A stretch of 37,738 bases of DNA from a virus: positions 1 through 37,738 of IMG/VR virus record IMGVR_UViG_3300022825_000007. One strand, written 5' to 3'. How positions within the stretch are numbered: position 1 is the stretch's first letter; each line of letters opens with the position of its first letter. The notes below the pieces were generated by a model that did not search any database, was not told the origin of the DNA, and was given only the letters and a program-made list of their open reading frames with translations. A program made the position numbers and the translations under genes. Below, piece by piece: positions 1-37,738 of the stretch.

Positions 1-2
1 CA

Positions 3-47
3 GATTATGAGTACGGAAGCGGAATTGGATGCCCGAATGGTGAATAA
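3..47 (+). CDS. C-terminal end of an upstream gene (partial)
   Basis: The frame entering from the left edge stays open to TAA at 45-47 and would end in DYEYGSGIGCPNGE. It stops 35 nt before the next ribosome binding site, as expected for the tail of a preceding gene in the same direction. Too little is visible to name it. A competing ATG frame (7-258) also crosses here but reads through the membrane-protein gene in an unconvincing composition. Confidence 0.3.
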   Translation, partial: DYEYGSGIGCPNGE

Positions 48-82
48 GGTTGTTACCCATTCAACAACCAAAGGAGAGAGAC

Positions 83-247
83 GTGAATCAACTAACCATC
101 GCCAGCCTGACGATCACCGCACCGCTTTTAATTCTGAAGCTCGGTGGTGCAACGGCTTTGCCGTGGCTCTGGGTTCTCTGTCCGCTGTGGCTGCCTGTTG
201 TGGTGGTTATTGGGATTTGTGTGGTGTCTTTTGTTTATCACGTTTGA
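83..247 (+). CDS. Small hydrophobic membrane protein
   Basis: A 54-residue protein starting at GTG, chosen because AAAGGAGAG lies just upstream with good spacing. After a short polar start (NQLT) almost the whole chain is hydrophobic, with two probable membrane segments, one around residues 5-25 and one rich in Trp, Leu and Val around residues 27-50 (PLWLPVVVVIGICVVSFVYHV in part). The function is not recognisable. Small membrane peptides are common in phage early regions. It ends 16 nt before the start of the RusA-like gene and probably shares its transcript. Confidence 0.55.
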   Translation: MNQLTIASLTITAPLLILKLGGATALPWLWVLCPLWLPVVVVIGICVVSFVYHV

Positions 248-263
248 AAGGAGCCTGAAGCCA

Positions 264-713
264 GTGCAACGAATGGAGTCAATCAGATTCACCGTACCAG
301 GGGAGCCAGTTCCCCAACCCCGGCAACGGCACAGGATCGTAGGGAAAGGACCAAAGGCGTTCGTCCAGAACTACACGCCCGCAAAACATCCGGTCAACGA
401 TTATAAGCAGGCGATCCAGAAAGCAGCTTCGAGAGTGTTTGCTGGCGAACCTGTTGAATCACCGTTGCTATTGGAAGTCGTGTTCATCTTTCCCAGGCAG
501 GCAAATAAGAACTGGAAAACAAAACCGATGCCGCGATACCTGCATCATCAGAAGCCGGATATAGACAACCTGCTGAAAGCTTTAAAAGACGCTCTGAATA
601 AACACGTTTGGAAGGATGACTCGCAGGTCTGCAAGGTCTCGGCGACGAAATGGCGAGCAGCAGGCGACGAGCAACCACGGACTGAAATCACAATTAAACC
701 AATACACGGGTAA
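264..713 (+). CDS. rusA: RusA family crossover junction endodeoxyribonuclease
   Basis: A 149-residue protein that looks like RusA, the phage-type Holliday junction resolvase that cuts four-way DNA junctions as a Mg-dependent dimer. Visible family features are the opening IRFTVPGEPVPQPRQRHR, the strand LLLEVVFIFP and the acidic signature KPDIDNLLKALKDALN followed by KDDSQV, which supplies the catalytic aspartates. The GTG at 264 is favoured over the ATG at 273 because AAAGGAG ends about 10 nt upstream of it. Length fits the family (about 120-150 residues). It probably resolves recombination or replication intermediates before packaging. The specific cleavage site preference cannot be read from sequence. 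Confidence 0.9.
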   Translation: MQRMESIRFTVPGEPVPQPRQRHRIVGKGPKAFVQNYTPAKHPVNDYKQAIQKAASRVFAGEPVESPLLLEVVFIFPRQANKNWKTKPMPRYLHHQKPDIDNLLKALKDALNKHVWKDDSQVCKVSATKWRAAGDEQPRTEITIKPIHG

Positions 714-738
714 ATCAATAAAGGCAGGAGGCAGAATA

Positions 739-1362
739 GTGGTAGTATTGAGTTTATGTGACCGCACTGGCGTAATGGTGCGACCGTGGGCAGATGCAGG
801 ATATGAGTGCGTGTGTGTTGACTGGCAGTATCCAGCGGGGGAAACGATTGACGGGAATATAACTTTTGTTGGTGCAGATCTTCACACCTGGATCCCTCCC
901 TATGGCGAGGACTACGCGATTGTGTTTGCCTTCACTGACTGCACAAACCTGTCTGTCAGTGGTGCGCGATGGTTTAGGTCAAAAGGGCTGACAGCATTAA
1001 ATCAGGGGGCAAACCTGTTCGGGCGAGCAAAGTCAATCTGCGAGGCAATTGGAGTGCCGTACCTGCTAGAGAATCCGGTATCAACTCTGGCCAGCTATTA
1101 CCGCAAACCAGATTACACATTCAACCCCTGTGACTATGGCGGCTACCTCAATCCAAACGGGGACGCATACACTAAGAAGACATGCCTCTGGACTGGCGGC
1201 GGGTTTTTAATGCCGGAATCGAAAGGAGTGGAGCCGGTCGAGGGAAGCAAGATGCACCTGATGCCACCAGGGGAAGACCGTGCGAACTTGAGAAGCGTAA
1301 CACCAGCAGGCTTTGCGCGGGCTGTATTCGAGGCAAATAACATCCCCCTATCCAACCCCTGA
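739..1362 (+). CDS. Divergent DNA (cytosine-5) methyltransferase-like protein
   Basis: A 207-residue protein whose GTG start sits 7 nt after AGGAGG. The first 30 residues (VLSLCDRTGVMVRPWADAGY then VDW) resemble the SAM-binding motif I and II region of Dcm-type enzymes, LLENPVSTL at about 109-117 resembles the ENV motif VI, and FTDCTNLSVSGARWF at about 65-79 lines up with the motif IV loop that normally reads PPC. Here the catalytic Cys68 is kept but Pro-Pro is replaced by Thr-Asp. It is shorter than host C5 methyltransferases (over 300 residues) and lacks an obvious target recognition domain, as do related small phage proteins. It may modify phage DNA or may have lost activity. Confidence 0.7.
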   Translation: MVVLSLCDRTGVMVRPWADAGYECVCVDWQYPAGETIDGNITFVGADLHTWIPPYGEDYAIVFAFTDCTNLSVSGARWFRSKGLTALNQGANLFGRAKSICEAIGVPYLLENPVSTLASYYRKPDYTFNPCDYGGYLNPNGDAYTKKTCLWTGGGFLMPESKGVEPVEGSKMHLMPPGEDRANLRSVTPAGFARAVFEANNIPLSNP

Positions 1363-1427
1363 AGCACTGGTAAGGGCGAGGCAGTATTAGGATTGAGTTT
1401 ATGTAACACCTTAATGGAGGAGAGACG

Positions 1428-1487
1428 ATGGAAAACGGATTCAGCAGAGGAGGCCATCTCAGAATTACAAGGAGAATAGATAGATGA
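1428..1487 (+). CDS. Very short basic ORF coupled to the next gene
   Basis: A 19-residue reading frame (MENGFSRGGHLRITRRIDR) with a strong GGAGGAGAG just upstream. Its TGA stop overlaps the ATG of the following gene as ATGA. That arrangement fits a leader peptide or a tiny gene that couples translation to its neighbour. The next gene also has its own AAGGAG, so the ORF may be fortuitous. Confidence 0.3.
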   Translation: MENGFSRGGHLRITRRIDR

Positions 1488-1708
1488 GCGAGCAGAAGCC
1501 GTACATCGTCTCCCGCGCGTCAGATGCTCTTGGAGATAGTCCACCATGTGAGGGGGCGTATAAGGCAACATTTATCGGCGGCGGTTCGGTCTGGATGATC
1601 GAGATACCGAATCTGCTGGAATTTGTTGAAGAATATGGGCGTTGTGTAATCCATAAAAAGGACCGGGGATACACCCGCATACAAATCTATGACGACTGGA
1701 TCGAATAG
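1484..1708 (+). CDS. Small protein of unknown function
   Basis: A 74-residue soluble protein starting at ATG 9 nt after AAGGAG. It has a mixed alpha/beta composition, with a glycine turn (FIGGGSVWMIEIP) followed by an amphipathic stretch (NLLEFVEEYG) and an acidic C-terminus (YDDWIE). I recognise no family. It lies in the early small-gene region, overlaps the upstream mini-ORF by ATGA, and is followed by a 69-nt gap before the HigA-like gene. Conservation between phages would be the main support for it. Confidence 0.6.
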   Translation: MSEQKPYIVSRASDALGDSPPCEGAYKATFIGGGSVWMIEIPNLLEFVEEYGRCVIHKKDRGYTRIQIYDDWIE

Positions 1709-1777
1709 ATACAAACGCCGGGAAGCCCAGCTATTTGCGGCAATGTACGAAATATCTAATCTCAGGAGCCAATAACA

Positions 1778-2023
1778 ATGCCAGATAAACAGATAGAGCG
1801 ATTTCATCCAGGGGGCTACATTGCCGATGAAATGGTGTGCCGTAACTGGGACATCAAAGACCTTGCGTTGAAGTCAGGGCTAAACGTAGAGAGGTTGCAG
1901 CCGATTTTAGACGGAACAGCAAGCGTGCTGCCCGTTGACGCCTTCGGCCTATCAAGGGCATTTGGGACGAGTTGCAGACTATGGCTGAACATTCAGCGAT
2001 CGTATGACAGGGAGTCCAGATAG
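1778..2023 (+). CDS. HigA/VapI-like helix-turn-helix protein, solitary
   Basis: An 81-residue protein matching the layout of HigA-type antitoxins: HPGGYIADEM at the start (usually HPGEYLxEE), a helix-turn-helix around DIKDLALKSGLNVERLQPILDG, then AFGLSRAFGTSCRLWLNIQRSYD, the characteristic end in which FGTSxxxWLNLQxxYD is typical. Such proteins bind operator DNA and normally neutralise a HigB-type RNase toxin. No HigB-sized partner is present on either side, since the downstream gene is a different 59-residue protein. It may act as a stand-alone regulator or as a phage antidote against a host toxin. The last point is inference. Confidence 0.75.
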   Translation: MPDKQIERFHPGGYIADEMVCRNWDIKDLALKSGLNVERLQPILDGTASVLPVDAFGLSRAFGTSCRLWLNIQRSYDRESR

Positions 2024-2203
2024 ATGCGTGAAATGCCCAACCGAGCCGACGGCCCCACACCGGAAGAGATACACCGGATGTGTGCAGAGATTCGGGAGGG
2101 CTGGAGCGAATCGGAATACTTGCTGCGGGAAGTTGAGAAACGTCGTGCGTGGTGCGTGCCAGAGGCGAAGAAACCGAATTTTACAAAATCAGAAAGGGCG
2201 TGA
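2024..2203 (+). CDS. Small helical protein of unknown function
   Basis: A 59-residue protein whose ATG directly follows the stop of the HigA-like gene, with GGGAG about 9 nt upstream inside that gene. The sequence starts MREMPNRADGPTPEEIHR and continues with a charged helical segment (MCAEIREGWSESEYLLREVE). The PTPEEIxxxCxEIREGWSExEY pattern looks like a recurring small phage or accessory protein, but no function is known to me. Immediate juxtaposition suggests co-translation with the HigA-like gene. It is not a HigB toxin by size or motif. Confidence 0.65.
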   Translation: MREMPNRADGPTPEEIHRMCAEIREGWSESEYLLREVEKRRAWCVPEAKKPNFTKSERA

Positions 2204-2249
2204 GTGATGAGGTGGCAAAAAGAACAAATGGACCCAAAAGAGAGACTGT

Positions 2250-2381
2250 TTGATCGTCACCGTGACCGCAGCAGGCATTCAATACTCAGACAAAACATGC
2301 ATCAGCGGACAGGATGCACTGAATGAACTAGGGGCGTTAATCGAAGTGAATACATTTCAAGGAAGGAGTAATCGTGGCTAA
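2250..2381 (+). CDS. Possible small ORF, TTG start
   Basis: The stretch 2204-2373 has no clear gene. The most protein-like frame runs from TTG at 2250 to TAA at 2379-2381 (43 residues, beginning IVTVTAAGIQYSDKTCISGQ in its body), overlapping the next start by 8 nt. A competing 39-residue frame, 2207-2326 (MRWQKEQMDPKERLFDRHRD and on), starts with ATG right after the previous stop. Neither has a strong ribosome binding site, and the two might be pieces of one frameshifted gene. Confidence 0.3.
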   Translation: MIVTVTAAGIQYSDKTCISGQDALNELGALIEVNTFQGRSNRG

Positions 2382-3171
2382 AAAGAAATGGCACACCGCA
2401 GACTTATACAAGCTTCTCGAAGCTAAGTACCCACATCCGCAATATGCGTTTATCGGGGAAGTACCAAACGGTACATCGTACAACAAGACCAGATCAGCAG
2501 ATGCACTTGCAATGGGTTGCTGGCAATCAGTTGGTATTCATCTCAGTGGATTTGAAATCAAGATCAGTCGATCTGACTGGCGAAAAGAATTGAACGATCT
2601 CAGCAAGGCGCTGGCTTTTCAGCAGCACTGTCACAGATGGTGGATTGTCGCGGCCCCGGGCATTGTGAAGCTCGAAGAAATGCCAGCCGAATGGGGATTG
2701 TTGGAACCACACGGATCAGGGTTGAGGGTCAAGCGGGCTGCTTCGTTGCGTGAGCCAGAGTGCCCTGACTTTGGGTTTATTGCCGGAATGTTACGCCGGA
2801 CATGTGAAGTGAACGAATCTAAAAGTGAAATCAAAAAGGCTCACGATCAGGGTTATAGATCTGGGCATATGGCTGGCAAGGCATCTGGCGAGCTGTCTCT
2901 GAGCTATAGCCGCGATCGATACAAAAGCAAATCTGAGTCGCTCGAAGAGGATGTGAAACGCTTTGAAGAACAGAGCGGATTCAGTATTACAGACTGGGAC
3001 GGAAGGAACGTAGGCAAAATAGTCAAACTGCTCCAAGGGCTCAACAAACGGCACATATCGTTGTCCGGAGAACTCGAACAAATCATTAATACAGCGGGCA
3101 AGGTCGTCGAGGTGGTGAATGAAATGAAATCAAACATCGGACTACTCGAGGTAGAACAGGAATCAAACTGA
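2374..3171 (+). CDS. PD-(D/E)XK nuclease-like (MmcB-like) protein
   Basis: A 265-residue protein starting at GTG, 5 nt after GGAAGGAG. The first 130 residues look like the PD-(D/E)XK fold seen in MmcB-related proteins: Asp43 in RSADALAMG, then GFEIKISRSDW with Glu61 and Lys63 as the E-x-K pair, then KALAFQQHCHRWWIVAAPGI and a weakly conserved WGLLEP. This core usually binds and nicks DNA. The C-terminal half (about 150-265) is charged and helical with probable coiled coils (KSESLEEDVKRFEEQ; LEQIINTAGKVVEVVNEM). It may act in replication, recombination or host DNA degradation; the substrate is not known. It is the last gene before a strong terminator. Confidence 0.65.
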   Translation: MAKKKWHTADLYKLLEAKYPHPQYAFIGEVPNGTSYNKTRSADALAMGCWQSVGIHLSGFEIKISRSDWRKELNDLSKALAFQQHCHRWWIVAAPGIVKLEEMPAEWGLLEPHGSGLRVKRAASLREPECPDFGFIAGMLRRTCEVNESKSEIKKAHDQGYRSGHMAGKASGELSLSYSRDRYKSKSESLEEDVKRFEEQSGFSITDWDGRNVGKIVKLLQGLNKRHISLSGELEQIINTAGKVVEVVNEMKSNIGLLEVEQESN

Positions 3172-3183
3172 TATGAAACCATC

Positions 3184-3199
3184 TTCCTAACATTAGGAA
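3184..3199. repeat. Perfect 7-bp inverted repeat, operator-like
   Basis: TTCCTAA-CA-TTAGGAA forms a perfect dyad with a 2-nt centre, 13 nt after the stop of the PD-(D/E)XK-like gene. With so short a centre it is more likely a protein-binding dyad than an RNA hairpin. Confidence 0.5.
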
Positions 3200-3211
3200 A
3201 AAGGTGAACAG

Positions 3212-3235
3212 GCCAGCTTCCCCGCTGGCTTTTTT
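3212..3235 (+). terminator. Rho-independent terminator
   Basis: GCCAGC and GCTGGC form a perfect 6-bp stem around a TTCCCC loop, followed at once by six T residues. It ends the early small-gene transcript. Confidence 0.85.
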
Positions 3236-3255
3236 ACGCGCCGACGAAAGTCATC

Positions 3256-3283
3256 TTGACACGCTTTGGGGCTGCTCTAACCT
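3256..3283 (+). promoter_or_regulatory. Candidate sigma70-type promoter
   Basis: A consensus -35 TTGACA (3256-3261) is followed after 16 nt by TAACCT (3278-3283), a weak -10. It lies just after a terminator and about 100 nt before the membrane-protein operon. The -10 match is only 3 of 6, so this is tentative. Confidence 0.35.
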
Positions 3284-3285
3284 CT

Positions 3286-3307
3286 CCGTCAAAATTCGGC
3301 TTGACGG
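3286..3307. repeat. Inverted repeat next to the candidate promoter
   Basis: CCGTCAA and TTGACGG form a perfect 7-bp dyad with an 8-nt spacer, a few bases after the candidate -10. It could be an operator or a 5' leader hairpin. No T-run follows, so it is not a simple terminator. Confidence 0.45.
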
Positions 3308-3379
3308 CTTCGATCACTTCCACACGATTACGCACTGCAATAGAGGCGAATCAGGCTAGGTAAATCAAGGAATCTTAAT

Positions 3380-3733
3380 GTGACAGGATCAGTTATCGAT
3401 CTCGGAAGATCGCGGGATGAGCCAGAAGAAAACTCATTCACCGGCTGGAAGGATCGCATTGCGTGGGGAATGCTCGCTGGCACTGTCGCGATCACAGTGA
3501 TGTGGGCTGCGTGGATTACGAATGAGGTATTCGCAAAAACCAACGGACCGACTGTGGAAAAGATGATTCAGCAGTATTCACCGTATGTCAAAGATCGAGC
3601 CTTGGTGGTCCAGACAATGGACGACGTCAGGGCATCCAGCAGGGAGATGCGAACCTCTGTCGAGAACAATACAAAGGCAGTAATCCAACTGCAAGAGGTC
3701 GTAAAACTACTCTTAGACGAGAGGAAAAAGTGA
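3380..3733 (+). CDS. Single-pass membrane protein with coiled-coil tail
   Basis: A 117-residue protein starting at GTG after AAGG. It has a polar N-terminus of about 25 residues, one membrane segment (IAWGMLAGTVAITVMWAAWI, about 27-46), and a long charged helical tail that ends in VIQLQEVVKLLLDERKK. This layout resembles inner-membrane spanins and other lysis accessory proteins, but no sequence motif fixes the role. It is the first gene of a tightly packed run and its stop overlaps the next ATG as TGATG. Lysis or superinfection functions are inference from position and topology. Confidence 0.65.
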   Translation: MTGSVIDLGRSRDEPEENSFTGWKDRIAWGMLAGTVAITVMWAAWITNEVFAKTNGPTVEKMIQQYSPYVKDRALVVQTMDDVRASSREMRTSVENNTKAVIQLQEVVKLLLDERKK

Positions 3734-3966
3734 TGGCAGACGAAAAACAGGTCAGCGGGAAGTGGCAGTGGTTGCATTCTGACACCGTTGAGCAGATCAC
3801 AAACATTGCAATCTACGGGCTGGCTGTCGGTGGCGTGGCAATTCTCGAAAAGGTGCAGGTGATGCAATTCGATAACCAGATGATCGGGGCGTTCGTCGGT
3901 CTGGCCTCTGGTTATGTCATCGACGCGCTGAGACGTTGGAGTAAAGATAATAATGCAAAGCCTTAA
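3733..3966 (+). CDS. Small membrane protein, holin-like
   Basis: A 77-residue protein. The ATG at 3733 overlaps the previous stop; a GTG one codon earlier (3730) is the alternative start. Two hydrophobic segments are visible (ITNIAIYGLAVGGVAILEKV and MIGAFVGLASGYVIDAL) around a short polar turn, with a basic and acidic tail (RRWSKDNNAKP). Small two-pass proteins with a charged tail are the usual shape of class II holins, which permeabilise the inner membrane at lysis. No family match is certain. The next gene, also a small membrane protein, overlaps its end by 14 nt. Confidence 0.6.
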   Translation: MADEKQVSGKWQWLHSDTVEQITNIAIYGLAVGGVAILEKVQVMQFDNQMIGAFVGLASGYVIDALRRWSKDNNAKP

Positions 3967-4291
3967 AATCTGGCTCCCGTTACTGGGGGCCATTGTCAGT
4001 ATTTTTCTGATCGGCAACGGCGGGTACACGCTCAGCGATGCCCTGAAAATGGATACGTCAAACATCGGCGTACTTGCTCAGGGGGTGGTCAGCTTACTGG
4101 CTGGTCTCGGATTCGGCGGTGCCGGCTGGTACTACAAAGGCACCAAAGTTGACACCGGCACATTCGATAGCGACGTGGATGCGGTGAAACATTTGGCCTC
4201 AACATGCAAAGGGTGCAAGAAGTCATCCGAAGCGTTGCAGGTGATCCACTCGCAGATTCTCGAAAAGGAGCTGGAACCAGATGCGGAATAG
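3953..4291 (+). CDS. Small membrane protein, holin-like
   Basis: A 112-residue protein that begins inside the previous gene. It has two hydrophobic segments (IWLPLLGAIVSIFLIGNGGY, about 6-25, and VLAQGVVSLLAGLGFGGAGWYY, about 40-61) followed by a soluble tail with a CKGCKK cysteine pair. It resembles the preceding protein in topology, so the pair might be a holin and antiholin or two membrane anchors; that is inference. It overlaps the following lipoprotein gene by 11 nt. The second segment is glycine-rich, as in helix-packing membrane domains. Confidence 0.6.
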   Translation: MQSLKIWLPLLGAIVSIFLIGNGGYTLSDALKMDTSNIGVLAQGVVSLLAGLGFGGAGWYYKGTKVDTGTFDSDVDAVKHLASTCKGCKKSSEALQVIHSQILEKELEPDAE

Positions 4292-4751
4292 CCTGCTGAT
4301 TCTGATTCTATTGCTTCCCGGCTGCTACGTCAGTCCGAGCAATCCGAGCGGCCCGACACCTGTTCCGGTTGGGCCTACACCTTCGGTTGTGGTCGTGGAT
4401 GAATGGGGCTTTAACGCTACCCTGCCCGGTCAATTCTCTGGCAATCCGCAGCTTGCTTCTGACGTGGCTGCGGTCTGCGATGCGTTCGCTGATCGGGTGG
4501 AATTCGACGGCAAGCAGGATGAGCCAAGGGTTGTCAGCTCAACTGACGTGGGGCTGGTATTCGCCGAATGTATGTCATTCGATCTGCTGGGCGGGAATCC
4601 TGCATTAGTTCCATTCGCTGACACGATCAGCGGCGTTCTGAGCAAAGAATTTGAGCCAGACGGGGAAGCAATTGATCTGGACAATACAAAACGCAGGCGA
4701 GCCGTGCAGATGTTTCACGCGATTGCACAGGCTTTACGGGGTGTTAAATGA
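4281..4751 (+). CDS. Lipoprotein with proline-rich stalk
   Basis: A 156-residue protein with a lipoprotein signal peptide (MRNSLLILILLLPGC), lipidated Cys at 15. After it comes a Pro/Ser stalk (SPSNPSGPTPVPVGPTPS) and a soluble domain of about 110 residues (from DEWGFNATLPGQFSG) that is mostly helical, ending KRRRAVQMFHAIAQALRGVK. It should sit on the outer or inner membrane facing the periplasm. A phage lipoprotein beside small membrane proteins could be an outer-membrane spanin, or a superinfection-exclusion protein. I recognise no family in the soluble domain. ATGA overlap couples it to the peptidase gene. Confidence 0.7.
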   Translation: MRNSLLILILLLPGCYVSPSNPSGPTPVPVGPTPSVVVVDEWGFNATLPGQFSGNPQLASDVAAVCDAFADRVEFDGKQDEPRVVSSTDVGLVFAECMSFDLLGGNPALVPFADTISGVLSKEFEPDGEAIDLDNTKRRRAVQMFHAIAQALRGVK

Positions 4752-5746
4752 TCCAAAAAATCAACGGTGTCAATATTCAGGATCTATGCGGCTGGAAGCC
4801 GAATCCGCAGGGCGTGACGGCGATCCTCAACGATCCGAGAAATCCGTACCCGGACTTCACAAACGCGACCTACAACCTGCGGCAGACCTTCGCAGCCGAC
4901 ATGGAAGAGACTTTGCTTTACGAGCCGTTAATCTGGGCTGATCCCGGTTATCGACGCGGCGCACAAGCCATCGGTTCGTGCGTGGCGTGGGGTGCTGAAT
5001 TGGCTGCTACGTTGATCACGGCGAAGATGGCGTATAAATCACGATCCAAGAAGCGATACGCAGAGGCTGCGACTGAGGCGATTTATGGTGGCTGCCGCGT
5101 TGAAACTAACGGCGGCAGGCGTGGTGGCTACTCTGACGGGGCCTACGGTGCGGCGGCTGCTGACTTCCTGCGGCGATGGGGCGTTGTTTACCGGAAGGAT
5201 TACAGCGGCGAGACGGGCAATCCAGATCACGATTTATCCCGGTACTCTGGATCGAAAGAAAAAGAGTGGGGCAACTGGGGCTGTGGTGGTCGTGATGACG
5301 CCGGGAAGCTCGATCAGGTCGCCAAGGGTAACCCGGTTAAGGTGATTTCAAAGGTCAACAGCTTCGACGATGTGGCTGCGGCTATCGCAATATCAAAATG
5401 TCCTGTCACGATTGCATCAGATTACGCGTGCTCGATGCGTCGGGACCGCAACGGGTTCTGTAGTCGCTCCGGCTCATGGGGTCACCAGATGATGCTTGGT
5501 GGCGTCAGGTTCGATATTCCGGGAGCGCTGTGCTTCCAGTCATGGGGGCCGAATGTGGCCAGTGGTCCGAGATACCCGGCGTCAATGCCCGACGGAATCG
5601 CCGGTACATCGTGGTGGATTCCTGCGAAGGACGTTGACTGGATTTGTCGATCCGGTGACTGCTGGGCTATCGGTGATTACGAGAACTGGAAGCGTGATCG
5701 TACCGACTTCCGCAAGATATTTAATCGGTTTACTGTCGCGGTTTAA
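4748..5746 (+). CDS. Papain-like cysteine peptidase
   Basis: A 332-residue protein with a papain-fold signature. QAIGSCVAWGAELAA (Gln74, Cys78) is the active-site helix (papain QxGSCWAF), SGSWGHQMMLGGVRF holds the likely catalytic His246, and LCFQSWGPN is in the place of the usual NSWG, with Gln264 replacing the third-triad Asn. It has no signal peptide. In a run of membrane proteins and lipoproteins it may be a lysis peptidase, since papain/NlpC folds can cut peptidoglycan cross-links, or may process a virion or host protein. No other endolysin candidate is visible in the window. The start overlaps the lipoprotein stop by ATGA. Confidence 0.7.
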   Translation: MIQKINGVNIQDLCGWKPNPQGVTAILNDPRNPYPDFTNATYNLRQTFAADMEETLLYEPLIWADPGYRRGAQAIGSCVAWGAELAATLITAKMAYKSRSKKRYAEAATEAIYGGCRVETNGGRRGGYSDGAYGAAAADFLRRWGVVYRKDYSGETGNPDHDLSRYSGSKEKEWGNWGCGGRDDAGKLDQVAKGNPVKVISKVNSFDDVAAAIAISKCPVTIASDYACSMRRDRNGFCSRSGSWGHQMMLGGVRFDIPGALCFQSWGPNVASGPRYPASMPDGIAGTSWWIPAKDVDWICRSGDCWAIGDYENWKRDRTDFRKIFNRFTVAV

Positions 5747-5756
5747 GGGGTGCGTT

Positions 5757-6554
5757 ATGCGGTGCTTGCTTCTATTCGTCTGTTTAATTGCAGGCTGCTC
5801 CAACGTCTCAGGCTACGAACCCGACACAACCACCATCAAAGCACAGGTGGCGTCTCAGATCGCATTCCACGAACCGCAACCGGCTAAGGAGTCGGCGGGG
5901 ATCTGCAAAAAATGCAATGGGACCGGTACTGTTCTCTCTGGCGATGGCCTGGCGAAAGTACCCTGCTCCTGCACGGTTGATTTTAAAAGTACCCCTGTCA
6001 CAGATTCTGATTCCTGTCTTTGTGGCACTGGCTGTAAATGCAAGCAAGTGACAGAGGCTGAAGCAGGCACGCCAAAGCAGGCAGAACCCGTTGCCAGTAA
6101 TCGAATGCTGATGTTTACGGCTACGTGGTGCGGTCCGTGCCAGCAGTGGAAGCAGGCGAACACAGAAGAACTAAAGCGGCAAGGCTGGGACCTCAACAGC
6201 CAGCCAGATGCCCACATCCAGATGATTGATACCGATCAAAACCCCGGCCTGACGCAGCAATACGCAATTCAGAGCATCCCCTGTTTTGTGATGATCGATT
6301 CACAGGGCCGCGAACTTGCCCGCTACGCTGGATCAGGAATGAACGCAGTTGATACGGCTGAATTATTCTACAGCAACCAGCCTTTGCCGCGATCAAGCTA
6401 TCCGCAAGCCGATGGAAAACCCAAGCAAAACGCAGTGGAAACCCAACCGAAACCCAAGCAGGATCAACAGACTTACTATTACGAGACTTATCAGCCGACC
6501 AGACGGGGGCGGCGTTTCTTTTCTTCAGGGTGTTCAAGCGGGAGTTGCAGATGA
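5757..6554 (+). CDS. Thioredoxin-domain lipoprotein with zinc-binding-type cysteines
   Basis: A 265-residue protein starting at ATG after AAGGGG. It has a lipoprotein signal (MRCLLLFVCLIAGC, lipid Cys14), two cysteine clusters (CKKCNGTGTV...CSC at about 50-72, DnaJ-like CxxCxGxG; and CLCGTGCKC at about 87-95), then a thioredoxin domain with WCGPC (124-128), a QMIDTD strand and the cis-Pro loop SIPCF (Pro175). A Pro/Gln/Lys linker and a CSSGSC tail follow. It should be a membrane-anchored disulfide reductase or isomerase outside the cytoplasm. Why a phage carries it is unknown; folding Cys-rich virion proteins or attacking envelope proteins are possibilities. Confidence 0.8.
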   Translation: MRCLLLFVCLIAGCSNVSGYEPDTTTIKAQVASQIAFHEPQPAKESAGICKKCNGTGTVLSGDGLAKVPCSCTVDFKSTPVTDSDSCLCGTGCKCKQVTEAEAGTPKQAEPVASNRMLMFTATWCGPCQQWKQANTEELKRQGWDLNSQPDAHIQMIDTDQNPGLTQQYAIQSIPCFVMIDSQGRELARYAGSGMNAVDTAELFYSNQPLPRSSYPQADGKPKQNAVETQPKPKQDQQTYYYETYQPTRRGRRFFSSGCSSGSCR

Positions 6555-6847
6555 AGCCAGAAGCCGCAGTAACAAAAATCGTCTCACTTCTGAAAGGTGG
6601 CAGCCTAAAACTAGGTGATTACACTCTAAAACTCCCCGGTGGCGGTAGCTTAGACATCGCAGTCAGTCAGGTGGGTGGGGATCTCAGCATTGTATTCACA
6701 GGCAAGAAACCTGTGACGGCATGGTTTGTCTTCAGGGGCCAAATCAACGGGCTTGTGATATGCGCCAAAGGCATCAAGGTTGATATTTCTGCACTACCAA
6801 AGAGGGCAGATCCTTTTATCCCGTGGGAAAAACTGGGGGAGCTATGA
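6551..6847 (+). CDS. Small beta-rich protein of unknown function
   Basis: A 98-residue protein. The ATG at 6551 overlaps the previous stop (ATGA) and follows GGGAG, so it is preferred over an in-frame upstream ATG at 6530. A short N-terminal helix (EAAVTKIVSLLKGG) is followed by alternating hydrophobic strands (GGSLDIAVSQVGGDLSIVFT; VDISALP), suggesting a small beta domain. There are no cysteine pairs and no signal peptide. I do not recognise the family. It belongs to the same translationally coupled run as the lipoproteins. Confidence 0.6.
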   Translation: MKPEAAVTKIVSLLKGGSLKLGDYTLKLPGGGSLDIAVSQVGGDLSIVFTGKKPVTAWFVFRGQINGLVICAKGIKVDISALPKRADPFIPWEKLGEL

Positions 6848-7149
6848 GACCGCAAAGCGAACAAGACTTGAGAATGCAGAAAGCGGCGTCTAAAGCCCCG
6901 GTGTGCGGTGGTTATTATCCCTATGTCCAGAATTCAATCCGTGCAATTGCGTTAGAAGTCTTACAGCACAATGAGCACATCACCAGCAAGCGGAAATTGA
7001 AGCGGCTTGTAAGGGAACAGGTGCGAAGCAGGCTGAAACGTAAAAACCATTCGGTTTCATTCATCGGCTGGCAAGTGGTGCTGATGTGGATTTTACCAAC
7101 TCTGATTGAGTGGATCGTAAAATGGTGGCTTGAAGACAACATTTCGTAA
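6844..7149 (+). CDS. Tail-anchored small membrane protein
   Basis: A 101-residue protein. The ATG at 6844 overlaps the previous stop (ATGA) after GGGGGAG. The middle is strongly basic (SKRKLKRLVREQVRSRLKRK) and the C-terminus has a Trp-rich membrane segment (WQVVLMWILPTLIEWIVKWW). A cytoplasmic basic domain with a C-terminal anchor could place it at the inner membrane, perhaps as a lysis timing or DNA-proximal protein; that is inference. It is the last gene of the overlapping run that began at 3380. Confidence 0.6.
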   Translation: MRPQSEQDLRMQKAASKAPVCGGYYPYVQNSIRAIALEVLQHNEHITSKRKLKRLVREQVRSRLKRKNHSVSFIGWQVVLMWILPTLIEWIVKWWLEDNIS

Positions 7150-7176
7150 CTTTTTTCTTACATTAAAGGGGCTATT

Positions 7177-7318
7177 ATGAGTTCATCGTTATTCGGGAGT
7201 CAAGAACTGGATCACCAAGCACGAGTTGATTGAGTTATCGATCTCTATCCTGGAAGGTAGGCCAATGACTAGAATGATGCGATCCAGAGATGTGAGAAAG
7301 CGTATTGAAAATAGTTGA
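7177..7318 (+). pseudogene. Possible broken small gene
   Basis: Between 7150 and 7416 no intact gene is visible. A short ATG frame (7177-7233, MSSSLFGSQELDHQARVD) lies over a second frame that reads GVKNWITKHELIELSISILE and continues to a basic end (RDVRKRIENS, stop at 7316-7318) but has no ATG or GTG until an internal ATG at 7265, which follows GGAAGG. Either a 17-residue basic peptide (7265-7318) is made, or this is a small gene disrupted by a frameshift. Confidence 0.3.
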
Positions 7319-7343
7319 TAGTAAACCAACACCACTGTTTAAA
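7315..7343 (+). promoter_or_regulatory. Candidate sigma70-type promoter
   Basis: TTGATA (7315-7320), a 17-nt spacer and TTTAAA (7338-7343) give a reasonable promoter shape about 75 nt before the gene at 7417. The gap of 268 nt after a dense operon is a natural place for one. Confidence 0.35.
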
Positions 7344-7416
7344 CCTTCAGTTACCTATTCAGATTCCTGTTGTAGAATCAGTCATCGCTGTGTAACCATT
7401 GGGGCAAGGATGACAT

Positions 7417-7674
7417 ATGGCCGACAGGCAGAAGCGTGAGTACCTCGTAACCTACCAAACGATTACGGGAGAGGTCACGACTGAGACTGTGGCAATACAG
7501 AATGAATATCTGGCAGGCAAGTTGATACTCAAAGCGAACCCCGGAGCCAAGCTGATTCAGGTCATGTGTGTCCGCGCCTTTCAGGCAGTCTGCCCGATAA
7601 CAGGGACTTTGATTTTTCACGGTGATGAAACCCGGACGAAGAACGGGAAAGTTGTTGCGAGGAATGACATCTGA
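7417..7674 (+). CDS. Small protein of unknown function
   Basis: An 85-residue protein starting at ATG after AAGGA. The sequence alternates beta-type stretches (EYLVTYQTITGEVTTETVAI) with a helix (NEYLAGKLILKANPGAKLI), and ends in a basic and polar segment. A CVRAFQAVC cysteine pair is present. No family is recognised. It is followed after 15 nt by a gene of a known small phage family and probably shares its transcript. No membrane segment or signal peptide is visible. Confidence 0.6.
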   Translation: MADRQKREYLVTYQTITGEVTTETVAIQNEYLAGKLILKANPGAKLIQVMCVRAFQAVCPITGTLIFHGDETRTKNGKVVARNDI

Positions 7675-7689
7675 AAAGGGAATAGTGAA

Positions 7690-7896
7690 ATGACTGTCAA
7701 CTTTAGATCCAGGATGTTCGAAGAAGAGAGCACGCTTCGAAGAAGAATCGGCAAGCTTAAGGAATTCATCCTGTCTGAACGGTACGAATCCCTTCCTGAG
7801 ATTGACCGCAAGGATCTGAAGGAACAACTTCAGCACATGGAAATCTACCATGCTGTATTGATGCGGAGAGTTTTGAGGCAGTGTAACAGTGCCTGA
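7690..7896 (+). CDS. crAss001_48-like small phage protein
   Basis: A 68-residue helical protein with the pattern NFRSRMFEEESTLRRRIGKL, then FILSERYESLPEIDRKDLKEQ and HMEIYHAVLMRRV. This matches the small phage family called crAss001_48-related, in which an N-terminal charged helix, an F...SL...D...L..Q hinge and an M..Y...L..R end are typical. The family has no established role. AAAGGG lies upstream of the ATG with acceptable spacing. The family assignment rests on pattern recall, not on a search. Confidence 0.65.
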   Translation: MTVNFRSRMFEEESTLRRRIGKLKEFILSERYESLPEIDRKDLKEQLQHMEIYHAVLMRRVLRQCNSA

Positions 7897-7935
7897 TGTG
7901 AGCAATAGTTGAAACAACATCTGGCATACCCAGGG

Positions 7936-7969
7936 CCCTTTCCCAACACAGGGGGTTTGGGGGTTTTTT
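7936..7969 (+). terminator. Possible terminator or leader structure
   Basis: CCC-TTT-CCC is followed closely by GGG-TTT-GGGGG and then six T residues. The C and G blocks can pair around a U-U internal loop. The structure is imperfect, but a G-rich block directly before a T-run in an intergenic gap fits termination before the gene at 7987. Confidence 0.4.
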
Positions 7970-7986
7970 ATTTTTGGAGGGGCGAT

Positions 7987-8814
7987 ATGGGCGACAGCGA
8001 CGGAAGCATATTAAAAGAGCAGATCAGGGACGTGGTTCACGCCATTGGTGAATCTTTGAACGAATCCCAGTGGTATGACTCCATTATTCTGGATCAGACG
8101 CAGTACACGGAAACCATCGGGCTGGACAACCTACCGTTTAACGATTGCTTCATCGCAGACACGGTAACCGGCAGGTGTGAATGGTCTGCCGGGGATAAGA
8201 TGCGGTCGATCAAAAACGAGATCGTTTCTCTGCTGAAAGAGTCAGGTCCAGTTATCAAGGAATCCTTGACGACTGAAAACCCAACCAAAACCCAGCGGGA
8301 ACCCGGTGGTAACCCAAGCCTAACCCAGCGGGAACCCGAACATTACTCGTGGGAACCACTGCCAGCAGACAGGGGCGCGGTGTTCAAAGCGTTCACGAAA
8401 TCAGATGGGTGCCCGAATTACTCCAAGATTGAGCACGCTTGCGCTGGCATGGAAGCAGAGGAAGCCGGGGAGTTTATCGCCAAACTGCAAGCGTATGAAA
8501 TCCTAAAGCCAGTGTCTGATGAATGTGGCGTCTCTGATGAGGAGATGGGAGCGATTCGGACAAGACTGATTGAAATCGAGGGTTGGGACTGTAAGAACCA
8601 GCCGGTCGATGTCGACAAGGCAGCCGATGCGATGAATCGCGCGATAGAAAAGCTTGATGGCAAGCCAAGTAAGCTGCTGCAGATGCCGGGTTGCCCATGG
8701 CCGAGGGATGGCGAATTCAAAGCGGCTGTCAATGAGTTCCGCGTCAATGATGACTGCCTGGAATCGTTTGGCCCGAAGCTGGCTGATGGCGATGATCTCG
8801 CTGATACATCTTGA
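7987..8814 (+). CDS. Protein of unknown function with short repeat linker
   Basis: A 275-residue acidic protein. The ATG at 7987 is chosen because GGAGGGGCGAT precedes it; the in-frame upstream extension would run through the G/T-rich hairpin region. The N-terminal part (1-95) is helical, a repeat linker follows (KTQREP...LTQREP, from two in-frame 17-bp copies 33 nt apart), then a C-terminal region (about 120-275) rich in Glu and Asp with several cysteines. I recognise no enzyme motif. Its place before the small terminase candidate could suggest a packaging or replication accessory role, which is weak inference. Confidence 0.6.
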   Translation: MGDSDGSILKEQIRDVVHAIGESLNESQWYDSIILDQTQYTETIGLDNLPFNDCFIADTVTGRCEWSAGDKMRSIKNEIVSLLKESGPVIKESLTTENPTKTQREPGGNPSLTQREPEHYSWEPLPADRGAVFKAFTKSDGCPNYSKIEHACAGMEAEEAGEFIAKLQAYEILKPVSDECGVSDEEMGAIRTRLIEIEGWDCKNQPVDVDKAADAMNRAIEKLDGKPSKLLQMPGCPWPRDGEFKAAVNEFRVNDDCLESFGPKLADGDDLADTS

Positions 8815-8856
8815 CATCGTTCGGGTGCCTGCTTTGATCTGCCCCGGAGGTGGATT

Positions 8857-9255
8857 ATGAGTTTAACAACAGGCACAAGGGACTTACGAATGCTCGAACA
8901 GGTTGTTACGCATCCTCAGTGGGAGATGCCCCCTGGACTACACAAAGAGCTGCCTGCTGCGATGGCTGAGATTGCTTTTGCGAAGGTCACGGACCCGAGT
9001 ACCGGCAAAGAGGCTTACGCCTACAACAGCCGCAAGCGTTCGATTGCCGCACGTATCTTAACCCACATGCACCAGCAGAATATCAACGCGGCTCCCCCGG
9101 TACAGGAACACGACGTGCATGTATCTGGCGATCTACACGCCACGGTTGAACAGATGGAAAACTCCAATCTCTCAATCGAAGAACTGGAAGCACTGGCAGC
9201 ATCAGCCCCCATATTCGACCGCCTCAAATCAATGCAGCAAAACGATGCAAACTGA
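8857..9255 (+). CDS. Candidate terminase small subunit
   Basis: A 132-residue protein directly upstream of the large terminase, overlapping it by 1 nt (TGATG). CGGAGG precedes the ATG. The middle contains a helical run (NSRKRSIAARILTHMHQQN) that could be part of a DNA-binding or oligomerisation bundle, and the C-terminus is acidic and helical (LSIEELEALAASAPIFDRL). A classical N-terminal helix-turn-helix is not obvious. The call rests mainly on size and position, since small terminases diverge quickly. In the packaging motor it would recognise phage DNA and stimulate the TerL ATPase. Confidence 0.5.
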   Translation: MSLTTGTRDLRMLEQVVTHPQWEMPPGLHKELPAAMAEIAFAKVTDPSTGKEAYAYNSRKRSIAARILTHMHQQNINAAPPVQEHDVHVSGDLHATVEQMENSNLSIEELEALAASAPIFDRLKSMQQNDAN

Positions 9256-11051
9256 TGTCATACGAATTCAGCGAACAGGATCAGAAAGCAGCGGACGCGG
9301 CCCGTATTCTGCTGGCGACGCGCAAGGCTCAGGCCGGTGATCCGTTCGACTGGATTGAATACCAGTGGGGCAAGATCTATTACGCGAAAGACATCGTGGA
9401 GAACCCTGCCCTGCTCTCTGAGATCCAGCGGATGCGCGAACTCAAGCAGCGGCATCTGATTCTGGATGACTTCCAGGTTGATATGATCCGGTCTGTATTC
9501 GATCCGGCTATCCGAGAGGTGTATGTCAAAGGCAATACCGGCTGCGGTAAAGGGGGCGCGGCGGGAATTATCATCTGTGCGTACTACTGCATTTACCCGG
9601 ATGCACGTATCGTGATCACTCGCGACAGTTACAAAAAAGCCAAGGATGTGATGTTGGGCGAGGTCGATTCGTGGTGGCGTAAAATGCGTTATACCCCGAC
9701 CTATTTAGAGTTTCAGGCGACCGGCATCACGGATAAGAACAGCCGAAAACATGAGACCGTTGTCAGTTCGCCGAATTCCGGGGAAGGCTTTTCGGGCCAG
9801 CACTCCCCGCATGTGTTGTTTGTGTTTGACGAAGCGACTGCCGAGGTACTTAACCCCCGGTTTGCACTGGCGAATACGCAGGCGAAGAAGTCTCTGTTTC
9901 TGGCGAATCCCCGTACGACGGCAGGCAAGTTCCGGGCCGGGTTCGATCTGGCTGACGAAGACGAAAAGGATCTGACTCAGACGCTGATTGGTCCCTATGG
10001 ACGGCGGCGGTTAATCACCATCGGCGGCGGTGACTGTCTCAATGTCAAACTGAAGTGCCTGCAAACGGCGATTGCCCCCAAGGGCGGCGTGCTGATCGAT
10101 GGCCAACGTTATGACGCGGGTGAGATGATTGACGCCATTGACATGCAGAAGGCGGCACCCGTCATTCCCGGCCAGACATCGTATGACACCTATCTGGGGC
10201 ACCTCGAGCATCCAGACCCCGCTTGGGTGCGGGTGTACGCACATGGGAAGTTCCCGGATGAAGATCCAGATAAACAGTTGATCTTCCGCCGTTGGTTCAA
10301 AGAACCAAATCGCCTCTGGAAGAAGTGGCATGATATACATCGCAGGCACAAAGAGCGGGCCATGCAGGGCCAGCACCTGATGAGCTGCATTCCCAGGCTG
10401 CTGGATCTGACATTGCCTGTTGAGGCTTTCGGTCTCGACGTGGGTGCCTCGCTGAATGGCGATCCCTCGACCTTGACTGCAGGCGGCAACAAAGGCATCC
10501 GGCAGGTACATGAGGTTCGGCTGGGCGATGCTGGCAGCCTCGTTGACTGGGCGATAGAGACCGCGCGCAAGTTCTACCGCATTGACCTAACCAAAGGCGG
10601 TCACCCTGTGGGCGTTGATATGGATGGAGTCGGCTGGGGCGTGGTGGCCATGCTTCGCAAACGTGGCGTCAAAGTCGTTGAGATGCGTGGGAATGCCACT
10701 CCCGACGTGGACCCCAAACGATACACCAATCAGCGGGCAGAGAACTATGGCGAGTTCGCTAAACGGATTGATGAAAACGGTTCGTGGAAGGATATTCCGT
10801 TCATGATCCCAGAAGACAATCTGTTGATTCAGGAGCTGACTGCTCCCGAAAAGATTCTGAGAACAGATGGTTTCAAATTCGCAATCACCCCCAAACGGAA
10901 GATTCCAGGCAAGGAAAATCAAATCGAATCAGTGACAGAGAAGCTGGGCAGATCCCCCGACCGGGCCGACTCAGCAGTTTACTTTTACAGAGCATTGCAA
11001 TCGGTGGATGTGTCCCTCGATTCAATCCTCGAAAACGACGAATTCTTCTAA
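9255..11051 (+). CDS. terL: Terminase large subunit
   Basis: A 598-residue packaging ATPase and nuclease. The N-terminal ATPase domain shows Walker A KGNTGCGKG (about 92-100) and Walker B LFVFDEA (about 188-194). The C-terminal RNase H-like nuclease shows FGLDVG, GVDMDGVGWG and SPDRADSAVYFY, which supply the metal-binding aspartates. The NPRTTAGKFRAGF segment fits the coupling motif region after Walker B. It docks on the portal, pumps DNA into the prohead and cuts it. Length is typical (450-650). The packaging type, cos or headful, cannot be fixed from this alone. Confidence 0.93.
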   Translation: MSYEFSEQDQKAADAARILLATRKAQAGDPFDWIEYQWGKIYYAKDIVENPALLSEIQRMRELKQRHLILDDFQVDMIRSVFDPAIREVYVKGNTGCGKGGAAGIIICAYYCIYPDARIVITRDSYKKAKDVMLGEVDSWWRKMRYTPTYLEFQATGITDKNSRKHETVVSSPNSGEGFSGQHSPHVLFVFDEATAEVLNPRFALANTQAKKSLFLANPRTTAGKFRAGFDLADEDEKDLTQTLIGPYGRRRLITIGGGDCLNVKLKCLQTAIAPKGGVLIDGQRYDAGEMIDAIDMQKAAPVIPGQTSYDTYLGHLEHPDPAWVRVYAHGKFPDEDPDKQLIFRRWFKEPNRLWKKWHDIHRRHKERAMQGQHLMSCIPRLLDLTLPVEAFGLDVGASLNGDPSTLTAGGNKGIRQVHEVRLGDAGSLVDWAIETARKFYRIDLTKGGHPVGVDMDGVGWGVVAMLRKRGVKVVEMRGNATPDVDPKRYTNQRAENYGEFAKRIDENGSWKDIPFMIPEDNLLIQELTAPEKILRTDGFKFAITPKRKIPGKENQIESVTEKLGRSPDRADSAVYFYRALQSVDVSLDSILENDEFF

Positions 11052-11063
11052 GGACTATGAGAA

Positions 11064-11666
11064 ATGGAAATCGCAGCCTCAAACGCTCAGTACATCAAGC
11101 ACAACAAGGAACTGCCTGAAGACAAACGGCAATCACACGTACTTCTAAAGTTCGCCAAGCCAATCAGGGTTTCGCAAGTAAAAGAGTTCTTTCGGATTCA
11201 CCTGAGTCCAGAGATGCACGCTCAGGGGGAAGAAGGATTCCAGACTGAGATCCTACAGGGAAGCCGATCCCAGAAAGGTGGATTGTGCAAGAACTGCGGC
11301 CAGCAGATGGAACGACCAGCAGAAGCCTGGTGTATCTGCCGGAATGATTCGTGCAAGAATGCGGGCAGGCGGGTTTATACCGGCAAGCCCCGGGGCGTGA
11401 TCGATGTTCTGGTCTTCCCTGACTTCATTTGTGCCGTGGAAACAGAGACAGAAACGCTGGTCAACGGCAACCCGTTTGACCTGCTCAGCGGGAAAATGAC
11501 GCTGGATCAGTATTCCAAGCTCCCCACCATGGAATTGAGCCATCAGGTTGAATTCGTCAATCAGTGTTTACTTGCTTTGGACCGTCGCTACCCTGATTCC
11601 GTTTTAGCCGGTGTGTACCGCGCAGCAGGGACTATTTGCGACATGAATCATTGGACTATGAAATGA
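11064..11666 (+). CDS. Protein with zinc-ribbon-like cysteines, unknown function
   Basis: A 200-residue protein between terminase and portal. Its centre carries CKNCGQQMERPAEAWCICRND followed by SCKN, a four-to-five cysteine cluster that resembles a zinc ribbon. The flanks are alpha/beta with an acidic patch (VIDVLVFPDFICAVETETET) and a helical C-terminus (MELSHQVEFVNQCLLALDRR). No catalytic motif is clear. A zinc-ribbon protein in this position might help packaging or act as a transcription factor, but neither can be shown. The last codons overlap the next start by ATGA. Confidence 0.65.
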   Translation: MEIAASNAQYIKHNKELPEDKRQSHVLLKFAKPIRVSQVKEFFRIHLSPEMHAQGEEGFQTEILQGSRSQKGGLCKNCGQQMERPAEAWCICRNDSCKNAGRRVYTGKPRGVIDVLVFPDFICAVETETETLVNGNPFDLLSGKMTLDQYSKLPTMELSHQVEFVNQCLLALDRRYPDSVLAGVYRAAGTICDMNHWTMK

Positions 11667-11896
11667 CGGAGAAAAAGAAGGTTCGCGTAATCAAGGTGCC
11701 GAGATATGTCTTGCGGGAATTCAAGTTGCTGCAGTACCAGAATGAATTGCTCGAGGATCGGGTTAAATATCAGGGTGAAATCATTTCAGCCCTGAGGGAT
11801 GCTGTTCAGACATTCCAGGCAAAGGCGAATCTGGAGGGGGCTATCCACACAACCGAACTGCAGGCGTTAATTAAGGCAGTCAACAATGAGCAATAG
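11663..11896 (+). CDS. Small coiled-coil protein
   Basis: A 77-residue protein. ATG at 11663 overlaps the previous stop (ATGA) and is preferred over an in-frame ATG at 11636 inside the preceding gene. The chain is basic at the start (MTEKKKVRVIKVPRYVLREF) and then helical with heptad-like spacing (LLQYQNELLEDRVKYQGEII; ALRDAVQTFQAKANLEGAI). It overlaps the portal gene by 11 nt. It may be a small head or packaging accessory factor; no family is recognised. Confidence 0.6.
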   Translation: MTEKKKVRVIKVPRYVLREFKLLQYQNELLEDRVKYQGEIISALRDAVQTFQAKANLEGAIHTTELQALIKAVNNEQ

Positions 11897-13283
11897 ATTT
11901 CTTGACACATTCAGTCCACAGGTCGCACAAGCAGTGGGTGGTCCCGACCTGCCTTCGATCATGTCCATGCCTTCAATGCGTGGCTCGTACAGTTCGATGC
12001 AAAAGGAAAAAGAGCAGATCGAATCATTTGAACTGTGGAACTACGTGGCCATCAATCGGATTGCCACCAAGGTATCAGAGGCACACCCCATTTTCGGCGT
12101 GCCAGTCAAGACCGAGCCGGGGCAGCGGCTGCACCTGGACAGAAAGCAAAAGCATCACCTGCGCGCGACATATAAGGGTGTACTGCAGTCAGAGGCGTAT
12201 GACCTGAAGCCGATTCCTGACGCAAACCCGCTGGTCAAGCTGTTTCAGACTTGCAATGAGATGGACTGGTGGGAGGCGCTGCGGTACGAAACAGAAATGT
12301 TTCTCAGGCTCACTGGCCAGTTCTTTTGGTGGGTGGTGCCTAACGGTCTCGGGCTGCCTGCTGCCATCTACGTGATGCCCAATGACTGGATGACTCCGAT
12401 CTGGGACTATGCTGGTGTGCTTGATCACTGGATGGTCACGCCGGAAGGCCGCGCGAAACAATTCCGAATACCAGCGGAAGAGATTGAAATCTGCGGTTTC
12501 AAGAATCCGAAATCAAAGTTCAGTGGTCATAGCCCTGTTGAGGCGGGTGCGATCTGGATTGACAACACGAAGTCGATCGAGCGCAGCCGCTGGCATTCGT
12601 TTAAGAACTCAATCAATCCCTCTGTGGTGCTGAATCTGGGAGACAGCTACAGCTCCCAAGTCACGAAGGAAGAAATTCGTCGCATCAAAGAGCGTGTGAT
12701 GTACCGCATCTCAGGCGTGGAAAATACATCCGAGCCCTTCCTTGTACCGCCTGACATGAAGATGGATAAGCTGCATTATGCCCCGAAGGAACTGGATTTC
12801 TCAAACTCATCGGGCGATGTGCGGGATTCGGTCTTTGCACTGCATGGTGTACCAAAAATTCTAGCAGGCGTAACCAGTGACATGAACCGATCCGTGGTGG
12901 AGACAGCGTACCTAGTCTTCTGCGAGAACGTCGTTAATCCTTCAAACAGGATGCTGGCTGGCTTTATCACTCATCGAATTGCCAACAAGTTCGATCCCCG
13001 AATTGTCTGCTATTTCGAAGACTGTGCACCGGATGACTGGGAACGGCAACTCAAAGAGGACGAACTCGACTTTAAGATCGGGGCGCTTTCTCCAGACATG
13101 CAGTTGGTCAAGCGTAATCGTCAGCCGCTGGGTACTCCTGCATCGCAGTCTACATACATCGCCAGCAGCTTTGTCCCGCTGGATGACGCACTGGCTATGG
13201 ATGAAATTGACGACGACGCGGAAGAGGAATCGACCACTACGGCCCCACCGGAACCAGAAGATGACAACACTGACGACGAATAG
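11886..13283 (+). CDS. Portal protein
   Basis: A 465-residue HK97/SPP1-type portal. Family-like features are the N-terminal WNYVAINRIATKVSEAHPIF, a TGQFFWWVV strand pair, the IWDYAGVLDHW/PAEEIEICGFKNP block that in portals reads hxPxxIxH, SPVEAGAIWIDNTKSIE, and the clip-stem region with FALHGVPKILAGVTSDMNRS. The C-terminus is acidic and Thr-rich (EEESTTTAPPEPEDDNTDDE). Twelve copies form the ring at one head vertex through which DNA passes and to which the tail joins. It follows the terminase block and overlaps the next gene by 23 nt, the standard order. Confidence 0.9.
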   Translation: MSNRFLDTFSPQVAQAVGGPDLPSIMSMPSMRGSYSSMQKEKEQIESFELWNYVAINRIATKVSEAHPIFGVPVKTEPGQRLHLDRKQKHHLRATYKGVLQSEAYDLKPIPDANPLVKLFQTCNEMDWWEALRYETEMFLRLTGQFFWWVVPNGLGLPAAIYVMPNDWMTPIWDYAGVLDHWMVTPEGRAKQFRIPAEEIEICGFKNPKSKFSGHSPVEAGAIWIDNTKSIERSRWHSFKNSINPSVVLNLGDSYSSQVTKEEIRRIKERVMYRISGVENTSEPFLVPPDMKMDKLHYAPKELDFSNSSGDVRDSVFALHGVPKILAGVTSDMNRSVVETAYLVFCENVVNPSNRMLAGFITHRIANKFDPRIVCYFEDCAPDDWERQLKEDELDFKIGALSPDMQLVKRNRQPLGTPASQSTYIASSFVPLDDALAMDEIDDDAEEESTTTAPPEPEDDNTDDE

Positions 13284-14169
13284 GCTGGAGCCGTTCTTTG
13301 CCCAAAAGTCAAAGAAAGACGCGGCATATAAACGCCGTCGGCGGATCGGTAAGAGCTGGCGACGGGCCTACGATCCCACTGAATCCAGGGTGTTGAAGAA
13401 GCAGACTGCATTCTGGCGTGGCGTTTCTTCTGATGTCATGAAACGCGTGGAGAAAATCGGTAAAACCGGATTCACTGTGGATGATGTGTTCAAGCCGTCC
13501 GACTACAAATCCCGCTTCAATCGCCTGATGGTGCCAGAGTGGAACCGGATGCTCTGGCGTGGCGTGGAGTTCGAACAACAGTGGTTTGATACTCAGGAGA
13601 TAGATCAGAGGTTTCTCGCACAGGTAATACAGGATGTCACTCTGGAAGATGCTGAGGCCCCGCCGTCTATCCATGTTGAGATGTCACCTGAAGTGCAGCG
13701 CAAGGCAAAGAAGTTCCTGAGCCAGAGGGAAGCTGGCATTTGGAATCGCGTAGGGGCAACATCCCATAAAGGGCTCAGGCGTGCGATCGAGAAAGGCCTG
13801 AAGGACGGGGACAGTCTTGACGCCATGTCAAAGCGAATCAGGGGCATCTTGAATAATCAAACCAAGTATACATCCAGGCGAATTGCTCGCACTGAAGTGA
13901 CTGGCTCCATGAATTATGGCCAGCAGATCACGAGAACAGAAATCGGGATTGACAAGAAATGGTGGATTGCAACTATCGACCAACTAACACGCGGAGTCAA
14001 ACCCAGCGATCGGTTTAATCACATCGCAGCGGACGGCCAGATTGTAAAGAACAACGAAGCCTACACGGTCAGTGGTGAGAAACTGATTCATCCTGGAGAC
14101 AACTCACTGGGAGCATCCGCAGGGAACATTATTCATTGCCGCTGCACCTCAGTGGCCTACTTTGATTGA
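13261..14169 (+). CDS. Phage head morphogenesis protein (Mu F / SPP1 gp7-like)
   Basis: A 302-residue protein. The family hallmark is at the C-terminus: RIARTEVTGSMNYGQQ, then WIATIDQLTRGVKPSDRFNH with ADGQIV, and finally GNIIHCRCTSVAYFD. These proteins enter the capsid in a few copies, contact the portal and in some phages act on DNA entry. The N-terminal half is basic and helical (KSKKDAAYKRRRRIGKSWRR). ATG 13261 lies inside the end of the portal gene; an upstream in-frame extension would read through portal sequence and is not credible. The ribosome binding site is weak, so coupling to portal translation is likely. Confidence 0.85.
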   Translation: MTTLTTNRLEPFFAQKSKKDAAYKRRRRIGKSWRRAYDPTESRVLKKQTAFWRGVSSDVMKRVEKIGKTGFTVDDVFKPSDYKSRFNRLMVPEWNRMLWRGVEFEQQWFDTQEIDQRFLAQVIQDVTLEDAEAPPSIHVEMSPEVQRKAKKFLSQREAGIWNRVGATSHKGLRRAIEKGLKDGDSLDAMSKRIRGILNNQTKYTSRRIARTEVTGSMNYGQQITRTEIGIDKKWWIATIDQLTRGVKPSDRFNHIAADGQIVKNNEAYTVSGEKLIHPGDNSLGASAGNIIHCRCTSVAYFD

Positions 14170-14181
14170 GGAATGAAATCG

Positions 14182-14613
14182 ATGGCTAAAGCTAAAGAAG
14201 CAGCAACAAAAGGACCGTTCAGGGTTAAGTACCAGATCCTTGGGCGCAAGGCCGAAACCCGGAATGTCACCATCCCAGAGCCAACAGCAGATCAGGCGGA
14301 ACAGGAAGCAGCCATCAAAAAAGTGCTGGCTGCTGAATACAAGGTGCCCGTAGCGGGCGTGAAGATCCTGCCGCAGAACCCGATTGAAAAGCCGGTTGAG
14401 TTTGACGGTTCTGATGTTGCTGATGCCGAAAAGAAAGGCCCCATGACGGTCGAGAAGGTCCGTGCACTGAAGAAGCCGGAACTGATTGAATTCGCCACGG
14501 CTAATGAATTCGATCTCGGCGAAGACCCCAACAAGATCTCGGAAGAGGACCTGCGGGAAATCGTTGCCATGATGTTTGAAGATCGCCAGAAAGGCCTTGA
14601 AGCCGAGAAGTAA
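14182..14613 (+). CDS. Small protein with HeH/SAP-like C-terminal domain
   Basis: A 143-residue lysine-rich protein. ATG 14182 is preferred over ATG 14173 because GAGGA ends 9 nt before it, whereas it abuts the earlier ATG. The C-terminal segment (TVEKVRALKKPELIEFATAN, then EEDLREIVAMMF) matches the helix-extension-helix pattern of HeH/LEM or SAP-like modules, which often bind nucleic acid and occur in phage head-region proteins. The N-terminal part (FRVKYQILGRKAETRNVTIP) looks beta-rich. It lies between the head morphogenesis gene and the protease and may be a head accessory protein. Confidence 0.6.
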   Translation: MAKAKEAATKGPFRVKYQILGRKAETRNVTIPEPTADQAEQEAAIKKVLAAEYKVPVAGVKILPQNPIEKPVEFDGSDVADAEKKGPMTVEKVRALKKPELIEFATANEFDLGEDPNKISEEDLREIVAMMFEDRQKGLEAEK

Positions 14614-14618
14614 ATCGC

Positions 14619-14643
14619 AACTGTTAAGTATTTCTTAATAGTT
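14619..14643. repeat. AT-rich hairpin upstream of the protease gene
   Basis: AACTGTTAAG and CTTAATAGTT can pair over 10 positions (one G-U) around a TATTT loop. No T-run follows, so it is more likely an operator, processing site or weak attenuator than a terminator. Confidence 0.4.
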
Positions 14644-14672
14644 CACCGACACATCCCGATGGAGTTTAAATC

Positions 14673-15842
14673 ATGCCTGCTGCAACTGTTATTGATGATG
14701 AATTGGATCAGGAAGACGTACCGGAATTCGTTTCGGATATGGATTCGATCCAGTCTGACATGATGTCTCATGCACCGGATCTGGTACTTCCATCGGGGCG
14801 TTTATGCCAGCGTGATGAATCAGCGATCTACCAGGCATCCGATGCCGGGGCGATGTCTGCGGACTTTGTGATCGTGACCCGTCCGAAAGAGCAGAACCGC
14901 CACGGGAACATGCTGCAGTTGATTCCCAACAAATTTGGTAAGGGCATTGTCACGCAGTATTACGAACAGAACCCAGTCGTGCTTTATGATCACGGCCTGT
15001 CTGGTGAGACTCTGCCGATTGGAACCAGTCGTAATCCAAGCGGAAAGCTGGCACTGAAAGCCTCAGCCAAAAAAGTTGTGGCCACCGTCTACTTCAGCAA
15101 GCTGCCCCATGCAGAACCTTATTTTGCCGCTGTGGATGAAGGAATTCTGCGAATGGCATCCATCGGGTTCAACGTCTTAAAGGCCATGATGAACAAGGCC
15201 ATGAAGGCTGAGCAACTGGCAGAAGGCGTTGAGCACTGGAGCGGCTGGCGCGGGTATGACTTCGTTGAAACCGAGATGCTGGAATGGTCAATCACGCCAA
15301 TCGGTGCAGATCGTGGTTCACTTCGCCAGGCTCTGGAACGCGGGAAGATCCACGATGTCAAGATGCCGCTGCACATGATTCAATCGTTCCAGCAGGCAGC
15401 AGGAGACAAGCCCGCATGGACTCCCGGAATGGACTTCATGCAGCTATCGATCGCCGGTGGCATGATCGATATGAAAGGTTCTCACGAACAGATCAGCCAG
15501 TTTCTCAAGTCGGATTCGGCTGAGATTCTGCAAAAGATCGGTAAAGAATTTTCAACCCAAACACAAAAACCAAAAGAAAATGTTGACACGGTTCGGTCAG
15601 AAGTTATCAAACCAGCAGAAACACAGTCCGAGAAGACTGAAGAACCACAGTTAATTCCGGTTGAAGATCTGGGAAACAGCGTGGTTCAGCAGTTGAATCA
15701 GTCAAAGAAACAGCAGCAGCAGGTTGTTGATTCACTCACACAATCGGTTATGCAATCAGTCAGTGAGATTCTGAAGCCGGTGCGTGAAGGTCAGCAGCAG
15801 TTGCAAAGTCAGCTAAAGACGATGACAGGTAAACTCGATTGA
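14673..15842 (+). CDS. Prohead (capsid maturation) protease fused to a scaffold-like tail
   Basis: A 389-residue protein. The N-terminal 215 residues fit the HK97/U35 prohead protease: NPVVLYDHGLSGETLPIG with His107, GILRMASIGFNVL with nucleophile Ser163, and FVETEMLEWSITPIGADRGS as the closing motif. The remainder is polar and helical with Gln-rich coiled-coil segments (SKKQQQQVVDSLTQSVMQ; VREGQQQLQSQLKTM), which suits an internal scaffolding domain that is degraded on maturation. Protease plus scaffold fusion before the capsid gene is a known arrangement. The start follows ATGGAGT-type Shine-Dalgarno sequence. Confidence 0.88.
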   Translation: MPAATVIDDELDQEDVPEFVSDMDSIQSDMMSHAPDLVLPSGRLCQRDESAIYQASDAGAMSADFVIVTRPKEQNRHGNMLQLIPNKFGKGIVTQYYEQNPVVLYDHGLSGETLPIGTSRNPSGKLALKASAKKVVATVYFSKLPHAEPYFAAVDEGILRMASIGFNVLKAMMNKAMKAEQLAEGVEHWSGWRGYDFVETEMLEWSITPIGADRGSLRQALERGKIHDVKMPLHMIQSFQQAAGDKPAWTPGMDFMQLSIAGGMIDMKGSHEQISQFLKSDSAEILQKIGKEFSTQTQKPKENVDTVRSEVIKPAETQSEKTEEPQLIPVEDLGNSVVQQLNQSKKQQQQVVDSLTQSVMQSVSEILKPVREGQQQLQSQLKTMTGKLD

Positions 15843-16012
15843 ATCAGCAACAACACAAGCAGGCGCGTGAAGAGCTTACCAAGGCATTCACAGATCTGCT
15901 GGATCAGGCAGAACAAAAACCATTCTGCACGATCCAACTGGAAGTCAAAGTCAAAGATGGAAAGTTTTTCCATTACGACGCTCAGTTTAAAGAGTCGCAC
16001 AAAATTACATAA
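15839..16012 (+). CDS. Small protein of unknown function, TTG start
   Basis: A 57-residue frame opening with TTG that overlaps the protease stop as TTGA, the same coupling geometry as the ATGA overlaps elsewhere here. The sequence is protein-like: a charged helix (NQQQHKQAREELTKAFTDLL) and a beta-rich end (TIQLEVKVKDGKFFHYDAQF). Only a weak ACAGG lies upstream, so expression would depend on coupling. It ends 1 nt before the tRNA gene. The function is unknown; a small scaffold or capsid accessory protein is possible. Confidence 0.55.
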   Translation: MNQQQHKQAREELTKAFTDLLDQAEQKPFCTIQLEVKVKDGKFFHYDAQFKESHKIT

Positions 16013-16087
16013 CGCCGGTTAGGGAAGTTCGGCCATCCCGCTTGACTCATAATCAAGAGACCGCTGGTTCAAATCCAGCACCGGCCA
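16013..16087 (+). tRNA. tRNA with CAU anticodon (Met or Ile2 type)
   Basis: The segment folds as a full cloverleaf. Acceptor strands CGCCGGT and ACCGGCC pair at six of seven positions with a C1-C72 mismatch and discriminator A73. The D arm GGGA/TCCC holds U8, A9, A14 and a GG pair in the loop. The anticodon arm CTTGA/TCAAG has loop CTCATAA (anticodon CAT at 16048-16050). A 5-nt variable loop and T arm GCTGG/CCAGC with loop TTCAAAT complete it. No CCA is encoded after the discriminator. Anticodon loop and T arm resemble bacterial Ile2(CAU) and elongator Met tRNAs, so identity depends on TilS-type lysidine modification. Confidence 0.88.
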
Positions 16088-16118
16088 TTTAACTCATTTT
16101 CGGGTATTGGAAGAACCA

Positions 16119-16157
16119 AACCTCGTGTCACATTCATTTGTGGTGCGAGGTTTTTTT
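16119..16157 (+). terminator. Rho-independent terminator after the tRNA
   Basis: AACCTCG and CGAGGTT form a perfect 7-bp stem; CACA and TGTG add an inner stem, and seven T residues follow (16151-16157). It lies 23 nt before the capsid start, so it separates or attenuates head transcription at this point. Confidence 0.85.
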
Positions 16158-16180
16158 ATTGCACTTACGGGAGTTTGATC

Positions 16181-17770
16181 ATGAACTGGTATCAACGTTT
16201 AATGTTGGGTGTTTGCATTCTGATGGATGAAGCCTCAGACGGAACAGAGGGTACGGGCGGTGGTACTGCGGTTGTCGATCCTCCCAAGGGTGGCACGCAG
16301 ACTCAGACAAAACCGCCAGCGAATACTGGATTCACCCCTGATCAATTACAGGCGGTGACCCAGACGATTACGCAAGCGGTTCAGGGGGAAGTTAAGACCA
16401 TCGCAGACGCTCAGGAAAAGCTGCGAACTGACTTCGGACAGGCTGCCCAGCCACGCGGTAACGGCTCCCAGATGTTCGGTGCCCCCGGCATTCGAACTGG
16501 TGAAGACCCGATGTCAAGTCGTGGATTCCAGACAGCCCGCGCCATGATGATGGTCAAGGGCGAACTGGAACCGGAAAACTGCAAGGTGGAAACCGACCTC
16601 AGTCAGAAGCTTGCTGACTTCTACACCAAGCAGGGTTTTGCACGAGCATCACAGAACTCGATTTTCATTCCGATGGCGTCGTCCGAGATTGCCATGAATG
16701 ACACCAATCTGGCTAACGAGGTCCGGCAGTGCATGGCCGCTGGCGTGCAAGGTGCTGATTTGGGAATGGCCTCTCACATGGCTCAACAGATGGGCTACGA
16801 GCAGGGGCGAGTTAATCAGACCCTGAGTGTGTACGATGACACTGGTGGTGGTATTTGGACCCGTCCTGATCTCGCTACTGAGTTCCTGCCTATGATTCGC
16901 AACATGGAAGTCATGAGCCGATTGGGAGCACGCACGTTAACCCTGCCTCCTAACGGGGCGTTTAACATGGGGTCCCAGACCAGCTCCACTGTCGGCTACT
17001 GGGTGGGCGAAAAAGGCACGATCACAGGATCTACCTTTGGAACCGGCCTCAAGTCGATGCGTGCCAAGAAATGTGCTGCAATGGTCACCTATCCGAATGA
17101 GTTCGTGCGGTTCGCTTCGGCGTCCGTTGAAGCATTTATTCGTGCTGACGTGGCTCAAACTTTGGCCCTGTTGGTCGATGATGCTGCACTGGCTGGTGTG
17201 GGATCGGATATCAAGCCGAAGGGTATCATCAATTACGATATCCAAGACCATACTGCGGGATCGGTCGCAACGGACGGTAATACGTTCGAGCCGGAAGATC
17301 CGGGTTTGATGTTGGCGAAACTGGAAGATTCCAACTTTGACATTGACCGCCTTGGACCGAAGTGGCTCATGCGTGGAACAATGTGGCGTAACCTGCTCAA
17401 TCGTCGTGCTGGCTCTGGCTATGCTGCTGATGATGGTAAGGGTGAATGGTTGTTCCAGGCGAATCGTGACGACATCGCCAAAGGTGCTCCATCAATGCTG
17501 GATGGTCATCAGGTCGTTCGTTCGTCTCAGGTTTCCAACACCCGCGCTAAGGGTTCTGGAACTGACCTGACCTACATTCTGCTGGGGATCTGGCAGAACC
17601 TGATCATCGGTCGGCATGGGGTTCTCGAGGTCGCAACAGCCGACCAGAACAGTACAAACTTTGAAACAGATCAGCGTTCCATTCGCTTCATTCAGCATGT
17701 GGACACGTTGGTTACTTACCCTGATTCTTTTGTGATGTGCGACAGCATCGATATGGATCTGCCTGCTTAG
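16181..17770 (+). CDS. Major capsid protein, HK97 fold
   Basis: A 529-residue protein. ATG 16181 follows CGGGAG at 7 nt. The N-terminal 100 residues are low-complexity and helical (GGGTAVVDPPKGGTQTQTKP; QEKLRTDFGQAAQPRG), like the delta or scaffold region removed in HK97. The core has family-typical segments: TRPDLATEFLPMIRNMEVMS, a GYWVGEKGTITGSTF loop, VEAFIRADVAQTLALLVDDA, LAGVGSDIKPKGIINY, KWLMRGTMWRNLLNRR and a final LVTYPDSFVMCDSID. It forms the icosahedral head after cleavage by the upstream protease. Order protease then capsid supports the call. Confidence 0.92.
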   Translation: MNWYQRLMLGVCILMDEASDGTEGTGGGTAVVDPPKGGTQTQTKPPANTGFTPDQLQAVTQTITQAVQGEVKTIADAQEKLRTDFGQAAQPRGNGSQMFGAPGIRTGEDPMSSRGFQTARAMMMVKGELEPENCKVETDLSQKLADFYTKQGFARASQNSIFIPMASSEIAMNDTNLANEVRQCMAAGVQGADLGMASHMAQQMGYEQGRVNQTLSVYDDTGGGIWTRPDLATEFLPMIRNMEVMSRLGARTLTLPPNGAFNMGSQTSSTVGYWVGEKGTITGSTFGTGLKSMRAKKCAAMVTYPNEFVRFASASVEAFIRADVAQTLALLVDDAALAGVGSDIKPKGIINYDIQDHTAGSVATDGNTFEPEDPGLMLAKLEDSNFDIDRLGPKWLMRGTMWRNLLNRRAGSGYAADDGKGEWLFQANRDDIAKGAPSMLDGHQVVRSSQVSNTRAKGSGTDLTYILLGIWQNLIIGRHGVLEVATADQNSTNFETDQRSIRFIQHVDTLVTYPDSFVMCDSIDMDLPA

Positions 17771-17780
17771 TCCGCTGTGT

Positions 17781-17819
17781 GCTGAGTGTGAGTTCGAGGC
17801 CCCTCTGCTTGCACTCAGC
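17781..17819 (+). terminator. Hairpin after the capsid gene
   Basis: GCTGAGTG and CACTCAGC form a perfect 8-bp stem with a 23-nt loop that holds an inner GAGG/CCTC pair. The T-rich stretch begins only about 15 nt later, so it is a weak terminator, or a 3' stabilising hairpin for the highly expressed capsid mRNA. Confidence 0.55.
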
Positions 17820-17866
17820 CCGGTGGCTTCCAATTGATATTTTATTTTAATTTGAGGAATAGAAAC

Positions 17867-18277
17867 ATGGCTCAATCAGCTTTAATGGATATGCTGTCCA
17901 ACGCTCTATACAAGCAGTCTGTTGTCCCCGAAACCTTGCTGGCTGGAACCACTGCCGCCAGCGGTCTGTCTGTCGATTGCGACAACATGATTGGATCGGT
18001 ACACGGTTTATTCTCATGCGGTGAAGCCACTGGGTCACCAGACTCTTTCACGGCAACTTGCACACTGGAAGAGTCCACTACTGGATCTGGAAGCTGGACA
18101 AGCATTGCGACTCAATCCGCATTGGTGCTTTCTGCGGATAGCACGGAAGGCGTCATTCGCGGTGTGCGTACAAAGCGTTATGTGCGAGCCGTCATGACTC
18201 CTGCATTCGTGAATGGATCGACTCCCAAGCTGCCTGCTACTGCTCAGGTCTGCGGTCAGAAACAGACCGTCAGCTAA
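17867..18277 (+). CDS. Small structural protein, probable head decoration or capsid-associated
   Basis: A 136-residue protein; the ATG follows TGAGGAA. It is Ser/Thr/Gly-rich and beta-rich with several cysteines (DCDNMIGSVHGLFSCGEATG; TATCTLEESTTGSGSW) and a segment RTKRYVRAVMTPAFVNGSTP, then a QVCGQKQTV end. The YVRAVxTxAFVxGxxP pattern recurs in small phage proteins encoded just after the capsid gene. It sits alone between two hairpins, which suggests an abundant product with its own expression level. A decoration role is inferred from position; no fold is confirmed. Confidence 0.65.
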   Translation: MAQSALMDMLSNALYKQSVVPETLLAGTTAASGLSVDCDNMIGSVHGLFSCGEATGSPDSFTATCTLEESTTGSGSWTSIATQSALVLSADSTEGVIRGVRTKRYVRAVMTPAFVNGSTPKLPATAQVCGQKQTVS

Positions 18278-18305
18278 TCCGGGTTTCGGTTTTTAATAGA
18301 TTTTG

Positions 18306-18336
18306 AGCCCGTGGCACATGCTGCGGGCTTATTTTT
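18306..18336 (+). terminator. Rho-independent terminator
   Basis: AGCCCG and CGGGCT form the base of a hairpin whose stem extends inward through two G-U pairs and GC, closing near CA; TTATTTTT follows. It ends the capsid and decoration transcript 14 nt before the connector gene. Confidence 0.75.
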
Positions 18337-18350
18337 GTAAGGCTAACCCA

Positions 18351-18959
18351 ATGGCTCTGACGACTCTGGTAAAAGTGAAGCTACATCTGGGCATCTCTGG
18401 AACTGCTCAGGACGATCTACTGAATCAGTTGATCACTGAAGTGGATTCCGTCATCCAGCACTACACAGGCCGCAAGAGCTTTGAGTCCGCATCACGAACC
18501 GAATACCTGGATGGCAACGGCAAGGACGAACTGTTCCTTGCCCATCGGCCTATAACCAGCGTGACGGGCGTGTGGGTGGATGCTGACGGGTATTTCGGAA
18601 AGGGTACTGATGCTTTCCCGTCTGAATCAGAATGGACCGAAGGGACCGAGTTCGTCCCCGAGTCTGAAGAGGCGAACGAAACGAACGCGTCGATGCTGAT
18701 TGCCCTGAATCGCGTCTGGACTGAAGGTCGCGGAAATATCAAGGTCACTTACACGGCAGGTTATGAGACCATCCCGGCTGATCTGGAACTGGCAGCCAAT
18801 ACGTTAATTGCCTTGACTCGCAAAGGTCGCAAGGAAGGCGGGCCGCTCGCTAGTGAAAAGCTGGATCAATACTCATACACGCTGCTGACCAATACGAATT
18901 CCAATCTGTACCCGGAAGCCGGCACCGTCCGCTCTATCCTTGCAAGGTATAACCAATGA
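18351..18959 (+). CDS. Head-tail connector protein (HK97 gp6-like)
   Basis: A 202-residue protein. ATG 18351 follows TAAGG. It opens with TLVKVKLHLGISGTAQDDLL, LNQLITEVDSVIQHYTGRK, the standard head-tail connector pattern (short helices that bind DNA-exit side of the portal), has a PITSVTGVWV strand, an insertion rich in Glu, and KVTYTAGYETIPADLELAAN near the end, matching the Y.AGY...P.dL..A motif of this family. It is longer than minimal gp6-like proteins (about 110 residues) because of the acidic insertion. It begins the connector block with ATGA overlap to the next gene. Confidence 0.85.
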   Translation: MALTTLVKVKLHLGISGTAQDDLLNQLITEVDSVIQHYTGRKSFESASRTEYLDGNGKDELFLAHRPITSVTGVWVDADGYFGKGTDAFPSESEWTEGTEFVPESEEANETNASMLIALNRVWTEGRGNIKVTYTAGYETIPADLELAANTLIALTRKGRKEGGPLASEKLDQYSYTLLTNTNSNLYPEAGTVRSILARYNQ

Positions 18960-19318
18960 GCTTCGAAGACCTGCTGGAACATGAATGCACGATCAAGCTA
19001 TCGACAGTCACCGACTCCTTTGGAGTTGAGACCAAAGGCTGGGCTAATTCTTCAACCGGCAATCTGTGTGCAATCCAGGAGCGGTCGGGCAAAATCGAAT
19101 CCACCAAAGTCGGACAGTTCCAAGAATATACCGCAGTTGGTTACTTTCTGCCGGATGCCAACCTGAAGCCTCGGGGCGGTGACGACCAGTTTGATCTGAT
19201 TGTCTTGACGGCCCCTACTGCGATGTCTGGTTTTACGTACCAGGTGATTCACGTCAGTGATGCCTCTGGGCGTGGGCATCACCTCAAAGCCTACCTGAAG
19301 CGGGTGCCGTCGTCATGA
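18956..19318 (+). CDS. Head closure protein / head-tail adaptor
   Basis: A 120-residue beta-rich protein coupled to the connector by ATGA. LLEHECTIKLSTVTDSFGVE at the start, an RSGKIESTKVGQFQEYTAVG middle and a QVIHVSDASGRGHHLKAYLK end match the layout of SPP1 gp16-like adaptors (a beta barrel with a plug loop that closes the head until the tail binds). Size and position are as expected. Specific residues of the plug cannot be identified from sequence. Confidence 0.8.
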   Translation: MSFEDLLEHECTIKLSTVTDSFGVETKGWANSSTGNLCAIQERSGKIESTKVGQFQEYTAVGYFLPDANLKPRGGDDQFDLIVLTAPTAMSGFTYQVIHVSDASGRGHHLKAYLKRVPSS

Positions 19319-19887
19319 TTACGTTAGGCCGCGAATTTGAACTGGATCTGAGAGAACTGGAAACCCTGCTCTATCGCTGGAGCAACGAGGCTGAAAAGGA
19401 ACTCAAGCAGGCACTGCGAAAGATCGGGGCACGCACGCAGGCAGAGGCCGTCCAGCGGGTGCCTGTTGAAACCAGCAATCTGAAACAGCGGATTCTCTGG
19501 AATCTCTATCAGCAGGCAGGCGAGTGGTTTGTTGAGATCGGGACCAACGTGATTGATTATCCTGAGTTTCTGGAGTTTGGTACGGAATACATTGCCAGCG
19601 GGCGGGTGAAGCAGTTGGGCGATAATCCGCTACTGACTGACCAACAGGCGGTGCATAACTGGCCAGCCAAGTCGGGCAATGCGACTGAGAAAACATCCGC
19701 TCGGATTGATACGGGCGGTGGTGCAAAAGGCCGATTACGCAATGCCAAAGGCCAGTTTCTCCGCGCACGGCCACAGGAACAGATGCCGTGGTTACGCCCT
19801 GCGTTTAACAAGAATCGAGCATGGGCGATTGCCTTGCTTGATCAGGCTTTAGCTCCTCCCCGTTCTTCGCAAAGGAACATCGCATGA
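19315..19887 (+). CDS. HK97 gp10-like neck / tail completion protein
   Basis: A 190-residue protein coupled by ATGA. Typical features are a long first helix with basic residues (ELKQALRKIGARTQAEAVQR), VPVETSNLKQRILWNL, the VEIGTNVIDYPEFLEFGTEY block (gp10 proteins have YxxFLEFGT) and an RPQEQMPWLRPAFNKNR end (MPWLRPAF is the conserved PFLxPA motif). It sits between closure and terminator proteins in the siphophage order. A polar insertion (TEKTSARIDTGGGAKGRLRN) lies before the last motif. Confidence 0.85.
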   Translation: MITLGREFELDLRELETLLYRWSNEAEKELKQALRKIGARTQAEAVQRVPVETSNLKQRILWNLYQQAGEWFVEIGTNVIDYPEFLEFGTEYIASGRVKQLGDNPLLTDQQAVHNWPAKSGNATEKTSARIDTGGGAKGRLRNAKGQFLRARPQEQMPWLRPAFNKNRAWAIALLDQALAPPRSSQRNIA

Positions 19888-20081
19888 CCCAGCAATTCGA
19901 GGACTATCTGGCAAACTCACTGACGAAAGGCTACGCGAATCACAGCCTGAAATACCGCGAGCAGAACGGCAGAATCGAATGTGAGATCGGTCCTGAAGGA
20001 GAAAAACCAGAATTAGTCTTTACATCGCTTGGGTGCGTGATACGAATTCGCACAGAGGATACATCAGATGAGCCTGGATGA
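19884..20081 (+). CDS. Small protein of unknown function in the neck block
   Basis: A 65-residue protein with ATGA overlap to the gene before and a 14-nt overlap with the gene after. It has a short helix (QQFEDYLANSLTKGYANHSL) and a beta-rich acidic C-terminus (RIECEIGPEGEKPELVFTSL). The overlaps on both sides and the lack of frame breaks support it as real. No family is recognised. It is inserted between two conserved neck genes, so a tail-joining accessory role is possible. Confidence 0.6.
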   Translation: MTQQFEDYLANSLTKGYANHSLKYREQNGRIECEIGPEGEKPELVFTSLGCVIRIRTEDTSDEPG

Positions 20082-20511
20082 ACCACAAAAAGCATTATGG
20101 ACGGCACTGAATGAAGACAGTGGCCTTGCTGCGTTGATCGGTGCAAACCGCGTCAAACGAGGCTGGCCGAATTCAACACCAGTGTTCCCGTTTGTTTCGC
20201 TCCAGTGGTTCAGTAATACGTCAGTACCAAATGCAACGTATGTGGGTCGCCGCAGGGTGAACTTGCAGATCAATATTTATTCGTTTGATCCGTATTTGAA
20301 TGAGCGTATTGAAGGGCGCCTGATCAACAATTATTCGATTCCACTAAAGGAGCCAGCGGGCATTGACTCAACGAACTATTGCATCACCGAGATGCACCAG
20401 AGCGATGATTCTTATCCGCTGGAATTCAAAATTGATGACGAAGATAACTTTATTCACCATCTGGCCAGTTCATGGAGACTGACCATAAAGCCTAAATCTG
20501 AAGGGGTTTAA
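20068..20511 (+). CDS. Tail completion/terminator protein (DUF3168-like)
   Basis: A 147-residue protein. QKALWTALNEDSGLAALIGA at the start, then VFPFVSLQWFSNTS, RRVNLQINIYSFDPYLNERI and a C-terminal HLASSWRLTIKPKSEG match the tail-completion type (hexameric ring on the tail's head-proximal end): early helix, then FPyV...., vxIxIxs.. strands. The start lies inside the previous gene. Position just upstream of the tube protein is standard. Divergent in the middle, so the family name is moderate. Confidence 0.75.
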   Translation: MSLDEPQKALWTALNEDSGLAALIGANRVKRGWPNSTPVFPFVSLQWFSNTSVPNATYVGRRRVNLQINIYSFDPYLNERIEGRLINNYSIPLKEPAGIDSTNYCITEMHQSDDSYPLEFKIDDEDNFIHHLASSWRLTIKPKSEGV

Positions 20512-20513
20512 TC

Positions 20514-21026
20514 ATGACAAGTGACGTAGACAATGTATTAGGCGGTCCTGGTTATGCGACTCTTGGCGCCACTGCGATTGGCCACACACAGGGCGGCATC
20601 TCAACAAAGTTCAGTCCTAAGACCAGGCCGGTTACCGTGGATCAATTTGGTTCGACGGCAATGAACTTGCGGCATACTGGCGATGAATGCCGGATGACAA
20701 TCCCATTTGCGGAATGGTCTGCTGCTACGCTCAAAGAAGTGTATGCGGCTGGTAATGATGAGACTGGTGGTTCTGGTGCGGCCTATATCGGCATCGGTCG
20801 CAGCGGTGGTTATATCTACACGCCGCAAGCTGCTGAGGTCATTCCGTTCCTGACTGCGGAAGCAGCCAAGAAAGTCTCGTTCAATCGTACCGTCTCGATC
20901 GGTGAATTTGAGATCCCGTTCAACAACGAGGCAGATCGTATCTTCAACGTCGAATTCGAATGTCTTGGCGATGAGTCTGCCGACGATGGCGAACTGATTG
21001 GCAAGATTCATTTTGCTGCTGCGTAA
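20514..21026 (+). CDS. Major tail tube protein
   Basis: A 170-residue protein 2 nt after the terminator gene. It is Gly/Ala/Thr-rich with beta segments (NVLGGPGYATLGATAIGHTQ; STKFSPKTRPVTVDQFGSTA; ECRMTIPFAEWSAATLKEVY) and ends FNVEFECLGDESADDGELIG-KIHF. The G...G..G.....G.TxGG..... opening and the RIFNVEFECLGD end are characteristic of siphophage tube proteins. Many hexamers stack to form the tail tube around the tape measure. The hairpin after it fits an abundant product. Confidence 0.82.
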   Translation: MTSDVDNVLGGPGYATLGATAIGHTQGGISTKFSPKTRPVTVDQFGSTAMNLRHTGDECRMTIPFAEWSAATLKEVYAAGNDETGGSGAAYIGIGRSGGYIYTPQAAEVIPFLTAEAAKKVSFNRTVSIGEFEIPFNNEADRIFNVEFECLGDESADDGELIGKIHFAAA

Positions 21027-21038
21027 TCACCGGGCGCC

Positions 21039-21085
21039 GGGGGCTGTTGTGGATTCCGACACCGCAGCGGCTCCCGCTCTTTTAT
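21039..21085 (+). terminator. Strong hairpin after the tail tube gene
   Basis: GGGGGCTGTTGTGG (21039-21052) can pair with CCGCAGCGGCTCCC (21062-21075) over 14 positions including G-U pairs, with a 9-nt loop, then GCTCTTTTATATTT. It is a likely partial terminator that lowers tape measure expression relative to tube protein. Confidence 0.7.
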
Positions 21086-21110
21086 ATTTCATTCGTAGGA
21101 ACTTTCAGAC

Positions 21111-21440
21111 ATGTACCCAGAAAAAGCACAAGAGCGAGCTGTGAACCTGGCAAAAGCAGTCAAGCACTTTGCCGATGGAAAGTGTGATTTCAATGCGGTT
21201 GATCGATCTTACAGAGCACTGCTGCGGTGCTGTGGTGGCAAGGTCGGCGATGATTCGCGACTCACCTACCGAGACCTGCAGGCAGTGGTCAAGTCGGGCA
21301 AAGACGTTGAACAGGCGGCTAAGGTCTTTGTGCAAGCGTTGGCTCACGAGTTCGAGGCCCTGCACGCTGAGCTTACAAATGCGACAACAAAACAGGCTGC
21401 CCCAGAAACAAAGAAACCGGAGAAACCCGACAGCAAGTAG
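21111..21440 (+). CDS. Small helical protein between tube and chaperone genes
   Basis: A 109-residue mostly helical protein (KAQERAVNLAKAVKHFADGK; QAVVKSGKDVEQAAKVFVQA) with a Lys/Pro/Glu tail (APETKKPEKPDSK). It has a CC pair at about residues 40-41. TAGGA precedes the ATG. It is not a recognised tail family. Position between tube and G-type chaperone could mean a tail assembly factor; no motif confirms it. The stop codon lies in the loop of the next hairpin. Confidence 0.55.
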   Translation: MYPEKAQERAVNLAKAVKHFADGKCDFNAVDRSYRALLRCCGGKVGDDSRLTYRDLQAVVKSGKDVEQAAKVFVQALAHEFEALHAELTNATTKQAAPETKKPEKPDSK

Positions 21441-21460
21441 GTTGTCGGATTTATTTATTT
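21427..21460 (+). terminator. Possible terminator overlapping the stop codon
   Basis: CCGACA and TGTCGG form a perfect 6-bp stem around a 10-nt loop that contains the TAG stop; ATTTATTTATTT follows. It could attenuate transcription before the tail chaperone genes. Confidence 0.5.
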
Positions 21461-21493
21461 AAAACCTCATTATTAAAAGCGGACTAAACAATT

Positions 21494-22012
21494 ATGAGTG
21501 AAACTATCAAAGTTCCATTAAGCAATGGAGCAGAACTTGAGATCGGTGAAATGAGCCTGCAAGGCTGGTTTTTGATCAAACGTGAAGTAATGTCTCTGCT
21601 GTCTGACGAAGCCTCTCAGGGCATCCTCAGTGTGATCCTGGGGGAAGTCCAAGGCAGTGATGATGTCAATCTGGATTACACCACATTAGCACCGGCTATC
21701 CCGCGTCTGATCGGTTTGTTTCTGCAAACGATTGATACGAACACGCTCTATCTGGCAGAAGAGTGCTGCGTGGAAGAGCCTGAAGTCTCGCTTGAAAAGA
21801 TGAAGCTGCGAGCCAGCGACGGACTGAAACTGCGAGAGGCCGTCATGGGTGCCAATGACTTCATGGAGTTTCTGAGGCTGGAAAAAAACTCACTTATCGC
21901 GGCGATCCCGAAGGAACACCGCGAGTCAATCGAAGGGATCTTTTCTCAGCTTGCTGGCACGTTCAATGGGAATCTGTCCTCGCCAGCGCCTACGGCTGGA
22001 CCCCCGGCGTAA
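21494..22012 (+). CDS. Tail assembly chaperone, G-type (zero-frame product)
   Basis: A 172-residue protein in the place of lambda gpG, between tube and tape measure. It begins SETIKVPLSNGAELEIGEMS, is alpha-helical and acidic, and ends in a Pro/Ser-rich tail (LSSPAPTAGPPA) before TAA. G-type chaperones wrap the tape measure during tail assembly. A -1 frameshift within the last third produces the longer GT form (next entries). The zero-frame TAA sits in the loop of a GC hairpin (22001-22020). Without that frameshift context the call would be weak. Confidence 0.8.
   Translation: MSETIKVPLSNGAELEIGEMSLQGWFLIKREVMSLLSDEASQGILSVILGEVQGSDDVNLDYTTLAPAIPRLIGLFLQTIDTNTLYLAEECCVEEPEVSLEKMKLRASDGLKLREAVMGANDFMEFLRLEKNSLIAAIPKEHRESIEGIFSQLAGTFNGNLSSPAPTAGPPA
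21883..21924 (+). promoter_or_regulatory. Programmed -1 ribosomal frameshift signal
   Basis: A AAA AAC (21883-21889) lies in the zero frame exactly as X XXY YYZ. After a 7-nt spacer, TCGCGG (21897-21902) and CCGCGA (21919-21924) form a 6-bp GC-rich stem with an inner TCC-CGAA-GGA. It is the only canonical heptamer in the interval where a shift is possible, between the -1 stop at 21855 and the zero-frame stop at 22010-22012. Confidence 0.75.
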
Positions 22013-22422
22013 TCCGGGGGCTGCGAGTCCGAGAATTTTACACACATTACGTCGCAATCAAACGGGAAGAAGCAAACAGAATCAACTGGCAATTTCAGGC
22101 TGCGGCACACATGAAGTGGAAGCCTGAGGATGCCAAGAAGGTTTATTTAGACATCCAGAAGCTGAATAACATCGGCTTCGAATCGCAGTCGGTTTACGAG
22201 ACGGTCGCTCATCAGGACCGCATCAACATGATCGGCTCTGCAATTCACGACCAGGGGATTGAATGGATTGAAAAACATCCGAAGGAAGTCGAGTGGCTGA
22301 AGTCTGTTGGCTTAACGCCACAGGAAGCAGAGCAGCAGTTTAAGGATTGGATTACCAATGTCAGGTCAAGTTTCGATCACTCTGAACGACGGCACGGATT
22401 CGGTGGAAATCGCCGGTCCTGA
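21889..22422 (+). CDS. T-type extension of the tail chaperone (-1 frame)
   Basis: The -1 frame is open from the slippery site to the stop at 22420-22422 and yields a 309-residue GT fusion. It has no ATG, GTG or TTG until 22111, yet coding-like sequence clearly starts earlier (VLASAYGWTPGVIRGLRVRE, EFYTHYVAIKREEANRINWQ), so it must be entered by frameshift. That block resembles the T part of siphophage GT proteins (xxxxGWxPxxIxxL...), which binds soluble tube protein and delivers it to the tape measure complex. It overlaps the next gene by 65 nt. Confidence 0.75.
   Translation, partial: LTYRGDPEGTPRVNRRDLFSACWHVQWESVLASAYGWTPGVIRGLRVREFYTHYVAIKREEANRINWQFQAAAHMKWKPEDAKKVYLDIQKLNNIGFESQSVYETVAHQDRINMIGSAIHDQGIEWIEKHPKEVEWLKSVGLTPQEAEQQFKDWITNVRSSFDHSERRHGFGGNRRS
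22001..22020 (+). repeat. GC hairpin holding the G stop codon
   Basis: CCCCCGG and CCGGGGG form a perfect 7-bp stem whose loop CGTAAT contains the zero-frame TAA. It is over 100 nt from the slippery site, so it is not the classical stimulator. It may influence termination or G to GT ratio. Confidence 0.6.
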
Positions 22423-24490
22423 CGGATCAACAGAGCCCCGCTTACTTCCCATGTGGGTGACTGGCCAGTCTGCAAATCATACCCGGTACGTTTACCGAAA
22501 GACCCAGCGTAAGACGTGGCAATGGCGGCTCCCGCTTGGCAATCTGACTTACGCAAATCAGAAGGATCTAGAGAACTTCTTTACCGATTCTGTCAAAGGT
22601 CCGACAAATACTTTTACGCTAACTTACACAGATGGGACTGTCTATGCGGGTGTTCGATTCATTGATACGGAATTGCGCTGGCAGCGTGATGATTCCAACA
22701 CTTTCAGCACTACGATTACTCTTGAATTACAAGGGCAACCAGGAGCGTCTGGGACGACCACCACGACAACGACTACGACAACCACGACCACAACAACCAC
22801 GACTGCGGAGCCGACGACGACACCCCAGCCGACAACGACCGAAGGGGCGACAACAACCACGACCACCACAACAACGCTCGCGCCCGCAACGACGGCTGAG
22901 CCGACCACGACGGGTGAACCCACGACAACAGAAGGCGCGACGACGACAGGTGATCCAACCACAACGGATGGCCCGACCACGACTGATGGCGGGACTACCA
23001 CAACGGGCGAACCGACAACGACAGCCGAGCCGACGACGACCGAAGGCGGCACGACCACTGAGGGTGGGACTACTACAACGACCACCACAACAACGCTCGC
23101 GCCCGCAACGACCACCACAACAACGCTCGCGCCCGCAACGACTACCACGCTGGGACCGGCAACGACAACCACAACGGGAGCACCTGAGGCATTCGGGGCG
23201 TGCATCTCGTGTGACGAAGATGGCGACGAAGTGTTTTATGATGCCCTGAGCTACAGTGTCAGCAGCTTAGATTCTGAGACTGCTTGGACTGATAAAGATG
23301 GCGGTACTTCAAACTTCACATTCAAGGCGGGTAGCGGCTATGCGTTCGCGGTCAATTCCGACGATGGAACGAACGGTCCCTATCGCGCTTTATGTAAGTC
23401 AAACTCTGGCGATGACAGCTATGACTTCACGGTGTGTGCCAGTATTAAAATTCCATCGGCCCTGACGAATAGTGAGCGTGCTGGTTTCTTCTTCCGGTAC
23501 GTTGACAGTGACAATTACCTGCTTGCCATTATGGACCCCGACACAAACAAGATCCAGCTACGAAAGATGGTAAGTGGCACAGAAACGCTGGTCAGCGAAG
23601 CAGCCTTCACCTGTGATGATGGTGGGTTCCACATTCTGAAGCTGGTTGTTTTTCACGACACATTCCTGCTGTCGGCAGACGGAACACTTCTTTACGAAGC
23701 CGATTCAGGGATCACTTTCAATCGCGGTTCTACCGTGCATGGGATTTATAATTCGCGATCATCGGGAGCCACCTCTACATCGTCTGATTCTGTACTGTTC
23801 AATTATTATCGGTATGACAATTTCAGAACGACTCTGAATGACAACTTCACTGGAAGCGGCGACCTAACTGCCCACGTTCCAGACACGGCGTTAGTCGGTG
23901 CGGAATGGCATGGTGCTGCTTATGAAATCGACACGGTTTACGCGGCACGGACGGCAACGGGCGACGACATTGCACTGGCTGTGATTGACAGCGGCGTGGA
24001 CGTGTCTCAGGACTGCTGTGTCATGAGGATTCAATCCAATATGCAGGTGGCAGTTACGGTTGGCGGCAAGGTCGGAATCGTGTTTCGATACTTTGACAGC
24101 TCCAACTATTACGTTGCATACCGGGACAGCGTGAATGACGTGTTGGTGCTGCAAAGGGTGACGGGCGGGGAAGCGACTACTATCGGCTCTTATTCCGTAA
24201 CTGTGGGTGGTGCTGAGTCGGGGTTCGGAGGGCTCGCCATTTATGACGATGGATCTACTATCATCGTGAGTGGTGGTGATGCTGGATTAGCACTCATAAC
24301 AGCTACGAATGAAACGCTGTTTAATGACCAAACCAGAGTCGGACTGTATTCGGCACCAGAATCAAGCGGTTGGTCTACGTCAGGAAGTCGGCATGATTAT
24401 CTGACGGTTAAGTACATGGGGCCTGAGCCTGCTTTAGTCGCAGCGACAACCACAACGACTTCCGCAGCCACGACGACGGGGGCGCCGTAA
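22358..24490 (+). CDS. Tail surface protein with mucin-like Thr-rich linker and LamG-like domains
   Basis: A 710-residue protein. Residues 1-128 form a beta-rich domain (QVSITLNDGTDSVEI; TFTLTYTDGTVYAGVRFIDT; STTITLELQG) like a baseplate or tail-attached module. Residues about 131-277 are a Thr-rich stretch built on TTT, GEPTTT, TLAPATT and TTEG units. The rest holds two concanavalin/LamG-like domains (RAGFFFRYVDSDNYLLAIMD and KVGIVFRYFDSSNYYVAYRD are the equivalent strands) that usually bind glycans, then a short Thr-rich end. It lies between GT chaperone and tape measure, an unusual place for an adhesin. It may decorate the tail and bind host surface sugars. Confidence 0.75.
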   Translation: MSGQVSITLNDGTDSVEIAGPDGSTEPRLLPMWVTGQSANHTRYVYRKTQRKTWQWRLPLGNLTYANQKDLENFFTDSVKGPTNTFTLTYTDGTVYAGVRFIDTELRWQRDDSNTFSTTITLELQGQPGASGTTTTTTTTTTTTTTTTTAEPTTTPQPTTTEGATTTTTTTTTLAPATTAEPTTTGEPTTTEGATTTGDPTTTDGPTTTDGGTTTTGEPTTTAEPTTTEGGTTTEGGTTTTTTTTTLAPATTTTTTLAPATTTTLGPATTTTTGAPEAFGACISCDEDGDEVFYDALSYSVSSLDSETAWTDKDGGTSNFTFKAGSGYAFAVNSDDGTNGPYRALCKSNSGDDSYDFTVCASIKIPSALTNSERAGFFFRYVDSDNYLLAIMDPDTNKIQLRKMVSGTETLVSEAAFTCDDGGFHILKLVVFHDTFLLSADGTLLYEADSGITFNRGSTVHGIYNSRSSGATSTSSDSVLFNYYRYDNFRTTLNDNFTGSGDLTAHVPDTALVGAEWHGAAYEIDTVYAARTATGDDIALAVIDSGVDVSQDCCVMRIQSNMQVAVTVGGKVGIVFRYFDSSNYYVAYRDSVNDVLVLQRVTGGEATTIGSYSVTVGGAESGFGGLAIYDDGSTIIVSGGDAGLALITATNETLFNDQTRVGLYSAPESSGWSTSGSRHDYLTVKYMGPEPALVAATTTTTSAATTTGAP
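22748..23185 (+). repeat. Thr-codon-rich repeat region
   Basis: A run of ACN codons interrupted by GAG-CCG, GGT-GAA-CCC and GCG-CCC units. A 30-bp unit beginning ACCACCACAACAACGCTCGC occurs in three exact copies: 22862-22891, 23081-23110 and 23111-23140, the last two in tandem. Slippage or recombination between units probably changes linker length. Confidence 0.9.
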
Positions 24491-27400
24491 TGAGTTCTAC
24501 CATCCACGCGCTCAGGGCAATCGTCAGCACGAAAACGGGTTCGTTCGTTCGTGGCATGAAAGCCGCGATCATGGCGACCAGGCAACTGCGTACACAGTGG
24601 GTGTCTGCTGCAAGAGACACGGCTTCGGCTGGGGCAAGGATCGTCGCCGTCATTGGTGCCATTGGCCTGATCTCTGCCAGTACGTTTGCGAAGTTCGAGC
24701 AGACGATGACGCGGGTTGGTGCTGTTACAAAGACTCTGGGAACTCGTGACTTCGCATTACTGGAGAAAGCAGCACGCGAGGCCGGAAAAACCACAAAGTT
24801 TTCTGCGACTCAATCCGCAGAGGCTATGGAGAACCTAGGGCTGGCCGGCCTTAAAACAAATGAGATCATGAAGGCCCTGCCAGGCACGCTTCAATTAGCA
24901 TCTGCCGCGCAACTGTCGATTGGTCAGGCCGCAGACATTGCAGCAAAAACCATGCGTGCTTATGGCATGGAAGCGGAAGAACTGACGCGCATCAATGACA
25001 CGCTCGTTGCGACGTTTACAACGTCCAATACCGATTTGGTCCAGCTGGCAGAAGCACTAAAGCCTGTAGGCCCACTGGCAAGGACATTGAATGTCTCACT
25101 GGAAGAGACTTCGGCGGTGCTTGCGAAACTCGCCGACAAAGGCTACCAAGGATCGCTTGGAGGCACAGCCTTACGCAATATTCTAGCAAAACTTGCTGGT
25201 GCTGCTCCCGAAGTTACGAACAAACTGCGCAGGATGGGGATTGAGACCCTCGACGCATCCGGCAACATGCGGCCTCTGTTTGACATCCTGCAGGAGATTG
25301 AAGCTGCTGGGATGTCGGGTGGTAAAATCATGGAGCTGTTTGGGGCGCGTGGTGGCCCCCAGATGGCTGCTCTGTTGTCAACGGGAACAGCAGAACTCAG
25401 ACGTTACACTCATGAGCTGGAAAACAATCAGGGTATTGCCCGGGAACTCGAGCAGTCGAATTTGAAGACACTGGCCGGTCGTTACGCCATCCTAAAGTCT
25501 TCTGTTAAAGATGTGGTTATATCGGTTGGCAAGAAGCTGAATCCGACACTGCTGCAGACGATTTCGACGATAGAAAAATATCTCGACGCACACCGAACAG
25601 ATATCGTTGAGAAAATGTCCGGTGTGGTCATTGGCCTTGTTAAGGCGATTGGCGATGTAGTTGTCTGGCTCGATAAAGCAGCACCAGCATTTAGCGAAGC
25701 CTATTCCATGATGAAAAAATTCATGGGTCCGGTTATTGAATTTCTCCTGAATAATCCAAGGTTGCTATCTGCACTGATGGCCTTGAAGCTCGCTGCCACG
25801 TTGGGTGTTACGCAGGCGATAACGAGTCTGGGGACAGCATTGATCAGCACAGGCAACGCCTTGGTTTCTATGGGGAGTTCCTCAGTGCTGGCAGGAACGA
25901 AACTGGGCGGGATGCTGACAGCAACCAACCTTCTGAAGGGTGGGTTGGTCGCTCTCGGACTGGCACTGATTGCGCTCGGTGCTAAGTATATTTACGACAA
26001 TAACGAGTTCATCAAGAAGTGGAACGAAGAGACTGAGCGGGCTATTCAGCTAAACAGCGAACTGCAACGAATCACTGACAAAAGGTTTAATCGAAAGTTA
26101 AATAACATCCTCTCTATAGAAGACCCTACAGTTCGCATCGAGAAACTGAAAGAGATTCTAAAAGAAACAAACAACCAAGCAGGCTCTTATCAAAAGCAGA
26201 TAGAAGCTGCGCAGAAAAGAGTTGAAAGGCTGGATGTTGCCTGGAGAAGGTTGTCTGGAAACGGAATCCTGAAGGGGGCGAAGGAAGAGCTTGAAGAGCT
26301 GAATGAAGGTCTTAAGAAGGTACAACAGACACGGGATGGCCTCGCTGGCCATATCGGCGATGCCAGCTTCGAGATGGAAAAAAACCAGCGTAAGCCGCAG
26401 CAGAAAGGTGCTGGCCCCGGTAATGTCGGTGCGTTCGACGATTCAGACCAGCCCGCTATTAACATGCCGTCTGAAGTCGAATTGAAACAGGGTGAAATTT
26501 CGGACATCCTTAGAGATGCAAAGCGTGATCAGGTTGACCAGAAGACGCCAGGGTTTTCAAGGATTCGAGACTTTATTGATTTGGGACCAACGCAAGAGCA
26601 GTTTCGTGAGTTCCTTGGAACCGTCGAAGGGATGACGCCTCGTTTGCAGTCTACGTTCTCAAACGTATTTAGTCGCCTGCAGGCCGAAGGGCAACTTACA
26701 AATGAGAATATGGACATACTCGCACAGCGTGCTGCAATGCGAGCCAATGAAGTCATTACCAAAGAACAGGAGAAAGAGCAAAAGCAAAAGCAGGTACAAG
26801 ACGCGTTGGATAAGTCGCTGGATAATCTAGGACAAAAGTTAATGGGGTTAAAAGCGGAACTTCCTAACGAAGAGTTTAGTTCGCTTGCTTCTAGATTTAT
26901 CAGCCTACGACAGATGCTGTTCTCTGGGAAAATTGGACTGCAGCAATACGAAAGCGGAATCGCTTCACTAACGAATCAGACTCAGAAGGCTGCTGAAGCT
27001 GCAAACGAGGCAGCCGCAGCCGAAGAACGCAAACGATTGATCCAAGGCAAGTTCAGCCAGAAGGATTTCAAGACCGCTCTGGAAGATCGCATCATCGCAT
27101 TCAGACAGCAGCAGTTTTCGAATGCTGTTGAACAATCATTCAATGCCTTATTCGGTTTTAACAACCAGGTCGGTTCTGTCACGGAAGGATTTGGCAAGCT
27201 TCGCACTGGTCTTGATGGATTTGGAGAGCGTCTTGGTTCTGCTGCTTCTGGGATCTCGCAGAGTTCCGAGCAGGCAATGCAAACGCTGAGATCGTTCTAT
27301 TCATCGGCACAGGGACAGGCCGCGAATCTTCGTAATCAGATCACGCAACTTGAGCAGAATATGACGCTGGTGGATACGTACTCCGCGCGTAAGCGAATCC

Positions 27401-27639
27401 AGGACATGATTGACAACCTGTTTAATCAGATCGACACCATCACGCAGGCACCACCACCAACCTTTTCCGGCGTGACGAATTCCAGTCTGTTTAATGATCC
27501 GGGCCTGCAGACTGTAAAAACTCAGACGAATAAGATCGATCTCAATTTCCCGAACATCACAAAGCTGAATCAGAATGACATTCCAAACATCTATGATGCT
27601 CTTGAGCAAGAAGGCAAAAGACGGGGGAAATCGTTTTAA
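24490..27639 (+). CDS. Tail tape measure protein
   Basis: A 1049-residue protein starting in TAATG overlap. Residues about 55-290 hold the TP901-type tape measure core (FAKFEQTMTRVGAVTKTLGT; KTTKFSATQSAEAMENLGLA; LASAAQLSIGQAADIAAKTM; LADKGYQGSLGGTALRNILA). Hydrophobic segments lie around 415-505 (LMALKLAATLGVTQAITSLG; LVALGLALIALGAKYIYDNN), and the rest is long coiled coil rich in Lys, Glu and Gln. It sets tail length and is ejected into the cell envelope with DNA. At the usual 1.5 angstrom per residue, the tail would be about 150-160 nm long. Confidence 0.93.
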   Translation: MSSTIHALRAIVSTKTGSFVRGMKAAIMATRQLRTQWVSAARDTASAGARIVAVIGAIGLISASTFAKFEQTMTRVGAVTKTLGTRDFALLEKAAREAGKTTKFSATQSAEAMENLGLAGLKTNEIMKALPGTLQLASAAQLSIGQAADIAAKTMRAYGMEAEELTRINDTLVATFTTSNTDLVQLAEALKPVGPLARTLNVSLEETSAVLAKLADKGYQGSLGGTALRNILAKLAGAAPEVTNKLRRMGIETLDASGNMRPLFDILQEIEAAGMSGGKIMELFGARGGPQMAALLSTGTAELRRYTHELENNQGIARELEQSNLKTLAGRYAILKSSVKDVVISVGKKLNPTLLQTISTIEKYLDAHRTDIVEKMSGVVIGLVKAIGDVVVWLDKAAPAFSEAYSMMKKFMGPVIEFLLNNPRLLSALMALKLAATLGVTQAITSLGTALISTGNALVSMGSSSVLAGTKLGGMLTATNLLKGGLVALGLALIALGAKYIYDNNEFIKKWNEETERAIQLNSELQRITDKRFNRKLNNILSIEDPTVRIEKLKEILKETNNQAGSYQKQIEAAQKRVERLDVAWRRLSGNGILKGAKEELEELNEGLKKVQQTRDGLAGHIGDASFEMEKNQRKPQQKGAGPGNVGAFDDSDQPAINMPSEVELKQGEISDILRDAKRDQVDQKTPGFSRIRDFIDLGPTQEQFREFLGTVEGMTPRLQSTFSNVFSRLQAEGQLTNENMDILAQRAAMRANEVITKEQEKEQKQKQVQDALDKSLDNLGQKLMGLKAELPNEEFSSLASRFISLRQMLFSGKIGLQQYESGIASLTNQTQKAAEAANEAAAAEERKRLIQGKFSQKDFKTALEDRIIAFRQQQFSNAVEQSFNALFGFNNQVGSVTEGFGKLRTGLDGFGERLGSAASGISQSSEQAMQTLRSFYSSAQGQAANLRNQITQLEQNMTLVDTYSARKRIQDMIDNLFNQIDTITQAPPPTFSGVTNSSLFNDPGLQTVKTQTNKIDLNFPNITKLNQNDIPNIYDALEQEGKRRGKSF

Positions 27640-30377
27640 TGGCTAGGACGCTCGCATCTGCAACAGAGACGGAGAAAGAGAAAGTCGCAGGGGCATTCCC
27701 GCGATACATCCTGCAGGTTGATTTTGGTGGCGAAGTCGGCATCAAATATTATTCAGAAGAACTTTTGCACGGTCCGGTTCTGTGCGAGGGTCGCATCGAT
27801 AGCTGGGGAGAATTACGACTCAACGCAGAACCGGGCAAGATCGGTGGATTTGATCAACTGACAATCACGTTTAACGATGCTGACAGAGAGTTGCGAACGC
27901 TGTTTGAAACTTATCCGGGTGTGCAAAATAAAATTGCCTATGTCTATCTCTGGTTTGATGGGACTGCATGGGATGACAAACTGGTTATGTTTGCTGGGAT
28001 TCTGACAACCCCGCTGTCATGGACAGAGAACAATGTGCAATGGTCCGTCAGTATGAAGGGCTTGCAGGAGCACTTTGATAAATCAATCGGGCGACTGATC
28101 AGCCAAGACGACTTCCCAGAGGTGAACTGCTCAAGCTGTGACGGAAAGATGATGCCGATTGTTTACGGCAATCCGTGCAAGCGTGTTCCCGCATGTGTGA
28201 TTGATCGACCTGGAGAGGGGTATCTTGGATCAGCGTTTGGCCAGCAGGATGAAACTGTCGTTATCCACGACGAAGCGAGCAAGCTGTATTTTACAACTGG
28301 ATCACAAATAACTTTGATTATCGGTTACCCAAATAACTTTGAGTCAGTTGTGGGCAGTTTTGCGAATGAGACATCACGGTTTTTTAATGTGACATCCAGA
28401 AGCAGCATCCTTTACAGCGGCAATGTATCGGGCATATACGCAGCAGAAGGCCAGCGATACATCATGATCAATCAATCAGTCCTCGCAGATCCCACGTTTA
28501 CCCTCAGGGGCAATCCGCTCTGGTTGAACAATGGCAGCGGCTGGTATGAAACGATGATTACAACCTGGGATTATCAAGGAAGCCAGGTTGCGATAGTTCA
28601 AGAGCCTCCTGACTTTACGGCCAGTTCGTCAACAGAATTTAAAATCGGTTCAGTTGCTCAGACTAAATTTAATTGGACTCCTGGCGCACCCGTTTACGAA
28701 CTTGGGACTTTCAAATACCTACTAAACTATTTGCCATCAGAGGAAGTCGTGAGGATCGAGGCTCTTGCATCATCAGGGTCTGCAGGAGGTGGCCAAACAA
28801 GGGATGTGTTTTTAACTTACAACACAAATGCCTATTCGGTAAACCTGAACGACAAGAGCCACAACGCGACGATCGGTAGGGAAACTGACGATCCCGGCCT
28901 GACTACGCTGACGCTTAATTCACCTCCAACTGTTTACGGTTTTCCTGAAGAAACAATCTATGCCACAATCAAAGGTATTATGAACGATGAAGGCGATGCG
29001 ATCGAAGATCCTGCCGACATCATGAAGCATATTTTAGAGAGTCCGTTCATAGGCAACATTGCAGACGAGTACATTAACAACGATTCATTTTCCCTTGCTG
29101 CCAGCCAGGTTGTTACCAAGATGGGATTTGCAATCCGGGAAGAAAAGAAACTCAATGAACTGATCAGCGAGCTGGCAATGCAATCGAACTGCATTGCTTT
29201 CTGGGATACAGGCCAGATTTATTTACGGTATTTAGAAAGCGATTATTCTAACCATCAGGCAGTGCTGAACCCAGACAATGTACTTAATGGCTCGCTTTCA
29301 ATCGAGATGACGCCTGTTAAAGACTATCCGACTGAGATCGTTTCGAAGTTTCGACAGGCTATTCCGAGCCCGGAGCAAAGGCTATCGCGGTCGAGCGATG
29401 AAGCGATCGCGTCTTTTGAAAAGAAGCGAACCGAGATGGATCTCTGGGCTTATCAGTACCCGACGTCCGTTGCGATCGTTACCGAGAATTGGCTGCTCTA
29501 CCGTCTGAAAATGAACAAGTTGATCAAGATCAGTTCGTTCCTGAATTGCTCACACGTACAACCGGGAGATGTTGTGCTGCTGAATTACGCCGACGGAAAC
29601 GGAGGATTGGTCTTAGACGCAACCTATGGTCGCGTGCGGTCTATCTCTCATAGGTTCGGTCAAGTCGAACAGGGAACAATCGACTCAATTGGCATGGTCG
29701 TTGAAACAAACCTCTGGCCATCCACCGTAAATGTATCTACGCCGGAGGATCAAGTCTGCGCAAGAATTATCGGCAATGCTGAAGATGGCGGCAGGGGGAA
29801 TCCAGATTTTCCATCCGTGGGAGTTCCGGTCACAACGACGGGTGAGCCAACAACGACAACGACAGGTGAGCCGACAACGACGGCGCCGGGGACAACAGTC
29901 GCGCCGACGACAACGGCGAGTCCGTTTCCTGCAATTTGGTGTGGTCTGCCGATGACCCCAGGAAATCCACCAGTTGTAAATCCCGGCGCAACGTGCGGGC
30001 TTGACTTTAGTGATTTTGTATCTGATGGTTGTGTCAGTCCTGAAACAGAGGCAGCATTTGCAACAAATCATACCTTTGGTGTGGCTGATGTAGTGCACAC
30101 ATTTTTTAGACAAATCAGTTTTCAAAAAGAAATCGGAATCTATGGTAATATCACAATGAACTTTGGGTGTTACTCTCCATCGCATGTTTCCGTTGGAATA
30201 ATCATTATTATGTATGAAACCCATGACCCTTACGGTCCGGAACATATCGTAACGTATGAACTTCAAACGTCAGCCGGTGGCCTATGGGCAAGTGGAACCG
30301 CAGACGTCAATGCGTTACCAATTCCGAATCTATGCGGAAACATTCCGGAAACAGTTGATTTCACAGCAGGGGGTTAG
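27639..30377 (+). CDS. Large distal tail / baseplate hub protein with Thr-rich linker
   Basis: A 912-residue protein coupled to the tape measure by TAATG. Residues 1-180 resemble the first part of distal tail proteins (GRIDSWGELRLNAEPGKIGG; NKIAYVYLWFDGTAWDDKLV; MFAGILTTPLSWTENNVQWS). The middle (about 180-725) is beta-rich and ends in hub-like strands (SHVQPGDVVLLNYADGNGGL). Residues about 727-763 are a mucin-like linker with GEPTTT repeats, and the last 150 residues are a separate Cys-containing domain. A receptor-binding or adsorption apparatus role fits. The shared GEPTTT linker links it to the 22358 protein. Confidence 0.8.
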   Translation: MARTLASATETEKEKVAGAFPRYILQVDFGGEVGIKYYSEELLHGPVLCEGRIDSWGELRLNAEPGKIGGFDQLTITFNDADRELRTLFETYPGVQNKIAYVYLWFDGTAWDDKLVMFAGILTTPLSWTENNVQWSVSMKGLQEHFDKSIGRLISQDDFPEVNCSSCDGKMMPIVYGNPCKRVPACVIDRPGEGYLGSAFGQQDETVVIHDEASKLYFTTGSQITLIIGYPNNFESVVGSFANETSRFFNVTSRSSILYSGNVSGIYAAEGQRYIMINQSVLADPTFTLRGNPLWLNNGSGWYETMITTWDYQGSQVAIVQEPPDFTASSSTEFKIGSVAQTKFNWTPGAPVYELGTFKYLLNYLPSEEVVRIEALASSGSAGGGQTRDVFLTYNTNAYSVNLNDKSHNATIGRETDDPGLTTLTLNSPPTVYGFPEETIYATIKGIMNDEGDAIEDPADIMKHILESPFIGNIADEYINNDSFSLAASQVVTKMGFAIREEKKLNELISELAMQSNCIAFWDTGQIYLRYLESDYSNHQAVLNPDNVLNGSLSIEMTPVKDYPTEIVSKFRQAIPSPEQRLSRSSDEAIASFEKKRTEMDLWAYQYPTSVAIVTENWLLYRLKMNKLIKISSFLNCSHVQPGDVVLLNYADGNGGLVLDATYGRVRSISHRFGQVEQGTIDSIGMVVETNLWPSTVNVSTPEDQVCARIIGNAEDGGRGNPDFPSVGVPVTTTGEPTTTTTGEPTTTAPGTTVAPTTTASPFPAIWCGLPMTPGNPPVVNPGATCGLDFSDFVSDGCVSPETEAAFATNHTFGVADVVHTFFRQISFQKEIGIYGNITMNFGCYSPSHVSVGIIIIMYETHDPYGPEHIVTYELQTSAGGLWASGTADVNALPIPNLCGNIPETVDFTAGG

Positions 30378-30378
30378 G

Positions 30379-31257
30379 TTGAAGAAAAAACTCACAATTG
30401 GAATGGCGGTCTATGATGATGTGCGGGGCGTCTGGTTCACGATTCAGGACATCAGGAAGCACTACCCTGAATTGATGGATCAAGTCGAGTTCATCGTCGT
30501 TGACAACAATCCGAATTCCAGCCACGGCGAAGCCACGAAGGATTATGTCGAGAACTGGGTAAACAACGGGCGATACATCCCGTTCGAAAAAGGCGGGACC
30601 GCAGCGCCACGGGATCACATCTTCCGGGTCGCAAGCACACCGGCAGTGCTTTGTATGGACTCGCATGTGCTGCTTGATAAGGACGTGTTGCCCCGACTGC
30701 TGGCGTGGTACGACCTGCACCCCGAAACAAAGGATCTGCTTCAAGGCCCGATGCTGTATGACGGTTTGGACGGCAACATGGCAACGCACATGAATGAAGT
30801 CTGGCGGGCCGGGATGTATGGCACATGGGGATCTGACCCGCGTGGGCATAACCCCTATAGCCCACCGTTCGAAATCCGAATGCACGGACTCGGGCTATTC
30901 AGTTGCCGCAAGGATGCCTGGCTGGGCTTTAATCCCGACTTCAAAAAGTTCGGCGGCGAGGAAGGATACATTCACGAAAAGTACCGAACGCACGGGCGTA
31001 AAACATGGTGCCTGCCGTTCCTGCGCTGGAATCACTGCTTCATCCGACCGGGAGGCCCGAAGTACCCTATCTGCAATTCGTACAAGCTGCAGAATTATCT
31101 GATCGGCTGGCGGGAACTCGGGATGAACCTCGACGATCCGGTTAATCATTTTCGCCTGTATATGGATGACGCGGAAATCAGACGCATCATTCAAAGCCTG
31201 GGAATCGATTACGAATTAAAACCGAAAGTGAAACATGAAAACGCTGTGCCAGTGTAA
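30379..31257 (+). CDS. GT-A glycosyltransferase, GT2/GT27-like (DSH motif)
   Basis: A 292-residue enzyme. TTG 30379 is chosen because AGGGGG ends 5 nt upstream and the frame overlaps only noncoding bases. It has a GT-A nucleotide-sugar fold: TIGMAVYDDVRGVWFTIQDI, VEFIVVDNNP, and LCMDSHVLLD with DSH at 94-96. Later come KKFGGEEGYIHEKY (192-200) and LPFLRWNHCFIRPGG (213-226). DxH, then WGGEN/E, then xGHxFR in this order is the signature of GT27 polypeptide GalNAc-transferases, which start mucin-type O-glycans. GT2 enzymes usually have DxD, so DSH is informative. The true substrate is unknown. Confidence 0.8.
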   Translation: MKKKLTIGMAVYDDVRGVWFTIQDIRKHYPELMDQVEFIVVDNNPNSSHGEATKDYVENWVNNGRYIPFEKGGTAAPRDHIFRVASTPAVLCMDSHVLLDKDVLPRLLAWYDLHPETKDLLQGPMLYDGLDGNMATHMNEVWRAGMYGTWGSDPRGHNPYSPPFEIRMHGLGLFSCRKDAWLGFNPDFKKFGGEEGYIHEKYRTHGRKTWCLPFLRWNHCFIRPGGPKYPICNSYKLQNYLIGWRELGMNLDDPVNHFRLYMDDAEIRRIIQSLGIDYELKPKVKHENAVPV

Positions 31258-33718
31258 AGCCCCCGGATTCTGCCCGCGTCATCTGTGCGAGAAATCGCAA
31301 GCAGAGGTTCGCCAGTGCCAGACCGACTGGGTGCACTACCACTATCAGGAGCGAAAAACGGACAATCTGCAGCCGGGCGGTTCACACGTTAAGCGTGACC
31401 CGATCCGCTGCGATGTGATCATGCCGTACCACGCAGGAACCCTCGCTTACGTTGAAGAGGCGGCACGTTCGATTCTAAACCAGAACAACGCGGAAGTGAT
31501 CTTGCATCTGGTCGGCGACGGGATTTCCCCTGAAGACGGAATTGATATGCCGGGCGTGAGGAAGTATTTCACGCGCAAGCAGGTTGGCCCCTATGCCGCA
31601 CGGATGATGGTCTTTGACTATCTGGAGACCGACTTTATTCTGATGGCTGACTCAGATGATATCTACCATCCGAACCACTGCTTCTATGCCGTTGCCTGTT
31701 TGATGGACACGGGGCGTGATCTGTTCGGGGCCAGCATGGAACAGTTCGTTGATTACCGGGATGGCTCCTGCGATGTGCTGAAAGAGACATTCAGACAATT
31801 CCCGATCATTACATCAGGCAGGCCAGAGAAATCCGTACCAGATGGGAATATCGTACATGCGACCTTGGCAATCACTAAGACGGCTTTTGCGGCGTTGAAT
31901 GGATATTATGATAGCGTTGTCGGTGCAGACACGCACCTGGTGAGGCGGGCCAGCGAAGCGGGTTACAAGTCGTTTATCTCTGATAAGGTTGTTGCACAAC
32001 GGCGGCTGCATCGAACATCATTGACCAATTGCGCAAAGCTGGGAATCAGGTCTACTCAACGCTGGAAGATCAGGCAGGATCTGGAAGAGCACTTCAAGCG
32101 GATTCAGTCAGGCGAACCCGTGGAGTCATTCGGAAGGCTGGATAAGTGGATTAAGTCGGACCTGTTGATTGTGGGCTCGGCCCCCAGAGACACTGCGCCA
32201 GACATCGAAAAGAGCGATTACGATATCGATGTGTTTATCCCCTATTACAAAAATCTGCATTTAGTTCCCCAGACGATTGATTCGATTCTCTGGCAACACG
32301 GCGTGAAGCCGTTTATTCATCTGGTCAATGACTGTTCGCGAGAAGACGACACGGAATTAAAGCGGCGGTACGGGTATCTGCCAAACGTGGCCTGGTACAA
32401 AACAAAAAGGAATGTCGGGCCTTATGCGATTGCAAACAGCCTCTTTTATCACACGAGGACGCGATTTATCGGCATTGCAGACAGCGACGACATTTACCTC
32501 CCGGATCACTTTGGTACTGCTATCTCCGACATGGAAGGGAACAAAGCCGATGCCTGGGGAAGCGTGATGACTCAGTTTCTGAACCCGCTGGAGTTGCACA
32601 CAAAACATAATCTATCGACAATCGAAAAGCACCCGATAGCCGACTCTGGAAGAAAAGTCGGTCTGCCGTATCCCCGGCTGGTTAACGGCACGATGGTGAT
32701 CCGTAAAAGAACTTTCGAAGCGTTAAATGGATTTAATGGCAACTGGCAATGTGCAGCCGATACGGAGTTCTCTCAGCGACTCCAATTTCCGAGCGACGTT
32801 GGCGGGCGTGTTTTCTTCTCGGACCAGGTGACAGCACTTCGAAGAATATGCAGCAACAGCCTTTCGAATTCCGACGGTAAGTACGGCTTGAAATCTTCGG
32901 AGCGCGACCAGATCAAAAACGAAAGCGTGGCCCGATATCAACTCTGGAAAAGGCAGGGACTGAATGATCCTCGGCAGCATGGAACCCTCGACACTCAGGA
33001 TGATGTATTGGATTCGGACTATCGGTTGACCAGCACCAACAGAGACAAAATAACGGCCTGTATTGCGACGATCCCCCGGCGAGTCTATGCGCTGGAGAAA
33101 ACCATCGCGTCTCTGATCAATCAGGTAGATGCGATCAAGGTGCATTTAAACGATTATCAATTCGTCCCGGAGTTTCTGAAGAATCCGAAAATAGAACTTG
33201 TTTTCGGGGACAATTCAGCAATGAGCTGTCGAAAGTTTCTTTGGTCTGATAAGTTGAGCGGGTTTATTTTTACATGCGACGATGACTTGATTTACCCGCC
33301 TGAGTATGTGGTGAAGATGGCCGAAGCTATCACCAAGCATAAATGTATTGTCTGCGCTCATGGAAGCAGATTGCCACCTGGCAAGATTGAAAGCTTTTAT
33401 AAAAACCGTACCGTCTACGATGCACGGCGGGAAGTTCCGTATGATGTCCGGGTGGACGTGCCGGGAACCGGAGTAATGGCATGGCACACTGATCACGTTC
33501 AGATCAAACCTGAAGATATAAATCTTCCGGGGATGGAAGACATCGCGGCTTATTGTTTTATGTTCAATAACAGTGTGCCGGGTGTTGTAGTAAAACATCA
33601 GACTGGGTGGTTTGTGTCATCAACGCATAAAAATGACGGTGGGCTTTACAGCGATTCAATCCGCGACGACAGAAGGGAAACGGAGTTAATCAATGCCCAT
33701 AAAAACCATCGGGCGTAG
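31235..33718 (+). CDS. Three-domain glycosyltransferase (tandem GT-A domains)
   Basis: An 827-residue protein. It starts with a Cys motif (CQCKAPGFCPRHLC, 5-18, then CQTDWVHYHYQER). Domain 1 (about 58-285) has DVIMPYHAGT and ADSDDIYHP (DSDD 139-142). Domain 2 (about 330-575) has DVFIPYYKN and ADSDDIYLP (DSDD 416-419). Both contain GPYA, an ALNGY/ALNGF loop and an LRRI/RRLHRTS end, so they are duplicates. Domain 3 (about 605-805) has ACIATIPRRVYALEKTIASL and FTCDDDLIYPPEY (DDD 682-684), a different GT-A type. The three could add successive sugars. Start overlaps the previous gene by 23 nt. Confidence 0.85.
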   Translation: MKTLCQCKAPGFCPRHLCEKSQAEVRQCQTDWVHYHYQERKTDNLQPGGSHVKRDPIRCDVIMPYHAGTLAYVEEAARSILNQNNAEVILHLVGDGISPEDGIDMPGVRKYFTRKQVGPYAARMMVFDYLETDFILMADSDDIYHPNHCFYAVACLMDTGRDLFGASMEQFVDYRDGSCDVLKETFRQFPIITSGRPEKSVPDGNIVHATLAITKTAFAALNGYYDSVVGADTHLVRRASEAGYKSFISDKVVAQRRLHRTSLTNCAKLGIRSTQRWKIRQDLEEHFKRIQSGEPVESFGRLDKWIKSDLLIVGSAPRDTAPDIEKSDYDIDVFIPYYKNLHLVPQTIDSILWQHGVKPFIHLVNDCSREDDTELKRRYGYLPNVAWYKTKRNVGPYAIANSLFYHTRTRFIGIADSDDIYLPDHFGTAISDMEGNKADAWGSVMTQFLNPLELHTKHNLSTIEKHPIADSGRKVGLPYPRLVNGTMVIRKRTFEALNGFNGNWQCAADTEFSQRLQFPSDVGGRVFFSDQVTALRRICSNSLSNSDGKYGLKSSERDQIKNESVARYQLWKRQGLNDPRQHGTLDTQDDVLDSDYRLTSTNRDKITACIATIPRRVYALEKTIASLINQVDAIKVHLNDYQFVPEFLKNPKIELVFGDNSAMSCRKFLWSDKLSGFIFTCDDDLIYPPEYVVKMAEAITKHKCIVCAHGSRLPPGKIESFYKNRTVYDARREVPYDVRVDVPGTGVMAWHTDHVQIKPEDINLPGMEDIAAYCFMFNNSVPGVVVKHQTGWFVSSTHKNDGGLYSDSIRDDRRETELINAHKNHRA

Positions 33719-33896
33719 CCTCTGGAACCGCCTCACTAAAGTGGGACACGTCGAATATGACGGATTCGTCGAGGTAAACGGCCTGCGGTTCACAAGCCTG
33801 CGAACCATGTTCAATGGCAATCCCCCAGATATTCAATTCGGTCTGTATGGGGACTGTCGATTCACAAGTAACACAATCAGAGAGTTCAAATGTTAG
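33693..33896 (+). CDS. Small protein of unknown function
   Basis: A 67-residue protein after GGAG, starting 26 nt inside the glycosyltransferase gene and overlapping the radical SAM gene by 7 nt. It has a basic N-terminus (MPIKTIGRSLWNRLTKVGHV) and a beta-rich middle (VEYDGFVEVNGLRFTSLRTM). It is too small for an enzyme. Its position between glycosyltransferase and radical SAM enzyme could mean a carrier or substrate peptide for the radical SAM protein, but no precursor-like motif is seen. Confidence 0.55.
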   Translation: MPIKTIGRSLWNRLTKVGHVEYDGFVEVNGLRFTSLRTMFNGNPPDIQFGLYGDCRFTSNTIREFKC

Positions 33897-34690
33897 AAAT
33901 CCCGAATCTTGAAATTCACGCGACCTACGCTTGCAATCTGCACTGTAAAAGCTGCTCACACTTTTCGGATATGCAGGTGGGAAAAAACGTTCCCCTGGCT
34001 GAGATCAGCGCCCAGATGATGCAGTGGAGCGGCCGTCTGGCTCCGAAGTTCTTTTCGATCCTGGGAGGCGAACCGACGCTAAATAAAGAACTCTGCGGAA
34101 TCGTGCACGAATGCCGGAAGCAATGGCCCCTCTCGCAATTGAGACTGATCACAAACGGATTCTATTTACACAGACACCCTGACCTGCCGAAAATCCTGCA
34201 AGACACTGGCTGTGATCTGGCCGTTTCTGTGCATCACGACGGCGAAGAATATACCGAGAAGCTGAAGCCGGTGCGGGAACTACTTGACCAGTGGTCTGCT
34301 CAATATAAATTCAAGTTGACGTTTCGGACATCGGCGAAAACATGGCGCACGACATTCGAGGGTTATGGATCTGAGATGAAACCGTTTACCGACGGAGACC
34401 CGGAAAGCAGTTACAAGATCTGTGTTGCGAAACATTGCCCGCAAATATTCGGGGGGAAAATCTGGAAATGCCCACAGTTGGCGTATCTGGGACTGGTTGA
34501 TAAAAAACACAAGCTCGGCGACGAATGGCAGAAGTATCTATCGTATCGCCCACTATATCCGACCTGCTCAGACGCAGAGTTGCAGCAGTTCTTTGCCACG
34601 AAAGCAGAGCCGGCGTGCGCCATGTGTCCGGCCCATCATCGGCATTTTGAAATTTCCAATCCGTTGCATCCTCTGGAGCAGGTTAAATGA
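33890..34690 (+). CDS. Radical SAM enzyme
   Basis: A 266-residue protein with the radical SAM signature ATYACNLHCKSCSH (Cys15, Cys19, Cys22 for the 4Fe-4S cluster), FSILGGEPTL (about 55-64, SAM methionine-binding GGEP) and a LRLITNGFYL strand. The C-terminal part has KICVAKHCPQIFGGKIWKCP and CAMCPAHHR, a cysteine set that could bind an auxiliary cluster (SPASM/Twitch-like). Such enzymes occur in surface polysaccharide and peptide-modifying clusters. The reaction cannot be assigned. It lies between glycosyltransferases and is coupled to the next gene by ATGA, so a sugar or protein-modifying role is likely. Confidence 0.88.
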   Translation: MLEIPNLEIHATYACNLHCKSCSHFSDMQVGKNVPLAEISAQMMQWSGRLAPKFFSILGGEPTLNKELCGIVHECRKQWPLSQLRLITNGFYLHRHPDLPKILQDTGCDLAVSVHHDGEEYTEKLKPVRELLDQWSAQYKFKLTFRTSAKTWRTTFEGYGSEMKPFTDGDPESSYKICVAKHCPQIFGGKIWKCPQLAYLGLVDKKHKLGDEWQKYLSYRPLYPTCSDAELQQFFATKAEPACAMCPAHHRHFEISNPLHPLEQVK

Positions 34691-35481
34691 CATTACCAAA
34701 GCTCGTCTGCCTCTGCTGTACTTATCTCAGGCCGCAACTGCTGGCATCCATGATTCGTGACTTCGAGTCGTTCGACTATCCAGACGATAAGAAGCAGCTC
34801 TTGATACTGGACGATGTGGGGCAATACCCCTCGGAGCCAAGTGGCCCCGGCTGGTCTATCATCTCGGAGAAAAACAAGTATCCCACTTTGGGAGAAAAGC
34901 GAAACGCTGTAGCCGCCATGGCTCCCGCTGATGCTGACGGCTTTGTTGTCATGGATGATGATGACGGTTACTGCGCATGGACACTCAGGGCTCATTCTGA
35001 GGCGTTACAGAGAGCGGACGTTTCCCAGCCGACGCGAGTGTATTCAGAAGCGAATTCAGACAAGCGGCTTTTACTGGATCGCGGCAAAGGAATCTTTCAC
35101 GGGTCGTGGGCATATACCCCGGAAGCATTTAAAAAAACAGGAGGCTACACGGCCAGAGATAGCGGCGAAGATCTCGACCTGATGCGAGCATTCAGACGCA
35201 CGCAATGCCAGATTGCTGATCCGTGCGAGAAGTATCCCCCCTATTACGTTTATCGTTGGCAGCACACTGGATCTTATCACGTTTCTGGCAAGTCCCAAAA
35301 AGGACTGGTACTGCTACGCGATGACTGGAAGAAAATGCCGAAGGTTGAAACGCTTCCGGATCCAGCAGAACGCAATTGGTCACTGGCTGCCAGAGAGTTT
35401 CTCGGCTGCCTGAATGGGGTTGATGTCTCGGAATACTGGATAAAAAACAAACCAGAACTACTCAAAAGGACTGAACCCTGA
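34687..35481 (+). CDS. Glycosyltransferase, GT-A (family 2-like)
   Basis: A 264-residue enzyme. PKLVCLCCTYLRPQLLASMI opens the GT-A domain, QLLILDDVGQYP follows, GEKRNAVAAMAPADADGFVV and the catalytic metal site VMDDDDGY (90-93) come next, and SGEDLDLMRAFRR (about 159-171) is the usual ED acceptor-site motif, with YVYRWQHTGSYHVSG after it. Length suits a single-domain GT2 enzyme. ATGA couples it to the radical SAM gene. Donor and acceptor are unknown; neighbours suggest a joint pathway. Confidence 0.82.
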   Translation: MTLPKLVCLCCTYLRPQLLASMIRDFESFDYPDDKKQLLILDDVGQYPSEPSGPGWSIISEKNKYPTLGEKRNAVAAMAPADADGFVVMDDDDGYCAWTLRAHSEALQRADVSQPTRVYSEANSDKRLLLDRGKGIFHGSWAYTPEAFKKTGGYTARDSGEDLDLMRAFRRTQCQIADPCEKYPPYYVYRWQHTGSYHVSGKSQKGLVLLRDDWKKMPKVETLPDPAERNWSLAAREFLGCLNGVDVSEYWIKNKPELLKRTEP

Positions 35482-36188
35482 TGCTGTTTAGCTGCTACTT
35501 CACAGGCTTTCCCGATCCCCAGGGTAAAGGCCAGATGCAAATTGACGATGACACCAAAGTGGAACCACTCATCAGCGATGTGGAACGCTTGGGGATTGAG
35601 CTAATCATCTTTCACGACCTGCTCTCTGATGAGTTTGTTTCCCGCTGGTCAAGCGAACTGGTTTCCTTTTCTCGGGTTCCGGTCTCGCCGATCTATTCCG
35701 TCTGCGATTACCGGCACTTCTGTATTCGCGACTGGCTCGAATATCACGAGTATGTAACCGTCTGGTACTGCGATCTGTTTGATGTGCGAATGAACCGCAG
35801 ACCGGAATCAATGCTGGATCTGTTCCCGGAGCACGATCTATTTCTGGGTATCGAACGCATCGAATGGAAGAATAACAAGGCCACTCCAGATGGCCGATGG
35901 ATGGTCAATAAATTCAAGCAGGCTTACGGTGATGTTCCGCCCGAGTCACTGAACCAGACGATTCTGGCAAGCGGTCACTGGGGCGGCAAGTATCACATTG
36001 CAAAGAGCTTTGTTAATACGCTATGTGGTGAATTCGAGCGGGTCAAGGCAGCTCGTAAGAACTTGAACATGGCTGTCTACAATCAAGTTGCCTATCGGTA
36101 CTTCCCGTTTTGGGCTGAGGGGGCTCCGTTCAATTCCGTGTTTCGAAAATTCGATTACTCGGCAGATGTTGTTTTTATCCACAAATAA
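35481..36188 (+). CDS. Putative GT-A glycosyltransferase
   Basis: A 235-residue protein joined to the previous gene by TGATG. YVTVWYCDLFDVRMNRRPES has a D-x-x-D type metal motif (CDLFDV), LFLGIERIEW and MVNKFKQAYG follow, and LNQTILASGHWGGKYHIAKSF resembles the NxGxxGG acceptor loop of GT8/GT77-like enzymes. The N-terminus (MLFSCYFTGFPDPQGKGQMQ) is short and has no membrane segment. The fold assignment is moderate; the family is uncertain. It belongs to the same cassette by overlap. Confidence 0.6.
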   Translation: MLFSCYFTGFPDPQGKGQMQIDDDTKVEPLISDVERLGIELIIFHDLLSDEFVSRWSSELVSFSRVPVSPIYSVCDYRHFCIRDWLEYHEYVTVWYCDLFDVRMNRRPESMLDLFPEHDLFLGIERIEWKNNKATPDGRWMVNKFKQAYGDVPPESLNQTILASGHWGGKYHIAKSFVNTLCGEFERVKAARKNLNMAVYNQVAYRYFPFWAEGAPFNSVFRKFDYSADVVFIHK

Positions 36189-36199
36189 GGAAGCGGACT

Positions 36200-36727
36200 A
36201 TGTCTTTTTATGATGCAGTGGCACGGGTCTGGAATCAGGATCGCGACTACTCACAGGGGGCAATCGGCAAGGAAGTGTGGGACGCTATCGCGACCCATAT
36301 TAAACCGAATTCGAAAACGCTGGAATTTGGTTGCGGACTGAGTACCCTGCTCTTTAATTATGCGGGACACCATCACACGGCGATCGACAATAATCAGAAA
36401 TGGATCGATCTGGTAAAGTCGCACGAACTGACAGTACGAACACAGATCGTTCATTCCGCAATAAACAGTCTCGGCTTTTATCTTAATGTCCCCCCCGGGC
36501 CTTATGATTGTGTTCTGATCGACGGGCCAGCCGGGGAAGGCAAACGCAGCGGCGTGATTGAGATTATCGAATCGCTGGTCAAGGAAGGCGCGGTCATTAT
36601 CGTGGACGACACGAACCGGCCCAAGGAAAGGGCGCTGTCGGAAGCAATTCAGAATCTGCTCTGTGCTTCGCAGGTAATCGAGGGTGACACATCGCATGGC
36701 CGCAAGTTCGATCTGATCATTGTTTGA
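36200..36727 (+). CDS. Class I SAM-dependent methyltransferase
   Basis: A 175-residue protein with motif I TLEFGCGLSTLLF (40-52), HHTAIDNNQKWIDLVKSHEL as motif II region, and PYDCVLIDGPAGEGKRSGV with AVIIVDDTNR as motifs IV-V. This layout resembles Methyltransferase-24/FkbM-like enzymes that methylate sugars or small molecules. AGGAAG precedes the ATG. Next to five glycosyltransferase domains, sugar O-methylation is the natural inference. A short remnant of another protein follows directly. Confidence 0.85.
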   Translation: MSFYDAVARVWNQDRDYSQGAIGKEVWDAIATHIKPNSKTLEFGCGLSTLLFNYAGHHHTAIDNNQKWIDLVKSHELTVRTQIVHSAINSLGFYLNVPPGPYDCVLIDGPAGEGKRSGVIEIIESLVKEGAVIIVDDTNRPKERALSEAIQNLLCASQVIEGDTSHGRKFDLIIV

Positions 36728-37013
36728 AATCGGAGCAACTGATGTTCGAAGAATTTTTGTTAACACAGGTCCGCAGTCGCGGCATTCAGTGCGCAATGAA
36801 GCCACTTCCGAATTTCCGCTCTGGAAAGAACTGGAAGCGATCAGGGAACGCGAGAACCTGCAAGATGTGATCTGGGTTGATGACGTGCATACGTTCGGAG
36901 AAGCACGGCCAGATCTCGGGCAGCCGTGGGAAGATGTTACGGTCGATGCGGTGAAAGAACTGTTCCCAGATCGAACGCTAGTTGTGGTAGATGACGGGCT
37001 TGTGGTTCTTTAA
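36720..37013 (+). pseudogene. C-terminal remnant of a methyltransferase-type protein
   Basis: The convincing coding part is SEFPLWKELEAIRERENLQD, VIWVDDVHTFGEARPDLGQP and ELFPDRTLVVVDDGLVVL, the usual end of small FkbM-like methyltransferase proteins, which have ELEAI, IDDAR/FG and a final DDxL motif. The N-terminal SAM-binding half is missing. The frame can start at TTG 36720, overlapping the previous stop, but a competing ATG frame at 36742 (MFEEFLLTQVRSRGIQCAMK, ending at 36870) has a better CGGAG. A frameshift or deletion has probably broken the original gene. Confidence 0.5.
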
Positions 37014-37321
37014 TTCGACTCAGGATTGAACGACTCTGAGATAGACCCAGTGTTTACGAATCGCTGTAGCACTTCAATTAACTCAGCAGCCTGATCTCTT
37101 CCGAGATGCATTCGAGTCCAGAAAGCGGTTCCCTCTGGAAACTCAACCGGCTGCCATCCTTCTCCGGGAATCAGCACTTGTGGTTTTGGGTCGTCAATAC
37201 CAACCCATACAGCATCTTGCGTGGCGAGGCTAGAATCTTGGATTGAGCATTCGTTTCCGTAAAGATCTGTGAATACTCCGACCTTAAAGCCTCGCTTAGT
37301 TTTCTTCAGTGGAATCGGCAT
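37010..37321 (-). CDS. Conserved small phage protein of unknown function
   Basis: A 103-residue protein on the minus strand, tail to tail with the plus-strand remnant (4-nt overlap). GFKVGVFTDLYGNECSIQDS, SLATQDAVWVGIDD, and MHLGRDQAAELIEVLQRFVN give the pattern F.D.YG..CSxQ.SSLAT..A.W.G..., then RMHLxR.QA..L...L..F, a family widespread in phages and prophages with no fixed function. It is coupled to the ribbon-helix-helix-like gene by a 26-nt overlap and shares its transcript. Confidence 0.75.
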   Translation of the reverse strand: MPIPLKKTKRGFKVGVFTDLYGNECSIQDSSLATQDAVWVGIDDPKPQVLIPGEGWQPVEFPEGTAFWTRMHLGRDQAAELIEVLQRFVNTGSISESFNPESN

Positions 37322-37544
37322 CTACTCTCTCCTCTTCTGCGCTGAACGGCCTGCCCTGCTTAACGTCATGCAATGCCATATCGAGCTGTAATCCGTGGCT
37401 GATCAGTTGCCGGACGGCTGCCGAGAATTGCGGTTTACCTGCGCGTGTTAGTCCGTTATCCATGGCGTAGACTTCTATTGCCGCGATCTGGATCGAGCTG
37501 AACTGGATCAGCTTTTTAGTGCTCTCTTCGCTTGCAGTATCCAT
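37296..37544 (-). CDS. Ribbon-helix-helix-like small DNA-binding protein
   Basis: An 82-residue protein. The start at 37544 (MDTASEESTKKLIQF) is chosen because CCAGGAAC precedes it; the upstream in-frame extension is unlike coding sequence. Residues about 13-55 (KLIQFSSIQIAAIEVYAMDN, then PQFSAAVRQLISHGLQLDMA) fit Arc/CopG-type proteins: a short strand followed by two helices with FSAAVRQLI as the second. It likely dimerises and binds a dyad operator. A TTGTG-ATG-CACAA dyad lies 24 nt upstream. The acidic tail (SAEEERVDADSTEEN) is not part of the fold. Confidence 0.6.
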   Translation of the reverse strand: MDTASEESTKKLIQFSSIQIAAIEVYAMDNGLTRAGKPQFSAAVRQLISHGLQLDMALHDVKQGRPFSAEEERVDADSTEEN

Positions 37545-37567
37545 GTTCCTGGCTCGTATAAATAGAT

Positions 37568-37580
37568 TTGTGATGCACAA
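37568..37580 (-). promoter_or_regulatory. Operator-like dyad upstream of the RHH-like gene
   Basis: TTGTG-ATG-CACAA is a perfect 5-bp inverted repeat with a 3-nt centre, 24 nt upstream of the RHH-like start codon on the minus strand. The position suits autoregulation by that protein; this is inference. Confidence 0.45.
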
Positions 37581-37614
37581 AATAGTTTGTGGTTGGTAGG
37601 CGATTTTAAAACCC

Positions 37615-37662
37615 GCGTGCCTGCCGTTTGGGTGTCGGTAATCAGCCGACCGGCAGGCACGC
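37615..37662 (-). terminator. Strong hairpin, probable minus-strand terminator
   Basis: GCGTGCCTGCCG (37615-37626) and CGGCAGGCACGC (37651-37662) form a perfect 12-bp stem, continued by GTCGG/CCGAC after a 7-nt bulge. On the minus strand it is followed by GGGTTTTAAAA, so it ends the gene to its right; on the plus strand the flanking tract is A-rich. Confidence 0.75.
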
Positions 37663-37670
37663 AAAAGGAT

Positions 37671-37738
37671 TCAGTTATTTTTCACGCTTGCGATGACTTG
37701 CTCGGTGCTAACGTCGCCATTGCTGTGGGCGTAGCCCC
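37671..37738 (-). CDS. C-terminal end of a minus-strand gene (partial)
   Basis: Reading leftward from the right edge, one frame gives GYAHSNGDVSTEQVIASVKN followed by N and TGA (stop complement at 37671-37673), 9 nt before the strong hairpin on the minus strand. The polar, protein-like end and the terminator directly after the stop support a real gene that continues beyond the window. Its identity cannot be judged. Confidence 0.5.
   Translation of the reverse strand, partial: GYAHSNGDVSTEQVIASVKNN

Follow-up and report, generated by a model that had tools for sequence, protein, structure and literature searches.

Genomic context of the glycosyltransferase gene

The locus analysed here raises the question of which acceptor is sugared by a glycosyltransferase that a phage encodes in its tail region, and of how close this enzyme is to the polypeptide GalNAc-transferases of family GT27. 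In animals, the latter initiate mucin glycans, adding alpha-GalNAc, with UDP-GalNAc as donor, to peptide Ser/Thr. The window, i.e., the whole stretch of DNA analysed, is a 37.7-kb virus record in which the genes follow the order portal, major head protein, connectors, tail proteins, tape measure, a 912-aa protein and the glycosyltransferase (Table 1). The position of the tape measure gene identifies the glycosyltransferase neighbourhood as the tail module. An initial annotation had placed the gene at 30379–31257, directly after a tail protein with a GEPTTT linker, and these coordinates were found to be right. The upstream tail gene ends with a TAG stop (30375–30377) and the TTG start codon begins one base later, while an alternative longer frame, from an ATG at 30256, would overlap the 3' end of the tail gene. 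The N-terminus of a relative in the phage contig L008 (79%), MKKLTIGMAV, is in line with the TTG start. Near the beginning of the phage window (5496–6554), a Cys-rich protein is encoded that carries a thioredoxin domain (PF00085, E 3.1e-9).

The 912-aa tail protein itself gave no significant family match; its L008 homologue (68%) matches PF13550 (Phage-tail_3, E 6.6e-6). L008 is a sister phage that shares the tail proteins, the glycosyltransferase and most of the downstream cassette. In L008 the two tail proteins carry their Thr linkers at unchanged positions, whereas the domain past the linker is different in the 710-aa homologue and strongly diverged in the 912-aa homologue, an arrangement that fits a stalk joining an anchor to a distal domain that can be exchanged. 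Several Thr codons are used in both linkers, indicating that these are not plain DNA repeats and are kept as protein. As for the cassette, the radical SAM gene and its small neighbour (window 33693–34690) are missing from L008, where the homologue of the 827-aa protein is only 321 aa in length; the cassette is thus modular.

Table 1. Features of the window, in order of position
Feature	Position	Strand	Evidence or remark
DNA methyltransferase	616–1362		phrog_757, E 7.7e-66
Tail protein, 710 aa, long Thr-rich linker and distal domains; second proposed acceptor	22358–24490	+	before tape measure gene
Thr-rich linker of 710-aa protein	22679–23227	+	90 T in 183-aa stretch
Tail tape measure protein	24490–27639	+	phrog_1533, E 3.8e-80
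Tail protein, 912 aa, Thr-rich linker; proposed acceptor	27639–30377	+	directly upstream of the glycosyltransferase; L008 homologue PF13550
Thr-rich linker of 912-aa protein, VTTTGEPTTTTTGEPTTTAPGTTVAPTTTAS within	29787–29963	+	17 T in 59-aa stretch
Shine-Dalgarno-like GCAGGGGG (GGGGG stretch) ahead of TTG 30379	30366–30373	+	sequence
GT27-like GT-A glycosyltransferase gene, 292 aa	30379–31257	+	TTG start; stop at 31257
DSH motif, residues 94–96; predicted metal/nucleotide-sugar site	30658–30666	+	D94, H96 invariant
GGEE motif, residues 192–195	30952–30963	+	E194, E195 invariant
WNHCF, residues 217–221; H219 third metal ligand by superposition	31027–31041	+	invariant; truncated model
827-aa protein, two GT2 domains and weak third match; proposed chain extension	31235–33718	+	PF00535, E 2.3e-25
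Radical SAM protein, cassette member, absent from L008	33890–34690	+	PF04055, E 2.1e-9
264-aa cassette protein, possibly GT-A-like	34687–35481	+	no Pfam match; kept in L008 (71%)
235-aa glycosyltransferase-like protein	35481–36188	+	phrog_1579, E 8.8e-6
Methyltransferase (Methyltransf_24); could cap glycan	36200–36727	+	PF13578, E 1.9e-7

Conservation of the active-site motifs

To the initial annotation, the enzyme displayed a DSH / GGEE / WNHCFIR arrangement, the last motif covering residues 217–223. This arrangement is real: in an alignment of 103 rows, made up of viral and bacterial relatives, D94, H96, G192, E194, E195, W217, H219 and F221 do not vary in any row that covers them (for E195, Glu in 101/101). 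The motifs thus belong to an active site common to the whole family and have not arisen by chance. The remaining motif positions are more relaxed, the Ser of DSH (S95) being S or C in most relatives and the Cys of NHC being replaced by R in nearly all of them.

Relatives are encoded in 259 viral stretches and at 65 genome loci; the viral sample analysed consisted of the best 80 viral loci and is therefore biased toward close relatives. No relative was retrieved by tblastn of the family against 50,697 named phage records, a search in which a portal-protein control matched 11 records, and none was found in plasmids. The family thus has hundreds of members in environmental viral contigs, yet, by tblastn, apparently none in the named phage records.

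Structural comparison with GT27 enzymes

The AlphaFold (AF2) model of the 292-aa enzyme had a pLDDT of 93.7. When this predicted model was searched against PDB with Foldseek, the best 50 rows were all GT27 polypeptide GalNAc-transferases (E 2.9e-14). Similarly, the top 28 rows retrieved by VIA were all GT27 enzymes, with Z from 23.5 (GALNT2) to 20.4 over about 265 aligned residues, and the best non-GT27 match of the full-length model was RmlT (Z 20.0, rmsd 4.9). Residues 1–221 were also modelled alone, so that the last residue reads out a residue pair. The cut model maps onto residues 134–361 of GALNT2 in every GALNT2 entry listed, with F221 corresponding to F361; the same residue falls on GALNT1 346 and GALNT10 372. 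Given the pairing of F221 with F361, H219 of the model superposes on the metal-binding H359 of GALNT2. The structural comparison proposed in the initial annotation therefore ranks GT27 enzymes first with both Foldseek and VIA, the metal-ligand His included in the superposition. For the core 1–221 alone, GT27 reached Z 20.8 vs. 18.7 to 19.1 for RmlT (19.1), B4GALNT1 and chondroitin polymerase, so that the lead of GT27 over other families is small as far as the modelled GT-A core is concerned.

The GT27 segments taken from PDB read DSH, GGLF, WGGEN (GALNT2) or WGGEQ (GALNT10), and GHVFR or GHIYR. The spacing between Glu and His is 25 residues in both enzymes (E334 to H359 in GALNT2, E194 to H219 in the phage protein). 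Alignment by hhalign with a three-sequence GT27 segment paired DSH, GGE and His as expected with weak scores (P 0.03 to 0.15) and, owing to these weak statistics, served for residue pairing only; the correspondence of D94/H96 with GALNT2 D224-S-H226 comes from this low-scoring alignment alone.

Sequence profiles and family assignment

At the sequence level the enzyme matches PF00535 (GT2) with E 2.6e-9 and 37.6 bits against a curated cut-off of 23.3. The family HMM retrieved no GALNT chain from PDB at E <= 10, and phmmer with the single 292-aa protein gave no PDB match. With the family profile, only N-terminal parts of TarP, TarS and K4CP were matched, the best being TarP (E 1e-4), in a region restricted to the common nucleotide-binding part. 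No C-terminal ricin-type lectin domain was detected by Pfam, the 292 aa being taken up by the catalytic fold.

A further difference lies in the residue following GGE, which is Glu (E195) in the phage family and Asn or Gln in GT27 (GGEN in GALNT2, GGEQ in GALNT10), the latter in keeping with retaining chemistry. The sequence of B4GALT1 at the corresponding place is GGEDDD, with Asp where the phage enzyme has E195; B4GALT1 is an inverting enzyme and the first Asp of this motif is its catalytic base. The invariant E195 hints at an inverting enzyme, which may form a beta linkage, and speaks against the retaining chemistry of GT27. GT60 members, which also carry D-x-H and acidic motifs, were considered as candidates and discarded, with no match to PF11397 in the window at E <= 10 and matches of the controls in 2 genomes.

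Compared with GT27 enzymes (GALNT1, 2, 4, 7, 10 and 12, with Toxoplasma and Drosophila relatives), the phage protein shares the GT-A fold, with the best structural score, as well as D-x-H, GGE, the distal His, its spacing from Glu and the Thr-rich partner sequences; it differs by its size, its phage or bacterial origin, the missing lectin domain, E195 and the lack of a sequence-level match. The last three differences led us not to file it as a GT27. The GT27 likeness advanced in the initial annotation hence stands for the fold, the D-x-H and the distal His but not for family membership, and its interpretation of a phage that would sugar its own tail receives strong, though circumstantial, backing from the link with Thr-rich proteins, which proved general across the family (see below). 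There is good support for a GT27-like mode of action on Thr-rich proteins, and the family, a new GT27-like one of phages and bacteria, probably O-glycosylates mucin-like linkers. On the basis of these comparisons, GT27-like is the most fitting name for a glycosyltransferase whose activity, sugar, linkage and acceptor are predicted ones. A literature search on GT27 in phages, HprK-rel-A and Thr-rich phage tails found nothing on point.

Thr-rich neighbours in viral loci

A Thr-rich ORF was defined by at least 30% Thr over 30 residues. After deduplication, 26 of 42 viral loci have such an ORF directly upstream of the enzyme (position -1), compared with 4.5 on average and at most 12 in 5000 permutations, and Thr-rich ORFs are uncommon away from the enzyme within these loci. 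As controls, other PF00535 genes of the same phage records were used: only 3 out of 26 of these GT2 genes had a Thr-rich ORF at -1 (Fisher p 4e-5). Raising the threshold to 40% Thr, the counts became 24/42 for enzyme loci and 1/26 for the other GT2 genes (p 5e-6). These p-values are to be taken as indicative, since a simple greedy ORF caller was used and the loci share ancestry. Two further candidates for a viral control, the 827-aa protein and the neighbouring glycosyltransferase from L024, were abandoned, too few loci being available. The link to Thr-rich proteins is thus general for the family and much stronger than one adjacency. At about one fifth of the viral and three fifths of the bacterial loci no Thr-rich ORF occurs within 2 kb; there, the partners may be encoded elsewhere or the acceptors may vary.

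The Thr-rich partner proteins are diverse. Most have no family match; Calx-beta, laminin G, fibronectin III, beta-helix, tail spike and tail families are each hit by individual members. In 22 Thr-rich proteins the sequence ends in a tag, C-x(n)-C-[N/K/L]-x-L-x-[F/Y]. All 22 occupy position -1 or -2 relative to the enzyme, and the tag occurs in 0 of 627 non-Thr-rich ORFs; it is possibly a recognition or anchoring signal. The window's own two tail proteins are devoid of this tag. Tag-bearing loci include L021, L027, L029, L037, L041 and L055.

Bacterial relatives

In several bacterial relatives the glycosyltransferase is joined to an HprK-rel-A-like domain (for L135, TIGR04352 with E 5.6e-24, which is below the curated cut-off), and the neighbours include PqqD-like and NTP_transf_5 genes. 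Often, the gene directly upstream codes for a small protein that begins with a twin-arginine-like sequence, contains a conserved W..P...PAHA stretch and ends in a Thr-rich tail, e.g., AAPTTTAAPTTT. A twin-arginine-like leader, defined by a narrow pattern, was detected in 17 of 57 bacterial loci, in the majority together with the Thr-rich tail. At -1, 15 of 55 loci carry a Thr-rich ORF (2.9 expected, maximum 9). This context supports, as a second line, Thr-rich acceptors. In a fresh sample of 297 genomes from the order of Labrys sp. KNU-23, seven matched and six were examined in detail; no Thr-rich neighbour stands beside the enzyme in the Labrys-type loci L215–L217 and L213 likewise yielded none, a limit to what can be claimed for bacteria.

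This gene group, with the HprK-rel-A-glycosyltransferase fusion, the PqqD-like and NTP_transf_5 genes and the Tat-like Thr-rich protein, was observed at L135:6687-10310, L127, L101, L102, L108, L123 and L133, the last from an environmental Rhodococcus erythropolis. It hints at what the orphan HprK-rel-A system may do. With the HprK-rel-A/PqqD system (TIGR04352, TIGR04353) the phage protein has in common that several of its bacterial relatives belong to such fusions and neighbourhoods, but it consists of the glycosyltransferase domain alone, and neither family was matched by the ten tail and cassette phage proteins scanned.

Proposed function and alternative explanations

Our preferred reading, which we consider fairly likely to be correct, is that of a soluble phage GT-A enzyme resembling polypeptide O-glycosyltransferases and sugaring Thr residues in the linkers of the phage's own tail. 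Host-supplied UDP-sugar would be bound by a metal held by D94, H96 and H219, and an extended Thr-Pro linker would attack it through a Thr hydroxyl, with E195 possibly serving as base. In this way sugar would be transferred, in the cell and before tail assembly, to Thr in the mucin-like linkers of the 912-aa and 710-aa tail proteins. The downstream glycosyltransferases may then extend the glycan and the methyltransferase may cap it. Sugared Thr-Pro linkers would form stiff, extended, protease-resistant stalks keeping the distal domains off the tail. The glycans would perhaps also have a shielding effect, as reported for mycobacteriophage capsids and tails (PMC12363180).

Precedents exist for single elements of this scheme. 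In Streptococcus mutans, PgfS is encoded right after the adhesin Cnm and is needed to modify it, Cnm having a Thr-rich region, and the Pgf modification stabilises the adhesin (PMC5856776). The Pgf system (PgfS with Cnm and WapA) shares with the phage locus the glycosyltransferase gene directly following that of an adhesin with a Thr-rich region, whereas PgfS is membrane-bound and acts with membrane partners and an epimerase; the likeness is one of gene order and Thr-rich targets, for which the Cnm-PgfS pair serves as a working precedent. Mycobacteriophages are described as using enzymes of their own, among them Che8 gp110 and Corndog gp38, to glycosylate their capsid and tail tube proteins (PMC12363180). 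These differ from the phage family, which gave no tblastn match in the named phage records, and the text consulted on mycobacteriophages mentions no Thr-rich linker.

The mycobacteriophage case, together with the location of the gene within the tail module, would also fit an enzyme acting on other virion proteins, such as capsid, tail tube or tail tip domains, and not on Thr linkers. What recurs beside the enzyme is nonetheless defined by its Thr-rich composition, the other domains being widely different or none, so that the Thr-rich sequence is the common denominator; we therefore hold this alternative to be quite improbable. Somewhat less improbable, but still unlikely, is the modification of a polymer on the host surface, such as teichoic acid, O antigen or capsule, which would change receptor sites or block superinfection and make the tail neighbourhood incidental. 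TarP, TarS and RmlT, the GT2 wall teichoic acid enzymes, are indeed the closest solved bacterial enzymes, TarP being the best PDB match by profile and RmlT the best non-GT27 one by structure, and inverting GT2 enzymes carry an acid at the base position, like E195. Unlike the phage enzyme, they have a D-x-D-type metal site and a polymer acceptor. Over the full length of the phage model they score below GT27 and, as said above, the TarP match covers the common nucleotide-binding part only. Moreover, it is rare for the remaining GT2 genes of these phages to lie behind Thr-rich genes, while the family studied here often does, in phages and bacteria alike, and the cassette proteins scanned had no match to flippase or lipid-carrier families.

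Least probable is that the enzyme sugars modified bases of the phage DNA. Some phage glycosyltransferases do so and the window encodes a DNA methyltransferase (Table 1), but no Tet/JBP family match was found in 26 records, a weak argument given that the control was silent as well, and the bacterial relatives examined adjoin HprK-rel-A, PqqD and nucleotidyltransferase genes.

Eukaryotes are seen as the domain to which mucin-type O-glycosylation belongs. More tentatively, and with doubts that slightly outweigh our confidence, we propose that phages and bacteria share an undescribed form of it, in which a GT27-like, possibly inverting cytoplasmic enzyme would read Thr-rich sequence. Its substrates would be the mucin-like tail proteins of aquatic phages, many with a C-x(n)-C-N-x-L-x-F/Y tag, and Tat-exported Thr-rich bacterial proteins within the HprK-rel-A/PqqD system. 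If so, prokaryotes would have the same solution, a GT27-like enzyme tied by genome position to Thr-rich proteins, and the long Thr runs kept in the tail proteins of many environmental phages would be explained. A function would be assigned to the HprK-rel-A/PqqD gene system, with a testable role for HprK-rel-A together with PqqD, and a soluble bacterial enzyme would become available for glycoprotein engineering.

Two further observations concern single loci. At L104:1302-3920 the relative is an 872-aa ORF with a Thr-rich stretch of its own (63% T in 30 aa), in which acceptor and enzyme are possibly fused. At L085:7344-7934 a sulfotransferase gene (PF03567) is located directly upstream of a 504-aa relative, from which a sulfated glycan might result.
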